Assembly (NCBI GenBank): GCA_945881915.1
Contig: CAMCVW010000001.1
Span: forward strand, 62,001-126,000
Direction: 5' to 3'
DNA from: Thermoflexus hugenholtzii JAD2
Lineage (GTDB): Bacteria; Chloroflexota; Chloroflexia; Chloroflexales; Roseiflexaceae
Length of the DNA stretch: 64,000 nt
The notes beneath the pieces are model-generated. The model worked only from the letters and a program-made list of their open reading frames with translations, made no database searches and was not told the DNA's origin. Both the position numbers and the translations under genes were made by a program. Positions 1 through 64,000 of this stretch are shown here, in pieces; within the stretch, counting starts at the first letter, position 1, and every line of letters begins with the position of its first letter.

Positions 1-834
1 GACGGAACGCGCAGTATGCACTTGCATATTGCAGAAGCTGACACATACGCTGCGTTTATAGCCCTCTATGACGCAGATCGGTTATCGCGAGGATTGTTGT
101 GTACTACCCCCATTGAACGAAGCTACTTTACGTATCTGCGGAAGCAGAGTCAAGCAGTAAGCACGTTTGACCCGTTTTTTCTCGTCGACGAAGAGGACCA
201 ATCTGTACTTGGCTATGTCTTGATCTATCGTGGCAATTATGATGCGAATGTCTGCGTGCTCGGTGCTGGTTTGCGGAAGGATGTGGGTTGGCATAGTATG
301 TTGACTCCTCTCATCCATGCACTCGAACGACACCGTTTCAATATCCGCATAACAAATCCCGCAATAGATGCGTTGACGGGAGTGAGTTTTATCTTGGACA
401 CAGAACACCCCATCTACGAACAATTGTCCTATGGATTTATCTACACCGAAACACCGACGTATGCCTGGTATATCCGGGTGCCCGACTATCAACGGTTGTT
501 TGACGCCATGAACCCCATCTTAGAAGCGCGCGTGGCCCACAGCAGTATGCAGGGGTATAGCGGTGAGTTGATTGTGAGCTGCTACGGACAAGGCTTCACG
601 ATGCAGTGGCACAATGGTCGACTGCTGTCTACACGGAACACACGACCACCGATGATGGGCGAAGGGGCACACGCGTGTATGCCAAATGACACGATGCTCA
701 TGATGGTTTTCGGACGCAAATCATTGTCACAGATACAAGAATGGCATCACGAAGCCTGGGCAAACCATCCAGCCGCGCAGCTTTTGGGGATTTTATTCCC
801 CACACAGCCATCGTGGTTCCTCTGGCTGAATTGA
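1..834 (+). CDS. Eis-like GNAT acetyltransferase, C-terminal part (5' end outside window)
   Basis: The reading frame is open from base 1 and ends at TGA 832-834. The ATG at 16 is probably internal, because the protein aligns with only the last ~275 residues of the next two genes. What remains is the second, degenerate GNAT fold and the C-terminal sterol-carrier-like domain of the Eis family, including a WYIRVPD segment, a GYSG turn and the ending ILFP...SWFLWLN that all three copies share. The catalytic N-terminal GNAT domain must lie upstream of the window. Eis-family enzymes acetylate amines such as aminoglycosides or protein lysines; the substrate here is unknown. It lies 10 bases before the next paralogue, in the same orientation. 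Confidence 0.8.
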   Translation, partial: DGTRSMHLHIAEADTYAAFIALYDADRLSRGLLCTTPIERSYFTYLRKQSQAVSTFDPFFLVDEEDQSVLGYVLIYRGNYDANVCVLGAGLRKDVGWHSMLTPLIHALERHRFNIRITNPAIDALTGVSFILDTEHPIYEQLSYGFIYTETPTYAWYIRVPDYQRLFDAMNPILEARVAHSSMQGYSGELIVSCYGQGFTMQWHNGRLLSTRNTRPPMMGEGAHACMPNDTMLMMVFGRKSLSQIQEWHHEAWANHPAAQLLGILFPTQPSWFLWLN

Positions 835-844
835 GGTATAGCGC

Positions 845-2185
845 TTGAAACAGACACAAACAAAAGAAGAATATCTTGCAGACGGAGCAATCCTCCGCTG
901 GGCAACGCACACCGATGCAGCGGGATATGCGTCATTGGCAGCACATGCATTTCTCATTGGTGCGGAACAACACTCCAATCCAAATGTGACGCATTATGCG
1001 CACGATTTAACCTCTGACCGCCACCCGTTGTGCCACAGCAGCGATGTGGCAGTAGTGTGTCTTGATGATTCGATTGTCGCTGCTGCAGCAGTGCTGCAGC
1101 AGCCGTTTGTCTATGGAGGAATCAATATTCCGGTGGGCAGACCTGAGCTCGTTTGCAGTCACCAGAACGTTCGACAACGCGGATATGTGCGATCAATTAT
1201 GCGCAAGCTCCATGACGCAAGTGAAGCACGCGGTGATGTAATGCAAGTTATCACCGGTATTCCATACTACTATCATCAATTCGGCTATACATGGGCTATT
1301 GACTACAACGGTTTTTGCCGTGTCGAAGCGAGCGACTTCCCCCCAATAACCAACATGATGCCGCGCGTGACGATACGGCCATTTGAACGGAGTGAATACG
1401 GACTATTCAATACGCTCTACACCAATGATATAGCCGCCCGAGCACTCGTCATTTCGACACCGTATCCCGAAGAATTATTTCACCACAGCCTTGGCGTGAG
1501 CGTATCGACCGAGGGATTTCGTGCCTATGGGATCTATACCGAAGATGAAACGTGTATCGGGTTTTGTCTGCTCACTGTCCGCATTTGGGACGGAACGCTG
1601 TCGGTCATGGCACTGAGCTACGAAGAACCTGCGAGTCACTACACGCACAGCGTCCCAGTGCTTCATGCAATCCATGCAATCGCGCAGACACTTCCCAAAC
1701 CTGTGGGGATACAGGAAGACTACCACGCTGTCGATATGCTGCTCGATGGGAATCATCCGATAGCGCGCGTGTTTGCCGCCCTCAACGTCACGCATACCAT
1801 CATCAAGCCATACACCTGGTATGTACGGATTCCCGATATGCCAAAATGGATCCTTCATGTGCGTCACGTATTGGAGGAACGGATCGCGGCGAGTCCGCTT
1901 CGTGGGTATACTGGAAGTGTGCAGATTACGTTCTATCGCAATGGCATTGCGATGGAATGGCAGGACGGGAAGTTGATTCATGTCACGCCTAGAACACCTG
2001 CACCGTACGGCGATTTGCCGCACGCTGGGTACCCCTATAACGCATTTTGTCAACAGGTGTGTGGGTGGCGTTCCTTGGCGGAACTCCGTGCATGGTATCC
2101 AGATATATGGGCGACGGCTACAACTGCTGTTTTTCTCGACATCCTCTTCCCAAAAAGTACTTCGCAACTCCTCTGGATGAATTGA
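845..2185 (+). CDS. Eis-like GNAT N-acetyltransferase (paralogue 2)
   Basis: 446 residues with a TTG start, preceded by GAGG at 833-836. The N-terminal ~150 residues form an acetyl-CoA-binding GNAT domain: the VRQRGYVRSI stretch matches the pyrophosphate-binding loop and is followed by a GIPYYYHQFGY motif shared with paralogue 3. The middle is a second GNAT-like fold, and the last ~110 residues are the SCP2-like domain typical of Eis. Length and architecture fit a complete Eis-type enzyme (usually 400-450 residues). It is exactly as long as the following paralogue, which starts 11 bases later, so the three copies are probably co-transcribed. The substrate cannot be read from sequence. Confidence 0.85.
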   Translation: MKQTQTKEEYLADGAILRWATHTDAAGYASLAAHAFLIGAEQHSNPNVTHYAHDLTSDRHPLCHSSDVAVVCLDDSIVAAAAVLQQPFVYGGINIPVGRPELVCSHQNVRQRGYVRSIMRKLHDASEARGDVMQVITGIPYYYHQFGYTWAIDYNGFCRVEASDFPPITNMMPRVTIRPFERSEYGLFNTLYTNDIAARALVISTPYPEELFHHSLGVSVSTEGFRAYGIYTEDETCIGFCLLTVRIWDGTLSVMALSYEEPASHYTHSVPVLHAIHAIAQTLPKPVGIQEDYHAVDMLLDGNHPIARVFAALNVTHTIIKPYTWYVRIPDMPKWILHVRHVLEERIAASPLRGYTGSVQITFYRNGIAMEWQDGKLIHVTPRTPAPYGDLPHAGYPYNAFCQQVCGWRSLAELRAWYPDIWATATTAVFLDILFPKSTSQLLWMN

Positions 2186-2196
2186 CAAGGAATTTT

Positions 2197-3537
2197 ATGC
2201 ACCGTGCAGACGAACACTATCAAGAGACATTGGCAGACGGATTCGTCTTGCGCTGGGGGACGTCTGCAGACTTTGACTCCTTAAAGGAGCTCTATGGTAC
2301 GGTATTTGGCGATGAGCTCGATACCGGAATAAATCATCATTTGGTCGCATACGTCATTGGATTGTTGAGCGGCAGGCATCCGCATTGTTCTCCAGATGAC
2401 TTCGCCATCGTCACCGACGCAGCGGGTCGCGTGGTAGCCGCTACGATTCTGATGCGGATGAATATGGAGTATGCAGGCGTGTTTCTCCTCGGTGGGCGGC
2501 CCGAAATTGTCGCCTCGTACCCCGAGGTACGTAACCGCGGCTTTATCCGTAAAATCTTCGGGCTTATCCATGCGCGTAGTGCCGCACGTGGAGACGTTTT
2601 CCAAGGAATAACAGGCATCCCATACTATTACAAGCTGTTTGGGTATGATTATGCAGTCACGTTGGGAGGAGCGTTGAGTTTGCCGCTGAGTGCAATACCA
2701 ACCGGGACAGGTGAGCCTGATCCGTATGCACTCCGAAGGGCAACGACCGACGATATACTGCAGCTGCAAATGCTGTATGAACGTGAACGCTCGCGGATGC
2801 ATGAACGATTACCGATGCTCGTGACTTCACGTATCGATGCTGCCTATTGGCGCTGGGCAATCGGCGAAACAGGCTCGCACGAGCCATGGCGGCCCTACAT
2901 GATTATCGATGCACAGGGTGATGTGGTAGGCTCGGTAGGGGTCAATCGGGTACGCCACGGCGAAGAAGCAATTGTTTCGTTCTGCGCCACCGAGCCGCAC
3001 ATTCGCCTGGCAGAAGTCTATCCATCGCTCTTACGTGCGGTCATTGCATTGACTGCTGAAATTCCCGTCTGGGACAGTCGAAGCAAACCATGTAGTGGAG
3101 TACGGCTCGTTCTCGGGGTTGATCATCCACTCTACCAACTCCTCCAACCGCTTCATCATCTGAGCCATACTGCATACGGTTGGTATATCCGTGTTCCAGA
3201 TTTGGCACGGCTCATCGGCCAAATAGTGACGGTGTTGGAAAAAAGACTGGCCCAGAGTATGCATGCGGGGTATAGTGGCGCACTCCTCCTTGATTTTTAT
3301 CGAGATGGTCTCGAGATAACCATTACGAACGGCAAAATACAGGCAAAACAGTGGGCCGGATCGCCTGGAGCACATGCTGCGTACCCGCCTCAGGTTTTTC
3401 TGCAACAGCTCTTTGGCATTCATTCCCTGCCGGAACTCATAGCCGCCCACATGGATGTGCGAGCCAATCCCACTTCTGCGCAGTTGCTCCAGATTCTTTT
3501 TCCCAAGCAGTCTTCGTGGTTGCTCCCGATGGACTGA
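2197..3537 (+). CDS. Eis-like GNAT N-acetyltransferase (paralogue 3)
   Basis: 446 residues. The frame is open further upstream, but ATG 2197 has an AAGGA site at 2187-2191 and gives the same length and N-terminal alignment as paralogue 2, so I chose it. It shows the GNAT loop VRNRGFIRKI, the GIPYYYKLFGYDY motif, the second GNAT-like domain and the SCP2-like tail ending ILFPKQSSWLLPMD. The paralogues have clearly diverged, so the duplication looks old. The gene ends 4 bases from the convergent potassium-transporter gene, with no room for a separate terminator. The family acetylates amines; the physiological role here is unknown. Confidence 0.85.
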   Translation: MHRADEHYQETLADGFVLRWGTSADFDSLKELYGTVFGDELDTGINHHLVAYVIGLLSGRHPHCSPDDFAIVTDAAGRVVAATILMRMNMEYAGVFLLGGRPEIVASYPEVRNRGFIRKIFGLIHARSAARGDVFQGITGIPYYYKLFGYDYAVTLGGALSLPLSAIPTGTGEPDPYALRRATTDDILQLQMLYERERSRMHERLPMLVTSRIDAAYWRWAIGETGSHEPWRPYMIIDAQGDVVGSVGVNRVRHGEEAIVSFCATEPHIRLAEVYPSLLRAVIALTAEIPVWDSRSKPCSGVRLVLGVDHPLYQLLQPLHHLSHTAYGWYIRVPDLARLIGQIVTVLEKRLAQSMHAGYSGALLLDFYRDGLEITITNGKIQAKQWAGSPGAHAAYPPQVFLQQLFGIHSLPELIAAHMDVRANPTSAQLLQILFPKQSSWLLPMD

Positions 3538-3541
3538 TGCA

Positions 3542-4858
3542 TCAGCCTAACCAAATATCCTGTGCCTGATTGCTCTTTGGGGTGGCACGTCCATACAAAG
3601 ACAAAACGATTGCAAACACCCCGACCCGTCCCCAGAGCATTGCAATACTCAAAATGGTGAGACTGGCGGGGTGCAACGTTGCGTACGAGACTACTTCCAC
3701 ATTGCTCGTAGCGTACGCTGCAGTTGCCATCATCACTGCTTGGGCAGGGTTAACGCGATCAATCAATACCAAACCGAGCGTACACAACAGGACGACACTG
3801 ATACCTAACGCCAGAATAAAGAGGGCACGTTGCACCACTACGGCTGAGACACGTTGCCCCATCAACATCACCGTCTGGTCACCACGCACCGACCGGACCA
3901 CCCCTGCGACAAACACGGCAAAGGTTGTAGGAGTGATCCCCCCACCCATTGCACCGGGAGCACACCCCAGAAACATCCCGACCAACAGTACAGCTCGGGT
4001 CAGTACGGACAGTGTCATGATGTCGGTTGTCGCAAAATATCCACTGGTTCGCCATGTGAGTGCTTCGTTGAATGCAATAAACCCTTTTTCGAACGCAGTC
4101 ATTCCCGTGTGTGCAATGTGCCAGAGCGGGTCGAGTGCAATCAGCACCGCACCAGACAAAAGGAGCACGATTGTTACTACAATATTGATTGATGTCTGCG
4201 GCATCCGACGGTTTCGCGTCACGATGTCTACCAGGACGGGTAAGCCGAGTGACCCGATCAGCATGGTGATGGCTAAAACTGCAGTGGACGGAATGTCAAA
4301 ACCAGTCGATGCAGTGCCCATGGGTGATACAAACCCAACATTGGCAAATGCGCTACTCGCTCGCCAAAACGCAATTCCCCACCGCTGCCACGGCTCGTCA
4401 CTGAGTGTACGCTCGCTGAGAGCAAGCAGGAGCGTGACCCAGAGCTCAATAGCCAACGCACCAGCTAACAAGCGCCACCCCGAAAGAATGCGCAATCGAA
4501 AAACACGTACACCGAACTGCTGCAAAATCGTCAGACAGATGCTCATAAATCCTATGCCGCCGATATGGAAAAGCACGGCAAGAAGAACATAGCCCGCAGG
4601 AGTACAAATCTGTGTTATGTCAAACGATGAAGAGCCGGTTGCGGTCATCGCCGATACAGCGATGAGCCACGCATCAACAAATCTGATGGGCGCGCTCGTC
4701 AGCCCCAGTGGCAACCAAAATGCAAGAGCACCGAAACAGACTATTACGAGAAACGAGCCACACACCAGTGTGGCTCGTTGTCGCAAGAACTGTTGGAGCG
4801 TCGGGAGCGCAAGCCGAGTCAAGACACCATCAGAAAATCTTGCAAGCGACCGACGCAT
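3542..4858 (-). CDS. ktrB: TrkH/KtrB-type potassium channel subunit
   Basis: 438-residue polytopic membrane protein of the TrkH/KtrB/HKT superfamily, the K+-conducting subunit of a Trk or Ktr uptake system. Four membrane-pore-membrane repeats are visible. The filter segments are TATGSS (Gly75), FANVGF (Gly175), WRTSGY (Gly273) and TSNVEVV (Glu388 where a glycine is normal). The gating loop after the third pore reads GAMGGGITPTT. A GTG abutting the citrate synthase stop (4867) is possible, but ATG 4858 has AGGTG seven bases upstream and is preferred. It directly follows citrate synthase. No KtrA/TrkA nucleotide-binding partner lies in the window. Confidence 0.85.
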   Translation of the reverse strand: MRRSLARFSDGVLTRLALPTLQQFLRQRATLVCGSFLVIVCFGALAFWLPLGLTSAPIRFVDAWLIAVSAMTATGSSSFDITQICTPAGYVLLAVLFHIGGIGFMSICLTILQQFGVRVFRLRILSGWRLLAGALAIELWVTLLLALSERTLSDEPWQRWGIAFWRASSAFANVGFVSPMGTASTGFDIPSTAVLAITMLIGSLGLPVLVDIVTRNRRMPQTSINIVVTIVLLLSGAVLIALDPLWHIAHTGMTAFEKGFIAFNEALTWRTSGYFATTDIMTLSVLTRAVLLVGMFLGCAPGAMGGGITPTTFAVFVAGVVRSVRGDQTVMLMGQRVSAVVVQRALFILALGISVVLLCTLGLVLIDRVNPAQAVMMATAAYATSNVEVVSYATLHPASLTILSIAMLWGRVGVFAIVLSLYGRATPKSNQAQDIWLG

Positions 4859-4867
4859 TGGCTTCAC

Positions 4868-5983
4868 CTATGGACGCTGTTCGATGGGGACATATTTGAC
4901 ATCATTTGGCCCGATGTATTCGGACTCCGGACGGTAGATACGATTATCGCTGTACTGTTCGTATACATGTGCAGTCCAGCCCGAGACGCGGCTGATAGCA
5001 AATATCGGCGTGAACAAGTCCATTGGAATTCCCAAAGAGTAGTACACCGACGCAGAATAGAAGTCGACATTCACGGGCAAATGTTTGGAATCCTGTACGG
5101 TCTTGCGAATGATTTCCGAAATTTCGTACCATTTTTTGGGTCCGATGTTTTCGGCATGTTCACGAGACAAGCGCTGTAACCAGGCAGCACGAGGGTCATC
5201 AGCCTTGTATACGCGGTGACCAAAGCCCATAATTTTCTTCTTGGCGTTAATCAAGCCTTTGACATATTGCTCCGCACGTTCCGGATTGCCTATTTCGAGC
5301 AACATCCGCATCACTTGTTCGTTCGCACCACCATGTAATGGTCCTTTGAGTGTCCCAATTGCCGACACGATTGCTGAATGGAGGTCAGACATTGATGATG
5401 CGGTCACACGGGCAGCGAATGTCGATGCATTCAAGCCATGATCAGCATGCAAAATTAAACAAGTGTCTAATACTTTCGCTGAATGTGGATCAGGTACTTT
5501 GCCAGTCATCATGTACAAGAAGTTCGCTGCGTGCGACAAATCATTGCGTGGCAAAATGGGCCACTGATTGTTGCGGATACGTTCCCAGGCAGCAATCACG
5601 GTCGGCATCGATGCGGTGAGGCGAACAGACTTGTGCACATTCGCTTCGAGCGAATTGTCCAAATCGTCAGGGTCATATGGTGACAATGCAGAAATTGCCG
5701 TCCGCAGAACTTCCATCGGCGGCGTTTTTTTGGGCATTGACATCATCAATGACAAAACTTCATAGGGAATTTGTCGATTATTTATAAAGTTTTGTGTATA
5801 GGTTTGGAGCTGCTCTTTGTTTGGGAGTGAGCCATACCAAAGGAGTGATGCTGTCTCTTCGAAAGTCGAGTGTGCTGCGAGCTCGTCGATGTCGATGCCA
5901 CGATAAAACAGGCGACCATTAATTCCATCGATTTGGCTAATCGCAGTAGATGCCGCAATCACTCCCTCGAGACCGTTATTCAT
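4868..5983 (-). CDS. gltA: Citrate synthase
   Basis: 371 residues, the usual size of the short bacterial citrate synthase / 2-methylcitrate synthase type. It condenses acetyl-CoA with oxaloacetate at the entry of the TCA cycle. ATG 5983 is chosen because AAAGGAG lies just upstream and the protein then begins like the family, although the frame is open to 6127. The active-site histidines are visible in HADHGLNAS and GHRVYKADDP, and the catalytic aspartate in NVDFYSA. A methylcitrate synthase role cannot be excluded from sequence, but no prp genes are nearby. The potassium channel gene follows directly, so the two may share a transcript. Confidence 0.92.
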   Translation of the reverse strand: MNNGLEGVIAASTAISQIDGINGRLFYRGIDIDELAAHSTFEETASLLWYGSLPNKEQLQTYTQNFINNRQIPYEVLSLMMSMPKKTPPMEVLRTAISALSPYDPDDLDNSLEANVHKSVRLTASMPTVIAAWERIRNNQWPILPRNDLSHAANFLYMMTGKVPDPHSAKVLDTCLILHADHGLNASTFAARVTASSMSDLHSAIVSAIGTLKGPLHGGANEQVMRMLLEIGNPERAEQYVKGLINAKKKIMGFGHRVYKADDPRAAWLQRLSREHAENIGPKKWYEISEIIRKTVQDSKHLPVNVDFYSASVYYSLGIPMDLFTPIFAISRVSGWTAHVYEQYSDNRIYRPESEYIGPNDVKYVPIEQRP

Positions 5984-6126
5984 CAGAACACTCCTTTGTA
6001 CTCGTATGCAGGTAACCATATGGGAAGGAAATACATCGATCAATCTCACATCACCCAGCGGGAATAGCACGTTCCCTACCGCTACGTACTTACACTGCCC
6101 TCGTACATTTCGCACGTTCGCCCGCA

Positions 6127-6132
6127 ATTATA
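6127..6132 (-). promoter_or_regulatory. Candidate -10 box for citrate synthase
   Basis: TATAAT on the minus strand, about 145 bases upstream of the chosen start codon. No convincing -35 hexamer stands 16-18 bases away. If it is used, the mRNA has a leader of roughly 135 bases, in which I recognise no riboswitch. Confidence 0.35.
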
Positions 6133-6158
6133 CTCTATTCCCCACAAGTCTGTCGGGA

Positions 6159-6950
6159 CTAGATATTTGGCCGCAGTGACTGCATGTATTCGACAAGTTT
6201 GGTCGTGCGCTCACCCGCTGGGGTTTTGTCGATGATATTGATGAGTGCACTCGCAACAATTGCCCCATCGGCACACTGTGCTACTGTACGGACATGATTC
6301 GGGGTGCTAATGCCAAAACCAACGACAAGCGGTAAATCAGTGAAACTCCGCGCACGCTGAATGAAGCCAGCGAGACCATCCCACAATTCGCTGCGTGCCC
6401 CAGTGACTCCGGTCAAAGACACGCAATAGACAAAGCCCGAAGCAACTGAGACGATTTGCTTGATGCGGGCATCCGGTGTCGTCGGTGCAAGGAACATAAT
6501 GAAGTCAATTCCCTGCAGTTTGAGTACCTGTTGGAACGGGCCGGCTTCTTCTGGTGGTAAATCAGGGACAATGACCCCACTCACTCCTGCAGCTGCCGCA
6601 TCCTGTGCAAATCGTGCTAATCCATACTGCAGAAATGGGTTGTAATACCCCATCATGACGAGAGGAACGTGCACACCTTGCTTCCGCAAGGTAGCCACCG
6701 ATGCAATCGCAAAGCCGACGTTTACACCGTTTTGCAGGGCAACTTCGGATGCACGTTGAATCGTAGCCCCGTCAGCCAGAGGGTCTGAAAAAGGAACCCC
6801 TATTTCGAATAAATCGGCACCAGCATCTTGCAGGGCAAGGGCGTATTCCTCGAGAGAATGCAATTCTGGATAGCCGACCATCAGGTATGGCATGAGTGCA
6901 CCACGCTGTTCACTCTTGAGACGTGCAAATGTCTGCTGAATCGTCCTCAC
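6159..6950 (-). CDS. trpA: Tryptophan synthase alpha subunit
   Basis: 263 residues, normal length. It cleaves indole-3-glycerol phosphate to indole and glyceraldehyde 3-phosphate and channels indole to TrpB. The catalytic residues are Glu49 and Asp60, in FEIGVPFSDPLAD, at the same numbers as in the enteric enzyme. The phosphate-binding end GFGIS and the conserved PDLPPEE are present. It starts with GTG at 6950 behind GAGGT. It lies 20 bases downstream of pgsA. No other trp gene is in the window, so the pathway is dispersed or trpB lies elsewhere. Confidence 0.95.
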   Translation of the reverse strand: MRTIQQTFARLKSEQRGALMPYLMVGYPELHSLEEYALALQDAGADLFEIGVPFSDPLADGATIQRASEVALQNGVNVGFAIASVATLRKQGVHVPLVMMGYYNPFLQYGLARFAQDAAAAGVSGVIVPDLPPEEAGPFQQVLKLQGIDFIMFLAPTTPDARIKQIVSVASGFVYCVSLTGVTGARSELWDGLAGFIQRARSFTDLPLVVGFGISTPNHVRTVAQCADGAIVASALINIIDKTPAGERTTKLVEYMQSLRPNI

Positions 6951-6970
6951 AGGCTACCTCTTCAGTCTTG

Positions 6971-7546
6971 CTAGAGCGAAACAGCCCGAGCGAGCAGTGC
7001 CCGCGCGTTCCAGAAATATTCTATTCCGGATCCGACCGTCCATACCAGTGCCAGAACCGTCGGTACCATCCACCATTCAGACAACCACACAAACCACCAT
7101 GGCGATGCAGGAATACCCGGAAGTGCGGTGTAGACCAAAATCCAAATAATAGCCATGACGGTGAATGTGAGCTTCTGCTTCCCCCAAGACCTGGCTGGAA
7201 TCACAACGCCCTGTGATGCTGCATAGGAACGAAGCCCTGACACCGCAAATTCACGAGCGATGATAGTCAATGCATACCACGAGGGCAGGAGTGACGTCTC
7301 GACCATTGGAATCAAGGCACCAGCGACGAATATCTTGTCTGAAATCGTATCGAGAAAAATCCCCAACGGCGACACAACACCGAGTCGGCGTGCTAAGTTC
7401 CCATCGACGATATCACTCATCGCCATAGCAAATAGCAACACCGCAGCATACAGCAGCGACCAGCCATCACGCTGCAAAATCCAGTAGACCATGATGGGGG
7501 TTGCTAAAACCCGGAAAAGGCCGAGGAGATTAGGGATTTGGCGCAT
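6971..7546 (-). CDS. pgsA: CDP-diacylglycerol-glycerol-3-phosphate 3-phosphatidyltransferase
   Basis: 191-residue integral membrane enzyme that makes phosphatidylglycerol phosphate, the committed step to phosphatidylglycerol and cardiolipin. The CDP-alcohol phosphotransferase signature D-G-x2-A-R-x8-G-x3-D-x3-D runs from Asp48 to Asp70 and is complete. The N-terminal MRQIPNLLGLFR is typical (usually IPNxLTxxR). Several hydrophobic segments follow. ATG 7546 has AAGGAAAGG upstream. trpA follows on the same strand. The assignment to the PgsA branch, rather than another CDP-alcohol transferase, rests on the N-terminus and length. Confidence 0.9.
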   Translation of the reverse strand: MRQIPNLLGLFRVLATPIMVYWILQRDGWSLLYAAVLLFAMAMSDIVDGNLARRLGVVSPLGIFLDTISDKIFVAGALIPMVETSLLPSWYALTIIAREFAVSGLRSYAASQGVVIPARSWGKQKLTFTVMAIIWILVYTALPGIPASPWWFVWLSEWWMVPTVLALVWTVGSGIEYFWNARALLARAVSL

Positions 7547-7570
7547 GCATACCTTTCCTTCATCAGTCGA

Positions 7571-9709
7571 TTATCTGATTATAGCACTCTGATTAATGAC
7601 GCGAATGGTCGATATGATTAATCGGTCTGAGCCTAGGACTCCTCCATCTTTGGAAACAACCGGCAGTCGCTTACCGGAATCATCATATACCCCTATCAAC
7701 AGGGCATAATTACCGGCTTTGATGTCTGCTGGGATTACGATTGAACGTTCATCGTGCAACGGATCATCAATCACCCACGTTTTTGTCAGCCCGGCATCTC
7801 CGTAGCCCATCAGTGGGGGGCCATCGTTTTGGGCATATGGAGGTTCGTTGCAGCGCTGGCACAGGTGAACAAACATCCGGTAATTCTGTGTTGGCGGTTT
7901 TACCGCTTGCCAATAAAACTCGATTGGAACCGTTCCGTTGGGGAGATAGAACGTACCTAACGGCTTTATCGTTATCCCCCGGAGTTTGAGCTCTCCACCA
8001 AATTCTGCTTCGATGACCTTTTCGGGCTGTGGCGGATCTGCACTCCCCACTATGCTGGGAAAGCTCTGGCATAGCAGTGCAACACCGTAGCGGTCCATCC
8101 CTCCACACGGCCATGTTTTTTGTGGAAACTGGAAGTACAGCCCTACCCACCCATAGGGGCTGGACGAATCAATCGGCGGGTCAATTTGTGCCGCGTGGTC
8201 AGCAGCGATGATGAGCAATGCACGATGTTTGCCTGCAGAAGCGGCTTTGAATTGCATATCGAATGAACGCCGCTGGTATTCACGTTGGGCAGTGACGTCG
8301 GTCGATGAACCGCGATATCCCTCACTGAAAACCGTAAAGAGAACGGGACGAGGTAACGGGTCCGGCGTTACACGGCGGTAATAACGGTACAGGGGCATCG
8401 CATATGGAGGGTGGAGTACCACGAGGTCGTTTGGCGTCACACGGTTGGCGAGTTCTCGCATAATAATTCGCCACTCTTCTTTGACTGGCGCTCCCGAGAA
8501 AATACCGCGTGCAGGCTCGAAGAGACTCACCAGATTGACCAAGAGTGCAATCAACAAAACCATTCGCCCGGTGCGCAAAAGACTGAAGTGCCTCTTCCCG
8601 ATAGTTACATTGTGGACGGTCCAACTCGCTCCGTGAATCATCAAGATGAACCACGCTGGTGCCGAAAAAAGGGCATAGCGGGCATCGAATGCTGCCGTAG
8701 TTCCATAACTCAGCACCACAACGAATACCGGAGTAAATGCCAACAAGAGCAATTGGAGTGACGCTGCATTCCCGCTGCGAAATTGACGATATGCTTGCAA
8801 AATGCCGAGCAGCAGCAACAGCAAGAACGGACACACCCAGAGCCAAACCGGCACAGAAAGCATCTGATCATTCCATCGTCTATCTGCCAAAAATCGTGCA
8901 ACCAAATCGAGCAGTGATTGCAAGGGAAACACTACCTGTGCACCTGCTGCTGCTTTCGCACGGATTGAAACAGCTATTCCAATGACTGACAAGAGACCTG
9001 CACTGAATGCTGCTACCGCAAATGCACGACGTCGCAGGCCCGTGTGTTGCAATGCGGGGGCAATGAGGAGTACAGCAATCATCATGAACCCGAGACGATG
9101 GACGAAGGGCAACAGAAACAACAACAGCCACCAGCGCTTTTGACGCCATGTAGACATCGTTAATCCGACTGCGACACACAACAACATGCTATACACTTTT
9201 GCGTCCTGTGCATGCCAAAGCAGCATAGGTGCTGTTGACAGCAAGACTAAGAGAAACCCCCGTTGCGGCTGACGTGGGATTGCGAGAGTCAAGAGAGCAA
9301 CAGCTAGAGCGCCGAAGATTGCAGAAGGAAAACGTAACCAGTATTCTGTGTCGCCAACGACATCTACCCAGCCCTTGAGAAAGAGGTGGTAGGCTGGGTA
9401 TGCGGCATCAGTGCTAAACAATTCTTGTGCCAGGACGTAATAAGATTTACCCATTATTTCGGCCCAGGTTGCGCCCTCGTCGAGCCATAGACTCTGCGCA
9501 TCGAGACGCCACAGTCGAGAGATACTGGCAAAAGCAAATGCAAACAGAAACCATCGTATATGTGCAGGCGAACGACTCCATATGACCTCTGCACCACTTC
9601 GACTGTCTTCAAAGTAACTCTGCAATGCAGGCAGCAGTCGTGTCTGAATCACGCTTTTGAGGTTTCCGTAGACACGTTCAAGCCAGAGTACAAATACAAC
9701 ATCGTTCAT
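7571..9709 (-). CDS. GT-C membrane glycosyltransferase (GT39/ArnT-like) with soluble C-terminal domain
   Basis: 712 residues. ATG 9709 overlaps the stop of the preceding glycosyltransferase (ATGA), so the longer frame to 9763 is rejected. After a first membrane segment there is a periplasmic acidic motif, LWLDEGATWAE, and a YPAYHLFLKGW region followed by about ten membrane helices. This is the layout of PMT/ArnT-type enzymes, which use a lipid-linked sugar donor. The last ~200 residues lack membrane segments and look like beta-rich extracytoplasmic sequence. Its partners are the two genes upstream; together they probably build or attach a cell-surface glycan. The exact acceptor and sugar are unknown. 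Confidence 0.75.
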   Translation of the reverse strand: MNDVVFVLWLERVYGNLKSVIQTRLLPALQSYFEDSRSGAEVIWSRSPAHIRWFLFAFAFASISRLWRLDAQSLWLDEGATWAEIMGKSYYVLAQELFSTDAAYPAYHLFLKGWVDVVGDTEYWLRFPSAIFGALAVALLTLAIPRQPQRGFLLVLLSTAPMLLWHAQDAKVYSMLLCVAVGLTMSTWRQKRWWLLLFLLPFVHRLGFMMIAVLLIAPALQHTGLRRRAFAVAAFSAGLLSVIGIAVSIRAKAAAGAQVVFPLQSLLDLVARFLADRRWNDQMLSVPVWLWVCPFLLLLLLGILQAYRQFRSGNAASLQLLLLAFTPVFVVVLSYGTTAAFDARYALFSAPAWFILMIHGASWTVHNVTIGKRHFSLLRTGRMVLLIALLVNLVSLFEPARGIFSGAPVKEEWRIIMRELANRVTPNDLVVLHPPYAMPLYRYYRRVTPDPLPRPVLFTVFSEGYRGSSTDVTAQREYQRRSFDMQFKAASAGKHRALLIIAADHAAQIDPPIDSSSPYGWVGLYFQFPQKTWPCGGMDRYGVALLCQSFPSIVGSADPPQPEKVIEAEFGGELKLRGITIKPLGTFYLPNGTVPIEFYWQAVKPPTQNYRMFVHLCQRCNEPPYAQNDGPPLMGYGDAGLTKTWVIDDPLHDERSIVIPADIKAGNYALLIGVYDDSGKRLPVVSKDGGVLGSDRLIISTIRVINQSAIIR

Positions 9710-10932
9710 CGTGTCCGTACCTTTGCATAGATGCCTACGAGTGTCTGAGCCATCGCAGGCCACGTTAGCCCATTGAGTACACGCTCGCGTGCAGCCGAAC
9801 CCAACCTACTGCGCAATGCCGGAGTGTCGAAGAGGCGAATACAGGCATCGCTGAGTGCGACGCTATCCCCGGGCGGAATGAGCAGCGCGTCGACACCGTC
9901 GCTCAATATATCTGGAATACCCGCTATTGCACTGGCAACAATGGCACACCCTGCCGACATTCCCTCGAGCAATGAATTTGGCAATCCGTCGACATTCCCA
10001 GACGAGTCATGAACGGATGGAACACAGTAGATGTCCGCGCTTGCAATCAGACGAGCGACATCAGTACGTGATACTTGGCCGGGCATACTGAGTGCATCAG
10101 CCACTCCGTTTTCGGCTGCGCATTGTGCAAACTCTGCGAGTAAATCCCCATAGCCGGCCAACACAAGACGTACATCAGGGTACTTCTGGCGAATCGCAGA
10201 AAGTGCCTCAATCAGCACCCCAAAGCCTTTTTTGTATACAAAACGGCCGACTGCGACAATGAGTGGCGCAGACTGCGGGATGCCATAGCGGAGGAAGACC
10301 CATTCTCGGTCAGCGAGCGCCGGTGAAAACGCATCGACAGTTACGCCATAAGGGAGGACGCTAGTCGTGGTTGGGGATGCGCCGAGTGCAATCGCACGCT
10401 GCTGCAAATCGCCGCTGCAGGCGGTTGCCGCAGCAGCCTTGCCAAAAATCCATTTGGCAATTGCACCAAATAGGCGATTGCGCTCTGCCATCGCAACATC
10501 AGAACCATGCATGCTTACGACCAATGGGATACCAAACAACCCTGCAGCAAGTAATGCAGGCAGCCCATTTGGAAGCACCCAGTGAGCATGTATGATATCG
10601 GGCCGTATGCGCAAAATCTGTCGTACCAATGCAAGAAAAGAAGCAACAACGCCGAACGGCAATGCAAGGAGTGTTGTTCGACGAAGACCTACATCAGCAT
10701 GTAACGATTCCGCATACCCCCACACTTCGAGGGAAGGATGGGGCGCATATTTGTACACAATAAGTTCCACGCCGCGTTCAATTGTCGGGTGTTGAAAATC
10801 TCTGTGTGCCGGCAAAATGAGTCTGACGTCCTGATCGTACGCGGCAACTCCTGCGGCTATCTCGGCGATAAATGGTGCTGTTGCGTCACCTGCATATTTT
10901 GGATACGACGTAGCAATCATCAATATACGCAC
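9706..10932 (-). CDS. GT4-family glycosyltransferase
   Basis: 408 residues, cytoplasmic GT-B fold. The N-terminus RILMIATSYPKYAGD, the HAHWVLPNGLP segment, the acceptor-side MHGSDV, and the donor-site VGRFVYKKGFGVLIEA with a downstream E-x7-E-like region (LLEGMSAGCAIVAS) are the usual GT4 landmarks. It transfers a hexose or similar sugar from a nucleotide donor. GTG 10932 is chosen because GAGG stands just upstream and the protein then starts at the first beta strand. It begins 7 bases after the upstream membrane protein ends and overlaps the next gene by 4 bases, so the three are a tight operon. Confidence 0.82.
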   Translation of the reverse strand: MRILMIATSYPKYAGDATAPFIAEIAAGVAAYDQDVRLILPAHRDFQHPTIERGVELIVYKYAPHPSLEVWGYAESLHADVGLRRTTLLALPFGVVASFLALVRQILRIRPDIIHAHWVLPNGLPALLAAGLFGIPLVVSMHGSDVAMAERNRLFGAIAKWIFGKAAAATACSGDLQQRAIALGASPTTTSVLPYGVTVDAFSPALADREWVFLRYGIPQSAPLIVAVGRFVYKKGFGVLIEALSAIRQKYPDVRLVLAGYGDLLAEFAQCAAENGVADALSMPGQVSRTDVARLIASADIYCVPSVHDSSGNVDGLPNSLLEGMSAGCAIVASAIAGIPDILSDGVDALLIPPGDSVALSDACIRLFDTPALRSRLGSAARERVLNGLTWPAMAQTLVGIYAKVRTR

Positions 10933-10939
10933 AAATACC

Positions 10940-13678
10940 TCACCAAATCGGAGTAACACCCTGATAATCAGGGGGAAATTCGTAGACTTCGCTGACCATC
11001 GTAAACTGACGGCCATGATCGTTGACCGGGTATGCCTTTGTGCGATAACGCAACGCAAAGCCACTCTGAGGTGCTGCAATCATCGTGGCCAGCACCGCTC
11101 GGGTAGCAGCGTTTGGCCGTTGGAGGGAGTCAAGGACGAGATACCGGACTTGGTAGTGTTTTGCAAGCCGCAGTATTGTCGTCGCGTCAGCATCCGCTGG
11201 TATCATCAGTGCAGGACGGTCGCTGTACCACTGTAACTGCCAAGGAACGCGCGTCATCATGACCGCATCGGGAGCAGTCTCTGCCCGTAAAAATGCATAG
11301 AGATTGCGGTCTGCCTGTACGAGTGCCTCATCACGCACTGATGCTTTCCTGATGCTGTTCAACGGCGGGGTCACCGCATACACAACGAGCCCGCACAGTA
11401 AAACGGCGTGCACCAACCCACGGGGCGAATAGTGTCCAATGCCGTCTGCTGCGGACTGTATCCCATGTGCTGCCGCCATAGCGAGCCATGGCAGTAACAG
11501 AACCCAATATCGTGGTTCGTTCGCATGCCAATATGTCATCAGAAAGACTGTGTACGGAATCATGCAGAATCCAATCATACGCCAAAGCGGAGCATGATGC
11601 CGGCCAGCAGATATCAGCACTCCTATGAGTGCACACCAGAGCGCGAACCCACCGAGGAGACCTGTTGCCCCAGATGCTGCACCAAACTCATTTATCGGTG
11701 ATGGGAATGCAGTAAAGCTCGGGAGGAGATAATCCTGGATGACGTTCCATTGAATCCAAATTTTCTGCAGGATTGCATCAAACCCCCATCGCAGTATCCA
11801 ACTTCGTTCGGGGAGATCACCGCTCCCAATCCCTCCGTCAGCTGCGTAGACACGATAAATTGCATCCCAATGCGTATACTCCAGAATCCAGGCATCAAAC
11901 GATTCTGTCGTCTGAATGGCTTTTCCGTAGAGGACGAGATTTCTGATGAGATACGGAGCCAAGATGAGCAGCGCGATAGCTGCCCAAATACTCATGCTAC
12001 GAATCCGTGACCAGAAAATCGACCACTGAACACGCGGACGTAACATCGGCCAAATCCACGTTATGAGCAGCCATATGCCCATTCCGAGTGCAATCATCGC
12101 AGCACTTCCTGGTTTTTGGAGCAACATGAGTCCGGTCCATCCACCGGTCGTCATTGCTTTGACAGGTGTACTGCGTAACCAACCGTTCGCCCAATAACTC
12201 TGCCCGTCTTGGGGGAGCATCCAGACACCTTGGAAGGCCGCAGTGGCAAACACAACAAACGCGATATCAGTTGTCGCAAAATTCATTTGCCGGTACATGA
12301 ATACATTCAGGGTCAACAGCGCAACACTCATCAGTGCGACATGTGAGCCCCACAGCCGCCGCGCAAATCGGTCGACCAGCCACACCAACATGCCCCAAAA
12401 AACAATATTCGGTATACGTGCTGCAGTATCGGTGACACCAAAGAGGATGAATGAAATCGCAATCCATACCGGCTGGAGGATGGGCCACGTTTCTTGCGGG
12501 TGCGTGACAGAAGCATATATGCGGTAGAACTGCGTCACATAATCGACCACAAAGCCGCGTCCGCGCACTACGTTACGCGCCACAACGACATTGTCTGCAT
12601 AGTCGGCGTGACCAATAAATGATGCCTGCTGAATCCACCACAGTATCCAGCCAGCCAAAAACGCATAGACACCAATGCGCAGGTAGAGTGCGAATCGGTC
12701 ACGATACCGGTCTATGTTGCGCAGGAACGTGCCAGATACAGCGCGCTCTATCAACCAGGCAACCGCCAAACATATGAGCCATAGCTGGCCAGCACGTGTA
12801 CCGGTTCCTACTGCAGCGGTTGCAATACACCCAAAGAGAACGAGTGCACCGGCGAATATTGGGAGTTTTTGGCGGCGCATACGCCGCCATATTCCACCCA
12901 GTGTGGGTATGATTCGAGGAAAAAAGAAACAACTCGAAATAATCAGCGCAAACATGAGCATTCCCTGCGTCACGCTGACGACCCACACCCCCAGTGATGA
13001 CATCACGAAACCGCACAGTGTAGCGGCGAGTGTCACCGTACCGAAGCGTACCCAATTCGTTCGGACTGACCGGACGAGGAACGCACAACAAACTCCTAAG
13101 ACGCACATATAGAAGGCAAAGACACGCCAAAAAGGAAACACGACGAACCCGTTGTGCGCAGGATTGAGCGTCACTGCAGCGACACGTACGCCTTTTTGGC
13201 GAGGGTCAATGAATCCAACAGTGTTCGTCAACACGACCGACGTCGTCAATCTCAGCGTATGGGTGTCTGTCGCCGCGAGAGAGATTACGGGAAGTTCATA
13301 TGTCCTAAACCGATTGGTGGGGGTAATAGAACCAATCATGACATCATCGATCGATAGAGTCACCTGCGGCTGAGAGTGCGTTGGCCAACCAGCTACCTCA
13401 ACAGAAATCGAACCGATACCTCCAACAGGCAAAACAACTTCTGAGTCCTGCTGTGTCCAACGTGACCGCCCGGTCGATGCCCCAGGAGAGAGCTCATCTG
13501 CAAACCAGCTTCCGTCTGTCATACCACCGGTGCCTGTTGTTCGTTGGAGCAGCAACCGATCCCCGACACTTCCGATACCAAGGAATATCGACTTTGGCGA
13601 AGTGGATGTGAGGAACGCTCCGATGGCGCTGAGGAGAATCACGGACATGCACAAAAGCGCATCCCGATGGATGCGCAT
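10940..13678 (-). CDS. Large GT-C membrane glycosyltransferase-like protein with N-terminal beta domain
   Basis: 912 residues from ATG 13678. The open frame continues to 13801, but that would put the start upstream of a -10 box at 13772-13777 and inside a hairpin, so the shorter form is preferred. After one N-terminal membrane helix comes an extracytoplasmic beta-rich domain of ~170 residues, then a multi-helix membrane core. The core contains GHADYADNVVVARN and a TDIAFVVFATAAF stretch, like GT39/ArnT-type transferases. A soluble C-terminal region follows. It heads the glycosyltransferase operon. Donor and acceptor are unknown; function as a lipid-linked-sugar transferase is inferred from the fold. 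Confidence 0.65.
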   Translation of the reverse strand: MRIHRDALLCMSVILLSAIGAFLTSTSPKSIFLGIGSVGDRLLLQRTTGTGGMTDGSWFADELSPGASTGRSRWTQQDSEVVLPVGGIGSISVEVAGWPTHSQPQVTLSIDDVMIGSITPTNRFRTYELPVISLAATDTHTLRLTTSVVLTNTVGFIDPRQKGVRVAAVTLNPAHNGFVVFPFWRVFAFYMCVLGVCCAFLVRSVRTNWVRFGTVTLAATLCGFVMSSLGVWVVSVTQGMLMFALIISSCFFFPRIIPTLGGIWRRMRRQKLPIFAGALVLFGCIATAAVGTGTRAGQLWLICLAVAWLIERAVSGTFLRNIDRYRDRFALYLRIGVYAFLAGWILWWIQQASFIGHADYADNVVVARNVVRGRGFVVDYVTQFYRIYASVTHPQETWPILQPVWIAISFILFGVTDTAARIPNIVFWGMLVWLVDRFARRLWGSHVALMSVALLTLNVFMYRQMNFATTDIAFVVFATAAFQGVWMLPQDGQSYWANGWLRSTPVKAMTTGGWTGLMLLQKPGSAAMIALGMGIWLLITWIWPMLRPRVQWSIFWSRIRSMSIWAAIALLILAPYLIRNLVLYGKAIQTTESFDAWILEYTHWDAIYRVYAADGGIGSGDLPERSWILRWGFDAILQKIWIQWNVIQDYLLPSFTAFPSPINEFGAASGATGLLGGFALWCALIGVLISAGRHHAPLWRMIGFCMIPYTVFLMTYWHANEPRYWVLLLPWLAMAAAHGIQSAADGIGHYSPRGLVHAVLLCGLVVYAVTPPLNSIRKASVRDEALVQADRNLYAFLRAETAPDAVMMTRVPWQLQWYSDRPALMIPADADATTILRLAKHYQVRYLVLDSLQRPNAATRAVLATMIAAPQSGFALRYRTKAYPVNDHGRQFTMVSEVYEFPPDYQGVTPIW

Positions 13679-13771
13679 GAGAAGAGTCAATCCTGCATGG
13701 ATGGATAGTGAGTAGCGTTGAGCGCGAGATTCCGTCACATCGGGCCCTTCACTGGTGCCAATTCCCTGCAC

Positions 13772-13777
13772 ATTATA
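13772..13777 (-). promoter_or_regulatory. Extended -10 box for glycosyltransferase operon
   Basis: The minus strand reads GTGTATAATG, a consensus TATAAT with a TG extension, about 95 bases upstream of ATG 13678. There is no good -35 hexamer, but extended -10 promoters need none. It supports the downstream start codon for the 912-residue protein. Confidence 0.5.
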
Positions 13778-13790
13778 CACCAGTGTAGTA

Positions 13791-13822
13791 GACGCCGTCA
13801 TCCATGGTTGGACGACGGCGTC
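13791..13822 (-). terminator. Hairpin after acyl-CoA synthetase gene
   Basis: Perfect 9-base arms, GACGCCGTC and GACGGCGTC, separated by 14 bases, begin 7 bases past the acyl-CoA synthetase stop. There is no T-run after it, so termination may be weak or protein-assisted. Confidence 0.45.
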
Positions 13823-13828
13823 AGGGTG

Positions 13829-15529
13829 TTACTTGGACTCGACGAGTGCGCGACGAAGAACTTTACCGACCGCCGTCTTGGGGAGCTCTTGACGGAACTC
13901 AAAACGCCGCGGAACTTTGAAGTCAGCAAGATATTGTTTGCAGAAAATCTTCAACGCTTCGATATCGATCGGCGCACCATCGTGGGTGACGATGAATGCA
14001 TTGACCGTGTCGTCACCACGTTCTGCATTGGGGATACCAACAACCGCAGCCTCTCGAATCTGCGGATGCATATACAGCACTTCTTCGACATCGCGAGGCA
14101 AAACTTTCAACCCACCGACATTAATCATGTCTTTGAGTCGGTCTACGATATAGAAGTAACCATCGCTATCTGTTCGGGCAATATCGCCGGTGCGGAGCCA
14201 ACCGTCTGGAGTAATGGTTTGTGCCGTCTCCTCTGGTTTATTCCAATACCCCTTCATCACCTGCGGTCCCGAAACCCACAACTCACCAGTTGCATCGGAT
14301 CCTATCGGAATCGGTTCGCCCGTCTCGAGATCAACAATTTGTGCATTGGTGTTTGGCAGCGGAATACCGACAGAGCCTTTTTTCGAGACACCCATCAACG
14401 GATTAGCATGCGATACCGGTGAAAGCTCGGTCATGCCAAAGCCCTCGATGAGCCGTCCCCCGGTCAAATCATTGAATCGCGTCTGAATTTCCACAGGCAT
14501 AGGAGCTGATCCACTAAGACATGCCTTGATGGACCGCAAATCATATTTGTCGATATTAGGGTGATTGACAATCCCGATATACATGGCCGGCACCCCGGGG
14601 TATACCGTCGATCGTTCCTTCTGCATGATGTTCATGACGTTATCTATTGGCCGTGGATTAGGAATGATTTGGAGTTCACTGCCGATGCTAATTCCATAGA
14701 CCAATGCAACGACGAGTCCGTACACATGAAAAAACGGTATCGCGCACATGAACTTCTCGACACCCGGATCCGCTGTCGTGAACCAAGCCCCGATTTGCGC
14801 TGCGTTGACATTCAGATTTCGGTGCGTCAGCATTGCAGCCTTGGGTGTACCAGTCGTGCCACCGGTATACTGCAAAACCGCGATATCATCGAGTTCAACA
14901 TGTACCGCTGGCGCAACAGACGGATATTTTTCGATCAGACGCTGGAAGAAGAAGATGTCGTGTTCTGGTTGGATCGTGACCCACGATGGGTCGCGTTGCT
15001 GCTTCGCCTTGACGAGTTGCTTGGACGGAAAAGGAAGCAGATCGTACATATACGCAACAATCACGCGTTTGACTGCAGTGTCCGCCTGTATTTCACGTAG
15101 GCGCGGGTAAAACAAATTGAGGATGATAATCGTTTCAGCGCCCGAATCAACGAGTTGATGCTTGAGTTCGCGTGCAGTGTACGTCGGATTGTTGTTGACA
15201 ATGATTGCGCCGATACGCATTGCCGCAAAAAATGAAATCACATAATGCAGTGTGTTGGGCAACATCAATGCGATTCGATCGCCCTTGCGTACGCCCAATT
15301 GGTAGAGCGCATTTGCGAAGTGTTCGACATGATTCAACAACTCAGTGTAGTTGAGTCCCCCACCGATGGTCACACGCCCACCGGCGAGATAACTCAGAAT
15401 GAGTCGGGCTGCAGGGTTCTTGGGGAATGCCTTGGTAGACGCAACAAGCAATTCAAAAAGATTGTGGTTTGAGAACGACAACATCGGTGGAACGACGGGC
15501 TCATACGAGCTCAGCCATGGTTTTTCCAT
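13829..15529 (-). CDS. Long-chain fatty acyl-CoA synthetase (AMP-forming)
   Basis: 566 residues, cytoplasmic or membrane-associated ANL-superfamily enzyme that activates a carboxylate with ATP and CoA. The P-loop-like motif reads YTGGTTGTPKAAMLTHRN, the adenine-site motif GFGMTELSP, the hinge region GWLRTGDIARTDSDGY, and the C-terminal lysine motif PKTAVGKVLRR. These resemble FadD/LcfA long-chain enzymes, but chain length cannot be told from sequence. AAAGGAG lies flush against ATG 15535 but six bases from ATG 15529, so the second ATG is chosen. It stands alone between a small membrane protein and the glycosyltransferase operon. Confidence 0.88.
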   Translation of the reverse strand: MEKPWLSSYEPVVPPMLSFSNHNLFELLVASTKAFPKNPAARLILSYLAGGRVTIGGGLNYTELLNHVEHFANALYQLGVRKGDRIALMLPNTLHYVISFFAAMRIGAIIVNNNPTYTARELKHQLVDSGAETIIILNLFYPRLREIQADTAVKRVIVAYMYDLLPFPSKQLVKAKQQRDPSWVTIQPEHDIFFFQRLIEKYPSVAPAVHVELDDIAVLQYTGGTTGTPKAAMLTHRNLNVNAAQIGAWFTTADPGVEKFMCAIPFFHVYGLVVALVYGISIGSELQIIPNPRPIDNVMNIMQKERSTVYPGVPAMYIGIVNHPNIDKYDLRSIKACLSGSAPMPVEIQTRFNDLTGGRLIEGFGMTELSPVSHANPLMGVSKKGSVGIPLPNTNAQIVDLETGEPIPIGSDATGELWVSGPQVMKGYWNKPEETAQTITPDGWLRTGDIARTDSDGYFYIVDRLKDMINVGGLKVLPRDVEEVLYMHPQIREAAVVGIPNAERGDDTVNAFIVTHDGAPIDIEALKIFCKQYLADFKVPRRFEFRQELPKTAVGKVLRRALVESK

Positions 15530-15563
15530 TAACATCTCCTTTGATGATTCGAAACACTACCTG

Positions 15564-15737
15564 CTATTCGACATCTTCTCTGAGCCATCCACGCTCCCGT
15601 GCGAGGAACTTAATGGTTGCATCATCCGGCGGATACAAGCCTGCTTCTTGGTATGCATATGCTAACAACGCAGCACCTGTGACAATACCAATGAAGAGCC
15701 CAGCCAAAAAAACTGTAACGCGGATGACAGAGCGCAT
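15564..15737 (-). CDS. Small single-pass membrane protein (57 aa)
   Basis: A 57-residue frame from ATG 15737 to TAG 15564, preceded by GGAGGA five bases upstream, which is close to ideal. It begins MRSVIRVTVFLAGLFIGIVT, giving one strong membrane helix at about residues 5-28. A short polar, charged tail (residues 30-57) ends in WLREDVE. I do not recognise a family. The good ribosome-binding site, clear helix and coherent charge pattern argue that it is real. It sits 34 bases upstream of the acyl-CoA synthetase start and may be co-transcribed with it. Confidence 0.6.
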   Translation of the reverse strand: MRSVIRVTVFLAGLFIGIVTGAALLAYAYQEAGLYPPDDATIKFLARERGWLREDVE

Positions 15738-15839
15738 TGTTCCTCCATCATGACATCACCGTGTCGTATTCACGGAGTTTCATGTCTATGATGTATTTAG
15801 AATACACGTTTGTACTCCTCTGAGCAAACAGCAGTGATG

Positions 15840-16073
15840 CTATGACTCAGCATGCCGGCCGTTCACGCGGGACATCAAACGTGTTCGCACCGATGCGCGA
15901 GGGGCTTCTCCTTCTGAGCGGAGAAGCCATTCACGTAACGCATGCACCTCATTCCGGCAAACAACGCAGTTTTGCAGGTGTTGTTCAACGACACGGTGTT
16001 TGTCTGCCGCGAGCGCTCCCAGAATGTACCCAGGCAAGGACACGGATGGATGATCGATGACCATGATGCTCAT
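15840..16073 (-). CDS. Anti-sigma-factor-like zinc-finger protein, short
   Basis: 77 residues from ATG 16073 (ATG 16064 and TTG 16094 are alternatives; none has a clear ribosome-binding site). The segment HLQNCVVC is an H-x3-C-x2-C metal site as in ZAS-type anti-sigma factors, preceded by the usual SLPGYILGALAAD-like helix. Normal anti-sigma factors continue into a membrane helix; this protein stops after ~30 more residues and has none. No ECF sigma factor gene is adjacent. It could be a soluble anti-sigma factor such as those acting on redox-responsive sigma factors, or a remnant. It has its own candidate promoter. Confidence 0.6.
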   Translation of the reverse strand: MSIMVIDHPSVSLPGYILGALAADKHRVVEQHLQNCVVCRNEVHALREWLLRSEGEAPRASVRTRLMSRVNGRHAES

Positions 16074-16155
16074 GTGTCTAGACGCTGGCGTCAAGGCCGA
16101 GTGTCTGTGCAGCGGAAGATGATAGTGGCGTCGTGTCGGCCTTGAGTAGGGTACT

Positions 16156-16182
16156 CTTATATAGTACGCAGCATTTGTCCAA
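16156..16182 (-). promoter_or_regulatory. Candidate promoter for zinc-finger gene
   Basis: On the minus strand TTGGAC (16182-16177) and TATAAG (16161-16156) are 15 bases apart. This spacing is short but workable. It lies between the metX stop and the anti-sigma-like gene, giving a leader of about 75 bases. Confidence 0.4.
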
Positions 16183-16201
16183 TTCGATGTATGAGGATCG
16201 T

Positions 16202-17320
16202 TTATTTCTGCAGAAAATTTTGAATTAATGGAGTTTGAACGGCAGATTCCAACAAAAATGCATCATGCCCAGCGAACGAATGCAACTCATGGAATTCTAC
16301 AGAATGATTGTTTTGCTGTAATGCATGCACAATAGCAAGTGATTCACTCGTCGGGTACAACGTGTCACTATCGAATGACACTACCAGGGATTGCCCTTCC
16401 CAGCATTGCAAGGCTTGCACGAGCGACTGCCCAGCAGCAGCCACATCCCAGTAGTCCATTGCTTTTGTGATGTACAGATAACTATTTGCATCAAAGCGAT
16501 GGTTAAATTTTTCGGCTTGGTAATTCAGATACGATTCGATGCCGAATTCGTCTGAAAGCATGTACTGCGGTGTCGTCGCGTTCTTGTAACGCTGCGGGAA
16601 TCGTCTCGACAACGATTCAGCACTCAGATACGTCATATGCCCAATCATTCTCGCGATTGCCAATCCGTGTGCAGGTGGTGCATCAGAGGGATAAAATCCC
16701 TCACACCAGAATGGGTCGCGCATCACCGCTTGTCGGCCTATTGCATTCCATGCAATTGCCTGGGGCGTATGCGATGCACTCGTTGCAAGCAAAATTGATT
16801 TCTTCACACGTCGCGAGTGGTTGGCCATCCATGCGAGGGCTTGAAATCCCCCCATAGACCCACCAGCCACCGCAACGAGAACGTCAATGCCCAATGCATC
16901 CAGCAAATGTGTCTGTGCGGAGACCATGTCTTGGATGGTCACCACGGGGAAATCTGACTGCCACTGCGTACCGGTCGCAGGATTGATACTTACAGGTCCC
17001 GAACTCCCTTTACAACCACCAATGACATTGCTGCAAATCACAAAATACTGGTTCGTGTCGAAGGCTTTCCCCGGTCCAACCATGTCGTCCCACCAGCCGG
17101 GATGCTTTTCCGTAGGGGAGTGCCGGCCAGCTGCATGAGCATCACCGGACAACGCATGCAACAGTAGCAATGCGTTGTCGCGGCGTGGATTCAGGACTCC
17201 GTATGTCTCGTACGCAATGACCAACTCCGGTAGAACGGTACCAGATTGCAACACCAACGGACGGGTGCTGTGGAAATACTGCGTCGAGACAATGCCGATT
17301 TCTGAAGTGCCAATGCTCAT
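16202..17320 (-). CDS. metX: Homoserine O-acetyltransferase
   Basis: 372 residues, normal for MetX alpha/beta hydrolases. It acylates L-homoserine from acetyl-CoA, the first committed step of methionine synthesis by the O-acetylhomoserine route. The nucleophile elbow GGSMGG carries Ser155; the C-terminal SFDSDTLYP and FAGHDAFL supply the Asp and His of the triad. Family motifs HALSGDAHAAG and CSNVIGGCKGSSGP are present. Some MetX proteins use succinyl-CoA, which I cannot exclude. It follows metY by 34 bases and so falls under the same SAM riboswitch. Confidence 0.92.
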   Translation of the reverse strand: MSIGTSEIGIVSTQYFHSTRPLVLQSGTVLPELVIAYETYGVLNPRRDNALLLLHALSGDAHAAGRHSPTEKHPGWWDDMVGPGKAFDTNQYFVICSNVIGGCKGSSGPVSINPATGTQWQSDFPVVTIQDMVSAQTHLLDALGIDVLVAVAGGSMGGFQALAWMANHSRRVKKSILLATSASHTPQAIAWNAIGRQAVMRDPFWCEGFYPSDAPPAHGLAIARMIGHMTYLSAESLSRRFPQRYKNATTPQYMLSDEFGIESYLNYQAEKFNHRFDANSYLYITKAMDYWDVAAAGQSLVQALQCWEGQSLVVSFDSDTLYPTSESLAIVHALQQNNHSVEFHELHSFAGHDAFLLESAVQTPLIQNFLQK

Positions 17321-17354
17321 GAATCCTATCCTGTCCCTTCAATGAATCCTGTCG

Positions 17355-18638
17355 TTAACCGATTGCTGCGAGTGCCTGGTCGATGTCTGCGAGGATATCG
17401 CTGATAGTCTCGAGCCCGATGGACAAACGAATGAAGTCTTCGGTCACACCAGTCAGGGTTAACTCGTCTGTGGTCAATTGGCTATGCGTGGTCGATGCGG
17501 GATGAATCGCCAGACTCCGTGCATCACCGATGTTTGCAACATGCGAAAAGAGCTTCAGGTTATTGATGAAGGCAGTCCCAGCAGTCCGCCCACCTTCGAC
17601 CCCAAATCCTAAAATACCGCTTTGGCCTTTGGGCATGTACTTCTGCGCGAGGGCGTAGCTTGGGTGGTCTGCTAAGCCGGGGTACCGCACCCACGATACC
17701 TTTGGATGGTTTTTGAGATGTGTTGCAACCGCCAATGCGTTACTACTGTGTCGCTCCATCCGCAAACCGAGCGTCTCGATACCTTGAAGCAGCAGGAATG
17801 CATTGAACGGACTCAAACACGCGCCCATGTCACGCAGACCTTGCACGCGAGCCTTGAGAATGTATGCTGGCGCACCGAGGGTGTGATAGACAAGCCCGTG
17901 ATAGGATGCATCGGGCTGTGTCATTTCGGGGAATCGCGGCGAGTTCCAATTGAATTTGCCGCTATCAACAATCACACCGCCGATAGAAGTGCCATGGCCA
18001 CCCATATATTTGGTCACCGAATGGACAATCAGGTCTGCACCCCATTCGAATGGTCGGCACAAGAAGGGTGTTGCGGTCGTCGCATCAACCATTACCGGCA
18101 CACCATATTCGTGTGCTATGGCAGCGATTTTTTCGAGATCGACGATGTCGAGACGTGGATTTCCAACCATCTCGAGATAGATCAACTTGGTGCGGTCATT
18201 GATTGCCGCTCGGAATCCTTCGTGATTGCGCGCATCAACAAAGGTCGTATTGATGCCCATTTTGGGGAGCGTGTGACGAAAGAGATTATACGTACCACCA
18301 TACAAATCGCCTGAAGAAATGATATTATCGCCAGCGCTGGCGATATTGAGTACACCCAATGTCTGCGCTGCCTGGCCTGATGCCAATGCGAGTGCGCCGA
18401 CTCCACCTTCGAGGGCTGCGATGCGTTGTTCGAGCACATCAGTGGTTGGATTCATCAGTCTGGTGTAGATGTTGCCGAATTCTTGCAATGCGAACAAACG
18501 TGCCGCGTGGTCTGTGTCTTGGAATTGGTATGACGTCGTCTGGTAAATAGGAACCGCGCGGGCACCAGTGGTTGGATCTGCAGTTTGACCAGCGTGGAGG
18601 GCCTTCGTCTCGAAACCGTGCAAATGTGTGTCACTCAT
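17355..18638 (-). CDS. metY: O-acetylhomoserine sulfhydrylase / aminocarboxypropyltransferase
   Basis: 427 residues, PLP-dependent Cys/Met-metabolism family, long subgroup. It replaces the acetyl group of O-acetylhomoserine with sulfide to give homocysteine. The start at ATG 18638 follows GGAG; the longer frame runs through the riboswitch and is rejected. The N-terminal [10 protein letters not shown], the YTRLMNPT cofactor/substrate segment and the PLP lysine in [12 protein letters not shown] are all present. The adjacent metX supplies its substrate. Control is by the SAM-I riboswitch and attenuator upstream. Confidence 0.93.
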
Positions 18639-18655
18639 GATGTGTACTCCATAAC

Positions 18656-18689
18656 AAAAAAACACCCTTGTCGGATGACAAGAGCGGTG
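18656..18689 (-). terminator. Intrinsic terminator of the SAM riboswitch
   Basis: The minus strand has CACC...CTTGTC, a 4-base loop, then GACAAGGGTG and seven T residues (18662-18656), 17 bases before metY. It lies just downstream of the SAM-I aptamer, as expected for an expression platform that stops transcription when SAM is bound. Confidence 0.8.
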
Positions 18690-18740
18690 TACGTGAGTAC
18701 AGATGTCTACCGTGCACAGGTAGGCAGCACGCGCATCGCT

Positions 18741-18873
18741 CTCATCGTCCAGATATTCTGCCGGATTTGGCACCGATCAAATCTCGTGGTTTTCACTTCA
18801 TCGTGAACATGCACACACGTGATTCTGGTTGCCGAGGCTTCGTAGGGCCGGTCCCTCCACCTCTCTGGATAAG
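18741..18873 (-). promoter_or_regulatory. SAM-I (S-box) riboswitch aptamer
   Basis: The minus-strand leader of metY carries the S-box core in order. CTTATC forms the 5' strand of P1, followed by AGAGAGGTGGAGGGA, GGCCC and CGGCAACC, then GGTGCCAAATCC near P3, and GATGAG (18746-18741) closing P1 with CTTATC. Binding of S-adenosylmethionine should stabilise P1 and allow the downstream terminator hairpin, shutting off metY-metX. The match to the family consensus is strong by eye; a covariance search was not possible here. Confidence 0.92.
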
Positions 18874-18900
18874 AATGTACGCTATTCACTTTTCACCAAA

Positions 18901-18929
18901 ATTATACCGTCCACGTTCGTGATTGTCAA
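18901..18929 (-). promoter_or_regulatory. Consensus sigma-70 promoter for metY-metX
   Basis: The minus strand reads TTGACA (18929-18924), a 17-base spacer and TATAAT (18906-18901): both hexamers and the spacing are exactly consensus. Transcription should start near 18894, about 20 bases before the SAM aptamer. Such a strong promoter fits control by attenuation rather than at initiation. Confidence 0.88.
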
Positions 18930-18961
18930 CCGTGGTAGAATTCCATATCGTGAGGTCACCA

Positions 18962-21900
18962 ATGCAAAATACCACGTCCGAATCTGATCGCCACTTACGG
19001 CAACGCCTCAGCAATTATGCCCCTTGGGGTGTGGTCCATCTGTCATCTGATTTCGTGGTCACTGGCGTGAATCGGTGGGTGCTCGACAACTACACACTAA
19101 CCGAAACCCAGATACTCGACCTTCCGGTTGGATCGCTCTTTGTATCATCGGTATTTGACATTCGCCAGCTCCTGATACAGGTCATTCCCACAAATGACTT
19201 CGTCACGAAACCAGTAGAATTTACTATTGGCAGGACCCAGAAAACGTTTGAACTGTTGATACGCAAGAGCAGTGACACGAGTACGTACAGCATCACTTTT
19301 GCGGAGTACGCAGCCAAAGCTACAGAACAATCACTGATAGCTGCACTGCAAAACTTCATTGCAGACATGAGCAAACATCAGTCTCTGGAAGATGTCAACA
19401 GTTCACTCCAAGACCATTTTCGACCACTAAATATTGGATTTTTCTGTGCATTAACACAGGAACCACATAGTGTTTCTCGCCAACTCAAAGAGACGCGTGA
19501 CGTTGAACCGTTCGACTTTCTGGGAGTCTGGGTGTTCGGACGCAAGATTCCACTCAGCATGATTGCCGACGCACACACCGTCTCCCGGTTTTTTGGTGTT
19601 ACACACGTCGATACAGTGATGATCAATACACGCGAATTTTTCGAATCACTCTTCGATCCCAACACATCATGTATTCTTGCTCAGCGATTTTCTATGGCCG
19701 GGCTCAATAGAATTCTCACGATTACCCTCAATTCTGGTGAACACAAAATCGGAATTTTGTCTCTGATGGGACCGTTCGTCGACCATGAGACGCTCCGACA
19801 TCTGCACACCTACGCGCATTTCATTCAGGGAATTTTTTCACAGCTCCATCAACGATTGGTCCTCGAAACACAGGTTATCCGTCTGCAAAAACTCAACAGT
19901 CACATTAGTCGTCTCTCAGAGGTAACACATCTCGACGGTTTATTTGCATATATCGCGAATGCTACTAGCGATATCTTCGATGCCTCGCACACGTTTGTTC
20001 TTCATCGTGATATCGCTGACGACACGGCGACCATTGTCGCGAGTGTCGGGGCAATCACGCCACCCACCCTCAACTATGCTTGGAATATGCTTTCAAACCA
20101 TGCAGACAGGGATGATACCCTCGCCACGACAAGCGATCCTTTTCTCAACTATATCAAAGACAAACAGCCCATCACCGTAGCAATTACGCTCCCACTGTCA
20201 CACAATGGACGATGTTTTGCCGTGGTGTATATTGCAAATATCCATGCAGAGCTGCTTTCACAAAGCGATATCATCTATGCTCAACAATTTGGGGAATACG
20301 TCGCCGCATACCACGCACGCCTGCTATTGACAGAATCGCTCGATCGCTCCGAGAAGCGCTATCGATTTCTCCTCAATGAGTCAAGCAACCCGGTATTTGT
20401 GGTGAATCAATATGACCAAATACTCCACATGAACCATGCTGGCAGACAAATGGTGGGCATAGACGATGAAGTTGAAATCCTCCTTAGCGATGTTTTGACG
20501 CATGAAAGTGCACTCACGTGGAATGACGAACGCGCACGGTTATTGGGACGATTGGTTGATAAGTTGTTTTGGAAAGGTGAAGTACTCAACGTCATTCGCC
20601 ACACGAAAACACCCTTTGAAGCGGAAGTGATTTGCGTCCAACACAGCGCAGTGCACATCGAGTTTTTGATAACTATTCATGATATTACCGACAGAATCAA
20701 AGCAGAACAGCAGCATAGACTGCGCGAAAACGAACTCGACTTATTCCAACACATCACATCCGTTGTGAACAGTTCTTTGAATCTCGATGAGCTCCTCGAA
20801 CGGTCACTCGACATCTTCGAAGAAGTGAATTTTGGGAGCATGTATGGGATTTTACTGCTCGATGAACAGCAGACACCGTATCTTGCTGCCCATCGCCATG
20901 TTCCCGAATTACTGATGGAACGTTTGCTCCATGATCCAATAACCCTTCGCGGTGGGATGGATTTAGTGTTGAGTGGGACGGAACAAAGCGATTACACGAA
21001 CGTCGTTCCCGTCAAAAGCATTGTGAAAAATGAAATCATTGCAGAGTTAGGAAACCTGATTGGCGCAAAAATCTCGGTCGATGACAAGACCATTGGTGCA
21101 ATTCTGTCTTCTCGACCATTCTTAACGGCACCGGACTTCACCCCACGTGACATGCAGATATTACATGCAATTGCCAATCAGCTTGCGCGTAGCATCACCA
21201 ATGCACGCTTGCACCATTCGCTGCAACAAGCTGCAGACCGAAATAGTATGTTGTATACCGATGCCGAAAAAATTCGAACGCATCTATCATCTGTCATCGA
21301 GAGTTCCCCAGATGCCCTGGTGTTGCTCCAACGAGATACGTGGTCTATGCGTGTGCTCAACGAAGACCCATTCGTCGCGTGGGGGTATGTCCATGGATCA
21401 CTCCAGCAAAAACCGCTGCAAACCATCTGCAGTCCCGAACAAATACCCGTCATGAATGAGCACCTAGTACGTATCCGTAATCAGCCGTCATACAGTTTTG
21501 AATGTATGTTGCTCCGAGCAAATGGCACAGACTTCACTGCATTGATATCGGCAAACATGGTCAACGCGGATGAAGTGCTGTTGAGCATTCGCGATATCAC
21601 TCCGATGCGTCTGCTCGAAAATCGCATCAAGCAACGCGAAAAGCTCGCCCTCCTCGGTCAGATGATTGCCACCGTCGCCCACGAACTCAATAATCCGATA
21701 GCAGTCATCCGCGGTATAGCACAACTGCAGCTCATGCAAGCGCACTCACCCGACATCCAGCATGACCTCGAAGTCATAGAACGAACATCGCAACGAGCAG
21801 GTCGCATCGTCCAACAATTGCGAATGCTTGGACAGCCACAGAAAATTGCATTCGTCGAAGTTGACCTCAAGGAACTCATCGAGCACATTGTGATGCAAAG

Positions 21901-22636
21901 CCGAATAGGATTAGAGCAGGCTAACATCGAATATCGTTTTATGGATACAGCCTGCACCGACGCACGGGTATTCGGAGACACAGCACAACTCGAGCAGGTT
22001 CTCGTTAACCTCATCGATAATGCAATACGCGCGATGCAAGATGTCGAAGGCCCACGTCTACTCATCTTCAAACTCCAAGCTTCCGCACATGACATCGAAT
22101 TGATTGTTGAAGACACGGGTTTAGGTGTTGATGCAGATGCGCGGACGCGATTATTCGAGCCATTTTTCTCTACCCGCCAGGTGGGCGAAGGAATGGGACT
22201 CGGACTAGCAATCGTGCAGACAATTGTGACGCAACACCACGGCGCCATTCACCACGAAAACCGGCTGAGCGGCGGCTCCCGTTTTGTCATCACGCTCCCT
22301 ATGTTGAGTGCACCACGACTCACCATTGCAAAGCAAACTGTCGCGTCAGAAACGTACCTCACCATCATCGAGTTACTTCACGAGATACTTCGCATTCCGA
22401 TTATCGAGGTCGATTCACCGAGAGTCCCTGCAGACATGCTGGTAATTGATGCAGCGCTCCTCAATTCGTACCCCTCTGAAGTCCTCGCACATCGTATGCT
22501 CTGTATCATCAGCCCACGCGACGTGATGGTTCCTATCTATGCAGATGCAACCGTGGTTGTCTGTACAGACCAAATGGACGCAACCTTAATCCGTCAACAA
22601 TTGCAGACGCTCGTCGCAGAGCTCATCATTGTATAG
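18962..22636 (+). CDS. Multi-PAS/GAF sensor histidine kinase
   Basis: 1224 residues from ATG 18962 (GAGG six bases upstream). A TTG at 18923 would start inside the opposing promoter and is rejected. Order read from sequence: PAS-like (~20-110), two GAF-like regions (~130-460), PAS (~475-590), GAF (~610-770), PAS (~780-890), HisKA with the phospho-acceptor His907 in VAHELNNP, and HATPase (~1000-1125) with N box LVNLIDNAIRAM, G1 VEDTGLGV, F box FEPFFST and G2 GMGLGLAIV. The last ~95 residues look like a degenerate receiver. No membrane segment is evident, so it is probably cytoplasmic. No response regulator is adjacent. The ligand is unknown. Confidence 0.88.
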   Translation: MQNTTSESDRHLRQRLSNYAPWGVVHLSSDFVVTGVNRWVLDNYTLTETQILDLPVGSLFVSSVFDIRQLLIQVIPTNDFVTKPVEFTIGRTQKTFELLIRKSSDTSTYSITFAEYAAKATEQSLIAALQNFIADMSKHQSLEDVNSSLQDHFRPLNIGFFCALTQEPHSVSRQLKETRDVEPFDFLGVWVFGRKIPLSMIADAHTVSRFFGVTHVDTVMINTREFFESLFDPNTSCILAQRFSMAGLNRILTITLNSGEHKIGILSLMGPFVDHETLRHLHTYAHFIQGIFSQLHQRLVLETQVIRLQKLNSHISRLSEVTHLDGLFAYIANATSDIFDASHTFVLHRDIADDTATIVASVGAITPPTLNYAWNMLSNHADRDDTLATTSDPFLNYIKDKQPITVAITLPLSHNGRCFAVVYIANIHAELLSQSDIIYAQQFGEYVAAYHARLLLTESLDRSEKRYRFLLNESSNPVFVVNQYDQILHMNHAGRQMVGIDDEVEILLSDVLTHESALTWNDERARLLGRLVDKLFWKGEVLNVIRHTKTPFEAEVICVQHSAVHIEFLITIHDITDRIKAEQQHRLRENELDLFQHITSVVNSSLNLDELLERSLDIFEEVNFGSMYGILLLDEQQTPYLAAHRHVPELLMERLLHDPITLRGGMDLVLSGTEQSDYTNVVPVKSIVKNEIIAELGNLIGAKISVDDKTIGAILSSRPFLTAPDFTPRDMQILHAIANQLARSITNARLHHSLQQAADRNSMLYTDAEKIRTHLSSVIESSPDALVLLQRDTWSMRVLNEDPFVAWGYVHGSLQQKPLQTICSPEQIPVMNEHLVRIRNQPSYSFECMLLRANGTDFTALISANMVNADEVLLSIRDITPMRLLENRIKQREKLALLGQMIATVAHELNNPIAVIRGIAQLQLMQAHSPDIQHDLEVIERTSQRAGRIVQQLRMLGQPQKIAFVEVDLKELIEHIVMQSRIGLEQANIEYRFMDTACTDARVFGDTAQLEQVLVNLIDNAIRAMQDVEGPRLLIFKLQASAHDIELIVEDTGLGVDADARTRLFEPFFSTRQVGEGMGLGLAIVQTIVTQHHGAIHHENRLSGGSRFVITLPMLSAPRLTIAKQTVASETYLTIIELLHEILRIPIIEVDSPRVPADMLVIDAALLNSYPSEVLAHRMLCIISPRDVMVPIYADATVVVCTDQMDATLIRQQLQTLVAELIIV

Positions 22637-22651
22637 TTCATAGAGGAACAC

Positions 22652-24199
22652 ATGCACATCAGCCTCCAAGAGACCGCCACAATTCACTTGCACGCCTCGG
22701 ACAATGTCGTCATCGCCATGGTCCCGCTCGCCGCCAATCGTGTCATCGACGCAGCGAGCAGAAAGATTACGCTGCGCCAGATGATTAGTGCAGGCCACAA
22801 AATCGCCATCGATGCAGTCCCCATCGGTGGAGCAGTGCTGCGCTACGGCCAAATCATCGGTTTCGCAACGGCTGCAATTGAAGCCGGCGACCATGTTCAC
22901 ACGCACAACTTGCATGTCGGTTCGATGCAACTCGACTACGCGGTCGGCAGCGCAATAGAAAACGTTGCACCCATCGAGAATGCTACTGCTCGTACTTTTC
23001 TGGGGTATCAGCGCCCCGACGGAAGCGTCGGTACACGCAACACCGTTGCAGTCATTGGCACCGTCAACTGCTCATCACACACACTCAAAAAAATCGTCGA
23101 ACGCGCAAAACGAGAACTCCTTCCCCAGTACCCAAATGTAACCGACATCATCGCGCTGGGTCACAAACACGGCTGTGCAACGCGAGACGGGAGTCCGGAG
23201 TTGGGCATGCTCCAGCGTACTTTGGCAGGGTTTGCCCACAATCCGAATGTGGCTGGGTATATGTTTGTGGGGCTCGGTTGTGAAACGAACCAATTCGAAG
23301 CTCTCTTTCTCGCTCATCGCACACGCTTTGGCGCTATGGCGTTACCGACGTACTTGGCAGTCCAAGACGAGGGTGGCGTCGCCAATACCATCAATGCGGG
23401 AATTTCGGCACTCGTACCCATTTTGGAACATGCAAATACGTACACACGTATTGCTGCTCCCATCAGCGCGCTTTCGCTAGCGCTCCAATGTGGTGGGAGT
23501 GATGGATTCAGCGGCATTAGTGCCAATCCAGCCCTCGGCTATGCGGTCGATCTCTTGGTTCGCCACGGCGGGACGGCAGTCCTCAGTGAGACCCCCGAGA
23601 TCTACGGGGCAGAACATCTCCTCACCCGCCGCGCAGTCTCACCCGCTGTTGCGGCCAAGCTCATTGAACGCATCCATTGGTGGGAGGAATACACCCTCCG
23701 TGAAGGTTTTGAAATTGATAACAATCCGAGTCACGGAAATAAGGCGGGCGGCCTCACCACCATCTACGAGAAATCTCTCGGGGCGGTCGCTAAAGGTGGC
23801 AGTATGCCACTCAAAGCAGTGTATGAATACGCCGAGCACATCACCGAAAAAGGGTTTGTTTACATGGACACCCCTGGGTACGACCCTGTCTCTGCGACGG
23901 GACAAGTCGCCGGTGGCTGTAATTTGTTAGCATTTACCACAGGCCGTGGCAGTGTATTCGGATTTAAACCTGTACCGAGCATAAAAATTGCCACCAATTC
24001 GACCACCTACGAACGTATGAAAAGCGACATGGACATCAATGCAGGTAGCATTGTAACCGGACACGAAACGATTGCTCAGGTCGGTCAACGTATTTTTGAT
24101 TTGCTCATTGCGGTGGCATCTGGCCAACACAGTTTGAGCGAGGCGCAGGACATCGGCGAAGAAGAATTCAATCCATGGATGCTCGGCGCAACGATGTAG
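22652..24199 (+). CDS. UxaA-family sugar-acid dehydratase (altronate/galactarate type)
   Basis: 515 residues, the full length of the fused form. The N-terminal ~95 residues are the SAF domain (with HTHNLHVG), and the rest is the UxaA/GarD catalytic domain, with GYQRPDGSVGTRN, HKHGCATRDG, GCETNQFE and GGSDGFSGISANPALG. Members dehydrate D-altronate or D-galactarate to 2-keto-3-deoxy acids in an Fe2+-dependent reaction. It begins 15 bases after the kinase gene, behind GAGG. The bi-directional hairpin at 24214 ends the transcript. The sugar-acid substrate is inferred only at family level; the dehydrogenase/isomerase cluster downstream makes a catabolic role plausible. Confidence 0.87.
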   Translation: MHISLQETATIHLHASDNVVIAMVPLAANRVIDAASRKITLRQMISAGHKIAIDAVPIGGAVLRYGQIIGFATAAIEAGDHVHTHNLHVGSMQLDYAVGSAIENVAPIENATARTFLGYQRPDGSVGTRNTVAVIGTVNCSSHTLKKIVERAKRELLPQYPNVTDIIALGHKHGCATRDGSPELGMLQRTLAGFAHNPNVAGYMFVGLGCETNQFEALFLAHRTRFGAMALPTYLAVQDEGGVANTINAGISALVPILEHANTYTRIAAPISALSLALQCGGSDGFSGISANPALGYAVDLLVRHGGTAVLSETPEIYGAEHLLTRRAVSPAVAAKLIERIHWWEEYTLREGFEIDNNPSHGNKAGGLTTIYEKSLGAVAKGGSMPLKAVYEYAEHITEKGFVYMDTPGYDPVSATGQVAGGCNLLAFTTGRGSVFGFKPVPSIKIATNSTTYERMKSDMDINAGSIVTGHETIAQVGQRIFDLLIAVASGQHSLSEAQDIGEEEFNPWMLGATM

Positions 24200-24213
24200 C
24201 TTCTGTCTTCACC

Positions 24214-24246
24214 ACGCGCCTCTCTCATCAACGTAGAGAGGCGCGT
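24214..24246. terminator. Bidirectional hairpin between convergent genes
   Basis: Arms ACGCGCCTCTCT and AGAGAGGCGCGT are perfect 12-base inverted repeats around a 9-base loop, a strong hairpin, with only a short T tract on the plus strand. It serves the UxaA-type gene and overlaps the last codons of the opposing membrane-protein gene. Confidence 0.7.
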
Positions 24247-24971
24247 TTGTGTGCTTCGGTCGCCAGAAACATGCCTGCTGCACAACACCATGGAACGGTA
24301 AACATATTCACAACGGGCACACTCACCATAGGCAATGCCACCACGACAAAACCAATGGCTTCTGGCAATACAAGCTTGAGTTCGGCTGCACGCTGACGAA
24401 AGGTTTGTCCCCTTCTGCTGTATGAAGCATCAGTGACATCCAAGCAGACGAAAATCATCGCAATGCCGATTGTCCAACCCACATCAACGACGACGCCTAC
24501 GACGGGCACGAGAGACAAAATCAAAGCGATAATTGCAAAACCAATATTCAATCCGATTTTTTTTATTTCATAGCCGATTGCAGCGGTCACGTCACCCCAC
24601 CAACTGCGACTCGGCAGATCTTGATTCGGTAATAAAGTATCACAGACGCGTTCGGCAATCGCCCCATAGAGCGGGCTTGCGATGACGGTCCCAAAGCGAA
24701 CCGCGGTATAGGTCACCAAAATGAACACGACGACATCAAGAAAACGCGCGAGCAACGCGACAAAGACCATTATGCCGGGCGAAGCATTCTGTGCGAGAGA
24801 ATCCACGATCCGCCGCGAAACTTCACCCGTCAGACCGTAGCGGAGCAGCAGGAATCCGAGTGAAACATTGACAATAATGGGGATAAACAGCATCCACCGT
24901 ATCCCTATCGAACCACAGAGTTTCCATGCGTGAGGGACATACTGCATCCCATTCCAAAATCGCTGCAACAT
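24228..24971 (-). CDS. EI24/CysZ-like membrane protein
   Basis: 247 residues with about five hydrophobic segments. The start YVPHAWKLCGSIGIRW, the ASPLYGAIAERV motif after the second helix pair, and a long re-entrant-like stretch match the EI24 domain family, which includes the bacterial sulfate transporter CysZ. CysZ function is possible but unproved. The nearby methionine genes are on another transcript several kilobases away. ATG 24971 follows GAGGA. Its 3' end runs into the hairpin shared with the UxaA-type gene. It is divergent from the VOC-led gene run. Confidence 0.75.
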   Translation of the reverse strand: MLQRFWNGMQYVPHAWKLCGSIGIRWMLFIPIIVNVSLGFLLLRYGLTGEVSRRIVDSLAQNASPGIMVFVALLARFLDVVVFILVTYTAVRFGTVIASPLYGAIAERVCDTLLPNQDLPSRSWWGDVTAAIGYEIKKIGLNIGFAIIALILSLVPVVGVVVDVGWTIGIAMIFVCLDVTDASYSRRGQTFRQRAAELKLVLPEAIGFVVVALPMVSVPVVNMFTVPWCCAAGMFLATEAHKRASLR

Positions 24972-25003
24972 TTATTCCTCGCTCGGCATTGCGGCTCAAA
25001 CAT

Positions 25004-25032
25004 TTGACCAAACTGAAGCGCTCCGCTACACT
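25004..25032 (+). promoter_or_regulatory. Promoter of the VOC-to-isomerase gene run
   Basis: TTGACC (25004-25009), a 17-base spacer and TACACT (25027-25032). It is well placed 60 bases upstream of the first gene of a co-oriented run. The -35 is near-consensus, the -10 is moderate. Confidence 0.6.
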
Positions 25033-25091
25033 AACGCCATCAACTCAGCGTAGCTACAACGCATTGTGGCGTTATCCAAAGGAGTATCCCT

Positions 25092-25463
25092 ATGGTACCG
25101 CATCTGCATCACGTCAGTGTGCCACGCCCGTATGGGTCCGAAAGTGCCGCTCAAGCGCGCTACTTCTACACTTCCCTCCTGGGTCTGCTCGAATTACCCG
25201 TTCCGCATACCATAACGGACAACGATTTGGTGTGGTTTGCCATTGGCGACAGTGAACTCCATCTCTTCGCTGAACAACCGCGGAGCGATACGTCTGGTCG
25301 CCATTTTTGTCTGCGTGTCGCCGACCAAGCGCCACTTCGTGTCGCATTGACCGCGGCAGGATTCCTCTGTGAAGACACAACCCCCATTCCAGGACGACCA
25401 CGGTTTTTTACCCGTGATCCGTTCGGCAATAGTATCGAAATCACTTCGCTCGATCCGCAATAA
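25092..25463 (+). CDS. VOC-family (glyoxalase/dioxygenase-like) protein
   Basis: 123 residues, with two beta-alpha-beta-beta-beta modules of the vicinal oxygen chelate fold. HHVSVPRP at the N-terminus supplies the usual first metal-site histidine; the central SELHLFAE and the C-terminal FTRDPFGNSIEIT with the closing glutamate are typical. Members act as glyoxalases, dioxygenases, epimerases or resistance proteins, and nothing here decides between them. AAAGGAG precedes the ATG. It is the first gene of the run, 21 bases before the dehydrogenase, so it may act on a pathway intermediate. Confidence 0.82.
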   Translation: MVPHLHHVSVPRPYGSESAAQARYFYTSLLGLLELPVPHTITDNDLVWFAIGDSELHLFAEQPRSDTSGRHFCLRVADQAPLRVALTAAGFLCEDTTPIPGRPRFFTRDPFGNSIEITSLDPQ

Positions 25464-25484
25464 CCACCATAAAGGAGCAGTTTC

Positions 25485-26645
25485 ATGAGTAAGAAAATGG
25501 GCGTCGGTCTGGTCGGCTACAAATTCATGGGCAAATCACATTCAAACGCATACCGACAGGTCAGTCACTTCTTCCCAGATTTGGCAATCGTCCCCGAGTT
25601 GACCGCCTTGTGTGGCCGTGATGAAGCAAATGTCAAGCAAGCAGCTCTGGACATGGGCTGGAACGGCTACGAAACCGATTGGAAGAAGCTCGTTACCCGC
25701 AAAGATATCGGTCTCATCGATGTCTCGACACCGGGTGATTCCCATGCCCCAATCGCCATTGCCGCAGCAGGCGAAGGAAAGCATGTGTTCTGCGAAAAAC
25801 CCCTCGCGAACACGCTCAAAGAAGCACGCGCAATGGCCGAAGCTGTCAAAAAGAATGGCGTAGTCGGCATGGTCAACTTCAATTACCGGCGCGTTCCGGC
25901 GGTACAACTCGCCAAGCGGCTCATCCAAGATGGCCGCATCGGCAAAATATACCACTGGCGCTCGGTCTATTTGCAGGACTGGATCATGGATCCCAACTTC
26001 CCGTTGGTGTGGCGCCTCCAAAAAGACATCGCCGGAGCAGGCACGCTCGGGGATCTGGGTGCGCACAGCATCGACCTGGCTCGTATGCTTGTGGGAGAAA
26101 TCACTGAAGTCACCGGCATGACCGAAACATTCATCAAAAAACGTCCACTCATGGCAGGGACGACTAGTGGACTTGGTGCCGCTGCATCCGCCGAAATGGG
26201 CGAAGTCACTGTGGATGATGCTGCCTTGTTCATGACGCGCTTCGATAATGGTGCCGTTGGCACCTTCGAGGCAACCCGTTTTGCAAATGGTCGTCGCAAC
26301 TATAATTCTTTTGAAATCAACGGGTCTAAAGGCAGTATTGTCTTCAACCTCGAACGAATGAATGAACTTCAGGTGCTGTTCAACGACGATGCAGCTGACG
26401 TCCAAGGATTCCGAACCATTTTGGTCACCGAAGGGGTACATCCGTATATGAGTTCCTGGTGGCCTGCAGGTCATATCATTGGCTGGGAACATACCTTTAC
26501 TCATGGGGTCTATGACCTGATGAATGGCATCGCCAAAAACGTATCCCCTGAACCAACTTTTGACGATGGTGTTCGATGCCAAGCCGTCCTCGACGCCATC
26601 GAAACATCCGCAAGCAGCAAAAAATGGGTCAATCCAGAATACTAA
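25485..26645 (+). CDS. Gfo/Idh/MocA-family NAD(P)-dependent oxidoreductase
   Basis: 386 residues. The N-terminal Rossmann domain starts [18 protein letters not shown], and the conserved FCEKPLA sits at the end of the nucleotide-binding part. The C-terminal alpha/beta domain binds the sugar, with [12 protein letters not shown] supplying the usual aspartate/histidine pair. Relatives oxidise or reduce sugars, inositols and sugar acids at a single carbon. AAAGGAG precedes the ATG. The next gene is a sugar isomerase 23 bases downstream, a pairing common in inositol and hexose catabolic operons. The specific sugar cannot be told. Confidence 0.9.
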
Positions 26646-26668
26646 GCGTTTATCTGAAAGGAACTACC

Positions 26669-27667
26669 ATGGCACGTCCTGTCACGCTCTTTACCGGTCA
26701 ATGGGCCGATATGCCATTGGCCGAACTGGTCGTCAAAGCAAAAGCCTTTGGCTATGATGGCCTCGAACTTGCCTGCTGGGGAGATCACTTCGAAGTAGGC
26801 AAAGCCCTCTCGGACCCCAACTACATCCCAGCCAAAAAGGCACTTCTCGAAAAACACGGCCTCAAGTGCTATGCCATCAGCAATCACTTGGTCGGCCAGG
26901 CAGTCTGCGATAACATCGATGAACGTCACAAGGCGATTGTTCCGCCGCACGTGTGGGGCGACGGTAATCCCGAGGGAGTCCGCCAGCGTGCTGCCAAAGA
27001 AATGATGGACACCGCCCGTGCTGCAGCAAAATTCGGCGTCAAAGTCGTCAATGGCTTCACCGGCTCATCCATCTGGCACCTCATTTATTCATTCCCACCC
27101 AACACGCCAGCTATGATCGACGGCGGCTATGCTGACTTCGCCAAACGCTGGAACCCCATCATCGACGTGTTCGATGAAGTCGGGGTCAAATTTGCCCTCG
27201 AAGTGCACCCCACCGAGATTGCCTATGACATCTACACCACCGAACTCGCGCTCAAGGCAATCGGTAATCGCCCTGGCTTCGGCATTAACTTCGACCCGAG
27301 CCACCTCTATCATCAGTTCATCGACTCCGTTGCGTTTGTCGAACGCTTCGCCGACCGCATCTACCATGTGCACGTGAAGGAAAGCTTCCGCAATCTGAAC
27401 GGTCAGACAAGCATCTTGGCATCCCACATCAACTTTGGCGATTCACGGCGCGGCTGGGACTTCATTTCGCCCGGTCGTGGCGAAATGGCGTGGGGACCAA
27501 TTTTCCGTGCACTCAATCGCATCAACTACGCGGGACCTTTATCTGTCGAATGGGAAGACATGAGCATGGACCGCGAGTATGGCGCCACCGATGCCTGTGC
27601 ATTCGTCCGTCGTAATGATTACACGCCATCGAATGTCCAATTCGATGCAGCATTTTCACGCGATTAA
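26669..27667 (+). CDS. TIM-barrel sugar phosphate isomerase/epimerase
   Basis: 332 residues from ATG 26669 (GAAAGGA upstream), xylose-isomerase-like TIM-barrel (AP_endonuc_2) family. Candidate metal ligands lie in [31 protein letters not shown] and LSVEWED, in the normal order along the barrel. Relatives include IolE/IolI-type inosose dehydratases/isomerases and 3-keto-sugar epimerases. It follows the Gfo/Idh/MocA dehydrogenase and probably acts on its keto product. A strong terminator stands right after the gene. Reaction type is inferred from family and partner only. Confidence 0.88.
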
Positions 27668-27680
27668 TCCGCATGTTTGG

Positions 27681-27711
27681 AACGGAGTGGCACACTGTGC
27701 CACTCCGTTTT
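27681..27711 (+). terminator. Strong intrinsic terminator inside the gene run
   Basis: Arms AACGGAGTGGCA and TGCCACTCCGTT are perfect, with a 5-base loop, followed by TTTT. It splits the co-oriented run after the isomerase. The SDR and later genes then depend on readthrough or on a promoter I cannot identify. Confidence 0.8.
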
Positions 27712-27723
27712 GCTAGGGTAACT

Positions 27724-28515
27724 ATGAGTCACACCGTGCACCAATTCGCCGGCAAAACAGCTATTGTGACTGGTATCAACCGCGAAATAGGCGCAGCAAT
27801 AGCGCTGATGTTTGTTCGCGCTGGATGCAATGTCTCTGCGACGTATCATGGTGAATCCGAGCGCGTACAACCGATTCTCGATATGGCACGAGACTTGCCG
27901 GGTGCACTCACTGTCACCGACTGTGACCTCCGCGACATCAATGTACATGAGCAACTCGTCCAGCGAACGGTTGCACGCTACGGGGCGTTGGATATGTACA
28001 TCGCAAATTCCGGGGTGACGGTCTTTGGTCCATTCGTCGATATGACGACTGCAGATTTTGATAGCGTCTTTGATCTAAACCTCAAAGGGACGTTTTTCGG
28101 CGCACAAGCAGCCGCACGCCAGATGCTCCGGCAAGGCCAGCCTGGCCGCATTGTATTTTCTTCATCCGTCACAGGGATTACTGCGATGCCCGGCGCTTCG
28201 GTCTACGGCACAAGCAAAGCAGCCCTGCGCCACCTGGCCGCCATACTGGGAGTGGAACTCGGTCGTAACGGTATCACCGTAAATGCGGTCGCAATTGGAG
28301 CAACGCTGAATGATCGTAATCTGGCAGACAATCCCAACTATGCGACACTGTGGGGGCATTTATCGCCAGTCGGTCGCGTCGGGACACCAGACGATGTCGC
28401 TCAGGCAGTTCGTTTTCTCTGCAGTGACTCAGCCCAACTCGTCAATGGCCAGACACTGACTATCGATGGAGGATGGACGCACATGAGTCCATTATCAATT
28501 GGAGATCGTTCCTGA
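27724..28515 (+). CDS. Short-chain dehydrogenase/reductase
   Basis: 263 residues from ATG 27724 (AGGG upstream). Classical SDR: cofactor loop VTGINREIGAA (TG at residues 16-17), the ANSG motif, the catalytic serine in SSSVTG, and YGTSK with the tyrosine and lysine. The C-terminal FLCSDSAQLVNGQTLTIDGG is typical of the FabG/gluconate-5-dehydrogenase group. It probably oxidises or reduces a hydroxyl or keto group on a sugar derivative, given its neighbours. Its stop overlaps the HAD gene start by one base (TGATG), so the two are translationally coupled. Confidence 0.88.
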   Translation: MSHTVHQFAGKTAIVTGINREIGAAIALMFVRAGCNVSATYHGESERVQPILDMARDLPGALTVTDCDLRDINVHEQLVQRTVARYGALDMYIANSGVTVFGPFVDMTTADFDSVFDLNLKGTFFGAQAAARQMLRQGQPGRIVFSSSVTGITAMPGASVYGTSKAALRHLAAILGVELGRNGITVNAVAIGATLNDRNLADNPNYATLWGHLSPVGRVGTPDDVAQAVRFLCSDSAQLVNGQTLTIDGGWTHMSPLSIGDRS

Positions 28516-29327
28516 TGATTGAAGTCCTGAAACGGCCCCAACGCCAGCCCATCGTTGCTGCTATCGACTTTGATGGCACACTATCCCTCGTTCGTATGGG
28601 ATGGCAGACCGTCATGCACCGGGTCATGAAGGACGCTCTTGCACCGTTGCATCCACAGCTTGATCGAATCGACGCAGAAATACACAGCTACATCGCTCGC
28701 TCGACTGGCCAACCAAGCATCGTCCAAATGGCTTGGGTGGACGAGCATGTCCATCTGTATGGAGGTCCACACCACGGTGCGCAGTATTACCTCGACCAAT
28801 TCAGTCACGCCATGAGCGACCGAATCGACGAGCGCCTCGTCAGTATGACAAACCGTACACAAGCGGATGTCCACATGATTCGAGGAGCACGCGCTTTTCT
28901 TGAGCACTTGGCAACGCGTGGCGTACATATGGCACTCGTAAGTGGGACCGAATATCATCACTTGGTACGCGAGAGTACTGCACTCGGAATTATCGAATTC
29001 TTCGACGCCGGTATTTTTGGCCCAGGAGGGCATGCGCCGGGCTTCACGAAAGCCGAAGCACTGGCGAGCTTGGTCGAACGGTATGCACTGCTCCCCGGTC
29101 AACTCGTGTCGATAGGCGATGGTCCGGTCGAAATTTCTGCCGGCAGATCGCTCGACGCCTACTGCATTGCGGTTGCATCCGATGAAGCATCTGGCGAATT
29201 GGATAGTCACAAACGTGTCCACCTTGTGCATGCCGGTGCGGACGCGGTCATTGCTAATTTCTTGCCGCTCGACTCACTCACTGCACTTCTATTCGATCGG
29301 GATTCAGATGCGCCATCCTCGATTTAA
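28515..29327 (+). CDS. HAD-superfamily phosphatase
   Basis: 270 residues from ATG 28515, overlapping the SDR stop. Motif I is AAIDFDGTL (nucleophile and acid/base aspartates), motif II SGTEYHH, the lysine is in PGFTKAEAL, and motif III is SIGDGPVEI. The ~100-residue insert between motif I and II is a helical cap. It likely removes phosphate from a sugar phosphate. It overlaps the next gene by 20 bases, a strong sign of a single functional unit with the deoxyhypusine-synthase-like protein and the kinase. The substrate is unknown. Confidence 0.83.
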   Translation: MIEVLKRPQRQPIVAAIDFDGTLSLVRMGWQTVMHRVMKDALAPLHPQLDRIDAEIHSYIARSTGQPSIVQMAWVDEHVHLYGGPHHGAQYYLDQFSHAMSDRIDERLVSMTNRTQADVHMIRGARAFLEHLATRGVHMALVSGTEYHHLVRESTALGIIEFFDAGIFGPGGHAPGFTKAEALASLVERYALLPGQLVSIGDGPVEISAGRSLDAYCIAVASDEASGELDSHKRVHLVHAGADAVIANFLPLDSLTALLFDRDSDAPSSI

Positions 29328-30276
29328 CCGACAGCTCCTGCGCGTGCTCCCTCTCGCCGATCGCATCCACGACATGCAGCGTAGCGATGTTCTACCGCTC
29401 GAGCCACAGCATCAGCCGTTCCCATCAACGGCGCTCGATGCACTCGTCCCAGCAATCACCGCCGCACGCGCGACCGACAAACCCGTCATTATCATCATGG
29501 GTGCGCACGTCATCAAACAAGGAACGTCGCGCTACATCATCGATTTGATGGAACGTGGCCTCGTTACCCATATCGCTCTCAATGGTGCAGGACTCATCCA
29601 TGACTATGAGCTGGCTTTGATTGGTGCCACGACCGAAAGCGTCGCGGCCTACATCTCGCAAGGGCAATTTGGCTTGTGGACCGAGACCGGCGTCATAAAC
29701 GATCACATCCACAGCGCTACATCTCGAGACATGGGGATCGGCGAATATCTGGGAAGTGTCATTGACTCGCCAATGTTTCCGTACCGTGAACTCTCAATTG
29801 TGGCCGCAGGACATCGTCTCGGTATTCCGGTGACGGTCCACGTGAGCATCGGCCAAGACATCATCCATGAGCATCCCAATTGCGACGGCGCGTCGCTCGG
29901 AGCTGCGTCCTACACCGATTTTCTGATTTTTACACACAGTGTCAGCCAGCTCGAAGGCGGTGTGATGCTCAACATCGGCAGTGCGGTAATGGGACCAGAA
30001 GTCTACCTCAAAGCACTCGCCATGGCGCGCAATGTTGCACATCAAAACGACCAACACATCGCACACTTCACCACCGCGGTGTTTGACATGGTGACGCTGC
30101 CGGACGATGTGCGAACGGAAGTACCCAAGAGCGAACCAGCGTATTATTACCGGCCGTTCAAAACCATTCTGGTGCGCACGGTGCGCGACGGTGGTACGAG
30201 TATGTATGTCTGTGGCGACCACCGCCAGACCATCCCCGCCCTCTGGCAAGGATTATGTCACCCCGATATTGAATGA
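29308..30276 (+). CDS. Deoxyhypusine-synthase-like protein of unknown function
   Basis: 322 residues from ATG 29308, inside the end of the HAD gene. It contains IIIMGAHVIKQGTSRYI, HIALNGAGLIHDYELALIG and a PVTVHVSIGQDIIHEHP segment, which I read as the NAD-binding deoxyhypusine-synthase-like fold. True deoxyhypusine synthase modifies eIF5A in archaea and eukaryotes, which bacteria lack; bacterial relatives often use putrescine or are uncharacterised. The genes on each side are a HAD phosphatase and an HldE-type kinase, suggesting that it acts on a phosphorylated or nucleotide-activated sugar. Function is not established; fold assignment is moderately sure. Confidence 0.65.
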   Translation: MRHPRFNRQLLRVLPLADRIHDMQRSDVLPLEPQHQPFPSTALDALVPAITAARATDKPVIIIMGAHVIKQGTSRYIIDLMERGLVTHIALNGAGLIHDYELALIGATTESVAAYISQGQFGLWTETGVINDHIHSATSRDMGIGEYLGSVIDSPMFPYRELSIVAAGHRLGIPVTVHVSIGQDIIHEHPNCDGASLGAASYTDFLIFTHSVSQLEGGVMLNIGSAVMGPEVYLKALAMARNVAHQNDQHIAHFTTAVFDMVTLPDDVRTEVPKSEPAYYYRPFKTILVRTVRDGGTSMYVCGDHRQTIPALWQGLCHPDIE

Positions 30277-30283
30277 GGCTCCC

Positions 30284-31309
30284 ATGCAGGCAGCACGTCT
30301 TGCCCAAATTACCAGTGCGTTCGCAGGCAAACGCATCGCCGTCTGCGGCGACTTCTTCCTCGATCGGTATCTGTGGATTGATCCCGCACGTGCCGAAATT
30401 TCGGTCGAGACCGGCCATATCGCCCACCAAGTCATTCAGCAGACCGCTGCTCCTGGCGCTGCAGGAACGGTCGCTGCCAACCTCGCAGCACTCGGCGCAC
30501 ACGTCGTCTGCCTCGGAGTGGTCGGCGATGACGGGGACGGGTACACGTTGCGCAGTGGACTCCATGTACTCGGTGTCGACGACAGTCTGATGATTACCAC
30601 TCCAGATCGACCAACGCCTACCTACACAAAGCCAGTGATACGACAGTCAGACGGAACAGTTCGCGAACTCAAGCGCCTCGACATCCGCAGTCGCGATGCA
30701 TTGCCGACCGCCTATCGGGCACAATTCATCGATCACCTCGAGACGCTTGCCCACCACATCGATGCCATCGTCTTTGCGGACCAAATGCCCGAGGCGCAGG
30801 CGGGAATCATTGATGAAACTGTTCAGCGTGCAATTACACGCATCGCGCAGGAACACCCAGGTCTTCCCATGTTTGCCGATTCACGGGCACGGATTGACCG
30901 TTTTCATGGCGTGGTGATCAAGCCGAATCTCCACGAAGCATACAGCGCACTCGGCCGTGTGCCCAAACCCGAAGATGATTTCAACAACATCGCCGCTGAA
31001 CTTGCTACACGTACACAGTATCCGGTAGTCATGACACTCGCAGGGGATGGCGTCATTGTCTCTGAACAAGGAATCACCCAGCACATCCCGGGCATCCCCG
31101 TTGATTCCCCCATCGACGTTGTCGGTGCTGGTGACAGCGTCATGGCAGCCCTGGCGATTGCCCGTGCTGCAGGCGCAAACCTCGTCGAAGCCGCCGAGAT
31201 TGCCATGTACGTCGCTGCCGTGACCATCCGCAAATTGGGCACCACCGGGACAGCGACCCCAGCGGAACTCACGACGATTGCCCTACACTACAGTCGCCTG
31301 CAAACGTAA
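30284..31309 (+). CDS. PfkB-family kinase resembling heptose-7-phosphate kinase (HldE/RfaE1)
   Basis: 341 residues from ATG 30284, 7 bases after the preceding gene. Ribokinase fold: the start RIAVCGDFFLDRYLWID, the GAAGTVAANLAALGA motif, TYTKPVIRQSDG with ELKRLD as in HldE kinase domains, VIKPNLHEA, and VVGAGDSVMAAL with the catalytic aspartate. There is no nucleotidyltransferase domain and no gmhA or gmhB in the window, so a lipopolysaccharide heptose pathway is not shown; the organism may lack lipopolysaccharide. It more likely phosphorylates another sugar in this operon. A terminator hairpin follows. Confidence 0.8.
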   Translation: MQAARLAQITSAFAGKRIAVCGDFFLDRYLWIDPARAEISVETGHIAHQVIQQTAAPGAAGTVAANLAALGAHVVCLGVVGDDGDGYTLRSGLHVLGVDDSLMITTPDRPTPTYTKPVIRQSDGTVRELKRLDIRSRDALPTAYRAQFIDHLETLAHHIDAIVFADQMPEAQAGIIDETVQRAITRIAQEHPGLPMFADSRARIDRFHGVVIKPNLHEAYSALGRVPKPEDDFNNIAAELATRTQYPVVMTLAGDGVIVSEQGITQHIPGIPVDSPIDVVGAGDSVMAALAIARAAGANLVEAAEIAMYVAAVTIRKLGTTGTATPAELTTIALHYSRLQT

Positions 31310-31317
31310 ACAACGCC

Positions 31318-31343
31318 ACACGGAGACTGAAGTCCCGTGTTTT
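31318..31343 (+). terminator. Terminator after PfkB kinase
   Basis: Arms ACACGG(A)GACT and AGTCCCGTGT with one bulged base and a two-base loop, followed by TTTT. It ends the carbohydrate gene run. Confidence 0.7.
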
Positions 31344-31352
31344 GCGAAAATT

Positions 31353-32166
31353 TTATGTCAATAAAAATCGATTCGCTTCATCGAGAAGGGCACGAAGTGC
31401 AGAACACCGAGCGCCCAACCCGCCTGAGCTGAGCACTACGTCGATGCATTGGGTATATTGTTTGGGTCGGAGTGGCATTGCCTAGATTGCACGCACCGCA
31501 TGTTTTTCATTCAGACAATACGGTACATTGAGCGCTAAAAAGACCTGAATACTTGCAGATATGGAACGTACCGGATGTGCCATCACATAGTATGTATCGT
31601 GAGTTTTAGCGTATTTCTCTGCGAGTGAATGCGAAAAATTCGCATCAAACAAAAAAATTGCACGATTGCCTGTTTGAGTGCCTGCGGGTATGGGAGCATA
31701 GATTGTTTCAGCAGCGGGATGCGTTCGTCTGCACTCCACAGAATGGTGGCATCACGCAAGCTCGCCGGCATACATGGTGTTCAGGAATGCATGGGGGTGA
31801 CCAATCTGATAATTGCTCTTCAGATTCCTTGCGTGCGCATCGGTGCAAGATTGGCTGAAGCGCACAACATCAAACAGAATAATATCCACTGCCAGACCAT
31901 CTACGGCAACCAACCGCCGCCATTCACCCAATCTCCCCGTCTACCAGGTCCATTCATTACTTACTGCGCTGTGTATGATCAACGCAGGTTGCTCTTTCTT
32001 GCAATGCAGCGAAATCGAGTGTGTTTGCATCAGCATAGACGCCGATGGAAAAATCGGTACGCGCTGTTTGCAATTCAGGTGCGCGTGAACCGCCGATTAC
32101 CACGGCAACGACACCACGAACCTGCGAAAGTGCACTCCTGATTTTCTGCAGCATCGGGAACCTCAA
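31353..32166 (-). pseudogene. Decayed nucleotidyltransferase gene
   Basis: Fragments in different minus-strand frames line up with one nucleotidyltransferase-fold protein. Residues VVAVVIGGSRAPEL then TDFSIGVYAD (32150-31990) form the N-terminus, followed by LAVDIILFDVVRF and HPHAFLNTMYAGEL (~31910-31765), then YPQALKQAI (~31655), FSHSLAEKYAK and the C-terminal FLALNVPYCLNEKHA and LRPKQYTQCIDVV down to TAA 31353. At least three frameshifts and internal stops separate them. The active site should carry two aspartates (D-x-D); here the second is serine, so decay began at, or included, the catalytic core. No insertion sequence marks the break points. Confidence 0.7.
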
Positions 32167-32229
32167 AGTCTGCGATGTTGGGATAGGATAGCGCAGGAAC
32201 GATTCTTATGGAACTCTTGCACCAACAGG

Positions 32230-32258
32230 TTGACTTCACAATCCCAACGGCGTATGAT
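32230..32258 (+). promoter_or_regulatory. Promoter of ssrA
   Basis: TTGACT (32230-32235), a 17-base spacer and TATGAT (32253-32258) end 11 bases before the mature 5' end of tmRNA. A short precursor leader trimmed by RNase P is expected. Confidence 0.8.
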
Positions 32259-32269
32259 GATGAACGTAA

Positions 32270-32635
32270 GGGGATGTTTGGTATTGACAGGGTAGGACCC
32301 TGTGTAGTTGCACGTCGAGCCGCCCAGTCTCGTTAAAGGGGCACAGGCATAACTGCCAACAACATCAGCGCTCCGTCGTTCTCACGAACGACCGCGTTCG
32401 CTGCCTAACTAATAGGTAGCCGTTTACCACCTTTCGCCCGGCCGGGTGAGTAAACGCAAACGCCGGGACGCTCCGAGGGAACTGATTCCGCACCTCGGCT
32501 AAGCTAAGGAAAATCGCTGGATGAACGCTTTGTCAGGCGTGTGCGCATCCGGTTAAAGCAAACGACTGACTACACGTGTAGATGCTCGCAGTTCGCCTAT
32601 TTTGGACGGGGGTTCGACTCCCCCCATCTCCACCA
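32270..32635 (+). ncRNA. ssrA: Transfer-messenger RNA
   Basis: 366 bases. The 5' end GGGGATG pairs with CATCTCC before the 3' ACCA, with one G-T pair, forming the tRNA-like acceptor stem. The T arm with GGTTCGACTCC is at 32611-32620. The resume codon is GCC 32355-32357, and the tag reads ANNISAPSFSRTTAFAA to TAA 32406, followed by a second stop in the same short region. The tag ends AFAA rather than the common ALAA, still a proteolysis signal of the expected hydrophobic type. It rescues stalled ribosomes with SmpB and marks the peptide for degradation. Confidence 0.95.
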
Positions 32636-32650
32636 CAGTCGCAAAACAAG

Positions 32651-32676
32651 AAACCTTGATTTCTCAAGGTTTTTTT
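32651..32676 (+). terminator. Terminator of ssrA
   Basis: Hairpin with arms AAACCTTGA and TCAAGGTTT, four-base loop, running into seven T residues. It stands 15 bases after the tmRNA 3' CCA. Confidence 0.88.
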
Positions 32677-32788
32677 GTGTCATTTTCGCTGTGCTATTTT
32701 GCTCAGAATTACTATTGAGTATGCGTCGATGGCACTTTCTTGGGAATATCCTGCTCGGGCTGTGAGAAGCATTCTTACCCCAAGATAC

Positions 32789-33154
32789 CTAGACATGTGG
32801 AATATCGTCGACGCTATAAAAGATCCGCTTTCCCATTTCTTGTGCTTTCGCCATCTCAAGATCAGCACCCCGAGATTGTCCCGGGTTGCGTAATACTGCA
32901 TCGCATTTTTCGAGAAGCCGGTGTGCAACCGGATATTGATAGGTACGCAATTGTTCCGATGCATGCGAATCGCCACCTGCTTGGCGGATAACAGGCCACG
33001 CAAGCCACTCCCCAACAACCGCAATATGCCCCTTCTCGAAAATCGGGAGCGCATATGATTCCATTTTTTTGAGATTCTTCTCGATTGCCGCCTCGTCACC
33101 ATCTGTCCCCGACATATACGGACCCGAGATGAGAATCATGAGCGTATCCCGCAT
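32789..33154 (-). CDS. DUF4406 (nucleoside 2-deoxyribosyltransferase-like) protein
   Basis: 121 residues from ATG 33154; ATG 33136, giving the typical MILISGPYMSGT start with GGGA upstream, is equally possible. The ISGPYMSG motif, the following helix with EKNLKKMES, and the D-A-V-L-R-NPG-S-GADLEMAKA segment match DUF4406, which resembles nucleoside deoxyribosyltransferases (the loop GxS-x2-D-x-E-x2-A). The expected catalytic glutamate is in ADLEMA. The family is common in phage and in small genomic islands. It lies next to ssrA, a usual integration site, but no integrase or attachment-site duplication is visible. Confidence 0.72.
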   Translation of the reverse strand: MRDTLMILISGPYMSGTDGDEAAIEKNLKKMESYALPIFEKGHIAVVGEWLAWPVIRQAGGDSHASEQLRTYQYPVAHRLLEKCDAVLRNPGQSRGADLEMAKAQEMGKRIFYSVDDIPHV

Positions 33155-33305
33155 GCCGTGGTATTCTTTCTGCTCTGTTTCAAACCGAGCATCGTACCAG
33201 ACGAGACTCAATTCAGTTTATATGCAATAAATCGCCCTGGCATGCAACGTCCTGCTCCCTAAAACGCACGTCAACAACAGGCAACATGGTAATTGAATAA
33301 CAGTA

Positions 33306-33334
33306 TTGCGTATAAGTGTTTTTTATGGTATTCT
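33306..33334 (+). promoter_or_regulatory. Promoter of ADP-ribosylglycohydrolase gene
   Basis: TTGCGT (33306-33311), a 17-base spacer and TATTCT (33329-33334). It lies about 30 bases before the ATG, so the leader is short and contains GAGGAG. Confidence 0.6.
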
Positions 33335-33366
33335 GCACACATTGGAAGCGCACAGAGGAGACCTAC

Positions 33367-34332
33367 ATGCAAAACCATCAGCACGTCAACACCGCATTAT
33401 CGCGCGCAGAAGGGTGCTTGCTTGGACAAATCGCCGGTGATTCGCTGGGGAGTCTCGTCGAATTTCAATCACTACAGAGTATCCTCCGCAAGTACCCAAA
33501 CGGCGTCACAGAACTCGCTGACGGCGGAACACACAGCACGATCTCTGGACAACCGACTGACGATTCAGAACTCGCACTCATGCTGGCTCGTTCGCTGGTG
33601 GCCGAGGGTACGTATAATCGTGACATTGTTTTTCAATCGTATGTCTATTGGTTGCGTTCTGGCCCATTTGATTGCGGAACTGCAACGAGGACTGGGCTGA
33701 CCGGTAAGCCATTAGCGGACACACAAGCAAACGGTGCTTTGATGCGCATTAGTCCATTGGGCATCTTCGGGACACAGTATCCTGCCGAAACCGTCGCAGC
33801 ATGGGCTGAACTCGACGCAGCAATGACGCACCCGCATCAGGTTACGCGTTCGGCGAGTGCATTATTTGCATTGGCGATTGCCCATGTCATCAAAACTGGC
33901 TGCAGCGCGCAGGCACTCTATGAATATATCGTGCAACATGCTGAAAAAAGGAATGATCCCCAAGCCCTCCGTGATGTCATATCAATTGCTGCCACGCAGC
34001 GACCCGCTACATATGTCCATCAACAAGGATGGGTGATGATTGCCTTCCAAAACGCCTTGTGGCAGCTTTTGCACGCCGAGTCATTCCGGGCTGGAGTCCA
34101 AGATACCGTCATGCAAGGCGGCGACACTGACACCAACGCAGCAATCTGTGGCGCGCTCCTCGGTGCAGTATATGGTCGTGAAGCAGTTCCGCAGACATGG
34201 GTTGAAGCAGTGTTGAACTGTCGCCCTCGCAGAGAAAATCCAGCATGTGTTCATCCGCGCCCAGAAGTATTCTGGCCTGTCGATGCACTCGATCTCGCCG
34301 CTCAGTTGCTTGGCCAGACATCTGAGGTGTAA
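33367..34332 (+). CDS. ADP-ribosylglycohydrolase family protein
   Basis: 321 residues, ATG 33367 behind GAGGAG; the upstream frame is rejected. Metal-site motifs are complete: QIAGDSLGSLVEF, QPTDDSELALM, NGALMRISPLG and GGDTDTNAAICGALLGAVYG. These aspartates and threonine hold two Mg2+ or Mn2+ ions. Members remove ADP-ribose from arginine (DraG type), from thymidine or from other targets, or cleave related substrates such as O-acetyl-ADP-ribose. No cognate ADP-ribosyltransferase is in the window, so the target is not known. Confidence 0.88.
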   Translation: MQNHQHVNTALSRAEGCLLGQIAGDSLGSLVEFQSLQSILRKYPNGVTELADGGTHSTISGQPTDDSELALMLARSLVAEGTYNRDIVFQSYVYWLRSGPFDCGTATRTGLTGKPLADTQANGALMRISPLGIFGTQYPAETVAAWAELDAAMTHPHQVTRSASALFALAIAHVIKTGCSAQALYEYIVQHAEKRNDPQALRDVISIAATQRPATYVHQQGWVMIAFQNALWQLLHAESFRAGVQDTVMQGGDTDTNAAICGALLGAVYGREAVPQTWVEAVLNCRPRRENPACVHPRPEVFWPVDALDLAAQLLGQTSEV

Positions 34333-34403
34333 TGGACAGGCATACCATCGACAGTCGCTTCTTGTTGTATTATGATAGTAATCCGTACGACATGGAGTAG
34401 TAA

Positions 34404-34916
34404 ATGTATCATCGACATCTTTTTTTGACCGGTTTGCTCGCACTCACGCTCATTGCCTGTGGGCAAACCGATGAACAGCGTATCCAAACACAAGTCGCCA
34501 CGGCGCTTGTGGGTACCCAAGTTGCCCAGGACGCAATCAACACTGCCGTCGCTGCTACCATGGGTACACAGGGATCGCCCACGGCAGAACCAACCATTCC
34601 TCCTACAGCTGCGCCAGCCCAACCGGCACCGGTAAAGCCTCAACCTACTGCAATTCCTGCACAACCGACTGCAATTCCTGCTACAGCGACGTCAGTGACA
34701 GCCGCTACAGACGTACCCGCAGAAGCCACGGCGACAATCGATCTGAATGCTACGACTGCGACACCTCAATTCACTACGGTGGTCGCAACCAACACGGTGA
34801 CAGCCGCATCCGTTACCGCAGTCGTTCCGACGACAGCAGCTGTAACTGCGACACCTGCTGCAGCAACTGCCACCACTATCCCCGCCACCATTGCTGCACC
34901 AACCGCGACTCCATAA
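34404..34916 (+). CDS. Thr/Pro/Ala-rich lipoprotein
   Basis: 170 residues. A short signal peptide ends at the lipobox LIAC with the modified Cys19. Residues 20-55 are more ordinary and helical. Residues ~56-170 are a low-complexity stretch dominated by T, A, P and V with repeated TAIPAQPTAIPA-like units, probably an extended, possibly glycosylated stalk. I recognise no enzyme domain. Such disordered stalked lipoproteins are common in Chloroflexota. It is followed 18 bases later by the ABA4-like gene. Confidence 0.78.
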   Translation: MYHRHLFLTGLLALTLIACGQTDEQRIQTQVATALVGTQVAQDAINTAVAATMGTQGSPTAEPTIPPTAAPAQPAPVKPQPTAIPAQPTAIPATATSVTAATDVPAEATATIDLNATTATPQFTTVVATNTVTAASVTAVVPTTAAVTATPAAATATTIPATIAAPTATP

Positions 34917-34934
34917 CGCGAGACAGGAATCCGC

Positions 34935-35357
34935 ATGGATATGCTTTTTCAACTGAGTAATCTGCTGGTGTTGCCATTCTGGCTGTTGATGATTATCTTC
35001 CCGCGCTGGCAACGGACGCAGCAGCTTATCGGCTCGCATGCCATCATCATCCCAATTGCACTACTCTACAGTGCGCTTGTGTTGCCCAGCCTACATACCA
35101 TACTGCCCCAGCTCGCCAATCCAACGCTGGGTATCGTACAACAACTGCTCGGCACTGACGCAGGGGCTACGACGGCTTGGATTCACTTCTTGGCGTTTGA
35201 CCTGTGGACTGGTCGTTGGGTGTACCTCGATGCCCAAGAACGTGGCATACCCGTGTGGCTCGTGTCCATTTGTCTGGGCGCTGTCTTCATGGCCGGACCC
35301 CTTGGCTTGCTCGTCTATTTGGGAATCCGTTGGGGTATGAAGCAAAGACACCGGTAG
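34935..35357 (+). CDS. ABA4-like membrane protein (DUF4281)
   Basis: 140 residues with four hydrophobic segments. The WIHFLAFDLWTGRWVYLDAQERGIP motif (residues 82-106) is the family hallmark, followed by a GPLGLLVYLGIR segment. Plant ABA4 is needed for neoxanthin formation; bacterial members are uncharacterised and need not act on carotenoids. It starts 18 bases after the lipoprotein gene and precedes a clear terminator, so the two may be one transcript. Confidence 0.82.
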   Translation: MDMLFQLSNLLVLPFWLLMIIFPRWQRTQQLIGSHAIIIPIALLYSALVLPSLHTILPQLANPTLGIVQQLLGTDAGATTAWIHFLAFDLWTGRWVYLDAQERGIPVWLVSICLGAVFMAGPLGLLVYLGIRWGMKQRHR

Positions 35358-35380
35358 CATCTGTTCTGATTGACATGAGC

Positions 35381-35419
35381 AAACCCTGCCAGAGACGCAG
35401 TCGTCTTGGCAGGGTTTGT
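35381..35419. terminator. Terminator between convergent genes
   Basis: Arms CAAACCCTGCCA and TGGCAGGGTTTG form a perfect 12-base stem with a 15-base loop. It lies between the ABA4-like gene and the opposing glycosidase gene and could serve both strands. Confidence 0.7.
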
Positions 35420-35461
35420 TGTGACACGTTACCGTGTCGATATGCGAGAGGCTCTACAGCC

Positions 35462-36796
35462 TCACGAAGCGCCAAATACAAAAAGTGATGCGGTTTCGGC
35501 TGGCACCGTCATCGGGTCAGCCAGATTGTATTGCCCCACTTCAGCAAAGCGCGTATCTACCCCAAAGCGCCACACCTGTGCCTGTTTGTGGTCACCATTG
35601 GCAATTGAGAACGGCACCGTCACCGCGCGTGCCTGTGTGTTGACGACAACCACTGTCAGCGCGCCATCATCACGTCGTGCCGCCACCATATGCAAGCCGG
35701 TGGCGCCATGGTCTGCATGCACACGGGTCTGACCAAACAAGCGAAACATGCGATATACCTCTGCAATCGGGAGCGGACCGCTGTTGTACGACACCGGGCC
35801 AAATAACCCCAACCCTTGGCCGGAGATTGCTCCGAGACAAAACTGATGCACCATGACCACATCGGCAGCTATCAGCCGCGAAAGTACGGCTGCCCACCAG
35901 AGTGCGTTGCGCCATGAATTAGTACCTGTTTCGTCATCGACACGTCCGCGCCAATCCGAATTCGCCTCGGTGACCGCAATGGGGAGTTCTTTACCCAGTA
36001 CCGAGCGCATCACCGAACGCACGTAGGCAAGCGACGCAGTCCAGCGATCGGGCTCGTCTGCGAGCTGGCGCTTCGATACACCACGCTCGCCGAACGGGTA
36101 GCGATGGAGCGACACGATTTCGACATCCGGGACGCGTTCGAGAAATCCCCGCAACCAGTAAGTGCCCGTTGCATCGCGTGGGTACCCATCATCAGGGCCG
36201 AATTGGCTGAGTTCCGGTCCAAGGACAACAATGGTTGGATCGACCGCACGCATTGCTTCACGGTATGCCACAAAATCACTGGCATAATCTGCTACTGCAT
36301 ATGCCTTTGCACCACGTTTTTTGACAAATAAGTCCGGTTCATTGCCAATGGCCCAGTAGCGGACGCCCGCTTTTTGGGTCACATTGACGTAGCGCACCAT
36401 GTTTGCCGCTTTTTCTGGTGTACCGCCAAACAAGCGCACATGGATGGTTGGTTCACATCCCGCAGCACTGCACAGGGCGAGATATTCGTCAATCATCAGC
36501 TCTGTCGCATCGTTTTCGTCACCCCAGTTCCCACCAGGCCAGCGGATCATGCTGATGCCTAATTCAGGAAGCAATGCCCGATGATCGAATCCAATCGTCT
36601 GCCAGGGCCCTGTGTTTGAACCGTATACCCGCGCAGAGATAGGCCCATAGACAAAACCCGCATCTACAAACAGACCTCTTTGCGGACCAGGTGTCGGACC
36701 TTCCGTCAGCTGTAATTGTGGTGCACTCACCCCAAACCCTGCACATGCGACCAACGGCAATGCCGCAGTCATTGACAACAACGCTCGTCGTTTCAT
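35462..36796 (-). CDS. Secreted lipoprotein glycosidase, clan GH-A type
   Basis: 444 residues. A signal peptide with a lipobox LVAC (Cys18) anchors it outside the membrane. The (beta/alpha)8 barrel has the early strand MIRWPGGNWGDEND, the acid/base Glu153 in AIGNEPDLF, and the likely nucleophile Glu277 in IAVTEANSDW. The spacing of these two glutamates on strands 4 and 7 is the clan GH-A pattern, and IRxPGGN points to GH51/GH79/GH44-like families. A C-terminal beta domain follows (~residues 370-444). Substrate is probably a plant or microbial glycan, not determined. It has its own well-formed promoter. Confidence 0.75.
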   Translation of the reverse strand: MKRRALLSMTAALPLVACAGFGVSAPQLQLTEGPTPGPQRGLFVDAGFVYGPISARVYGSNTGPWQTIGFDHRALLPELGISMIRWPGGNWGDENDATELMIDEYLALCSAAGCEPTIHVRLFGGTPEKAANMVRYVNVTQKAGVRYWAIGNEPDLFVKKRGAKAYAVADYASDFVAYREAMRAVDPTIVVLGPELSQFGPDDGYPRDATGTYWLRGFLERVPDVEIVSLHRYPFGERGVSKRQLADEPDRWTASLAYVRSVMRSVLGKELPIAVTEANSDWRGRVDDETGTNSWRNALWWAAVLSRLIAADVVMVHQFCLGAISGQGLGLFGPVSYNSGPLPIAEVYRMFRLFGQTRVHADHGATGLHMVAARRDDGALTVVVVNTQARAVTVPFSIANGDHKQAQVWRFGVDTRFAEVGQYNLADPMTVPAETASLFVFGAS

Positions 36797-36823
36797 CGTT
36801 TTCTCACTAAGTAGAGTGGGTTT

Positions 36824-36852
36824 ATTCTAGCGATTTCTTGCATATCGTACAA
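36824..36852 (-). promoter_or_regulatory. Promoter of the glycosidase gene
   Basis: The minus strand reads TTGTAC (36852-36847), 17 bases, TAGAAT (36829-36824), 28 bases ahead of the start codon. It lies in the short divergent space shared with the serine-hydrolase gene. Confidence 0.62.
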
Positions 36853-36878
36853 TAGACCAAACCGTGTACGAGGCAAAC

Positions 36879-37928
36879 ATGACACTCGCTTCCACCATTT
36901 CGCTGCTCCAATCCACAAGCTTGCTCCCAGGACTGGTGGTTTCATACCAATATGGATATCACGACCCCATCGTGCAGGCATTTGGTGTGGATGGCGCAGG
37001 AACAGCACTATCGAAGGACAGTATTTTCCCGGTTGCGTCGGTAACCAAACTCGCAGTCGCATTGGCCATCCTGCATCAGGTTGATCGTGGCACACTGTCG
37101 CAGGATATGCCCATAGGAACGATTTTGCCGGGACTGCATGTAGAAGCACAGACACGTACCCTCCGACAACTGTTATCACACACCAGTGGGTACGGTATGG
37201 ACGTGACCAACAAAGAAGGCAGACACGCAATCGGGTTAACCTGGGAGCTGTTGCGCGCCGACTGCCTGGTCGAGGCCCCCCAGACTGAACCGAACCGGCA
37301 TGTCCAATACAGCAATTTGGCATACATTATCTTGGGCGCCATCCTCGAGCACGTCACCGGATTACGCTGTGCAGATGCATTGACGCAGACTGTGTTCCGG
37401 CCGCTGGGAATCCGCGGCTGGCTCGGGTACAACCCAGATATTGCACACGCCATCATCGGTGACATACGTGGCGTGCATCGCGGCACCGAGCTCGAAACGT
37501 TCAACTCACCCTTTTGGCGTTCACTCACATTGCCGTCGGGCGGATTATGCACAGATGCCCACGGTGCGATGACGTTGGTGCAGGCATTTTTGCCATCGGG
37601 GTCATTTCTCTCCGACGAACTCACCAGCGCTGCGACCACGGACCAGACGCACGGTCTGGCTGGGGGATTTATGAAGCCCCTCTGGTGGGAACATGGCAGC
37701 TGGGGACTGGGACCAGAGCTTCGCGGCAACAAAACGCCACATTGGGTGGATGCAGCGTTCCCGCCACATTCGTTTGGTCACAGTGGGGCTTCTGGCATGA
37801 TTGCCTGGGCTGATCCGGACAATCGCTTATCACTCGCTATCCTTGGAGCACGCGCAGCAGATGGTGGTTGGCTCTTGCGTCACGGTCCTGCATTGACCAA
37901 AGCGATACGTGAAGAGGTCGGCATATGA
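36879..37928 (+). CDS. Serine beta-lactamase-like hydrolase
   Basis: 349 residues from ATG 36879 (GAGG upstream; a GTG at 36864 is less likely). Beta-lactamase/class C-type fold: the nucleophile motif is S54-V-T-K57 in PVASVTKLAVA, the YSN motif follows in VQYSNLAYI, and the third motif is FGHSGASG. No signal peptide is evident, so it may be cytoplasmic, unlike true secreted beta-lactamases; esterases and peptidases of this family are common. Its stop overlaps the next gene, an AAC(6')-like acetyltransferase, by four bases (ATGA). Confidence 0.85.
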   Translation: MTLASTISLLQSTSLLPGLVVSYQYGYHDPIVQAFGVDGAGTALSKDSIFPVASVTKLAVALAILHQVDRGTLSQDMPIGTILPGLHVEAQTRTLRQLLSHTSGYGMDVTNKEGRHAIGLTWELLRADCLVEAPQTEPNRHVQYSNLAYIILGAILEHVTGLRCADALTQTVFRPLGIRGWLGYNPDIAHAIIGDIRGVHRGTELETFNSPFWRSLTLPSGGLCTDAHGAMTLVQAFLPSGSFLSDELTSAATTDQTHGLAGGFMKPLWWEHGSWGLGPELRGNKTPHWVDAAFPPHSFGHSGASGMIAWADPDNRLSLAILGARAADGGWLLRHGPALTKAIREEVGI

Positions 37929-38491
37929 CCGTGGAATACCGCCAAGTTTTTTTTGGTGATGAACCACTCACTGTTGATGCAGCTGCCCAGATACTGGTCG
38001 TTGCGTTCCACGATCGTTCACTTGCATGGCCTACCATATCCGCTGCATACGGCACCATGAGCGAATTTGCACAGGATCAGCACATTGCCTTTGGCGCTTT
38101 CGCTGACTCCTCATTAGTTGGCTGGATAGGGGCGACACCGAACTACAACGGGAATGTATGGGAGATACAGCTCCTTGGAGTAACTCCTGAGTTGCAGCGC
38201 AACGGGATTGCGACGGCTCTTGTCCGCATACTTGTCTCTGCAGTGGGTCAAGTTGGATGTCAAACAATATGTGTGTGGTGTGATGATGAATCCAAAAGTA
38301 CATCCATTGGTGGCGACAACCTCTTCCCTCATCCCCTCGACGCACTCTTAAAACTCGAGTCGGGCCCGCGGCACGCAGGTGGCTTCTACGAGCACGTCGG
38401 GTTTGTTCGCTGCGGCATCCTACCGGATGCCAACGGTCCTGGTAAACCAGATATTTTGTACGCAATGCAAGTACGACGCGCAATTACTTGA
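37925..38491 (+). CDS. AAC(6')-like GNAT N-acetyltransferase
   Basis: 188 residues, a single GNAT domain with the acetyl-CoA-binding VTPELQRNGIATALV. The C-terminal layout, W-CDDESKSTS-x2-GDNLFPHP and then GGFYEHVGFVRCGILPDANGPGKPDI, follows chromosomal AAC(6')-type aminoglycoside 6'-acetyltransferases. Resistance is not shown, because many chromosomal members have other amine substrates. It is translationally coupled to the serine hydrolase before it. Its last codons overlap the -35 box of the metal-importer promoter. Confidence 0.75.
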   Translation: MTVEYRQVFFGDEPLTVDAAAQILVVAFHDRSLAWPTISAAYGTMSEFAQDQHIAFGAFADSSLVGWIGATPNYNGNVWEIQLLGVTPELQRNGIATALVRILVSAVGQVGCQTICVWCDDESKSTSIGGDNLFPHPLDALLKLESGPRHAGGFYEHVGFVRCGILPDANGPGKPDILYAMQVRRAIT

Positions 38492-38516
38492 CGTTTCTAC
38501 TGATAGTCGCTATCAT
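38488..38516 (+). promoter_or_regulatory. Promoter with palindromic metal-regulator operator
   Basis: TTGACG (38488-38493), a 17-base spacer and TATCAT (38511-38516). Within it, TGATAGTCGCTATCA (38501-38515) is a perfect palindrome around a TCG centre and covers most of the -10. A second related half-site, CTATCA, follows at about 38533. A repressor bound here would block RNA polymerase; a DtxR/MntR- or Fur/Zur-type metal sensor is the natural guess given the importer downstream. None is encoded in the window. Confidence 0.65.
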
Positions 38517-38548
38517 TGTAAATGGAAGTCACTATCAATGGAGTAGAT

Positions 38549-39502
38549 ATGTCACGAATTATTCGGTTTTTTGTTGGATTCCTTGTTGTTCTATCGAGCT
38601 GTACGGCAGCGCCGACGGCGTCAAACCGGACGGTCGTGGTCTCGTTCAGTGTGTTGGGGGATATCGTCGAGAATGTTGTCGGGGATGCTGCCACGGTCAA
38701 GACATTTGTCGGCCCTGACAGTGACGCGCATGCATACGAACCGACACCCCAAGATGCAGTCGCACTCGAGCAAGCAACTGCAGTGGTGACCATCGGGCTT
38801 GGGTTTGAGCCATGGCTGGATGAAATCTACGCAGCGTCTGGTTCGAAATCACCCGTCATCGTCAGCAGTGCTGCTATCAAGCCAATCAAGGTAGATCCAG
38901 GTGCCGGTGGTCACGCAGACGAAGAAGGGCATGCAGAAGAAGAAGCACACGCGGGAGATGCAGAGGAACTTGACCCACACGTCTGGCACGATGCACAAAA
39001 TGTCATCACCATGGTCGAAACAATCCGCGATGGACTGATCGCAGCGATGCCCGACCAGGCTGAAACATTCCGTGCAAACAGCACGCGGTACATCGCTGAA
39101 CTACAGCAACTCGATGCAGAAATCGTGAGCATGGTCGATAGCATCCCGGCCGATCGGCGCAAACTCGTTACCAACCATGATACGTTTGGCTATTTTGCAC
39201 AACGCTACGGTTTCGTCGTGGTGGGCACGGTATTGGGTGTAAGCACCGAAGGAAGTGACCCGAGCGCCACAGAAATCGTTGAACTTACTGCAGCAATTCG
39301 TGACAGTGCGGTACCGACTATTTTCATCGAAAACATGAGCAATAGCGCATTAATCGACAATGTTGCGGCCGAGGCAGGTGTGACGATTGCGCCTGCTTTG
39401 TATACCGACGCCTTGGGGAGCGCAGACAGCGACGGTGCAACCTATCTGAACATGATGCGTTACAATGTGTCGACGATGAAAACCGCATTGCAAGGCAAGT
39501 AA
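38549..39502 (+). CDS. Zn/Mn-type ABC transporter substrate-binding lipoprotein
   Basis: 317 residues from ATG 38549 (GGAG upstream). The lipobox LSSC has Cys18. Cluster A-I (ZnuA/MntC/PsaA-like) metal-binding fold: the first histidine is in DSDAHAYEPTP, then a His/Glu/Asp-rich loop around residues 115-140, LDPHVWHD, the third ligand in VTNHDTFGYFAQRY and the aspartate near the C-terminus (YTDALG). The acidic/His loop is typical of zinc-binding members; manganese cannot be excluded. It is followed by its ATPase and permease genes. Confidence 0.9.
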   Translation: MSRIIRFFVGFLVVLSSCTAAPTASNRTVVVSFSVLGDIVENVVGDAATVKTFVGPDSDAHAYEPTPQDAVALEQATAVVTIGLGFEPWLDEIYAASGSKSPVIVSSAAIKPIKVDPGAGGHADEEGHAEEEAHAGDAEELDPHVWHDAQNVITMVETIRDGLIAAMPDQAETFRANSTRYIAELQQLDAEIVSMVDSIPADRRKLVTNHDTFGYFAQRYGFVVVGTVLGVSTEGSDPSATEIVELTAAIRDSAVPTIFIENMSNSALIDNVAAEAGVTIAPALYTDALGSADSDGATYLNMMRYNVSTMKTALQGK

Positions 39503-39504
39503 CT

Positions 39505-40257
39505 ATGTTCCTGAACTATAGTGGGCGCACCCACGTGGACTCGGTACCCGACGCACCAGCGATTGAAATCCATAATTTGCACGTCCGGTACGATGCAAAG
39601 CAAGGCGAAGCACTCTCTGGAGTTTCGGTTACCATCCCCGCTAGCGCGCGTGTGGCGCTCATCGGCCAAAATGGAGCAGGCAAAAGTACGTTGCTCAAAA
39701 CGTTGGTCGGGTTGCAACCCTATAGTTCAGGATCAGTGTTGATTTTTGGGCGTAACGTCCGAGCCTGTCATCATCGTGTCGCATATTTGCCGCAACGTGG
39801 TGAAATCGATTGGCGCTTCCCGATTTCGGTGCGTCGATTCGTCCTTACCGGACGATATGTGCACATTGGTTGGTTACGTCAACCCAAAGCGCACGATCTC
39901 GCACTGGTCGAACAGACATTGGAGCGCCTCAACCTTTCATCCGTAGCGGACCGCCTGATCAGCGATTTATCGGGCGGTCAACAACAACGGGCACTCTTGG
40001 GCAGAGCCATCGTTCAAGAATCAGAACTGCTACTGCTCGACGAACCGTTCAACAACATCGACCCCGAAACACGGGTACTCATCACCCACATAGTGGCAGA
40101 ACTCAAAGCGCTTGGTCGAACCATCGTTGTAGCGACCCATGATCTCAGTCGACTCCGAGAAGAATTCGATTATGTCGCAGTCATCCACGATGGAACGATC
40201 GCAGCATTTACTGATGCTCCGTCGTATGCGGTTGCACCTGCGGAGTTGGCACTATGA
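39505..40257 (+). CDS. Metal ABC transporter ATP-binding protein
   Basis: 250 residues. Walker A is GQNGAGKST, the Q-loop is LPQRGEIDWRFP, the signature LSGGQQQR, Walker B LLLLDEP, and the switch histidine is in VATHDLS. The Q-loop followed by an aromatic/Arg segment and TGRY is usual in the ZnuC/MntB metal-importer group. It powers uptake with the preceding binding protein and the following permease. It starts 2 bases after the binding-protein stop and overlaps the permease by 4 bases (ATGA). Confidence 0.93.
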   Translation: MFLNYSGRTHVDSVPDAPAIEIHNLHVRYDAKQGEALSGVSVTIPASARVALIGQNGAGKSTLLKTLVGLQPYSSGSVLIFGRNVRACHHRVAYLPQRGEIDWRFPISVRRFVLTGRYVHIGWLRQPKAHDLALVEQTLERLNLSSVADRLISDLSGGQQQRALLGRAIVQESELLLLDEPFNNIDPETRVLITHIVAELKALGRTIVVATHDLSRLREEFDYVAVIHDGTIAAFTDAPSYAVAPAELAL

Positions 40258-41096
40258 ATGCAATCTATGACTGGTTCGTCGTGCCGATTCAATATGGATT
40301 TATGCAGAGTGCACTCTTTGCGTCCGTCATTATTGCCATGACGTGCGGGGTAATCGGGAGCTATGTCGTTTTGCGCAGACTCGCCTTCATCGGTGACGCC
40401 CTTGCACACACGGCTCTACCGGGTGTTGTAGTGGCCTACTTGAACGGGTGGAACCTCTTTGGTGGGGCGTTGGCTGCGGGGGTCATGACCGCACTCGGGA
40501 TAGGTTGGATGGCACGCAAAAGCACGCTGCGTGAGGATACAGCTATCGGAGTTATTTTCACGGCGATGTTTGCGCTGGGTATCGTGTTGATGAGTGGCAC
40601 GCAATCGTTCCGTGATCTCAGCCATATTTTGTTTGGCAACATCCTCGGAGTCGATCGCACCGACGTGTTGCTGATTAGTACCGTAGCGGTGGTGGTCCTC
40701 GTTGTATTGTTCTTGCTCCACAAAGAATTCGAGTTAGCTTCATTTGACACGCTACAGGCCGAGGTGATGGGGATCCATACGGATTACCTACGCACGACAC
40801 TGCTGGTGCTGTTGGCATTTACGGTCGTGACGGGTATCCAAGTCGTCGGTGTCATCTTGACGAGTGCGTTATTGGTCACTCCTGCGGCAACAGCATCGCT
40901 CTTGACGCGAGACTTACGGAGCATGATGATCTATGCGGCGTTCATCGGGGCGGGGTCAGCTGTCCTGGGGTTGATTTTGTCCTATCACTATGCGGTATCG
41001 ACGGGGGCTACCATCGTCCTTCTGTGCACCGGCTTTTTTGCTATTGCGGTCGGTGTTCAACGTATCCGTCAGTATCGGGGCGAGGGTCGTTCATAA
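40254..41096 (+). CDS. Metal ABC transporter permease
   Basis: 280 residues, about eight to nine membrane segments, ABC-3 family (ZnuB/MntA type). FIGDALAHTALPGVVVAYL is the strongly conserved family motif for this permease. The C-terminal VGVILTSALLVTPAATASLL is also characteristic. It ends inside the convergent DUF1992 gene: the two coding regions share 56 bases, so one might extend artificially, but both stops are real in sequence. Confidence 0.92.
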   Translation: MNAIYDWFVVPIQYGFMQSALFASVIIAMTCGVIGSYVVLRRLAFIGDALAHTALPGVVVAYLNGWNLFGGALAAGVMTALGIGWMARKSTLREDTAIGVIFTAMFALGIVLMSGTQSFRDLSHILFGNILGVDRTDVLLISTVAVVVLVVLFLLHKEFELASFDTLQAEVMGIHTDYLRTTLLVLLAFTVVTGIQVVGVILTSALLVTPAATASLLTRDLRSMMIYAAFIGAGSAVLGLILSYHYAVSTGATIVLLCTGFFAIAVGVQRIRQYRGEGRS

Positions 41097-41508
41097 ACGA
41101 TTCTATACGGGTCAGCTCATATTCGACCCGAATGCCCTCTATCTGCAACGCAGGTGGAGCAATGAGGTTGTAGTCGAGCGTTCTGCGCCACAAGTCGGTC
41201 AATACTCTGCGCATTTCGCCGATTGCACTGTGCCGTTGCACCACATTGAATGTTGCGAAGCGCGTGCATAGTACATCTATAGCCGCAACACACGCCTTGC
41301 GCTGCGCGATGAGTTGCGCCCGTTCTTCGAGAAATGGAGGTGCGAACCCATTACTTTTGAGCAATTGAAAAGCCACTCGATCAGCGGGGTCGACGTGCGT
41401 CGTATCGTCAAATAGCAATGGTCCCTCCCAACGGAATTCAGCGTTATAGATGCCCTTTTTGCGCGCTTCTTCTAGGAGCTGATCGATTAGATGGCTACGA
41501 TGTGACAC
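41041..41508 (-). CDS. DUF1992 (DnaJ-homologue C28-like) protein
   Basis: 155 residues from GTG 41508 (GAGGA five bases upstream). The family core is LIDQLLEEARKKGIYN, then DRVAFQLLKSNGFAPPFLEER; the first lines up with the usual I-x-E-A-x-x-x-G-E-F-x-N/D segment of DUF1992. Its usual glycine-rich GxGKPL loop has become WEGPLLF. The function is unknown; some members carry J-like domains, this one does not. Its 3' end overlaps the metal permease convergently by 56 bases. Confidence 0.72.
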   Translation of the reverse strand: MSHRSHLIDQLLEEARKKGIYNAEFRWEGPLLFDDTTHVDPADRVAFQLLKSNGFAPPFLEERAQLIAQRKACVAAIDVLCTRFATFNVVQRHSAIGEMRRVLTDLWRRTLDYNLIAPPALQIEGIRVEYELTRIESFMNDPRPDTDGYVEHRPQ

Positions 41509-41598
41509 GACATCCTCACGATAACTGTAGATCGGATTGGTATCAGCAAAATATCAGACATAGAGCTCTGCAACGCACGAAAACGTCACCTACTGATG

Positions 41599-41604
41599 TA
41601 TAAT
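41599..41604 (+). promoter_or_regulatory. Extended -10 box upstream of LCP gene
   Basis: TGTATAAT (41597-41604) is an extended consensus -10 only 20 bases before ATG 41624. The leader would be about 13 bases without a clear ribosome-binding site, so translation may be near-leaderless or start at a later ATG. Confidence 0.45.
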
Positions 41605-41623
41605 ACTACAAACCTATTGCATT

Positions 41624-43111
41624 ATGGGACATACTGTGCAGAAACCACCGCACCGACATTCATTACGCCCCGCGAAACTCTTGCGCCGACCAAGCAAATC
41701 ACTGCTCCCCAATATGACCCCGGGCCATATGAGTTCAAAGCGAGCGGCGAGCCAAGCAAATAATTGGCGTACGTATATCATCCTGGTCGTTGCCTTGGTA
41801 CTCATCGGAGTAACAGGGACGGCAGTTGTTGTGCTGCGACGTACCGACCAAGCACTCACGAACATGCAAACCAGCGACCCTCGAGCAAACACACCGAATC
41901 CTGAGGGGAATTTGGCGACAGAAACATCGCCAAACGTTCAGCCGTTTGTGCCAGCAACGCTTAAGCAGCCATTTACGATGCTCCTGGTCGGCGTCGATAA
42001 ACGCGCCGAAGCAGTGACCGAAGGAGTCCGCTCCGATACGTTGATTTTGGTACGCATCAATCCTCAAGGGAACTGGGCGACGATGCTGTCGATCCCACGT
42101 GATTCGGTGGTCTCGCTCCCGAGCGGAGCGCTCGGCAAAGTCAATTCAGCCTTCTCATTTGGGTATTACAATGCCGAAAAACTCTATGGTGCCGGTACCA
42201 GCGAAGACGCCGGAGGCGGTGCAGCTGCAGCCGAAACGATGGAACGTTTCCTAAAAATCAACGTTGATTACATTGCTCAGGTCGATTTTTATGGGTTTGA
42301 ACGACTCGTCGACAGTGTAGGCGGCATACTCGTGGATGTGAAGCAAGCATTGGTCGATCCAGAGTATCCAACCGAAAACCATGGTGTCGAACGCATTTAC
42401 ATCGCTCCCGGTGTCCAGCTCATGAATGGCAAAACCGCTCTGGTGTTTGCACGTTCAAGACACTCAACAAACGATTTCGACCGGAGTAAGCGTCAGCAAC
42501 AAGTGCTGAAGGCGGTGCTGAATCAGGTTCGTTCGCGAGGATTGGCTGCAAACGTATCTCTCTTGCCAAATTGGATTAGTGTACTCGAGCAAAATGTTCG
42601 TACGACACTGCCAATGAGTGACATTTCGACGATGACCGACCTCGCAGGAATTGTAAGTCGGCTTGATTCAAGCCGGATCGCACAGTTTTCGATTAATCCG
42701 ACCGATGTCCGTGTTGACAACGTCATTACCTCAGATATCTATTGGAACGAGAGCGATATACAGATCTTGGTCAAAAAATGGCAGACCGGTTCTACAATTC
42801 CCGGTGTGGCGACGCTGCAAGTGCTGAATGGAAGCGGACAGACTGGTGTCGCTGGGAGCGTATCGAACAATCTCGCAGGCCAAGGTTTTTCGGTGCTCAG
42901 CGCTGGCGACAACGCCGGAACTGCCACCACGATGCTCTACGACATTGGTGACCACAATGCTGAACGGGAACAACTGGTGAGCACATTGGGCCTCACCACA
43001 GCGCAGATTGTTGTCAATGCAGGACGCCCCGCGGGAGCTGCGTCGGATGCAAGTATGGTTCTGGTACTCGGTGGGGACTATGAGGCAAGCTGGACGGGAG
43101 CGACCCCATGA
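41624..43111 (+). CDS. LytR-CpsA-Psr (LCP) cell-wall glycopolymer ligase
   Basis: 495 residues. Start codon uncertain: ATG 41624 gives a charged cytoplasmic tail before the single membrane helix (~50-70); ATGs 41714 and 41729 are alternatives. The LCP domain (~110-320) shows FTMLLVGVDKR, GVRSDTLILV, the catalytic-site arginine-aspartate in LSIPRDS, and FARSRHSTNDFDRSKRQQQVL. A LytR_C domain (~400-485) begins around VATLQVLNGSG. LCP enzymes transfer lipid-linked glycopolymers to peptidoglycan or to proteins. Its stop overlaps the SUFU gene by four bases. The glycan attached here is unknown. Confidence 0.9.
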   Translation: MGHTVQKPPHRHSLRPAKLLRRPSKSLLPNMTPGHMSSKRAASQANNWRTYIILVVALVLIGVTGTAVVVLRRTDQALTNMQTSDPRANTPNPEGNLATETSPNVQPFVPATLKQPFTMLLVGVDKRAEAVTEGVRSDTLILVRINPQGNWATMLSIPRDSVVSLPSGALGKVNSAFSFGYYNAEKLYGAGTSEDAGGGAAAAETMERFLKINVDYIAQVDFYGFERLVDSVGGILVDVKQALVDPEYPTENHGVERIYIAPGVQLMNGKTALVFARSRHSTNDFDRSKRQQQVLKAVLNQVRSRGLAANVSLLPNWISVLEQNVRTTLPMSDISTMTDLAGIVSRLDSSRIAQFSINPTDVRVDNVITSDIYWNESDIQILVKKWQTGSTIPGVATLQVLNGSGQTGVAGSVSNNLAGQGFSVLSAGDNAGTATTMLYDIGDHNAEREQLVSTLGLTTAQIVVNAGRPAGAASDASMVLVLGGDYEASWTGATP

Positions 43112-43785
43112 CCACTCCTGATCCGTATCGCCGCGAATTACATACACAGTGGCATGCATCGGCAGATCCTGCAATCATGGTGTATGAACGTTTGATTACC
43201 TGGAAGGGTGCGCCGACATATCGCTTCGGTGCACGTGCCAAACAAGGTTCAGAGGGCGTACATACACAACTTTCTAATCATTTCTCCATCTGTGTGTACG
43301 AAAGCAATCCGCTCTATTCGGTCTACTGTACGGTTGGGGCATCATTCAACGTGATTCCCAAAAGCATTGCATCGACAGGCGACCCTCGTGGAATGCGGTT
43401 TGAATATCTCATGCATGCACCTGACACGCATGCTGAATTAGCCTGCGAGCTATTGCTCATGATTGCCGAGCACCCACATGTTCACCAGCGCGAGGTTGGT
43501 CCGGGCTATGTGCTTCCTATTGGCGAGCCAATCATTGCTGGGTCACCGCTCGAGTTTCTCTACTTTACGTATCCGTTCCTCGACGATCCGCACATCTACG
43601 AAGTGAACCCTGCGGGCGAAGTCGACCATCCCCGCGCCTACATCCAGACGCTGTGGGTGATTCCCATTAGCGGAGCAGAACGTGAGCACATACGCACACG
43701 TGGGGTAGAACAATTCGAAGAATTCCTTCATGCACGTCACCGAGAGCGCTACGATGCGGACTTTGATCGTGCGAGTTTATGCTAA
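43108..43785 (+). CDS. SUFU (suppressor of fused) domain protein
   Basis: 225 residues, cytoplasmic. Suppressor-of-fused domain: the LHTQWHASADPAIMV N-terminus, the long region with LSNHFSICVYESNPLYSVYCTVG and the C-terminal YIQTLWVIPISGAEREHIRTRG, the last a recurring signature in bacterial members. Bacterial SUFU proteins are small, common, and often act as immunity or adaptor proteins in polymorphic-toxin loci, but no toxin is here. ATGA overlap with the LCP gene implies co-translation. A methyltransferase follows 15 bases later. Confidence 0.78.
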   Translation: MTTPDPYRRELHTQWHASADPAIMVYERLITWKGAPTYRFGARAKQGSEGVHTQLSNHFSICVYESNPLYSVYCTVGASFNVIPKSIASTGDPRGMRFEYLMHAPDTHAELACELLLMIAEHPHVHQREVGPGYVLPIGEPIIAGSPLEFLYFTYPFLDDPHIYEVNPAGEVDHPRAYIQTLWVIPISGAEREHIRTRGVEQFEEFLHARHRERYDADFDRASLC

Positions 43786-43800
43786 GGAGAACAACACCGC

Positions 43801-44565
43801 ATGGATGCCTACGCATCGATTGCATCACTCTACGCAGTAGATTTTGCCGACGTCTTGGATGACGTCGACTTTTATCGTTCCCTCGCCCGCCACACGAGCG
43901 GACCCATTGTGGAATTCATGTGTGGGAGTGGTCGCGTGTGTGTGCCCCTGGCTCGCGATGGTCACCACGTAACCGGGCTCGACATTTCGGCTGCAATGCT
44001 CACACACCTCCACGAACACCGTGACTATCACGACGAGCTGCCATTGACAACAGTCCAATCGGATATGTGCACTTGGGTACCAGATCAGCGGTATGGCCTG
44101 GCGATAATCGCGTTGAATTCTTTTATGCATCTTCAAACCACGAGTGAACACTTAGCGGCATTGCAGGTAGCCTATCGTGCACTCAAACCGGGTGGGATAC
44201 TGGTCATTGATTTGTTCAACCCAGATATGCGTCATCTGCCCGACTACAAAGGGGATCTCGTTCTCGACAAACAATTCATCATGCCGGATGGGCGCGTCGT
44301 GCAAAAATTTGTTGCGCAGTGGAGCGACACCGCACAGCAACGGATACACGTGGTCTTTATGTACGACATCAACGACGCGAGTCAGCACATTCAACGTGTG
44401 AATGCAAGTTTTGCGATGCGCTATTTTTGGCGTTTTGAGCTCGAGCACCTTCTCGCACGAGCAGGTTTTTCTATCGAAGATGTCTACGGAAATTACGATT
44501 TAGGCGCCTATGATGCCGAAAGTAGCCAGCTCATCGTTGTCGCGAGACGTGATAAAAAGCGCTGA
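43801..44565 (+). CDS. SAM-dependent class I methyltransferase
   Basis: 254 residues. Motif I IVEFMCGSGRVCVPLARDG, the acidic end of strand 2 in GLDIS, and motif ALKPGGILVIDLFNPD identify a Rossmann-fold methyltransferase. The acidic-Gly-x-Gly core reads E-F-M-C-G-S-G-R. AAGGAG precedes the ATG. Substrate is unknown; it is the third gene of the LCP-SUFU unit, so a cell-envelope or small-molecule target is a guess only. Confidence 0.85.
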   Translation: MDAYASIASLYAVDFADVLDDVDFYRSLARHTSGPIVEFMCGSGRVCVPLARDGHHVTGLDISAAMLTHLHEHRDYHDELPLTTVQSDMCTWVPDQRYGLAIIALNSFMHLQTTSEHLAALQVAYRALKPGGILVIDLFNPDMRHLPDYKGDLVLDKQFIMPDGRVVQKFVAQWSDTAQQRIHVVFMYDINDASQHIQRVNASFAMRYFWRFELEHLLARAGFSIEDVYGNYDLGAYDAESSQLIVVARRDKKR

Positions 44566-44580
44566 AACCTCTCAAAGTGT

Positions 44581-44586
44581 TATAAT
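44581..44586 (+). promoter_or_regulatory. -10 box for aspS
   Basis: TATAAT, 41 bases before ATG 44628, in a short gap after the methyltransferase stop. The -35 region (about 44558-44563) is poor, so strength is uncertain. Confidence 0.45.
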
Positions 44587-44627
44587 GCAAATCTGTTGTG
44601 CGTCATTCGATTGACAGAGGGGATATC

Positions 44628-46391
44628 ATGTACCGAACTCATACCTGCGGACAACTCCGAGCCGAGCATAACGCACAGGTCGTTACACTTGCCGGCTGGG
44701 TGCATCGGCGTCGCGATCACGGACCGCTCATTTTCATCGACATGCGTGACCGCTACGGTCTGACCCAGGTTGTTTTTGATGCTGCAAACGATGCAGCAGT
44801 ACATGCAATTGCCTCGGAAGCCCGCAGTGAGTATGTGTTGCGTGTGACCGGAACGGTACGCCTCCGCCCCACAGACGCGGTCAATACCGACATCGCAACC
44901 GGCGCTATCGAAATGGTCGCCACTGCGGTAGAAGTCCTCAATACTGCCAAACAATCACCGTTATTGATTAACCGTGACGGGAATGAAGAAGAACCGATTC
45001 GCCTCAAATATCGTTACCTGGACTTGCGTCGTGAGCGCATGCAACGGAACCTGATGATGCGTCACCGCTTTGTGAAGTTCATCCGTGACTTTTTAGACGC
45101 CGAAAACTTTATCGAAATCGAAACCCCGATATTGACAAAATCGACACCTGAAGGTGCGCGTGATTACCTCGTCCCCAGTCGTGTTCATGACGGCGAGTTT
45201 TTTGCATTACCGCAGTCCCCACAACAGATGAAGCAATTGCTCATGGTCGCAGGGTATGACCGTTACTTCCAGATTGCCCGCTGCTTCCGCGACGAAGACC
45301 TTCGTGCAGACCGCCAGCCAGAGTTCACCCAGCTCGACATGGAAATGTCCTTCGTCGATATGGAAGACATCATCGACGTCGTTGAGCGCTTGTTCACCGC
45401 TATGGTTCCTGCTGTTGTTCCCCACAAGCGCGCATTGACACCATTCATGCGCATGTCGTATGACCACGCCATCGAGACCTATGGCTCTGACAAACCAGAT
45501 TTGCGCTACGGGCTCGAACTGGTGAATTTGAGTGTGGTTCTCGCAGAAACTCAGTTTGTCGTTATGCAGAATGCCTTGAGCACCGGGGGTACCATCAAGG
45601 CAATTTGCGTCCCAGGAATCGCGGGCTACTCACGCAAGCAAATTGATGAACTCACCGAAATTGCCAAGCAAAACGGTGCCAAGGGGTTGCTTTGGGCTGC
45701 CATTCCTGCTGAAGGTGGTGAGGTCCGTTCTTCGTTTGCCAAAAATGTCGAACCGAGCGAAATGCAAGCAATCCTGGCAGCCACACAGGCGAGTGCAGGC
45801 GACCTCGTCCTCATCGTGGCCGACACGCACAAAGTCGTTACCGCGGCACTGGACAAACTGCGTCGTGAATGTGCATCACGCCTCAATTTGGCCGATCCAA
45901 ATGTATTGGCGTTCGCATGGATTATCGACTTCCCCTTGGTCGAATGGAATGAAGGCGAAAACCGCTGGGATGCCTCCCACCACCCATTCACCGCACCGCT
46001 CGACAGCGATGTGGGCTTGATGGACACCGATCCCGCAAAAGTCCGCGCCAAAGCCTACGACCTGGTTCTCAACGGCTACGAAGTTGCGAGTGGTTCCGTC
46101 CGAATCCATCAGCGTGCGGTCCAGCAAAAGCTCTTTGATTTGCTCGGTATCAGCCGCGAGACGTCTGAGCTCCAGTTCGGCCACATGCTCGAAGCGTTCG
46201 AATTTGGTGCCCCGCCGCACGCTGGTATCGCACCGGGAATCGACCGTATCGCAATGATCCTGGCAGATGAACAGACCATTCGTGAAGTGGTTGCATTCCC
46301 CAAAACCCAACAAGCGCAAGACTTGATGATGGGAGCTCCATCGCCAGTCGACGAGCGTCAGTTGCGTGACTTGCACATCAAACTACGGTAG
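44628..46391 (+). CDS. aspS: Aspartyl-tRNA synthetase, bacterial type
   Basis: 587 residues from ATG 44628 (GAGGGG upstream), the usual bacterial length including the GAD insertion domain (~290-410). The N-terminal OB fold has [12 protein letters not shown]; class II motif 1 is [24 protein letters not shown]; motif 2 is [24 protein letters not shown]; motif 3 is [12 protein letters not shown]. It charges tRNA-Asp; discrimination against tRNA-Asn cannot be read here. A hairpin follows the gene. Confidence 0.97.
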
Positions 46392-46405
46392 TACACGAGT
46401 GAACC

Positions 46406-46430
46406 CCGCTGTGGTCATCACAGCGGTGTT
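46406..46430 (+). terminator. Terminator after aspS
   Basis: CCGCTGTG and CACAGCGG, a perfect 8-base stem with a 5-base loop, followed by a T-rich tract. It separates aspS from the adenosyltransferase gene. Confidence 0.6.
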
Positions 46431-46451
46431 TCTGTATATAAAGGAGCCACA

Positions 46452-47003
46452 ATGAAGCTCTACACCAAAACAGGGGACGAGGGCGAGACCGGGTTATGGG
46501 GCGGTCTGCGTGTTTCAAAGGACACTATTCGTGTCCACGCATACGGCACGGTAGATGAATGCAATGCCGCACTCGGAGTCGCACGGGCATGTGGTTCGGT
46601 AAACACCCTCGACAACTACCTCCAAGCAATTCAAAATCAACTCTTTGTGGTCGGTTCTGATCTTGCTACCCCAGGTGACGCTGCAAATATTCCCCGTGTC
46701 ACGTCTACGGAAGTTGCGTTCCTTGAACACGCCATCGATACGCTGGAAGAATCCCTACCAGCGCTCACGCAATTCATTTTGCCGGGTGGGAGCATGGTAG
46801 CTGCCCAATTGCATATGGCACGAACCATTTGTCGCAGAGCAGAACGCTATGTCGTGACCCTTGCGCGGGAGGAAGCGTGCAATGTGGTGATTGTAATCTA
46901 CCTCAACCGTCTTTCTGATTTCTTGTTTGTTGCTGCTCGTGCTGCGAACCTTGCAGCATCCATCCCTGACGTCCCGTGGGTAAGCACACGTGTGAGCAAA
47001 TGA
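46452..47003 (+). CDS. PduO-type ATP:cob(I)alamin adenosyltransferase
   Basis: 183 residues. The N-terminal KLYTKTGDEGETGLWGG is the ATP-binding signature of PduO/MMAB enzymes; a helical bundle follows with VDECNAALGVAR, and later ICRRAERYV with the ATP-contacting arginines, and the C-terminal LNRLSDFLFVAAR. It makes adenosylcobalamin, the cofactor of mutases and class II ribonucleotide reductase. AAAGGAG precedes the ATG. The MOSC gene starts 8 bases later. Confidence 0.94.
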   Translation: MKLYTKTGDEGETGLWGGLRVSKDTIRVHAYGTVDECNAALGVARACGSVNTLDNYLQAIQNQLFVVGSDLATPGDAANIPRVTSTEVAFLEHAIDTLEESLPALTQFILPGGSMVAAQLHMARTICRRAERYVVTLAREEACNVVIVIYLNRLSDFLFVAARAANLAASIPDVPWVSTRVSK

Positions 47004-47011
47004 GGTCCCAC

Positions 47012-47800
47012 ATGCACATCACTGGCATCTACATCTACCCCATAAAAAGCTGTCGTGGTATCGCAGTCGATACTGCGAATGTCCATGACATCGGACTGGA
47101 ACATGACCGTCGATATATGGTTGTCGACGCAGATAATCAGTTTATGACACAACAAAATCACCCTGACATGGCACGTATCGCGGTCAGTCAGACAGCCTCC
47201 GGCTGGGCATTATCGCGCGTTGATATGCCCCTGCTGCGCTGGGATCCGGTGACGCATGGAACTGAATCGACCGTCCAAATTTGGAAAGACTCGGTCACCG
47301 TTGTTGACCAAGGAGATGCCGTTGCAACGTGGCTCTCACAGGCGCTTGGCCATCCGTGTCGCCTGGTCGGGTTTGCCCCGGGCATACGCCGTCTGGTTGA
47401 TCCGACCTATGCTGTTGATCCAGAGGACGCAGTGAGCTTTGCCGATGGGTATGCGAGCCTCCTTGTCACCGAGGAGTCGTTAGCTGACCTCAATACACGG
47501 ACGAAAGAAGCGGTGCCCATGGACCGTTTCCGACCAAACATCGTTGTTTCGGGTGCTCGTCCATGGGAAGAAGATGATTGGCACAGCGTACAGATTGGGT
47601 CTGTCGAAATGGTAGCTGTCAAAAAATGTGCCCGTTGTGTCGTGACAACAACCGATCAAAAAACCGGAGAACGGCACGTTGAGCCATTACACACGCTTGC
47701 CGTTTTTCGCCATATCGGGCACGGGTTGATTTTTGGACAGAACATGGTCCATAAAACGAGCGGCAGAATACAATTAGGAGACCAGGTACTCCTCAAATAG
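47012..47800 (+). CDS. MOSC-domain protein (YcbX/MOSC_N type)
   Basis: 262 residues from ATG 47012 (GAGG upstream). The N-terminal MOSC_N beta barrel starts GIYIYPIKSCRGIAVD, and the C-terminal MOSC domain contains RFRPNIVVSG and the conserved cysteine in KKCARCVVTTTDQKTG. Related proteins are molybdenum-cofactor sulfurase-like or YcbX/mARC-type oxime/hydroxylamine reductases that bind a Mo cofactor. Without the ferredoxin domain of YcbX it would need a partner reductase. It ends at a bidirectional terminator. Confidence 0.88.
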   Translation: MHITGIYIYPIKSCRGIAVDTANVHDIGLEHDRRYMVVDADNQFMTQQNHPDMARIAVSQTASGWALSRVDMPLLRWDPVTHGTESTVQIWKDSVTVVDQGDAVATWLSQALGHPCRLVGFAPGIRRLVDPTYAVDPEDAVSFADGYASLLVTEESLADLNTRTKEAVPMDRFRPNIVVSGARPWEEDDWHSVQIGSVEMVAVKKCARCVVTTTDQKTGERHVEPLHTLAVFRHIGHGLIFGQNMVHKTSGRIQLGDQVLLK

Positions 47801-47813
47801 ACAGCGCTTGTAG

Positions 47814-47833
47814 ACCACCCCGCCAGGGGTGGT
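47814..47833. terminator. Bidirectional terminator
   Basis: ACCACCCC and GGGGTGGT, an 8-base perfect stem with a 4-base loop, T-rich tract on the plus strand, placed between convergent genes. Confidence 0.65.
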
Positions 47834-47837
47834 TCTT

Positions 47838-48206
47838 TCATTCAAAAAGAATCGGAACTTCAACCGTCGTATTGAACGTAGCATGAATAATGCGAATACG
47901 CATCTGCCACTCCCCGACCATGTTGACTTCGAGTTTTTCAAATCGGTATCCAGAATCACGATGTGTAAGCGACATCGGCGGGTTCATCATCCCGTGTTGC
48001 TTCATCACCGCAGTCAATGTCACCGTCGCGTCTTCGATTGGGACACCACGACGGTCGGTGATTTGTATCATCCCCGTGCGAAATCCGAGGCTACGCTCAT
48101 CGATTGTCACAACCACAGATACATCGTCGTTTTGCGAGCGAATTGGTTCTGGTCTCGCACATGAAACACAGACTCCAATGAGTATAAGGAAGAACAAGCG
48201 ACGCAT
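47838..48206 (-). CDS. YtkA/FixH-like lipoprotein
   Basis: 122 residues from ATG 48206 (AGGAG six bases upstream). Signal peptide with lipobox CVSC, Cys16. The body is a single immunoglobulin-like beta domain with HGMMNPPMSLTHRDSGYR and EKLEVNMVGEWQMRIRI, resembling YtkA/FixH domains, which are found in copper-handling and respiratory-assembly loci. The H-G-M-M cluster could bind copper; this is inference. The gene starts one base after the stop of the upstream membrane protein, which also ends in a similar domain, so the pair probably works together outside the membrane. Confidence 0.68.
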   Translation of the reverse strand: MRRLFFLILIGVCVSCARPEPIRSQNDDVSVVVTIDERSLGFRTGMIQITDRRGVPIEDATVTLTAVMKQHGMMNPPMSLTHRDSGYRFEKLEVNMVGEWQMRIRIIHATFNTTVEVPILFE

Positions 48207-48207
48207 G

Positions 48208-49536
48208 TTAGTCTCCTGCTGCTGGCACATCGATGGCAATCGGTACAGTCAACAAAACATCGCCGGTCATTACCTGAAACCACAGCTTGTACCTGCCTGG
48301 CCGCGGGAACGCGTAGACGAATGCTACGCGATTGCCGACCTGTGGCATGGGTTGAAAAGATTCATCCATCGTGCCGACTGCATGTACATGACCATAGACA
48401 GATTGGAGCGTGTTGCGTACAACGAGGTGTCCACGCATCCCCAACCAAGGCTGAATAGCATCCACCGGGATGCCGTTTTTGTTCACGTCAACCCACAGGC
48501 TTACGGGGACGAGGTGCTCTATACGCTGTTCGGCAGTGACGACTACGTCATACTCCGCGATACGTTGAGGAATTGACAACTGTCCATCTGCCAACCCCAC
48601 GACATTCGGTCCGGGAATATCGAGGTGGTGCATCAGCACTTGCGAACCTGTATGAATACGTTCGACTTCGACGCTGCAATCATATGATCCCGCTGGCAAC
48701 AGCGCACGGGCAAGCTTGAAGTGACCGGCATCAACGCGTGCGGGATGCACGTGCTGAATGACATTCCGCTGTTCATCGATACACACGGTGTGCATCAACG
48801 CATTATGGTGAGGCACGAGGTCATCTACGGGCAACCCCGTGGCACCATCGTGCAGCAGAAAATCGATGTCATCTTGTGATTGTGTCACCGTCTGCGAAAT
48901 GAAAGGCATTGGGAGCGGCACTGGGGTGTTCCATTCAAGGCGAATCTGTGGTGAAGCGATAATCGCGCTCAGTCCAAGAATCACCGTCAACGTCACAATG
49001 AGGAAACTACGCGCTACGCTGTATACCCATTGTGGAGCGCTCAGCCACAACACCTGTACCGTCAACATGAGGGCTAAGAACGCAAAAGCGACAAATAATG
49101 GGACGGTTGTGAGTGGAACATCGGTATCAAGAATGGTCACTGGGACCTTAACGTAGCCAGGGAGTTGGCGCTTGTCATCAATTGTCACGTCGATATCCCA
49201 TATCCCGAGGGCTGTTATTGGAATATCCACCACCGTGATTGTTTCAATATTCGCCGGAATGGTGAATTCTTGGGGTGCGACTGATTGCCCAGAAGCCGCA
49301 TGAGCTGACACACGCAGCGTACGAATATCGGTAAATCGCTCATTCGGCAAGATTTTTAGCGTCAAAACAGTTGGTGCGCCAGTCGGGACAATCGCTTCAA
49401 TCCGCAGAGGATGGATACCTGCATCGACTTCGATGACACGAGATCCACCAGCTACCATACCGTGTGCCGATACGTTGAGCGGGATCATACAGATACCCAT
49501 CAAGACAGAAAGTACCAGAATTGTCCACCAACGCAT
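48208..49536 (-). CDS. Exported membrane-anchored protein, YtkA-like domains
   Basis: 442 residues. Signal peptide (1-24, cleaved after VSA-like), then an extracytoplasmic beta domain (~25-135), two close membrane helices (~145-205), and a long extracytoplasmic C-terminus. His/Met-containing stretches are PHHNALMHTV, QHVHPARV, VLMHHLDIPG and GHVHAVGTMDESF, ending in a FVYAFPRPGRYKLWFQV motif common in YtkA-like proteins. The histidine/methionine clusters suggest metal, perhaps copper, binding outside the cell. I recognise no named family for the whole protein. It is followed by the YtkA-like lipoprotein. Confidence 0.55.
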   Translation of the reverse strand: MRWWTILVLSVLMGICMIPLNVSAHGMVAGGSRVIEVDAGIHPLRIEAIVPTGAPTVLTLKILPNERFTDIRTLRVSAHAASGQSVAPQEFTIPANIETITVVDIPITALGIWDIDVTIDDKRQLPGYVKVPVTILDTDVPLTTVPLFVAFAFLALMLTVQVLWLSAPQWVYSVARSFLIVTLTVILGLSAIIASPQIRLEWNTPVPLPMPFISQTVTQSQDDIDFLLHDGATGLPVDDLVPHHNALMHTVCIDEQRNVIQHVHPARVDAGHFKLARALLPAGSYDCSVEVERIHTGSQVLMHHLDIPGPNVVGLADGQLSIPQRIAEYDVVVTAEQRIEHLVPVSLWVDVNKNGIPVDAIQPWLGMRGHLVVRNTLQSVYGHVHAVGTMDESFQPMPQVGNRVAFVYAFPRPGRYKLWFQVMTGDVLLTVPIAIDVPAAGD

Positions 49537-49602
49537 AGAATCACCCTATTTCGTGAACGAGTATTTAATGCACTAGAATGCGCAAATACCTCTATTCGTT
49601 CA

Positions 49603-49629
49603 ATCATACCATGTCGCGTGTGGTATGAT
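49603..49629. repeat. Inverted repeat overlapping a -10-like box
   Basis: ATCATACCA (49603-49611) and TGGTATGAT (49621-49629) are perfect 9-base arms around a 9-base gap, in the space between the divergent YtkA-like gene and the DUF2231 gene. The right arm includes TATGAT (49624-49629), a plausible -10 for the latter. It may be an operator or an mRNA hairpin. Confidence 0.6.
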
Positions 49630-49659
49630 ACAGGTACATTTTACACGGTGAGAGGATAC

Positions 49660-50124
49660 ATGGATTACCTTCACGTGGTACTACATCCTGCGACGGTCCA
49701 CTTGCCCATCGGTGTTTTTTTTGCCGCCTGTGTATTAACCGGGATCGCCTGGCGACGCAAATCTGTGGACCTCGAAGGTACGGGATACACATTGGTAGTT
49801 TTTTCCTGGTATAGCCTCATCCCAGCTACAGTGACGGGAATATACGACGCAGTACAAAGACTACGTGATGTTCAAACCCCTGCAGAAGCCCTATTTTGGA
49901 TTAACCTTCATGCGGTCAGTGCATTGTTGCTCTGGTTTATGAATTGGCAAGCCTGGCAGCTCCGTCGGCGCATGCAAACGGTGCCGATTTGGGAGGCGCA
50001 GTCCTACAAGAAGTATGGCGTCCGACTGATTGTTGGTTTGATCTGTATTGTTGTTTCGGGGTGGAGCGGCGGTTACATGGTGTATAGTCTCAGACTAGGC
50101 GTCTCGCCGGGCGTTTTGCCATAG
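49660..50124 (+). CDS. DUF2231 membrane protein
   Basis: 154 residues from ATG 49660 (AGAGG just upstream). Four membrane helices. VVLHPATVHLPIGVFFAACVL is the DUF2231 signature, with a conserved histidine in each of the first and third helices (HLPIG, LHAVSALLLW), a pattern suggesting heme or quinone binding though no function is established. It leads into the three acyltransferase genes with only 16 bases between, so it may be the first gene of that unit. Confidence 0.78.
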   Translation: MDYLHVVLHPATVHLPIGVFFAACVLTGIAWRRKSVDLEGTGYTLVVFSWYSLIPATVTGIYDAVQRLRDVQTPAEALFWINLHAVSALLLWFMNWQAWQLRRRMQTVPIWEAQSYKKYGVRLIVGLICIVVSGWSGGYMVYSLRLGVSPGVLP

Positions 50125-50140
50125 AAGAGGTCCTACGTAA

Positions 50141-50836
50141 ATGATTGAAGTACTGAGCTTCCTTAACTTCATCGCAATTACCTGGTCCATGGAAGTGATG
50201 CGGACAGTACGCTTGCTCACGTGGAGTGTGTCGGGCAAAGAGCATCTGCCGCCACGGCCACAGGGCATGGTCCTCGTCGTCAATCACATCCAATGGCACG
50301 ATATTCCGTTTATTGGTTGGGCACTCCCGTTATCCCATCGGCCGTGGTGGCTAGCCAAGGTCGAAATTGTAAACTCCGTCTTCGGATGGTGGTTTCAGAT
50401 GATGCATGTGATTCCGGTGCGTCGTGGCCAGCGCGACATTCAAGCAATTGATCGCGCTGCCGATGCCGCGCGCTCGGGCAAAGTGGTCATCATATTCCCT
50501 GAAGGAACGCGCAGTCATGACGGGAAAATGCTCCAAGGCCGTGGTGGGACTGCGCGAATTGCACTGCGTGCAGGCGTGCCGATCGTTCCTATGGCGATTA
50601 CTGGTACACAGAAAAAAGTCTTTTTCAGTACCCGGCATATCACTATCGGCAAACCGTATTATCCTGAAGTTCGCAGCAACGACGGTAATCTGGATAAAAT
50701 TCCCGCTCCCGAGATGGCACGGCTCACCAACGAAATCATGATCAAAATCGCAGAACTCCTCCCCGCAGAGTATCATGGCCATTACACAGATATGATGCTC
50801 GAACACAGTGCGCAACAGGAGTCAACACGCGATTAG
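50141..50836 (+). CDS. PlsC-like lysophospholipid acyltransferase (copy 1)
   Basis: 231 residues. The catalytic NHIQWHDIPF is the H-x4-D motif; the second block is IPVRRGQRDI, and the third FPEGTRSHDG binds the glycerol-3-phosphate or lysophosphatidate phosphate. One N-terminal hydrophobic segment anchors it to the inner membrane. It is the AGPAT/PlsC superfamily, acylating the sn-2 position of lysophosphatidate or a related acceptor. First of three tandem members. Confidence 0.87.
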   Translation: MIEVLSFLNFIAITWSMEVMRTVRLLTWSVSGKEHLPPRPQGMVLVVNHIQWHDIPFIGWALPLSHRPWWLAKVEIVNSVFGWWFQMMHVIPVRRGQRDIQAIDRAADAARSGKVVIIFPEGTRSHDGKMLQGRGGTARIALRAGVPIVPMAITGTQKKVFFSTRHITIGKPYYPEVRSNDGNLDKIPAPEMARLTNEIMIKIAELLPAEYHGHYTDMMLEHSAQQESTRD

Positions 50837-50853
50837 CTTGACCGAGGGTGACG

Positions 50854-51525
50854 ATGCACGCAACGCTGTGGGTCCATTTTGTTCGCTCGGCGAGTAGAGG
50901 ATTGATTGTCACCTGCGTGCGGGTCTGCCGCTTCATCCGATTGCTTGACTGGCAAATCATCCAACTGGCCGATTTGCCGCAACACGGGCAACCAATCATT
51001 TTTGTGAGTAATCACATCGAATGGCATGATATTCCTTTGATTGGCTGGGCGCTTCCTGGACGCTATCGACTCTGGTGGTTTGCCAAAGCCGAACTCGTTA
51101 ATCACCCGATGGGATGGTGGTTCCGCTGCTTGCCTATGATTCCAGTTCGACGCGGTATCGGTGACGCAACCGCACTGCACAGCGCAATTCAAAAGGTCGC
51201 GGCATGCTGTCCACTCGTCTTGTTCCCTGAGGGCACGTGGGATGACGGACGAATGTTGCGTGCCAAGAATGGGGTTGTACGCATCGCGTTAGCAACAGAT
51301 GCTCTCATAGTCCCTATCGGGTTGACCGGGCGAATGCAGCCGCTGTGGTTTCGTCAACGCACCATGACGGTAGGGAATTCTTTTCGGTTGCGGGATTTGC
51401 CGTCCTTCGTGCCTGAATTGGCAATACAAAACCAACCAATCACTGCGCTGACCACAGATGTGATGCATCGAATCACCGCATTACTCCCCGCCGAATATCA
51501 TGGCTACTACGCATACTCGAAATAA
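50854..51525 (+). CDS. PlsC-like acyltransferase (copy 2)
   Basis: 223 residues from ATG 50854 (GAGG six bases upstream; a GTG at 50848 is less likely). H-x4-D block NHIEWHDIPL, block 2 IPVRRGIGDA, block 3 FPEGTWDDG: the arginine that follows the usual EGT is replaced by Trp. The rest matches copies 1 and 3. It starts 17 bases after copy 1. Substrate may differ from the others. Confidence 0.83.
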   Translation: MHATLWVHFVRSASRGLIVTCVRVCRFIRLLDWQIIQLADLPQHGQPIIFVSNHIEWHDIPLIGWALPGRYRLWWFAKAELVNHPMGWWFRCLPMIPVRRGIGDATALHSAIQKVAACCPLVLFPEGTWDDGRMLRAKNGVVRIALATDALIVPIGLTGRMQPLWFRQRTMTVGNSFRLRDLPSFVPELAIQNQPITALTTDVMHRITALLPAEYHGYYAYSK

Positions 51526-51544
51526 TGCGGATTGAGGAGACCAT

Positions 51545-52198
51545 ATGTTTGCCTATCGCCATTTTGCCGCTATTCATTGGTTGAGCGATACCCTGCGTCG
51601 CTGGGGCGTTTTTCGTTGGGATGTGCGCGGAACCGAAACCTTGCCGCCCGCGGGTACGGCATTCGTATTGGTAGTGAATCACATAAAGTGGAGTGATATT
51701 TGGCTTGTCGCAGCGACTATTCCGTTGACGCACATCCCACATTGGCTTGCCAAAGCAGAGTTATTTGGTCCACTCACACGCTGGTGGTTCAACGGGATGC
51801 AGGCAATTCCTGTGCGTCGCGGACAGAACGATGTGGGTGCAATTGATATGGCGGTCGAAACGCTTCGGGCAGGCAACATCATGATTGTCTTCCCTGAGGG
51901 CACACGCAGCGGGAACGGGAAGTTAAAAAAAGGGCGCGGCGGAGCCATGCGGATGGCACTCCGTGCAGGGGTACCGATCGTCCCCGTCGGTATCACTGGC
52001 GTCGAGGGTGGCCTGCGGGCACCAGCTACAATTACTTACGGGCCAGCCTGGCTGCCCGTAGCGCTGAGTGGACTCGACACCATCGACCCTGACGAAATGA
52101 CAACTCTGACCGATGACATGATGCGTCACATCGCAGCGCTGCTACCCGTCGAATATCATGGATATTACGAAGAAAGTACTACTCATCCTCGCCCATGA
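51545..52198 (+). CDS. PlsC-like acyltransferase (copy 3)
   Basis: 217 residues, ATG 51545 behind GAGGAG. H-x4-D block NHIKWSDIWL, block 2 IPVRRGQNDV, block 3 FPEGTRSGNG. It ends with a LLPVEYHGYY segment present in all three. One hydrophobic N-terminal segment. Its final 20 bases overlap the end of the tiny convergent membrane-protein gene. Together the three may make phosphatidate or acylate different acceptors (for example lipid intermediates or unusual diols); none can be named plsC with certainty. Confidence 0.86.
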   Translation: MFAYRHFAAIHWLSDTLRRWGVFRWDVRGTETLPPAGTAFVLVVNHIKWSDIWLVAATIPLTHIPHWLAKAELFGPLTRWWFNGMQAIPVRRGQNDVGAIDMAVETLRAGNIMIVFPEGTRSGNGKLKKGRGGAMRMALRAGVPIVPVGITGVEGGLRAPATITYGPAWLPVALSGLDTIDPDEMTTLTDDMMRHIAALLPVEYHGYYEESTTHPRP

Positions 52199-52295
52199 GT
52201 TTATCCACCAGCCACACCGCGAGTCGTGCAGCAACCAATGCGAGAATGGTACTGATTACTTGGTGGAGGATTTTTCGTTGATTTTTAGAATCCAT
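52179..52295 (-). CDS. Tiny membrane protein (38 aa)
   Basis: 38 residues from ATG 52295 to TAG 52179, with CTGAGG about five bases upstream. After a charged start (MDSKNQRKI) there is one hydrophobic helix, VISTILALVAARLAVWLV, and an acidic tail (DKLMGEDE). It overlaps the end of the preceding 72-residue gene by 40 bases and the end of the convergent plsC-like gene by 20. I do not recognise a family. Polarity and ribosome-binding site support it, but the size makes this uncertain. Confidence 0.5.
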   Translation of the reverse strand: MDSKNQRKILHQVISTILALVAARLAVWLVDKLMGEDE

Positions 52296-52474
52296 GGTGC
52301 CTCAGCCTCTATCTGTTGTATGTACGCTGCTACGGTGGTTTGTGTCACGTCTGGATGGGCATCAACCAATTGAAGGGTGGTGCTGCGTGGGATTTTCATG
52401 GCCGTCTGCGTCTGTAGCCATACCCACCCCAGAACAGCGATTCCAACTCCTGTGAGTACTCCTCTTCGCCACAT
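52256..52474 (-). CDS. Small anchored protein (72 aa)
   Basis: 72 residues from ATG 52474 (GAGGT four bases upstream). N-terminal membrane anchor or signal (RRGVLTGVGIAVLGWVWL), then a soluble part with DAHPDVTQTTVAAYIQQIEAEAPW. No family recognised. It is followed by, and overlaps, the 38-residue membrane protein, so the two are probably translated together. Confidence 0.58.
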   Translation of the reverse strand: MWRRGVLTGVGIAVLGWVWLQTQTAMKIPRSTTLQLVDAHPDVTQTTVAAYIQQIEAEAPWILKINEKSSTK

Positions 52475-52537
52475 ACACACCTCATCTCTGGTCGTCATGA
52501 GTCTATTTTACCACTGCAACCCAGCAAAGGAGTCTCT

Positions 52538-53398
52538 ATGCCAGCAGTATATGTTGCCATCGCCACACCGCTCGATTCCAAAGGGGCGTTTGATGCACAA
52601 GCCATGTCACGACTCATTGCACATTTACATGATGCGGGTGTGGACGGAATCGTCCCGTGTGGCACCACCGGTGAAGGACCGTCGTTTAGTGTGGCAGAAC
52701 GATCCGAAATTATCAGGCACTGCATCAGCGCACGGGCAGGACTCGGAGTGATCGCAGGAACAGGTTGTCAATCACTGAGTGACACTATCACACTGACCAA
52801 CGCAGCGCTCGCCGCGGGTGTCGACGCGTGTCTCATCCTGCCGCCGTTCTTTTTTAAACAGGCAGGCGAGCATGGCGTGTTGGCATGGTATCGCGCCGTT
52901 TGTGATGCCCTACCACGCAACAGCAAAATCGTCTTGTACCACATACCGCCCATGACGGGAGTCCCTATCACACCCACGATTATCGATGGGCTTCTCGAAA
53001 GCCACCCCACGCACATTGCCGGAATCAAAGACAGCGGAGTGGATGCTGCACATACCGCTATGCTGACCGCACGGTATCCCCAGCTCGCAATTTATACCGG
53101 AAACGCACCGATTTTGGCCCAAGCCATCAGAGACGGTGCGGCAGGATCTATTCTGGCTGTTGCCAACATCGTGCCACGGTCGGTTCGCATCCTGACGGAC
53201 GATCTCGCCCGTGACGACGCACAGGTCCATCTCGCTGCAGTAGACGGCTACATTCGTAAAGTCGGTGCGGTGCCGACAATCAAGGCAATCCTGGCACAAT
53301 CGGGAGTGCCGGTGGGCATACCATTACCGCCGCAGTTGCCTCATCCTGATGCAGCAGATGCGTACCACGCATTCAGTGATTTTCCTGCGCCCGCGTAG
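52538..53398 (+). CDS. DapA/N-acetylneuraminate-lyase family aldolase
   Basis: 286 residues, (beta/alpha)8 barrel. GTTGEGPSF gives the conserved pyruvate-binding Thr-Thr, YHIPP the catalytic tyrosine, and AGIKDSG the Schiff-base lysine. True dihydrodipicolinate synthase has an arginine shortly after that tyrosine (YNVPxRT) to bind the aspartate semialdehyde carboxylate; here it reads YHIPPMT. So DapA itself is unlikely; 2-keto-3-deoxy-sugar-acid aldolase or a related lyase is more plausible, which would match the UxaA-type dehydratase product. AAAGGAG precedes the ATG. Confidence 0.85.
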   Translation: MPAVYVAIATPLDSKGAFDAQAMSRLIAHLHDAGVDGIVPCGTTGEGPSFSVAERSEIIRHCISARAGLGVIAGTGCQSLSDTITLTNAALAAGVDACLILPPFFFKQAGEHGVLAWYRAVCDALPRNSKIVLYHIPPMTGVPITPTIIDGLLESHPTHIAGIKDSGVDAAHTAMLTARYPQLAIYTGNAPILAQAIRDGAAGSILAVANIVPRSVRILTDDLARDDAQVHLAAVDGYIRKVGAVPTIKAILAQSGVPVGIPLPPQLPHPDAADAYHAFSDFPAPA

Positions 53399-53422
53399 CA
53401 CGATGCAGACAAGAGGCACACG

Positions 53423-54367
53423 ATGATTGTCCTGTTACATGGCCCCGATGAATATCGTCGCAGTGAGCGTCTGTCTGCCTTACTCGCCGACATACCAGAT
53501 GCCGCGCGTTCGCTCAACATCACCCGCCTCGAGGGCAAGCGCTTTAAACTCGATGCATTCATTCAAGCAGGCGAAGCGTTTCCTTTTTTACATGACCGCC
53601 GCACGGTCATCGTCGAAGATTTACTCAAAAACCAGAAAGCCGGTAAAGAACGCGACGAACTCAAACTCGTGCTCGAACGCCTACCCAATTGGTGCGATGT
53701 GATTTTTATCGAAAACGAAGATATCGACAAGCGCAGTGCGTTGTACACCCATTTGACCAAAACTGCTTCGGTCGAAGAATTCCCGTTCCTCAAAGAGACG
53801 GACATCGTTCGTTGGGTTGGTGAACTCGCGCGTTCTCTGCGCATTACCATTGAGAATCGTGCTGCCTACCGCCTCCTATCGCTGGTAGGGACGAACGGAC
53901 GGACACTCGTCAATGAACTGACAAAACTCGCAACCTACGTGCGACCGGGTGGGGTGGTCGACGAAGTCGTCGTCGATCTATTGGTTTCGGATGACACCGA
54001 AGAAAACATGTTTGCATTTGTCGACGCCCTAGCGGCACGTCGAAAGGGAGTTGCACTGGCAAAGTTGCGTCATCTATTGACCGACGGACAAGCCCCGCAA
54101 TACATTATCTTCATGATAGCGCGGCAAGTGCGCATCTTGTTACAGGTAAAGGAGCTCGACAACTTACGTATGCGCCCAAATGAAATTTCGAGCAAAGTGG
54201 GCTTACGTCCAGGCTTTTTGACAGATAAGGCAATCGACCAATCACGAGGGTTTGCACCTGCAGATCTGGAACGCCTACACGAGCGCGTCCTGAGCCTCGA
54301 CCACAAAAGCAAAACAGGCGGGATTGATGTCAATGCAGGATTGGATTTGTTGGTCATGGATACATGA
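53423..54367 (+). CDS. holA: DNA polymerase III subunit delta
   Basis: 314 residues. It opens the sliding clamp as part of the clamp loader. Family landmarks are an N-terminal LLHGPDEYRRSERL, the RRTVIVEDLLKN region, the EEFPFLKETDIVRWV linker and the C-terminal helical collar with GQAPQYIIFMIARQVRILLQVKEL. It is followed by the rpsT terminator and convergent rpsT, a holA-rpsT adjacency common in bacteria. Confidence 0.93.
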   Translation: MIVLLHGPDEYRRSERLSALLADIPDAARSLNITRLEGKRFKLDAFIQAGEAFPFLHDRRTVIVEDLLKNQKAGKERDELKLVLERLPNWCDVIFIENEDIDKRSALYTHLTKTASVEEFPFLKETDIVRWVGELARSLRITIENRAAYRLLSLVGTNGRTLVNELTKLATYVRPGGVVDEVVVDLLVSDDTEENMFAFVDALAARRKGVALAKLRHLLTDGQAPQYIIFMIARQVRILLQVKELDNLRMRPNEISSKVGLRPGFLTDKAIDQSRGFAPADLERLHERVLSLDHKSKTGGIDVNAGLDLLVMDT

Positions 54368-54397
54368 AAAAACCCCACTCGCGCGAGCGAGTGGGGT
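54367..54397 (-). terminator. Terminator of rpsT (holA may also use it)
   Basis: ACCCCACTCGC and GCGAGTGGGGT, an 11-base perfect stem with a 4-base loop, followed on the minus strand by six T residues (54372-54367). It lies 12 bases past the rpsT stop and abuts the holA stop. Confidence 0.88.
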
Positions 54398-54409
54398 AGA
54401 CAGACAGAT

Positions 54410-54670
54410 TTACTTGCTGGCTGCGTTGATTTTCTTCATCAAGCGGGATTTGCGACGTGCCGCGTTGTTGCGGTGAATGACGCCTTTTGAAGCAGCCTTG
54501 TCCAAGGTGCTCAATGCAGTGATGATTGCCTTCTGGTCCAATGCGCCTGAAGCAATCGTCTGCTCTGCTTTTTTGACCATGGTCTTGAGGCGAGCATTGT
54601 AGGACGAATTGCGGAGACGTCGGTTTTCTGAAGTACGGATGCGCTTCAACGCAGATTTGGTGTTCGCCAA
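54410..54670 (-). CDS. rpsT: 30S ribosomal protein S20
   Basis: 86 residues, highly basic, binding the 5' domain of 16S rRNA. It starts [20 protein letters not shown] after the initiator, and TTG 54670 is the only start fitting the family N-terminus, with GGGAGAAG upstream. Enterobacterial rpsT also starts with TTG and is autoregulated, so the weak start may serve control here too. It has a consensus-like promoter and a strong terminator of its own. Confidence 0.95.
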
Positions 54671-54727
54671 GGTATCACTTCTCCCGTATAATTCATGAAT
54701 TGATTGCACATGAGCATCTGAAAATTG

Positions 54728-54756
54728 ATTATACCAAAACACGATGCAGTGTGCAA
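54728..54756 (-). promoter_or_regulatory. Promoter of rpsT
   Basis: The minus strand reads TTGCAC (54756-54751), a 17-base spacer and TATAAT (54733-54728). Start near 54721 gives a leader of about 50 bases. It overlaps the region just upstream of murJ on the other strand. Confidence 0.78.
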
Positions 54757-54769
54757 CATGGGAGCAGGA

Positions 54770-56329
54770 ATGACGTCACGTCGATCGCACACACTCTTCA
54801 ATACACTCATCGTTGCACTCGGATATTTCGCCAGTAGGGTACTTGGTCTCGTGCGCGATATGTTCATCACTGCCCAATTTGGCACATCCCCGCAGGTCGA
54901 TGCCTATCGTGCCGCATTCGCCCTCCCCGACCTCATCTATCTCGTGGTCGCAGGAGGAGCACTCGGGACTGCGTTGATTCCAGTTTTTCAAGAGCGGAGA
55001 GCCGCAGCCGGGGACTCTGCTGGCTGGGATCTGGCTAATGCAGTACTCAACCTGACATTGCCAATCCTCATCGGTCTTGCGGTTATTGGCTGGATTTTCG
55101 CCGAACCCATCGTCACGTTGACCACAGCCCGCGGATTTACCGCAGATCAACGCAATCTGACGGCACATTTGATGCGATTGCTGCTGATCCAACCAATTCT
55201 CCTAGGAATCGGTGGAATTGCGAAAGCAACGTTGGAGGCACACGAGCAGTTTCGCATCCCGACCATTGGTTCGAATCTCTACAATATCGGTATCATCTTT
55301 GGCGCCGCAGCCCTCGCACCCTGGTATGGCATCGAAGGCGTTGTCTACGGTGTCATTGCGGGTGCAGCGGCATTTGTGCTGATTCAGATTCCCACTATGC
55401 ACCGGCTCGGTTGGCATTACCGTGCGATGGGCTGGACGACTGCGGGCGTCCGTTCGGTCGGGCGACTCGTTCTGCCACGGTTATTTGGGCAATCCGTTTG
55501 GCAAATTAATCTGACTACCATGATAGGTGTAACATCGAGCTTCGGCTTAGGTGCCGTAGCGGCGTCAGGCTATGCATTACAAGTGATGCTGTTGCCGCAT
55601 GGGCTCATCGGCCTCAGCATAGGAACCGTCATTTTTCCGCTCCTTGCAAAGCATCTCACCAACGGCAATCGGCATGCGTTTGCCCAATCAGCAGGAATGG
55701 CGCTACAGAGTGTGCTTGCAGTTACCGTACCTGCATCAATCGTGCTCTACGTTGGTGCATCGACAATCGTCAAGGTGTTGTACGAGCGCGGCACGTTCGA
55801 TGCGGCTTCGGCGACGCTCACCGTTGCCGCGTTGCAGGGATATGCAATTGGTTTGGCTGGGTTCAGTGTGGCAGAGATTGCCGTACGAATCTGGTTCGCC
55901 TTACAAAATACCCGACTACCCGTGTATGTCGGAGCGGTCGCGGTCCTGTTCAACGTGAGTGTAGGTTGGGCGCTGACGCAATCCGGAAGCATCGCAGAGC
56001 GGCTTTGGGTGCTCGCTGCGGTGTTTAGCATTGCCAACATCATCGAAGCCGCGCTCCTCTTGTGGTTCCTCAAACGCGATCATCCCGACATCCGACTCAT
56101 CACAAACCCGTGGCAGTGGCTGTTGAGTATCGGCGGGATGATGCTATTATTGACGGGCACACAGCCATTCCTCCCCTTGCTTCCATCTGGTCCATTGACC
56201 TCACTTGGTGATTGGATTCGCTGTGGTCTACATTTGATTGTCCTCGGAATATCATTCGGCTGGGGCGTGATGTGGGGATCCAATCGGTTTGCGCTCCTCC
56301 GTGCAGCACGGCGTGGGGCAAGTCAATAG
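54770..56329 (+). CDS. murJ: Lipid II flippase MurJ
   Basis: 519 residues from ATG 54770 (GGAG upstream), about 14 membrane helices as in the MOP superfamily. The start [27 protein letters not shown], then [31 protein letters not shown], is the classic MviN/MurJ signature. It flips lipid II across the membrane for peptidoglycan. Its start lies back to back with rpsT. glgC follows 19 bases after the stop. Confidence 0.92.
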
Positions 56330-56348
56330 CAACGAGATGAGGGTCTGC

Positions 56349-57590
56349 ATGAGCCGTGTACTTGCGTTGATTTTGGCGGGCGGTGAGCATCCTGCATTGA
56401 GCGTTCTAACCGCAGAACGGGCAGAAGCAGCGGTCCCCTTTGCAGGGAAGTACCGTATTATCGACTTCACCCTTTCAAATTGTATTAATTCCGGAATTAC
56501 CAACGTCGGCGTGCTGACACAATACCGGCCACGTTCTCTACAAGAGCACATCGGGGTGGGGAAACCCTGGGACCTTGATAGACGAATCGGGGGCGTCCAT
56601 ATTTTGCATCCATACGTGGGCGCGGGAACGAGCTGGCAGAAGGGTAACGGCGACGCATTGCGCGCTCACCTAGACTTCATGGACGAACAGCCAGAAGAGC
56701 TCGTCCTGGTGCTCGCGGGTGATCATATGTACAAAATGGACTACCGACCGATGATTCAAGCACACCTCGCGGCGCAACGGGATGTCACCATCGCCGTCCA
56801 CGGCGTCGGGAGTCACGAAGTGCATCGGTTCGGAATTGTGACGACTGACCTCGACGGGGTGGTCACCAAATTCGAAGAAAAACCTGCGCGGAGCGCATCA
56901 ACTTTGGCATCCATGGGGATATACCTTTTTCGCAAACAGTACCTCATCGATATTCTGAATGCCGGTACACACGAAAACATCGGACGTGATTTGATGCCCG
57001 ACTTAATCGCGCAGATACCCGTAGACACGTACAACTTCCAAGGCTACTGGGCCGATATCGGCACCGTTCAATCCTACTACGAAGCCAGTATGGCACTCTT
57101 GAGCGAAACACCTGCACTCGATTTGAGCGACGCAGATTGGGTCATTCACACCAAAAGCGCCGAAATGCCGGCAGCCGAAATCAGCGCCGGTGCACGCATT
57201 CGAAACAGCATGATTTGTGATGGGAGTCGCATCGGCGGCACGGTGAGTGGCTCTGTGATCGGACCTGGAGTTGTAATTCCAGCGGGCACGACGATCATCG
57301 ATAGCATTATTTTGCCAGATGTCGTCATCGAACCTGGCTGTACCATCACACGAGCGATTATTGACAAAGGAACGCGAATCGGTGCAAATGCAGTCATCGG
57401 CCACGCGGCAGCAGCAGTACCAAATGAGCGCGTCCCCGACCTTTTACACACGGGGTTGACGTTGATTGGCATGCGCAACGAAATCCCAGCTGAGACCCAC
57501 CTGGGAGCAAATGTCTTGGTTGCACCCCGCACGAGCGGGCAGGCGTGGATCAAGAATAAGCACTTCCCGGATGGCTCGTCTGTTGCCTAA
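56349..57590 (+). CDS. glgC: GlgC-family sugar nucleotidyltransferase, variant active site
   Basis: 413 residues from ATG 56349 (GAGGG upstream). The nucleotidyltransferase domain and left-handed beta-helix C-terminal domain match ADP-glucose pyrophosphorylase: AGKYRIIDFTLSNCINSG, LAGDHMYKMDY (metal-binding aspartate), FEEKP, MGIYLF, and VSGSVIGPGVVI. But the loop normally GGxGTRLxxLTxxRAKPA reads GGEHPALSVLTAERAEA: the arginine and lysine that contact the triphosphate are Ala17 and Glu26. Those are the same two positions whose loss makes the potato large subunit inactive. It may be a regulatory subunit, or a variant common in Chloroflexota. No other glg gene is nearby. Confidence 0.82.
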   Translation: MSRVLALILAGGEHPALSVLTAERAEAAVPFAGKYRIIDFTLSNCINSGITNVGVLTQYRPRSLQEHIGVGKPWDLDRRIGGVHILHPYVGAGTSWQKGNGDALRAHLDFMDEQPEELVLVLAGDHMYKMDYRPMIQAHLAAQRDVTIAVHGVGSHEVHRFGIVTTDLDGVVTKFEEKPARSASTLASMGIYLFRKQYLIDILNAGTHENIGRDLMPDLIAQIPVDTYNFQGYWADIGTVQSYYEASMALLSETPALDLSDADWVIHTKSAEMPAAEISAGARIRNSMICDGSRIGGTVSGSVIGPGVVIPAGTTIIDSIILPDVVIEPGCTITRAIIDKGTRIGANAVIGHAAAAVPNERVPDLLHTGLTLIGMRNEIPAETHLGANVLVAPRTSGQAWIKNKHFPDGSSVA

Positions 57591-57597
57591 GACCGCA

Positions 57598-57632
57598 AAC
57601 CCCCCGGTGCATGTGCACCGGGGGGTTTTTGT
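57598..57632 (+). terminator. Strong terminator after glgC
   Basis: AACCCCCCGGTGCA and TGCACCGGGGGGTT are perfect arms with a two-base loop, followed by T residues. A textbook intrinsic terminator just after the stop codon; it faces the convergent aminotransferase gene. Confidence 0.92.
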
Positions 57633-57642
57633 ATAGATCTGC

Positions 57643-58791
57643 TTATGTCAATGCAGCAGCAATTGTGGTGCCTGCGTGGTGCAGTGTTTGTTCATCATAG
57701 AGACTAAATGCCATCCGAATTGCTTCGTAGCCCAGCGGTCTGCTACTAAACAACGTTGCGGGTAATGCATCGATGTGTTGTGCCCGAATCAACGTGAGCG
57801 CATCATTGGCGCGCATGTGTGGTGGGAGCTTCATCCACAAAAAATACCCACCCCGTGGGCTCGCCCATTGGAATCCACGCGCACGAAGCGGAGCAAGACC
57901 TGCTTCGAGTGCATCGCGACGCCGGGCATAGCGCTGGCGATACTCGGATACAATGTCCGCATACGCACCACTCGTCAATAATTCAGCCAATATGAACGAA
58001 GGGAAATGAGCCATCCCACCGCCGCTGTCGAGCAACCCGCAGCCGGACAGGCGATCGATTATCGCCGCATCAGCAGTGATGTAGCCCGTCCGCAAACCAG
58101 GCGCAAGTGACTTCGAAAAGGAACCGAGTCGAATCACGCTCCCTCGGGGGAACGTCGTCCAAAGCGAGGGAAGTGGCTTGGTATCAAACCATAATTCGCG
58201 GTACACATCATCCTCGACAATGCGCAGATCGGTTTCGTGCTGTAGTTTCAGCAATGCTTCTCGGCGCTCGATACTGAGCGTTGCCCCTGTGGGGTTTTGA
58301 TAGGTAGGTATCGTGTAGAGAAATGCTATTCGGCGACCCGCAGCACTATGCATATTGATTGCTGTGTCTAGTTCCGCGACGTCGAGTCCATCTTGATCGC
58401 AACCTATGGCATGCAGGTGGAGCGGCAGATCACGCAGGATACGCAAGGCGAGATGGTAGGTCGGATTTTCTACAAAAACGACGTCATTGGGTTGTGCGTA
58501 GAGCATCGCAACCTGCGCGAGTGCTTGTGAATTGCCCGCGCTGAGCATTATCTCGCTCGGGAGCGGGGCAACACCCTCAGAATGACCTATCTGCTCGGCG
58601 ACGAGGTCACGGAGCGGTCCTATCCCGCGGTCGATACCGTAGGTGAGCATTGCACCGCCGTAGCGGGTCAAGGCGGAGGCCGTTGCAGATTGTATCGCAT
58701 CGAGGGGGAGTAGGGTCAAATCGGGATGCCCCCATGCCAAATCAGTTACCCCGGGGGCGAGTTGGAGTTGCAGAATACGCGACATATCCAT
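57643..58791 (-). CDS. PLP-dependent aminotransferase (class I/II, MocR/LysN-like)
   Basis: 382 residues; ATG 58791 (GGAAG eight bases upstream) is preferred over ATG 58806, which abuts the ApaG stop, and ATG 58785. It has the PLP lysine in LGSFSKSLAPGLRTGY, the NPTG motif in PTYQNPTGATLS, and the binding sites in SAGNSQALAQV and EDDVYRELWF. Overall similarity is to 2-aminoadipate/kynurenine aminotransferases and the aminotransferase part of MocR regulators, but the N-terminal winged helix of MocR is absent. Substrate is unknown. Last gene of a tightly packed minus-strand run. Confidence 0.85.
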   Translation of the reverse strand: MDMSRILQLQLAPGVTDLAWGHPDLTLLPLDAIQSATASALTRYGGAMLTYGIDRGIGPLRDLVAEQIGHSEGVAPLPSEIMLSAGNSQALAQVAMLYAQPNDVVFVENPTYHLALRILRDLPLHLHAIGCDQDGLDVAELDTAINMHSAAGRRIAFLYTIPTYQNPTGATLSIERREALLKLQHETDLRIVEDDVYRELWFDTKPLPSLWTTFPRGSVIRLGSFSKSLAPGLRTGYITADAAIIDRLSGCGLLDSGGGMAHFPSFILAELLTSGAYADIVSEYRQRYARRRDALEAGLAPLRARGFQWASPRGGYFLWMKLPPHMRANDALTLIRAQHIDALPATLFSSRPLGYEAIRMAFSLYDEQTLHHAGTTIAAALT

Positions 58792-58806
58792 GGTAGGTAC
58801 TTCCAT

Positions 58807-59208
58807 TCAGTGAAGCGGTTCGTCTGGGAGTGTCAGAATGAATTCGGGGACCACCACAACGAACTCCGCGTCATTATCTTGGCGGAATGTGTAGAATCCT
58901 GCCATGGTGCCGTGACCAGATTTGAGGACGCAAAAACTCCGGTACTCATGCACATCACATGGGTCTAATACGGGTTGCTGACCGACAACCCCATCTCCAC
59001 TCACATGGTATTCTTCGCCAATAGAATCGGAGATTACCCACTCACGAGACCGGAGCTGCGCAGTTGTGCGACTGCAATTTTCGATGCGTACCGTATATGA
59101 AAAGACATAGCGTCCGATGTCTTTATCGGATTCTGCGACGAGGTAGACGGGATGTACGGTGACTCGAAAGCCGTTCGTTTCTTTGTAGAAAAACGTACGT
59201 TGCGGCAT
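58807..59208 (-). CDS. apaG: ApaG-domain protein
   Basis: 133 residues from ATG 59208 (AGGA eight bases upstream; the frame is open to 59250). ApaG fold: TNGFRVTVHPVYL, YVFSYTVRIENCS, ISDSIGEEYHVSGDGVVGQQPVLDPCDVHEY and SGHGTMAGFY in the family order. The role of ApaG is not well defined: links with magnesium/cobalt efflux and Ap4A have been proposed. It precedes the aminotransferase with stop and next ATG directly adjacent. Confidence 0.9.
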   Translation of the reverse strand: MPQRTFFYKETNGFRVTVHPVYLVAESDKDIGRYVFSYTVRIENCSRTTAQLRSREWVISDSIGEEYHVSGDGVVGQQPVLDPCDVHEYRSFCVLKSGHGTMAGFYTFRQDNDAEFVVVVPEFILTLPDEPLH

Positions 59209-59218
59209 TTCCCTGTTC

Positions 59219-59923
59219 CTAAATCTGATTCTGTTCCTGAATAATAACACGCTCTCGGGCCACTATCAATGTGACCAACGCGATGATTTGTACCAAATGG
59301 AGCCCTCCGGCAAGAACGATTCCATTGAGTCGGAAGCCTGCACTGACAAATTCACTACAGACATATACCGCGATACTCGCCCAGCCAATGGGGTACTGCA
59401 TCCGTTCTCGACGCAAGAGCCACAGAGCACCAATCCAGACAATCAGTGCATCATACATGCCAACGGGATGGCGTAATTGGCCATATACCGGGATCGCCCA
59501 TGGCAGATCTGTCTGCGTACCGACCGAGGTCCCGCCTATTGTGGCCGCTGCGGAAGCAACACCGTACGCGACGAGTAATGGTAACAGGGCAAGCCGTAAC
59601 GTAGGTGTGAATGGGATTTGGCGCTGATACGTGACGATACGCCACACAGTCACGGCAAAGAACACCGCGGTCCACCACGAGTATTCGAACACTCGTACCG
59701 TAATAATCTGCTGGAGGACATCTGTGGCAGGGATAGGCTGGAAGTAAATGACCCCGAGACGACCGCCCAGCCATGCACTCCCAATGACCGTTGGCAAGAA
59801 CCATCCTGGGAGCAGCGTCCCGACGCGCCGCTCGGTCCACGTCCACCAAATGTACGTGGCAATGAGCAATCCGACACCATACATACTCATTCGGAGCGGC
59901 CCGATTGTCAATAATGGATACAC
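59219..59923 (-). CDS. Lgt-like membrane protein (prolipoprotein diacylglyceryl transferase family), atypical
   Basis: 234 residues, about seven membrane helices. GGRLGVIYF and the LPWAIPVYGQLRHPVGMYDAL segment are Lgt-like, and the last helix ends FRLNGIVLAGG as in Lgt. But the Lgt signature around the catalytic arginine (usually R-x-G-N-F-x-N-x-E) is replaced by TIGGTSVGTQTD, with no arginine, asparagine or glutamate. Function as an Lgt is therefore doubtful. Several lipoproteins in this window need a working Lgt elsewhere. It is the second gene down from the TlpA-like protein in this run. Confidence 0.6.
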   Translation of the reverse strand: MYPLLTIGPLRMSMYGVGLLIATYIWWTWTERRVGTLLPGWFLPTVIGSAWLGGRLGVIYFQPIPATDVLQQIITVRVFEYSWWTAVFFAVTVWRIVTYQRQIPFTPTLRLALLPLLVAYGVASAAATIGGTSVGTQTDLPWAIPVYGQLRHPVGMYDALIVWIGALWLLRRERMQYPIGWASIAVYVCSEFVSAGFRLNGIVLAGGLHLVQIIALVTLIVARERVIIQEQNQI

Positions 59924-59935
59924 AAACCCTCGCAG

Positions 59936-60463
59936 CTATGGTGCCGTAATCAAATCGAGCATTGTGGTGACCACTTCGGCACTGACAGGACCGCGAACTA
60001 CCGAAACGACCCGACCATGCCTATCGATAAATGCGGTTGTCGGCAGATCGGTACTCAGTAAGTAGGTCATAAACAGCCCCGCAGTATCTGCCCAGACGGT
60101 GACAGCAGGAGAAAATGCCGCGCTCGCGCGTTGGACGGTGACTAAAGGCTCACGCTGATTCAGCGCCACAAATGTGACATCACGCCGTGCGAAATCCGCT
60201 GCGTTGCGTTCCCAATAGAGCATTGCTGCACTGCAGGTTGGACACCAACTGGCCCAAATGGTGACAATGCTCGGGCGGCCGATGAGTGTGCGCGCATCGA
60301 CCGCTGAACCGTCTCGTGACTGCAATTTGATTGAGGGGATCGGTTCCTGTGCGGTGTATAACAACGACGGGCTATCCGAAATCCGCGTGGCAATAATCCA
60401 GCACATACCGAGGATACCGGTCAAAACAATGCGTCGGTTTATGGGAATGCGGATTGGGGTCAT
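59936..60463 (-). CDS. Membrane-anchored thioredoxin-like protein (TlpA/ResA/CcmG type)
   Basis: 175 residues. One N-terminal membrane anchor (~10-27), then a redoxin fold with the active-site WCPTC (Cys74, Cys77), the cis-proline loop LPTTAF and a C-terminal helix. Extracytoplasmic location fits reduction of apocytochrome or other exported disulfides, though no cytochrome-assembly gene is in the window. Its start overlaps the phosphoesterase stop by four bases (ATGA). Confidence 0.85.
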   Translation of the reverse strand: MTPIRIPINRRIVLTGILGMCWIIATRISDSPSLLYTAQEPIPSIKLQSRDGSAVDARTLIGRPSIVTIWASWCPTCSAAMLYWERNAADFARRDVTFVALNQREPLVTVQRASAAFSPAVTVWADTAGLFMTYLLSTDLPTTAFIDRHGRVVSVVRGPVSAEVVTTMLDLITAP

Positions 60464-61089
60464 TGCATCACAACTTGTCCATTTTGGATGTAAGCATATG
60501 CTTCATCGGGCATCTTGCGAATAATACGCCCTGGCTGTAAATCATCGAATGCCGGCAGGACGAGATAGGACGAACCCAACACAAAGCACGGGACCGCCTC
60601 GGCGGCAACACGCGTACTCGGCACAAGAATGTTTGGATGGAGATGTGCACAGAGGGAGTAATGGTCTGAATGACGAGGTTCATGCAAAAATGTCAGACCC
60701 GCTTCGGAATATCCCGGATCAACGCAGTCGATGTGCAATTCAGGCGGGGGGTCGCCGAGCACTCGCTCGTGGTTACCACGAACCAAAATAATCTTGACAC
60801 CGTGCAAATTTTGGCGCCATTCTGCAACGATACGCAACACGTACTCGTTATAATTTCGCTTCATGTGGAACATGTCACCGAGAAAAACAACACGGGTAGC
60901 ACTATGCTGCTCAACCAGTGCACTGATGCGTGCAAGTGAATGCAAAATTGGGGCAGCATCTTGAGGAGTGACGGGGGATGACCTGCCCAGGTGGAGGTCT
61001 GCAACAAAAATAGTCTTGTGTTGGGCCCACCATACCGCTCGCTCAACGCAGAGTTCGAGGACGAGTGAAGCTGTAGGATAAATAATCAT
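60460..61089 (-). CDS. Metallophosphoesterase, PdeM-like
   Basis: 209 residues. Calcineurin-like metal motifs in order: VADLHLG (D-x-H), FLGDMFH (G-D-x2-H), RGNHER (GNHE) and CAHLHP. Compact size and order resemble PdeM, the endonuclease found with bacterial DNA ligase/helicase damage-repair loci; no such partners are adjacent. It could equally act on another phosphodiester. It overlaps the genes on both sides by four bases. Confidence 0.8.
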   Translation of the reverse strand: MIIYPTASLVLELCVERAVWWAQHKTIFVADLHLGRSSPVTPQDAAPILHSLARISALVEQHSATRVVFLGDMFHMKRNYNEYVLRIVAEWRQNLHGVKIILVRGNHERVLGDPPPELHIDCVDPGYSEAGLTFLHEPRHSDHYSLCAHLHPNILVPSTRVAAEAVPCFVLGSSYLVLPAFDDLQPGRIIRKMPDEAYAYIQNGQVVMQ

Positions 61090-61985
61090 ATTGAAGCTTT
61101 TAGTGCTTCGGAAACAGTCGCAGCGTGGATGTCGATGGTGTCATTTATATCTCGCCCGTAGCCGCCTGCCATTGTCACTACATACGGAATCCCATTCTTG
61201 CGACAGAGATCAATCACCATACGGTCCCGAGCGGCCAGTCCTTCTTTGCTCAGGGCCAGTCGTCCGATCGAGTCGTTGACATGGGCGTCTGCTCCTGATG
61301 TATAGAACACGACATCGGGTCGTGCGACAGCGCTGATATGATCGAGAGCCGGAGCAAGTGTCTCGAGATATTCATCATCTGCAGTTGCATCGGCGAGATC
61401 GATATCACAATCGCTTGCTACTTTGCGAAACGGGTAATTCTTGGCCGCATGCATCGAAAAGGTATAACACCACTCCTCGTGTGCCATGATTTCGGCAGTC
61501 CCATTCCCCTGATGTACATCGAGATCAACGACGAGTGCCCGCCGAATCAGCCCGTTTGCGTGGCCCTGATATGCCGCAACTGCGACATCATTAAAGACGC
61601 AATACCCTTCGCCATGCAATCGACACGCATGGTGGGTCCCTCCAGCCAAGTGCACTGCGCCTCCGCTATCGAGCGCAGCTGCGAGCGCAGCCGTGGTACC
61701 ACCACACGCACGTCGGGCACGTTCGACCACCGCAGAAGACCACGGAAATCCAATGCGTCGTTGCTCAGCGCTTGTGAGTGTCCCCTGAACAACCTTCGAA
61801 ATATACCCTGGACTATGCGCACGTTCTATGTCTTCGATGGGAGATAATGGTGATTGGTGAAAAGAATGTGCTGCGATGCCTACAAACTGTTCCACACGTT
61901 GCCGTAAAAGTCGAAATTTGGCCATCGGGAATCGATGTCCTTCGGGGAGCGGAATTTCGAATTGGTCGGTGTAATACAGATGCAT
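61086..61985 (-). CDS. HDAC-like / acetoin-utilization-type deacetylase
   Basis: 299 residues from ATG 61985; the frame extends to 62258 but that part has no family match. Arginase/deacetylase fold: active-site His118-His119 in GGTHHA, zinc ligands Asp156 and His158 in VDLDVHQGNG, and Asp233 in TSGADAH. Bacterial members deacetylate polyamines, acetylated lysine or small amines, or act in acetoin use. No ribosome-binding site is visible, so it may be leaderless. The stop overlaps the PdeM-like start by four bases, coupling the two. It heads the six-gene minus-strand run. Confidence 0.85.
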   Translation of the reverse strand: MHLYYTDQFEIPLPEGHRFPMAKFRLLRQRVEQFVGIAAHSFHQSPLSPIEDIERAHSPGYISKVVQGTLTSAEQRRIGFPWSSAVVERARRACGGTTAALAAALDSGGAVHLAGGTHHACRLHGEGYCVFNDVAVAAYQGHANGLIRRALVVDLDVHQGNGTAEIMAHEEWCYTFSMHAAKNYPFRKVASDCDIDLADATADDEYLETLAPALDHISAVARPDVVFYTSGADAHVNDSIGRLALSKEGLAARDRMVIDLCRKNGIPYVVTMAGGYGRDINDTIDIHAATVSEALKASI

Positions 61986-62027
61986 TTGTTTAATATACCA
62001 TATTCGCAAAAACCAGAACCCACGTAG

Positions 62028-62057
62028 TTGTAAAGTGTTTACGTTATGTGTTAGAAT
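62028..62057 (+). promoter_or_regulatory. Promoter of the TMEM43-like gene
   Basis: TTGTAA (62028-62033), an 18-base spacer and TAGAAT (62052-62057). It lies in the space divergent from the HDAC-like gene, about 20 bases before ATG 62080. Confidence 0.5.
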
Positions 62058-62079
62058 ATTGCGAACAGAAAGGTCTACA

Positions 62080-63252
62080 ATGAGTAACAAAGTAGTGCGT
62101 GTCACCCGGCAAAACTGGGGACAACGAGTAGCGAATTCGTTTGGTGGGCTTGTATTTGGTCTCATCCTCATTCCCGCTGCAATGATCGGGCTTTGGATGG
62201 GCGAGGGGATGCGCGATTTGTCGAAAATCGCAGCAACAGCGGTGCAGGTAGATGCCAATCAGGCACTCACCGCCAAAGACGGCGACTTTGTATCGGCCAC
62301 GGGGACACTCAGCAGCAACGCCCAAATCGGCGATGCACCGTATATGGCAGACGGCGATTATGTCTCGTTGAACCGTGTCGTCGAAATGTATGCATGGACC
62401 CAAAAGAGTGATAGCTCGACAACTGAGGATACGGTTGGCGGCGGTTCTACAACCACAACGACTTATACCTATTCGAAGCAATGGGTCGAAAATCCGGCAG
62501 ATTCAAGCACATTCGAAGAACCCGCTGGGCATGAGAATCCTACCAAAGTCATCGAAAGCACAACCATAACGGCAGATTACGCAACTGTTGGGAACTACGA
62601 AGTCAACCCACAGTCTGTACAGTTGCCCGGTGGCGACAAAATCGGACAAAATCCGGTCGAATTGCCTGAAGGATATGCTTTAAACGGCGAATATATTTTC
62701 TCGACCGACGCAGCAGCGACCAGCCCAACGGTCGGTGACTTGCGCATCTCGTACACTGCTTTGCCTACGGGTAAAACGGTGACGGTATTTGGCAGCCAAC
62801 AGGGAAATTCCGTTGTCAGTGCCACAGTGGATGGTGCGGAATTCTTCCGGATGTTTATCGGCACGCACTCGGAAGCTCTGGCCACGATGCACACCGAATA
62901 TGTGGTTCTGATATGGATCATCCGTATCCTGGGGACATTCGGTATCTTCATGGGACTTCAGCTCATCGTTCAGCCGCTCGCACGTATCTTGGGTGTCATC
63001 GGCATCTTGGGCAATGCAGTCGAAGGAATCACTGGATTTTTTAATGCACTTATTGCTCTCGTGCTCGGTTCGACGATTATCATCGTCAGCCAGATCGCAC
63101 ACAACATCTACCTACTCATTGCCACGTTATTGCTGGTAGGCGGCGGGATTTACCTGTACATGCGCAAACGTAATGGATCTGCGTCTGTATCAGGGACCAC
63201 CACCACAAGTACAGAGACAGGCGTCGACACATCACCACCAAAAATGAACTAA
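62080..63252 (+). CDS. TMEM43-family membrane protein
   Basis: 390 residues from ATG 62080 (AAAGG six bases upstream). N-terminal helix (~18-42) after a short basic tail; a large luminal/extracytoplasmic domain (~45-255) with a flexible Ser/Thr-rich loop near residue 125; then three or four C-terminal helices (~270-370) and a polar tail. MIGLWMGEGMRD and the distal VVLIWIIRILGTFGIFMG segment are TMEM43-like. The family is known in animals (LUMA) and scattered bacteria; its molecular role is unclear. A strong terminator follows. Confidence 0.78.
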   Translation: MSNKVVRVTRQNWGQRVANSFGGLVFGLILIPAAMIGLWMGEGMRDLSKIAATAVQVDANQALTAKDGDFVSATGTLSSNAQIGDAPYMADGDYVSLNRVVEMYAWTQKSDSSTTEDTVGGGSTTTTTYTYSKQWVENPADSSTFEEPAGHENPTKVIESTTITADYATVGNYEVNPQSVQLPGGDKIGQNPVELPEGYALNGEYIFSTDAAATSPTVGDLRISYTALPTGKTVTVFGSQQGNSVVSATVDGAEFFRMFIGTHSEALATMHTEYVVLIWIIRILGTFGIFMGLQLIVQPLARILGVIGILGNAVEGITGFFNALIALVLGSTIIIVSQIAHNIYLLIATLLLVGGGIYLYMRKRNGSASVSGTTTTSTETGVDTSPPKMN

Positions 63253-63265
63253 TTCGTCGTTTCTT

Positions 63266-63295
63266 CCTCCCACGCTTTTGCGTGGGAGGTTTTTT
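63266..63295 (+). terminator. Terminator after TMEM43-like gene
   Basis: CCTCCCACGC and GCGTGGGAGG, a perfect 10-base stem with a TTTT loop, followed by six T residues. Confidence 0.9.
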
Positions 63296-64000
63296 GTTAT
63301 GGTCAGGTGCATCGTGATTCCCGCGTCTGTGTGAGGATTATGGAGTTAAGAAGGCCGTAAAGAGGTAGCCAGCGTGTCGCAACATACCGCACAGGAATCA
63401 GTAAACTCACCAAATCCTCAAGATGAGGGGGATACGCTTTTCCGAGTGTGGCACGTTGGAGGCTCCTACAATAATTGGTGAAGCAAACCTCCAGACCGTT
63501 ACAATCGTTCCTTCACCCGCGAGGGCTGTGTCGAGTTATATGCTTATCGAAAACACTGAAACAACCACCGAGAACGCGGTTCCACAGGACAACACAACAT
63601 CCTAGTTCACATATCAACATGACACAATGGAATAACTACATTCCACACATGTCCCATTTACGAGTACTGAACGGACACAAGAACGTAACGTAAATTCCCT
63701 AAGAAATTAACAATCGGTGCGCGTATTCGGGGTATATTTCTGCCTCATAACACAAGCAAATCCCAAAACATCGCACGATTGTACATAAACCGGTCAACCT
63801 ACTGAATCGTAATGATTGCGGGGGATTCCATCTATTCACGTTCAGATACCATCGCGTGGGTTTTGTACTTTTCAGTAAGGGATAATGCTCGTTCAGGGAG
63901 AACGGGGATTCCAAAGCAATCCCACCAACCATCTCTACAGTACATCGCGGTCTCGGCTCAGGTCACAGCCGTACAGGTGTTTTTCTGAAGAATACTGCCG
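63296..64000. other. About 700 bases without a supported gene
   Basis: No frame here looks like a known protein. The best candidate is GTG 63374 (AGAGG seven bases upstream), but it stops after 35 codons at 63481. Another frame carries on from about 63423 to 63605 with a Thr-rich, acidic end (ENTETTTENAVPQ). The two could be one frameshifted small gene. A small inverted repeat, TGGAAT...ATTCCA, lies at about 63628-63645. The minus-strand frame at 63699-63932 has no ribosome-binding site or recognisable family. The region may continue into something outside the window. Confidence 0.5.

Follow-up and report, generated by a model that had tools for sequence, protein, structure and literature searches.

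A deoxyhypusine synthase-fold protein of the GSU2086 family, encoded between a phosphatase and a sugar kinase, as a candidate NAD-dependent enzyme of sugar-phosphate metabolism

Three closely packed genes, probably the end of a longer operon

The window analysed here, a 64,000-nucleotide stretch of a Thermoflexus hugenholtzii JAD2 contig (CAMCVW010000001.1), carries three intact open reading frames in close succession on its + strand. The first (28515..29327; ATG at 28515, TAA at 29325-29327) encodes a HAD-superfamily phosphatase of 270 amino acids (PF00702, 1.6e-10). The second (29308..30276; ATG at 29308, TGA ending at 30276) encodes a 322-residue protein that resembles deoxyhypusine synthase (DHS) and matches the GSU2086 family (NF052581, 5e-115), and the third (30284..31309; ATG at 30284, TAA at 31307-31309) a PfkB-family sugar kinase of 341 amino acids (PF00294, 2.3e-30). 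The initial annotation had the first two genes overlapping by 20 bases and the kinase following after 7, and the reading frames bear out both figures. The start of the DHS-like frame is backed by relatives, in which ‘MPYPxFDRS..’ begins at the same place.

Directly upstream lies an SDR dehydrogenase gene (27721..28515, +), whose TGA (28513-28515) shares one base with the ATG of the HAD gene. The two genes are thus translationally coupled, and the SDR gene is probably part of one operon that extends upstream and has the trio at its 3’ end. Further ahead on the same strand are a gene identified by profile match as a xylose-isomerase-like TIM barrel protein (26672..27667), a Gfo/Idh/MocA dehydrogenase gene resembling levoglucosan dehydrogenase (25485..26645; NF052479, 3.7e-130, 434 bits against a cut-off of 650) and an altronate-dehydratase-like gene. 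The TIM barrel arrangement of the window recurs in eight related loci.

The DHS-like protein shares the DHS fold and belongs to a catalogued family

The window protein matches the GSU2086 profile over its full length (384.2 bits against a cut-off of 250, profile positions 2-300 of 301), placing it in a family that is already catalogued as NF052581, without a function. A plain phmmer search of the PDB with this protein returned no match. Its AlphaFold2 model (pLDDT 92.1, pTM 0.92), in keeping with the earlier claim of a DHS fold, has solved DHS chains among its best structural matches, with 242-267 residues aligned: archaeal DHS 8put and 7cmc give VIA Z scores of 19.6 and 19.2, and human DHS with NAD (1dhs) gives 18.0, the shared fold extending from residue 18 or 33 to residue 321. 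The model equally has the fold of the C-terminal ornithine cyclodeaminase domain of AgrE/ArgZ and MMP1218 (PF21570; 6lrf, 6lrg, 6juy and 3c2q; VIA Z 18.6-19.7). Its match to AgrE 6lrf scores 19.7 over 219 residues at an rmsd of 3.3, and that to the AgrE/ornithine/NAD+ complex 6lrg scores 19.4.

This domain is also the strongest sequence kin of the DHS-like protein. A profile match to ArgZ/AgrE covers residues 43-108, and hhalign gives 95% to Chloroflexota ArgZ-like proteins across the NGAGxxHDxE motif. The score of the window protein against PF21570 itself is 16.4 bits, below the gathering threshold of 27, and weak matches to that profile occur in 68/68 family members. With AgrE/ArgZ the window protein shares a GNAxxxHDxE-type motif, here N92-G-A-G-x-I-H98-D99-x-E101. 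Unlike AgrE/ArgZ and MMP1218, it carries neither an arginine dihydrolase nor a LOR/SDH domain at its N-terminus, and it lacks the ‘TKLxDRG’ lysine. From fold and motif together we infer that the protein keeps an NAD-type site and binds NAD.

Family members were divided into clades by their score against A1, those under 300 bits being assigned to clade B. A1 takes in 67 of the 80 loci of our neighbourhood sample (see below); left out were two near-copies (L005, L009), three sequences with long inserts (L037, L041, L069), two in which a stop was read (L056, L068), and L030, L058, L060, L070, L072 and L078. In the family tree a single, weakly supported branch (73) divides A, which holds the window protein, from B; as the clades were defined by score, this serves as a consistency check only. 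Both clades have a polar core in common, comprising H67, N92, H98, D99, E101, E110, T127, H178, D184, H189, D204, K235, N242, D260 and R282.

The catalytic lysine of deoxyhypusine synthase is replaced

Although it shares the fold, the window protein differs from deoxyhypusine synthase in having no ‘WGK’ lysine, no match to PF01916 at E<=1 and a sugar-kinase neighbourhood; 21 of 68 family members match PF01916 weakly (best E 7e-4). The active-site lysine that the initial annotation proposed to look for, K329 in human DHS, is replaced: by motif alignment its position is T291 in 68/68 clade-A sequences and P in 63/73 clade-B sequences, a mapping drawn from ArgZ-like sequences, whose ‘TKL’ lysine aligns at T291, and from a reading of the motifs. 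Direct comparison with the single DHS of the genome was short, hhalign with the family covering only 26 columns (6%) and a joint MAFFT alignment leaving the C-terminus of that DHS unplaced. Near T291 the conserved residues are basic (R282, R290). K285, six residues upstream, is invariant in clade A only, and clade B differs around the presumed substrate site, with T for K285 in 36/73 sequences and N for T286 in 64/73.

The genome’s sole PF01916 match is a separate gene, on contig C17, that keeps the ‘WGK’ motif. Because the same genome encodes this protein, the earlier argument that a bacterium offers deoxyhypusine synthase no obvious target does not bear on the question. Given the separate gene, the lack of a PF01916 match and the missing lysine, we rejected the window protein as a true deoxyhypusine synthase.

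Deoxyhypusine synthase and ornithine cyclodeaminase act on amines by an NAD+ mechanism, and to our knowledge the DHS fold is known only for amines. By analogy, the window protein might carry out an amine reaction, a redox-neutral exchange of hydroxyl for amine on a sugar phosphate that would give an amino-heptose. We regard this as very improbable. The lysine of the ‘WGK’ and ‘TKL’ motifs is the residue replaced in both clades, and conserved R282 and R290 are basic, where DHS binds its polyamine through acidic residues.

The kinase resembles HldA and the phosphatase matches generic HAD enzymes

As judged from its sequence, the trio kinase is nearest to the kinase domain of the heptose-7-phosphate kinase HldA/HldE (rfaE domain I). 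TIGR02198 is its closest family (6.8e-50; 170 bits against an equivalog cut-off of 345), and HldA 4e84 is its nearest solved relative (1.9e-29), the only one at E<=1e-20. Unlike HldE, the trio kinase has no adenylyltransferase domain. In the phosphatase the HAD catalytic motifs are conserved as invariant columns across 45 sequences (D18xD20G, S143-G144-T145, K179 and G201-D202...E206). The GmhB family (TIGR00213 / NF006506) was not among its profile matches, and the protein is not of the GmhB type (HAD-IIIA). Comparison of its profile with solved structures returned generic HAD phosphatases only and thus gave no hint of substrate.

The trio recurs across phyla

In the best 80 of 198 relatives of the DHS-like protein, a sample that leans towards the window’s own clade, we scored a kinase as a neighbour if it started on the same strand within 500 bases downstream, and the HAD gene if it ended within 500 bases upstream. 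The kinase lies directly downstream in 63/80 loci (60/77 where the contig extends far enough), the same HAD gene directly upstream in 49/80 (48/78 by the same criterion), and both flank the DHS-like gene in 47/80 (43/75 where the contig extends far enough on both sides). These loci come from Chloroflexota, Planctomycetota, Acidobacteriota, Armatimonadota, Bacillota and others. The association exceeds chance, and the trio that the initial annotation expected to recur in other genomes does so in many phyla.

Some loci extend the trio. A GmhA-like SIS gene adjoins it in some (TIGR00441 3e-34 and 6e-31, below cut-off), and in two other Chloroflexota loci, plasmid CP069395 and L164, a single run reads ABC sugar importer, Gfo/Idh, HAD, GSU2086, PfkB and SIS. 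In 18/80 loci the DHS-like gene has a Gfo/Idh cluster no further than about 6.5 kb away.

A sister clade lies among heptose genes, and the family does not co-occur with HldD in an Acidobacteriota sample

The trio is one form of a broader association: in the sister clade B the GSU2086 genes lie among gmhA, hldE, gmhB and lpxK, without this HAD. An archaeal contig (L063) carries a fructose-6-P aldolase/transaldolase-family gene followed by gmhB, GSU2086, an adenylyltransferase gene, an hldE-like gene and a gmhA-like gene; plasmid NZ_CP026539 has GSU2086 between an hldE-like and an SIS gene; and L271 reads gmhB, GSU2086, hldE, gmhA. True GmhB genes thus lie beside GSU2086 in L063, and also near it in L233, and lpxK adjoins 17 Planctomycetota copies. 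For 42/73 clade-B loci, the short surrounding stretches contained no member of the set of heptose and lipid A genes looked for. According to a Geobacter sulfurreducens study, GSU2086 is located between hldE and gmhA, and transposon-sequencing defects in electrode growth are alike for the three genes (hldE -3.1, GSU2086 -3.2, gmhA -3.7) (PMC5585712). In Geobacter-like contexts HldE has two domains and this HAD is absent, whereas the window protein’s clade has the HAD and PfkB genes.

As gmhA, gmhB and hldE all occur beside clade-B GSU2086, we rejected it as a stand-in for any of their products. The slot left is that of the ADP-glyceromanno-heptose 6-epimerase HldD. Among 80 Acidobacteriota genomes 28 carry GSU2086 and 23 carry HldD with an overlap of 0 (Fisher p 6e-6 without phylogenetic correction), and the HldE adenylyltransferase domain is present in 27/28 and 23/23 of these, respectively. 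Where HldD is present, hldD adjoins hldE or gmhA (L274, L283, L286, L289, L291), the slot that GSU2086 fills in L271. HldD is an SDR enzyme; GSU2086 resembles it in proposed role and genomic slot and is unrelated to it in fold, without sequence similarity, and TIGR02197 (HldD) was absent among the NCBIfam matches of the window protein.

It is improbable, in our estimation, that clade-B GSU2086 is instead a lineage-bound accessory making another heptose (a deoxy form or a different epimer), with HldD absent for unrelated, lineage-specific causes. The exclusion statistic ignores phylogeny, and 17/29 genomes with neither gene keep the adenylyltransferase, so that HldD can be missing without GSU2086. 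Against this, the gmhA, hldE and gmhB genes beside GSU2086 leave the epimerase as the vacant slot, and the two labels alternate among close relatives, switching at least six times on a poorly resolved adenylyltransferase tree. An independent-pairs test found six pairs, too few for a decision (median p 0.5), and never ran in the contrary direction.

In the open-licence literature GSU2086 turned up only in the Geobacter study, and we found no paper on deoxyhypusine synthase together with heptose, or on hldD together with heptose in Acidobacteria; papers returned for deoxyhypusine synthase with a lipopolysaccharide operon looked unrelated, as did the match for it with a sugar kinase gene cluster.

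A possible heptose-phosphate route in the window’s clade

GSU2086 travels with seven-carbon-sugar genes, and so it probably catalyses an NAD-dependent step on such a sugar phosphate. We put at about even the chance that the family comprises NAD+-dependent, redox-neutral enzymes acting on heptose-type sugar phosphates, with the LPS-clade members plausible stand-ins for HldD. NAD binding, substrate, reaction and the transfer from the LPS clade to the window are all points that we infer. The earlier proposal of NAD-dependent chemistry on a sugar or sugar phosphate gains a sugar-phosphate context, and fold and motif suggest its NAD component.

The DHS-fold protein would have kept its NAD site and lost the amine-handling lysine, and would use NAD+ without net redox, as its fold relatives do. 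A carbinol would be oxidised to a ketone, a stereocentre or neighbouring group would change, and the hydride would be returned, amounting to an epimerase-like step. The LPS clade would employ it in place of HldD. In the window’s clade the same chemistry would be joined by an HldA-like kinase phosphorylating C1 and by a HAD enzyme that, like GmhB, takes off the other phosphate. A GmhA-like isomerase, whose gene is linked to the trio in some genomes but lies elsewhere in this one, would take part too, and there would be no HldE-type adenylyltransferase.

What is read from clade B may not hold for the window’s clade, which is a variant without the adenylyltransferase. No adenylyltransferase match was found in the window’s own genome, which rules out ADP-heptose made by the known route as the product. 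The trio could instead be a catabolic or salvage module in which an imported sugar is oxidised by Gfo/Idh, reshaped by the DHS-fold protein, phosphorylated by PfkB and partly dephosphorylated by HAD on its way to central metabolism, the heptose link belonging to the other clade only. The missing adenylyltransferase and the 18 loci with Gfo/Idh clusters agree with this, and a sugar-oxidation operon in the window and a sugar importer in two other genomes suit catabolism better than LPS. We nevertheless consider it rather unlikely: it is unusual for catabolism to put both a kinase and a phosphatase to work on the same sugar, as is usual on the route from 7-phosphate through 1,7-bisphosphate to 1-phosphate, and the kinase and isomerase are nearest HldA and GmhA. 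Moreover, the trio’s SIS relative in the window genome adjoins a polyprenyl-phosphate-type GT2 gene of a family that L165 and L044 likewise carry next to the trio or close to it, pointing to glycosylation.

In its boldest form, the heptose-phosphate reading makes the DHS-fold enzyme a hitherto overlooked heptose epimerase that depends on NAD+ and takes the place of HldD in Geobacter-type bacteria and in a large share of Planctomycetota and Acidobacteriota, and the window trio a second version making a heptose (or heptose-like) 1-phosphate without the HldE adenylyltransferase. We advance this version tentatively, as possible but doubtful. If true, the amine-handling DHS fold would gain its first sugar chemistry, and the Chloroflexota trio of the window a testable substrate class; if GSU2086 is the missing heptose epimerase, it would account for the completion of LPS heptose in many bacteria that lack HldD.

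We know of no biochemistry for any GSU2086-family member, and the family is common yet without an assigned reaction: it occurs in 144/294 Planctomycetota, 95/297 Acidobacteriota and 14/14 genomes of the group around G202. Some members stand alone, and in the sample of the G202 phylum GSU2086 copies are mostly solitary.

A conserved gene trio at the end of an operon

The HAD phosphatase (28515-29327), deoxyhypusine synthase (DHS)-like protein (29308-30276) and PfkB kinase (30284-31309) are encoded on the forward strand exactly where the initial annotation had placed them, with 20 bases shared by the first two reading frames and 7 bases separating the second from the third. The stop of an upstream SDR gene shares one base with the HAD start. 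The window's nearest relatives keep the order Gfo/Idh, TIM-barrel, trio at their own loci, so in this lineage the three genes close a longer operon. Upstream of the operon lies an altronate/galactarate-dehydratase-like gene (22652-24199; TIGR03248, 397 bits vs a cut-off of 731), and downstream of the trio an ADP-ribosylglycohydrolase-family gene (33316-34332; PF03747, 1.4e-57). A small minus-strand protein with weak DUF4406/DUF7768 similarity (32789-33211) sits alone within a gene-poor stretch.

The middle protein belongs to the GSU2086 family (NF052581; 384 bits vs a cut-off of 250), the only NCBIfam model that it matched. We took the best 80 of its 198 relatives and counted partners, with a same-strand kinase starting at most 500 bases downstream or the HAD gene ending at most 500 bases upstream. 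In these 80 loci, a trio-family kinase follows in 63, the HAD gene precedes in 49 and both are present in 47, bearing out the expectation that the trio would recur in other genomes. Both partners are present in Chloroflexota (18/26), Acidobacteriota (14/16), Armatimonadota (6/7), Planctomycetota (4/18) and Bacillota (1/5). The family is already catalogued, without an assigned function, and the trio is real, recurrent and underexplained.

The family occurs in 144/294 Planctomycetota and 95/297 Acidobacteriota genomes, in all 14 of the phylum of genome G202, in 1/294 of the archaeal phylum that includes locus L063 and, above the cut-off, in 5/201 Chloroflexota; it was found in none of the listed genomes of the window's order. 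For the groups of genomes G203 and G205, the phylum was taken from the titles of loci L013 and L033. Another 55 Chloroflexota genomes have weaker matches, mostly in longer reading frames and covering one part of the profile, which we read as ArgZ-like proteins. A 180-kb Chloroflexota plasmid (CP069395.1, 103967-118938; L168) carries a whole cassette of ABC sugar importer, Gfo/Idh, HAD, GSU2086, PfkB and SIS genes, and such plasmid carriage may explain the patchy spread. The branch from G202's phylum (L140-L144, L148-L151) has no trio neighbors and at most two family copies per genome; its profile matches span about 1,070 bases vs 900, which implies an insert of about 55 amino acids.

A predicted deoxyhypusine synthase fold without the catalytic lysine

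Pfam gave only a sub-threshold match of the middle protein, to the ArgZ-like C-terminal Rossmann domain; this weak match is present in 68/68 relatives, and a weak match to PF01916 in 21/68. Among solved structures in the PDB, the family profile matched AgrE/ArgZ at E 0.008-0.012 and gave a weak match to 3c2q, a LOR/SDH protein of Methanococcus; hhalign aligned the family with Chloroflexota ArgZ-like proteins (95%) over a strand-helix with NGAGxxHDxE. An AlphaFold2 model was good (pLDDT 92.1, pTM 0.92), with DHS and ArgZ/AgrE as its top Foldseek rows and VIA Z of 19.7 against AgrE and 18-19.6 against DHS. The DHS fold guessed initially was therefore right. We infer that the protein binds NAD, since NAD(+) appears in the titles of the structures 6lrg and 1dhs and the motif is conserved.

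By motif alignment, the active-site lysine is gone. Joint alignment puts the TKLxDRG lysine of ArgZ-like proteins at T291 of the window protein or next to it. The T291 column holds T in 68/68 sequences of clade A (the window's own) and P in 63/73 of its sister, clade B. We take human DHS K329 to correspond to T291 from motifs (RPxxxxxxxK vs R282-P283...T291) rather than structural superposition, the DHS row being poorly aligned there. Both clades share a polar core of H67, N92, H98, D99, E101, E110, T127, H178, D184, H189, D204, K235, N242, D260 and R282, each in at least 69/73 clade-B sequences, and R290 and H305 are kept in 64/73. The lost lysine and gained conserved basic residues suggest an anionic, non-amine substrate.

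A true DHS can be ruled out: the protein has no PF01916 match, the lysine is gone, and the one PF01916 protein in the genome, with a WGK motif, is encoded on another contig. That gene, of deoxyhypusine/homospermidine-synthase type (C17, 16609-17502; L001, ORF 1378-2505), adjoins one resembling methylthioribose-1-phosphate isomerase.

Heptose and lipid A neighbors in part of the sister clade

Clade B comprises Planctomycetota and Acidobacteriota members, assigned by score in 73 of 81 loci (L131-L151, L169-L228). Seventeen copies lie beside lpxK (family confirmed on one representative), and 16 have a gene for a SIS protein, an HldE-type kinase or an adenylyltransferase as neighbor. Counting lpxK and acyltransferases, 31/73 have any such neighbor within stretches of about 1.5 kb per side: 23/25 in Planctomycetota, 8/30 in Acidobacteriota and 0/18 in G202's group. 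Full gene sets include lpxK-GSU2086-one small gene-hldE-gmhB (L233), GSU2086-hldE-gmhA (L234) and gmhA-GSU2086 followed by two genes and a Kdo transferase (L239). In the archaeal record L063, whose GSU2086 copy scores with clade A, the order is fructose-6-P aldolase/transaldolase-family gene-gmhB-GSU2086-adenylyltransferase-hldE-like-gmhA-like. A Geobacter sulfurreducens Tn-seq study gives similar electrode-growth defects for hldE (-3.1), GSU2086 (-3.2) and gmhA (-3.7) (PMC5585712), values that polar effects inside the hldE-GSU2086-gmhA operon may have influenced.

GSU2086 and HldD do not co-occur in 80 Acidobacteriota genomes

Among 80 consecutive Acidobacteriota genomes (G630-G709), counting both clades together, we found the family in 28 (one partial, G652) and the heptose 6-epimerase HldD (TIGR02197, every match above its cut-off) in 23, with 0 co-occurrences vs about 8 expected (Fisher p 5.7e-6; 1.8e-7 among the 67 genomes with an adenylyltransferase; uncorrected for phylogeny). 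The adenylyltransferase is present in 27/28 family-positive, 23/23 HldD-positive and 17/29 other genomes. The 67 adenylyltransferase domains gave a poorly resolved tree, built on 112 columns, in which the labels cluster and GSU2086 and HldD switch at least 6 times; a phylogeny-aware test on 6 usable pairs never ran in the contrary direction and was not significant. In HldD-positive genomes hldD adjoins hldE or gmhA (L274, L283, L286, L289, L291); at L271 GSU2086, instead of hldD, keeps this company (gmhB-GSU2086-hldE-gmhA).

Clade-B operons already have GmhA, kinase, GmhB and adenylyltransferase, which leaves the C6 epimerase as the step to be filled. To our knowledge, all characterized relatives of the DHS fold (DHS, ornithine cyclodeaminase) use NAD+ without net redox. 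Given this slot, this redox-neutral chemistry and a probably anionic substrate, we propose that the GSU2086 enzyme would epimerize through a ketone intermediate at the heptose-phosphate level. The trio is found in the absence of an adenylyltransferase, which makes a sugar phosphate a likelier substrate than ADP-heptose. We did not find the heptose/HldD reading in print in the open-licence literature searched; the family itself was already known.

The setting of the window's own clade

We are less sure of the role in the window's clade, where a catabolic setting is a serious competing reading. In L164 and plasmid CP069395, both Chloroflexota trio loci, an ABC sugar importer and Gfo/Idh lie upstream of the trio and a GmhA-like SIS gene directly follows the kinase. 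A search for the HldE adenylyltransferase gave no match in the window's genome or genome G168, and no more than a weak one in G136. As for the heptose reading, the heptose-7-phosphate kinase HldA is the sole solved structure matching the trio kinase at E<=1e-20. In NCBIfam the trio kinase scores best against rfaE domain I, with 170 bits, which falls short of the equivalog cut-off. The HAD protein has a complete catalytic set, and no specific family was found for it in Pfam, NCBIfam or a profile search of solved structures. Among the best 80 of 198 loci, 9 have a same-strand GmhA-like SIS isomerase within 5 kb. In the window's genome, the nearest relative of the L164 and CP069395 SIS proteins (46% and 44% identity) is encoded away from the trio, on contig C20 (L314, 5186-6515), where this GmhA-like gene adjoins a GT2 polyprenyl-phosphate-type glycosyltransferase. 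Members of the same GT2 family also adjoin GSU2086 genes or lie close to them in L165/L083, L044 and L190/L235.
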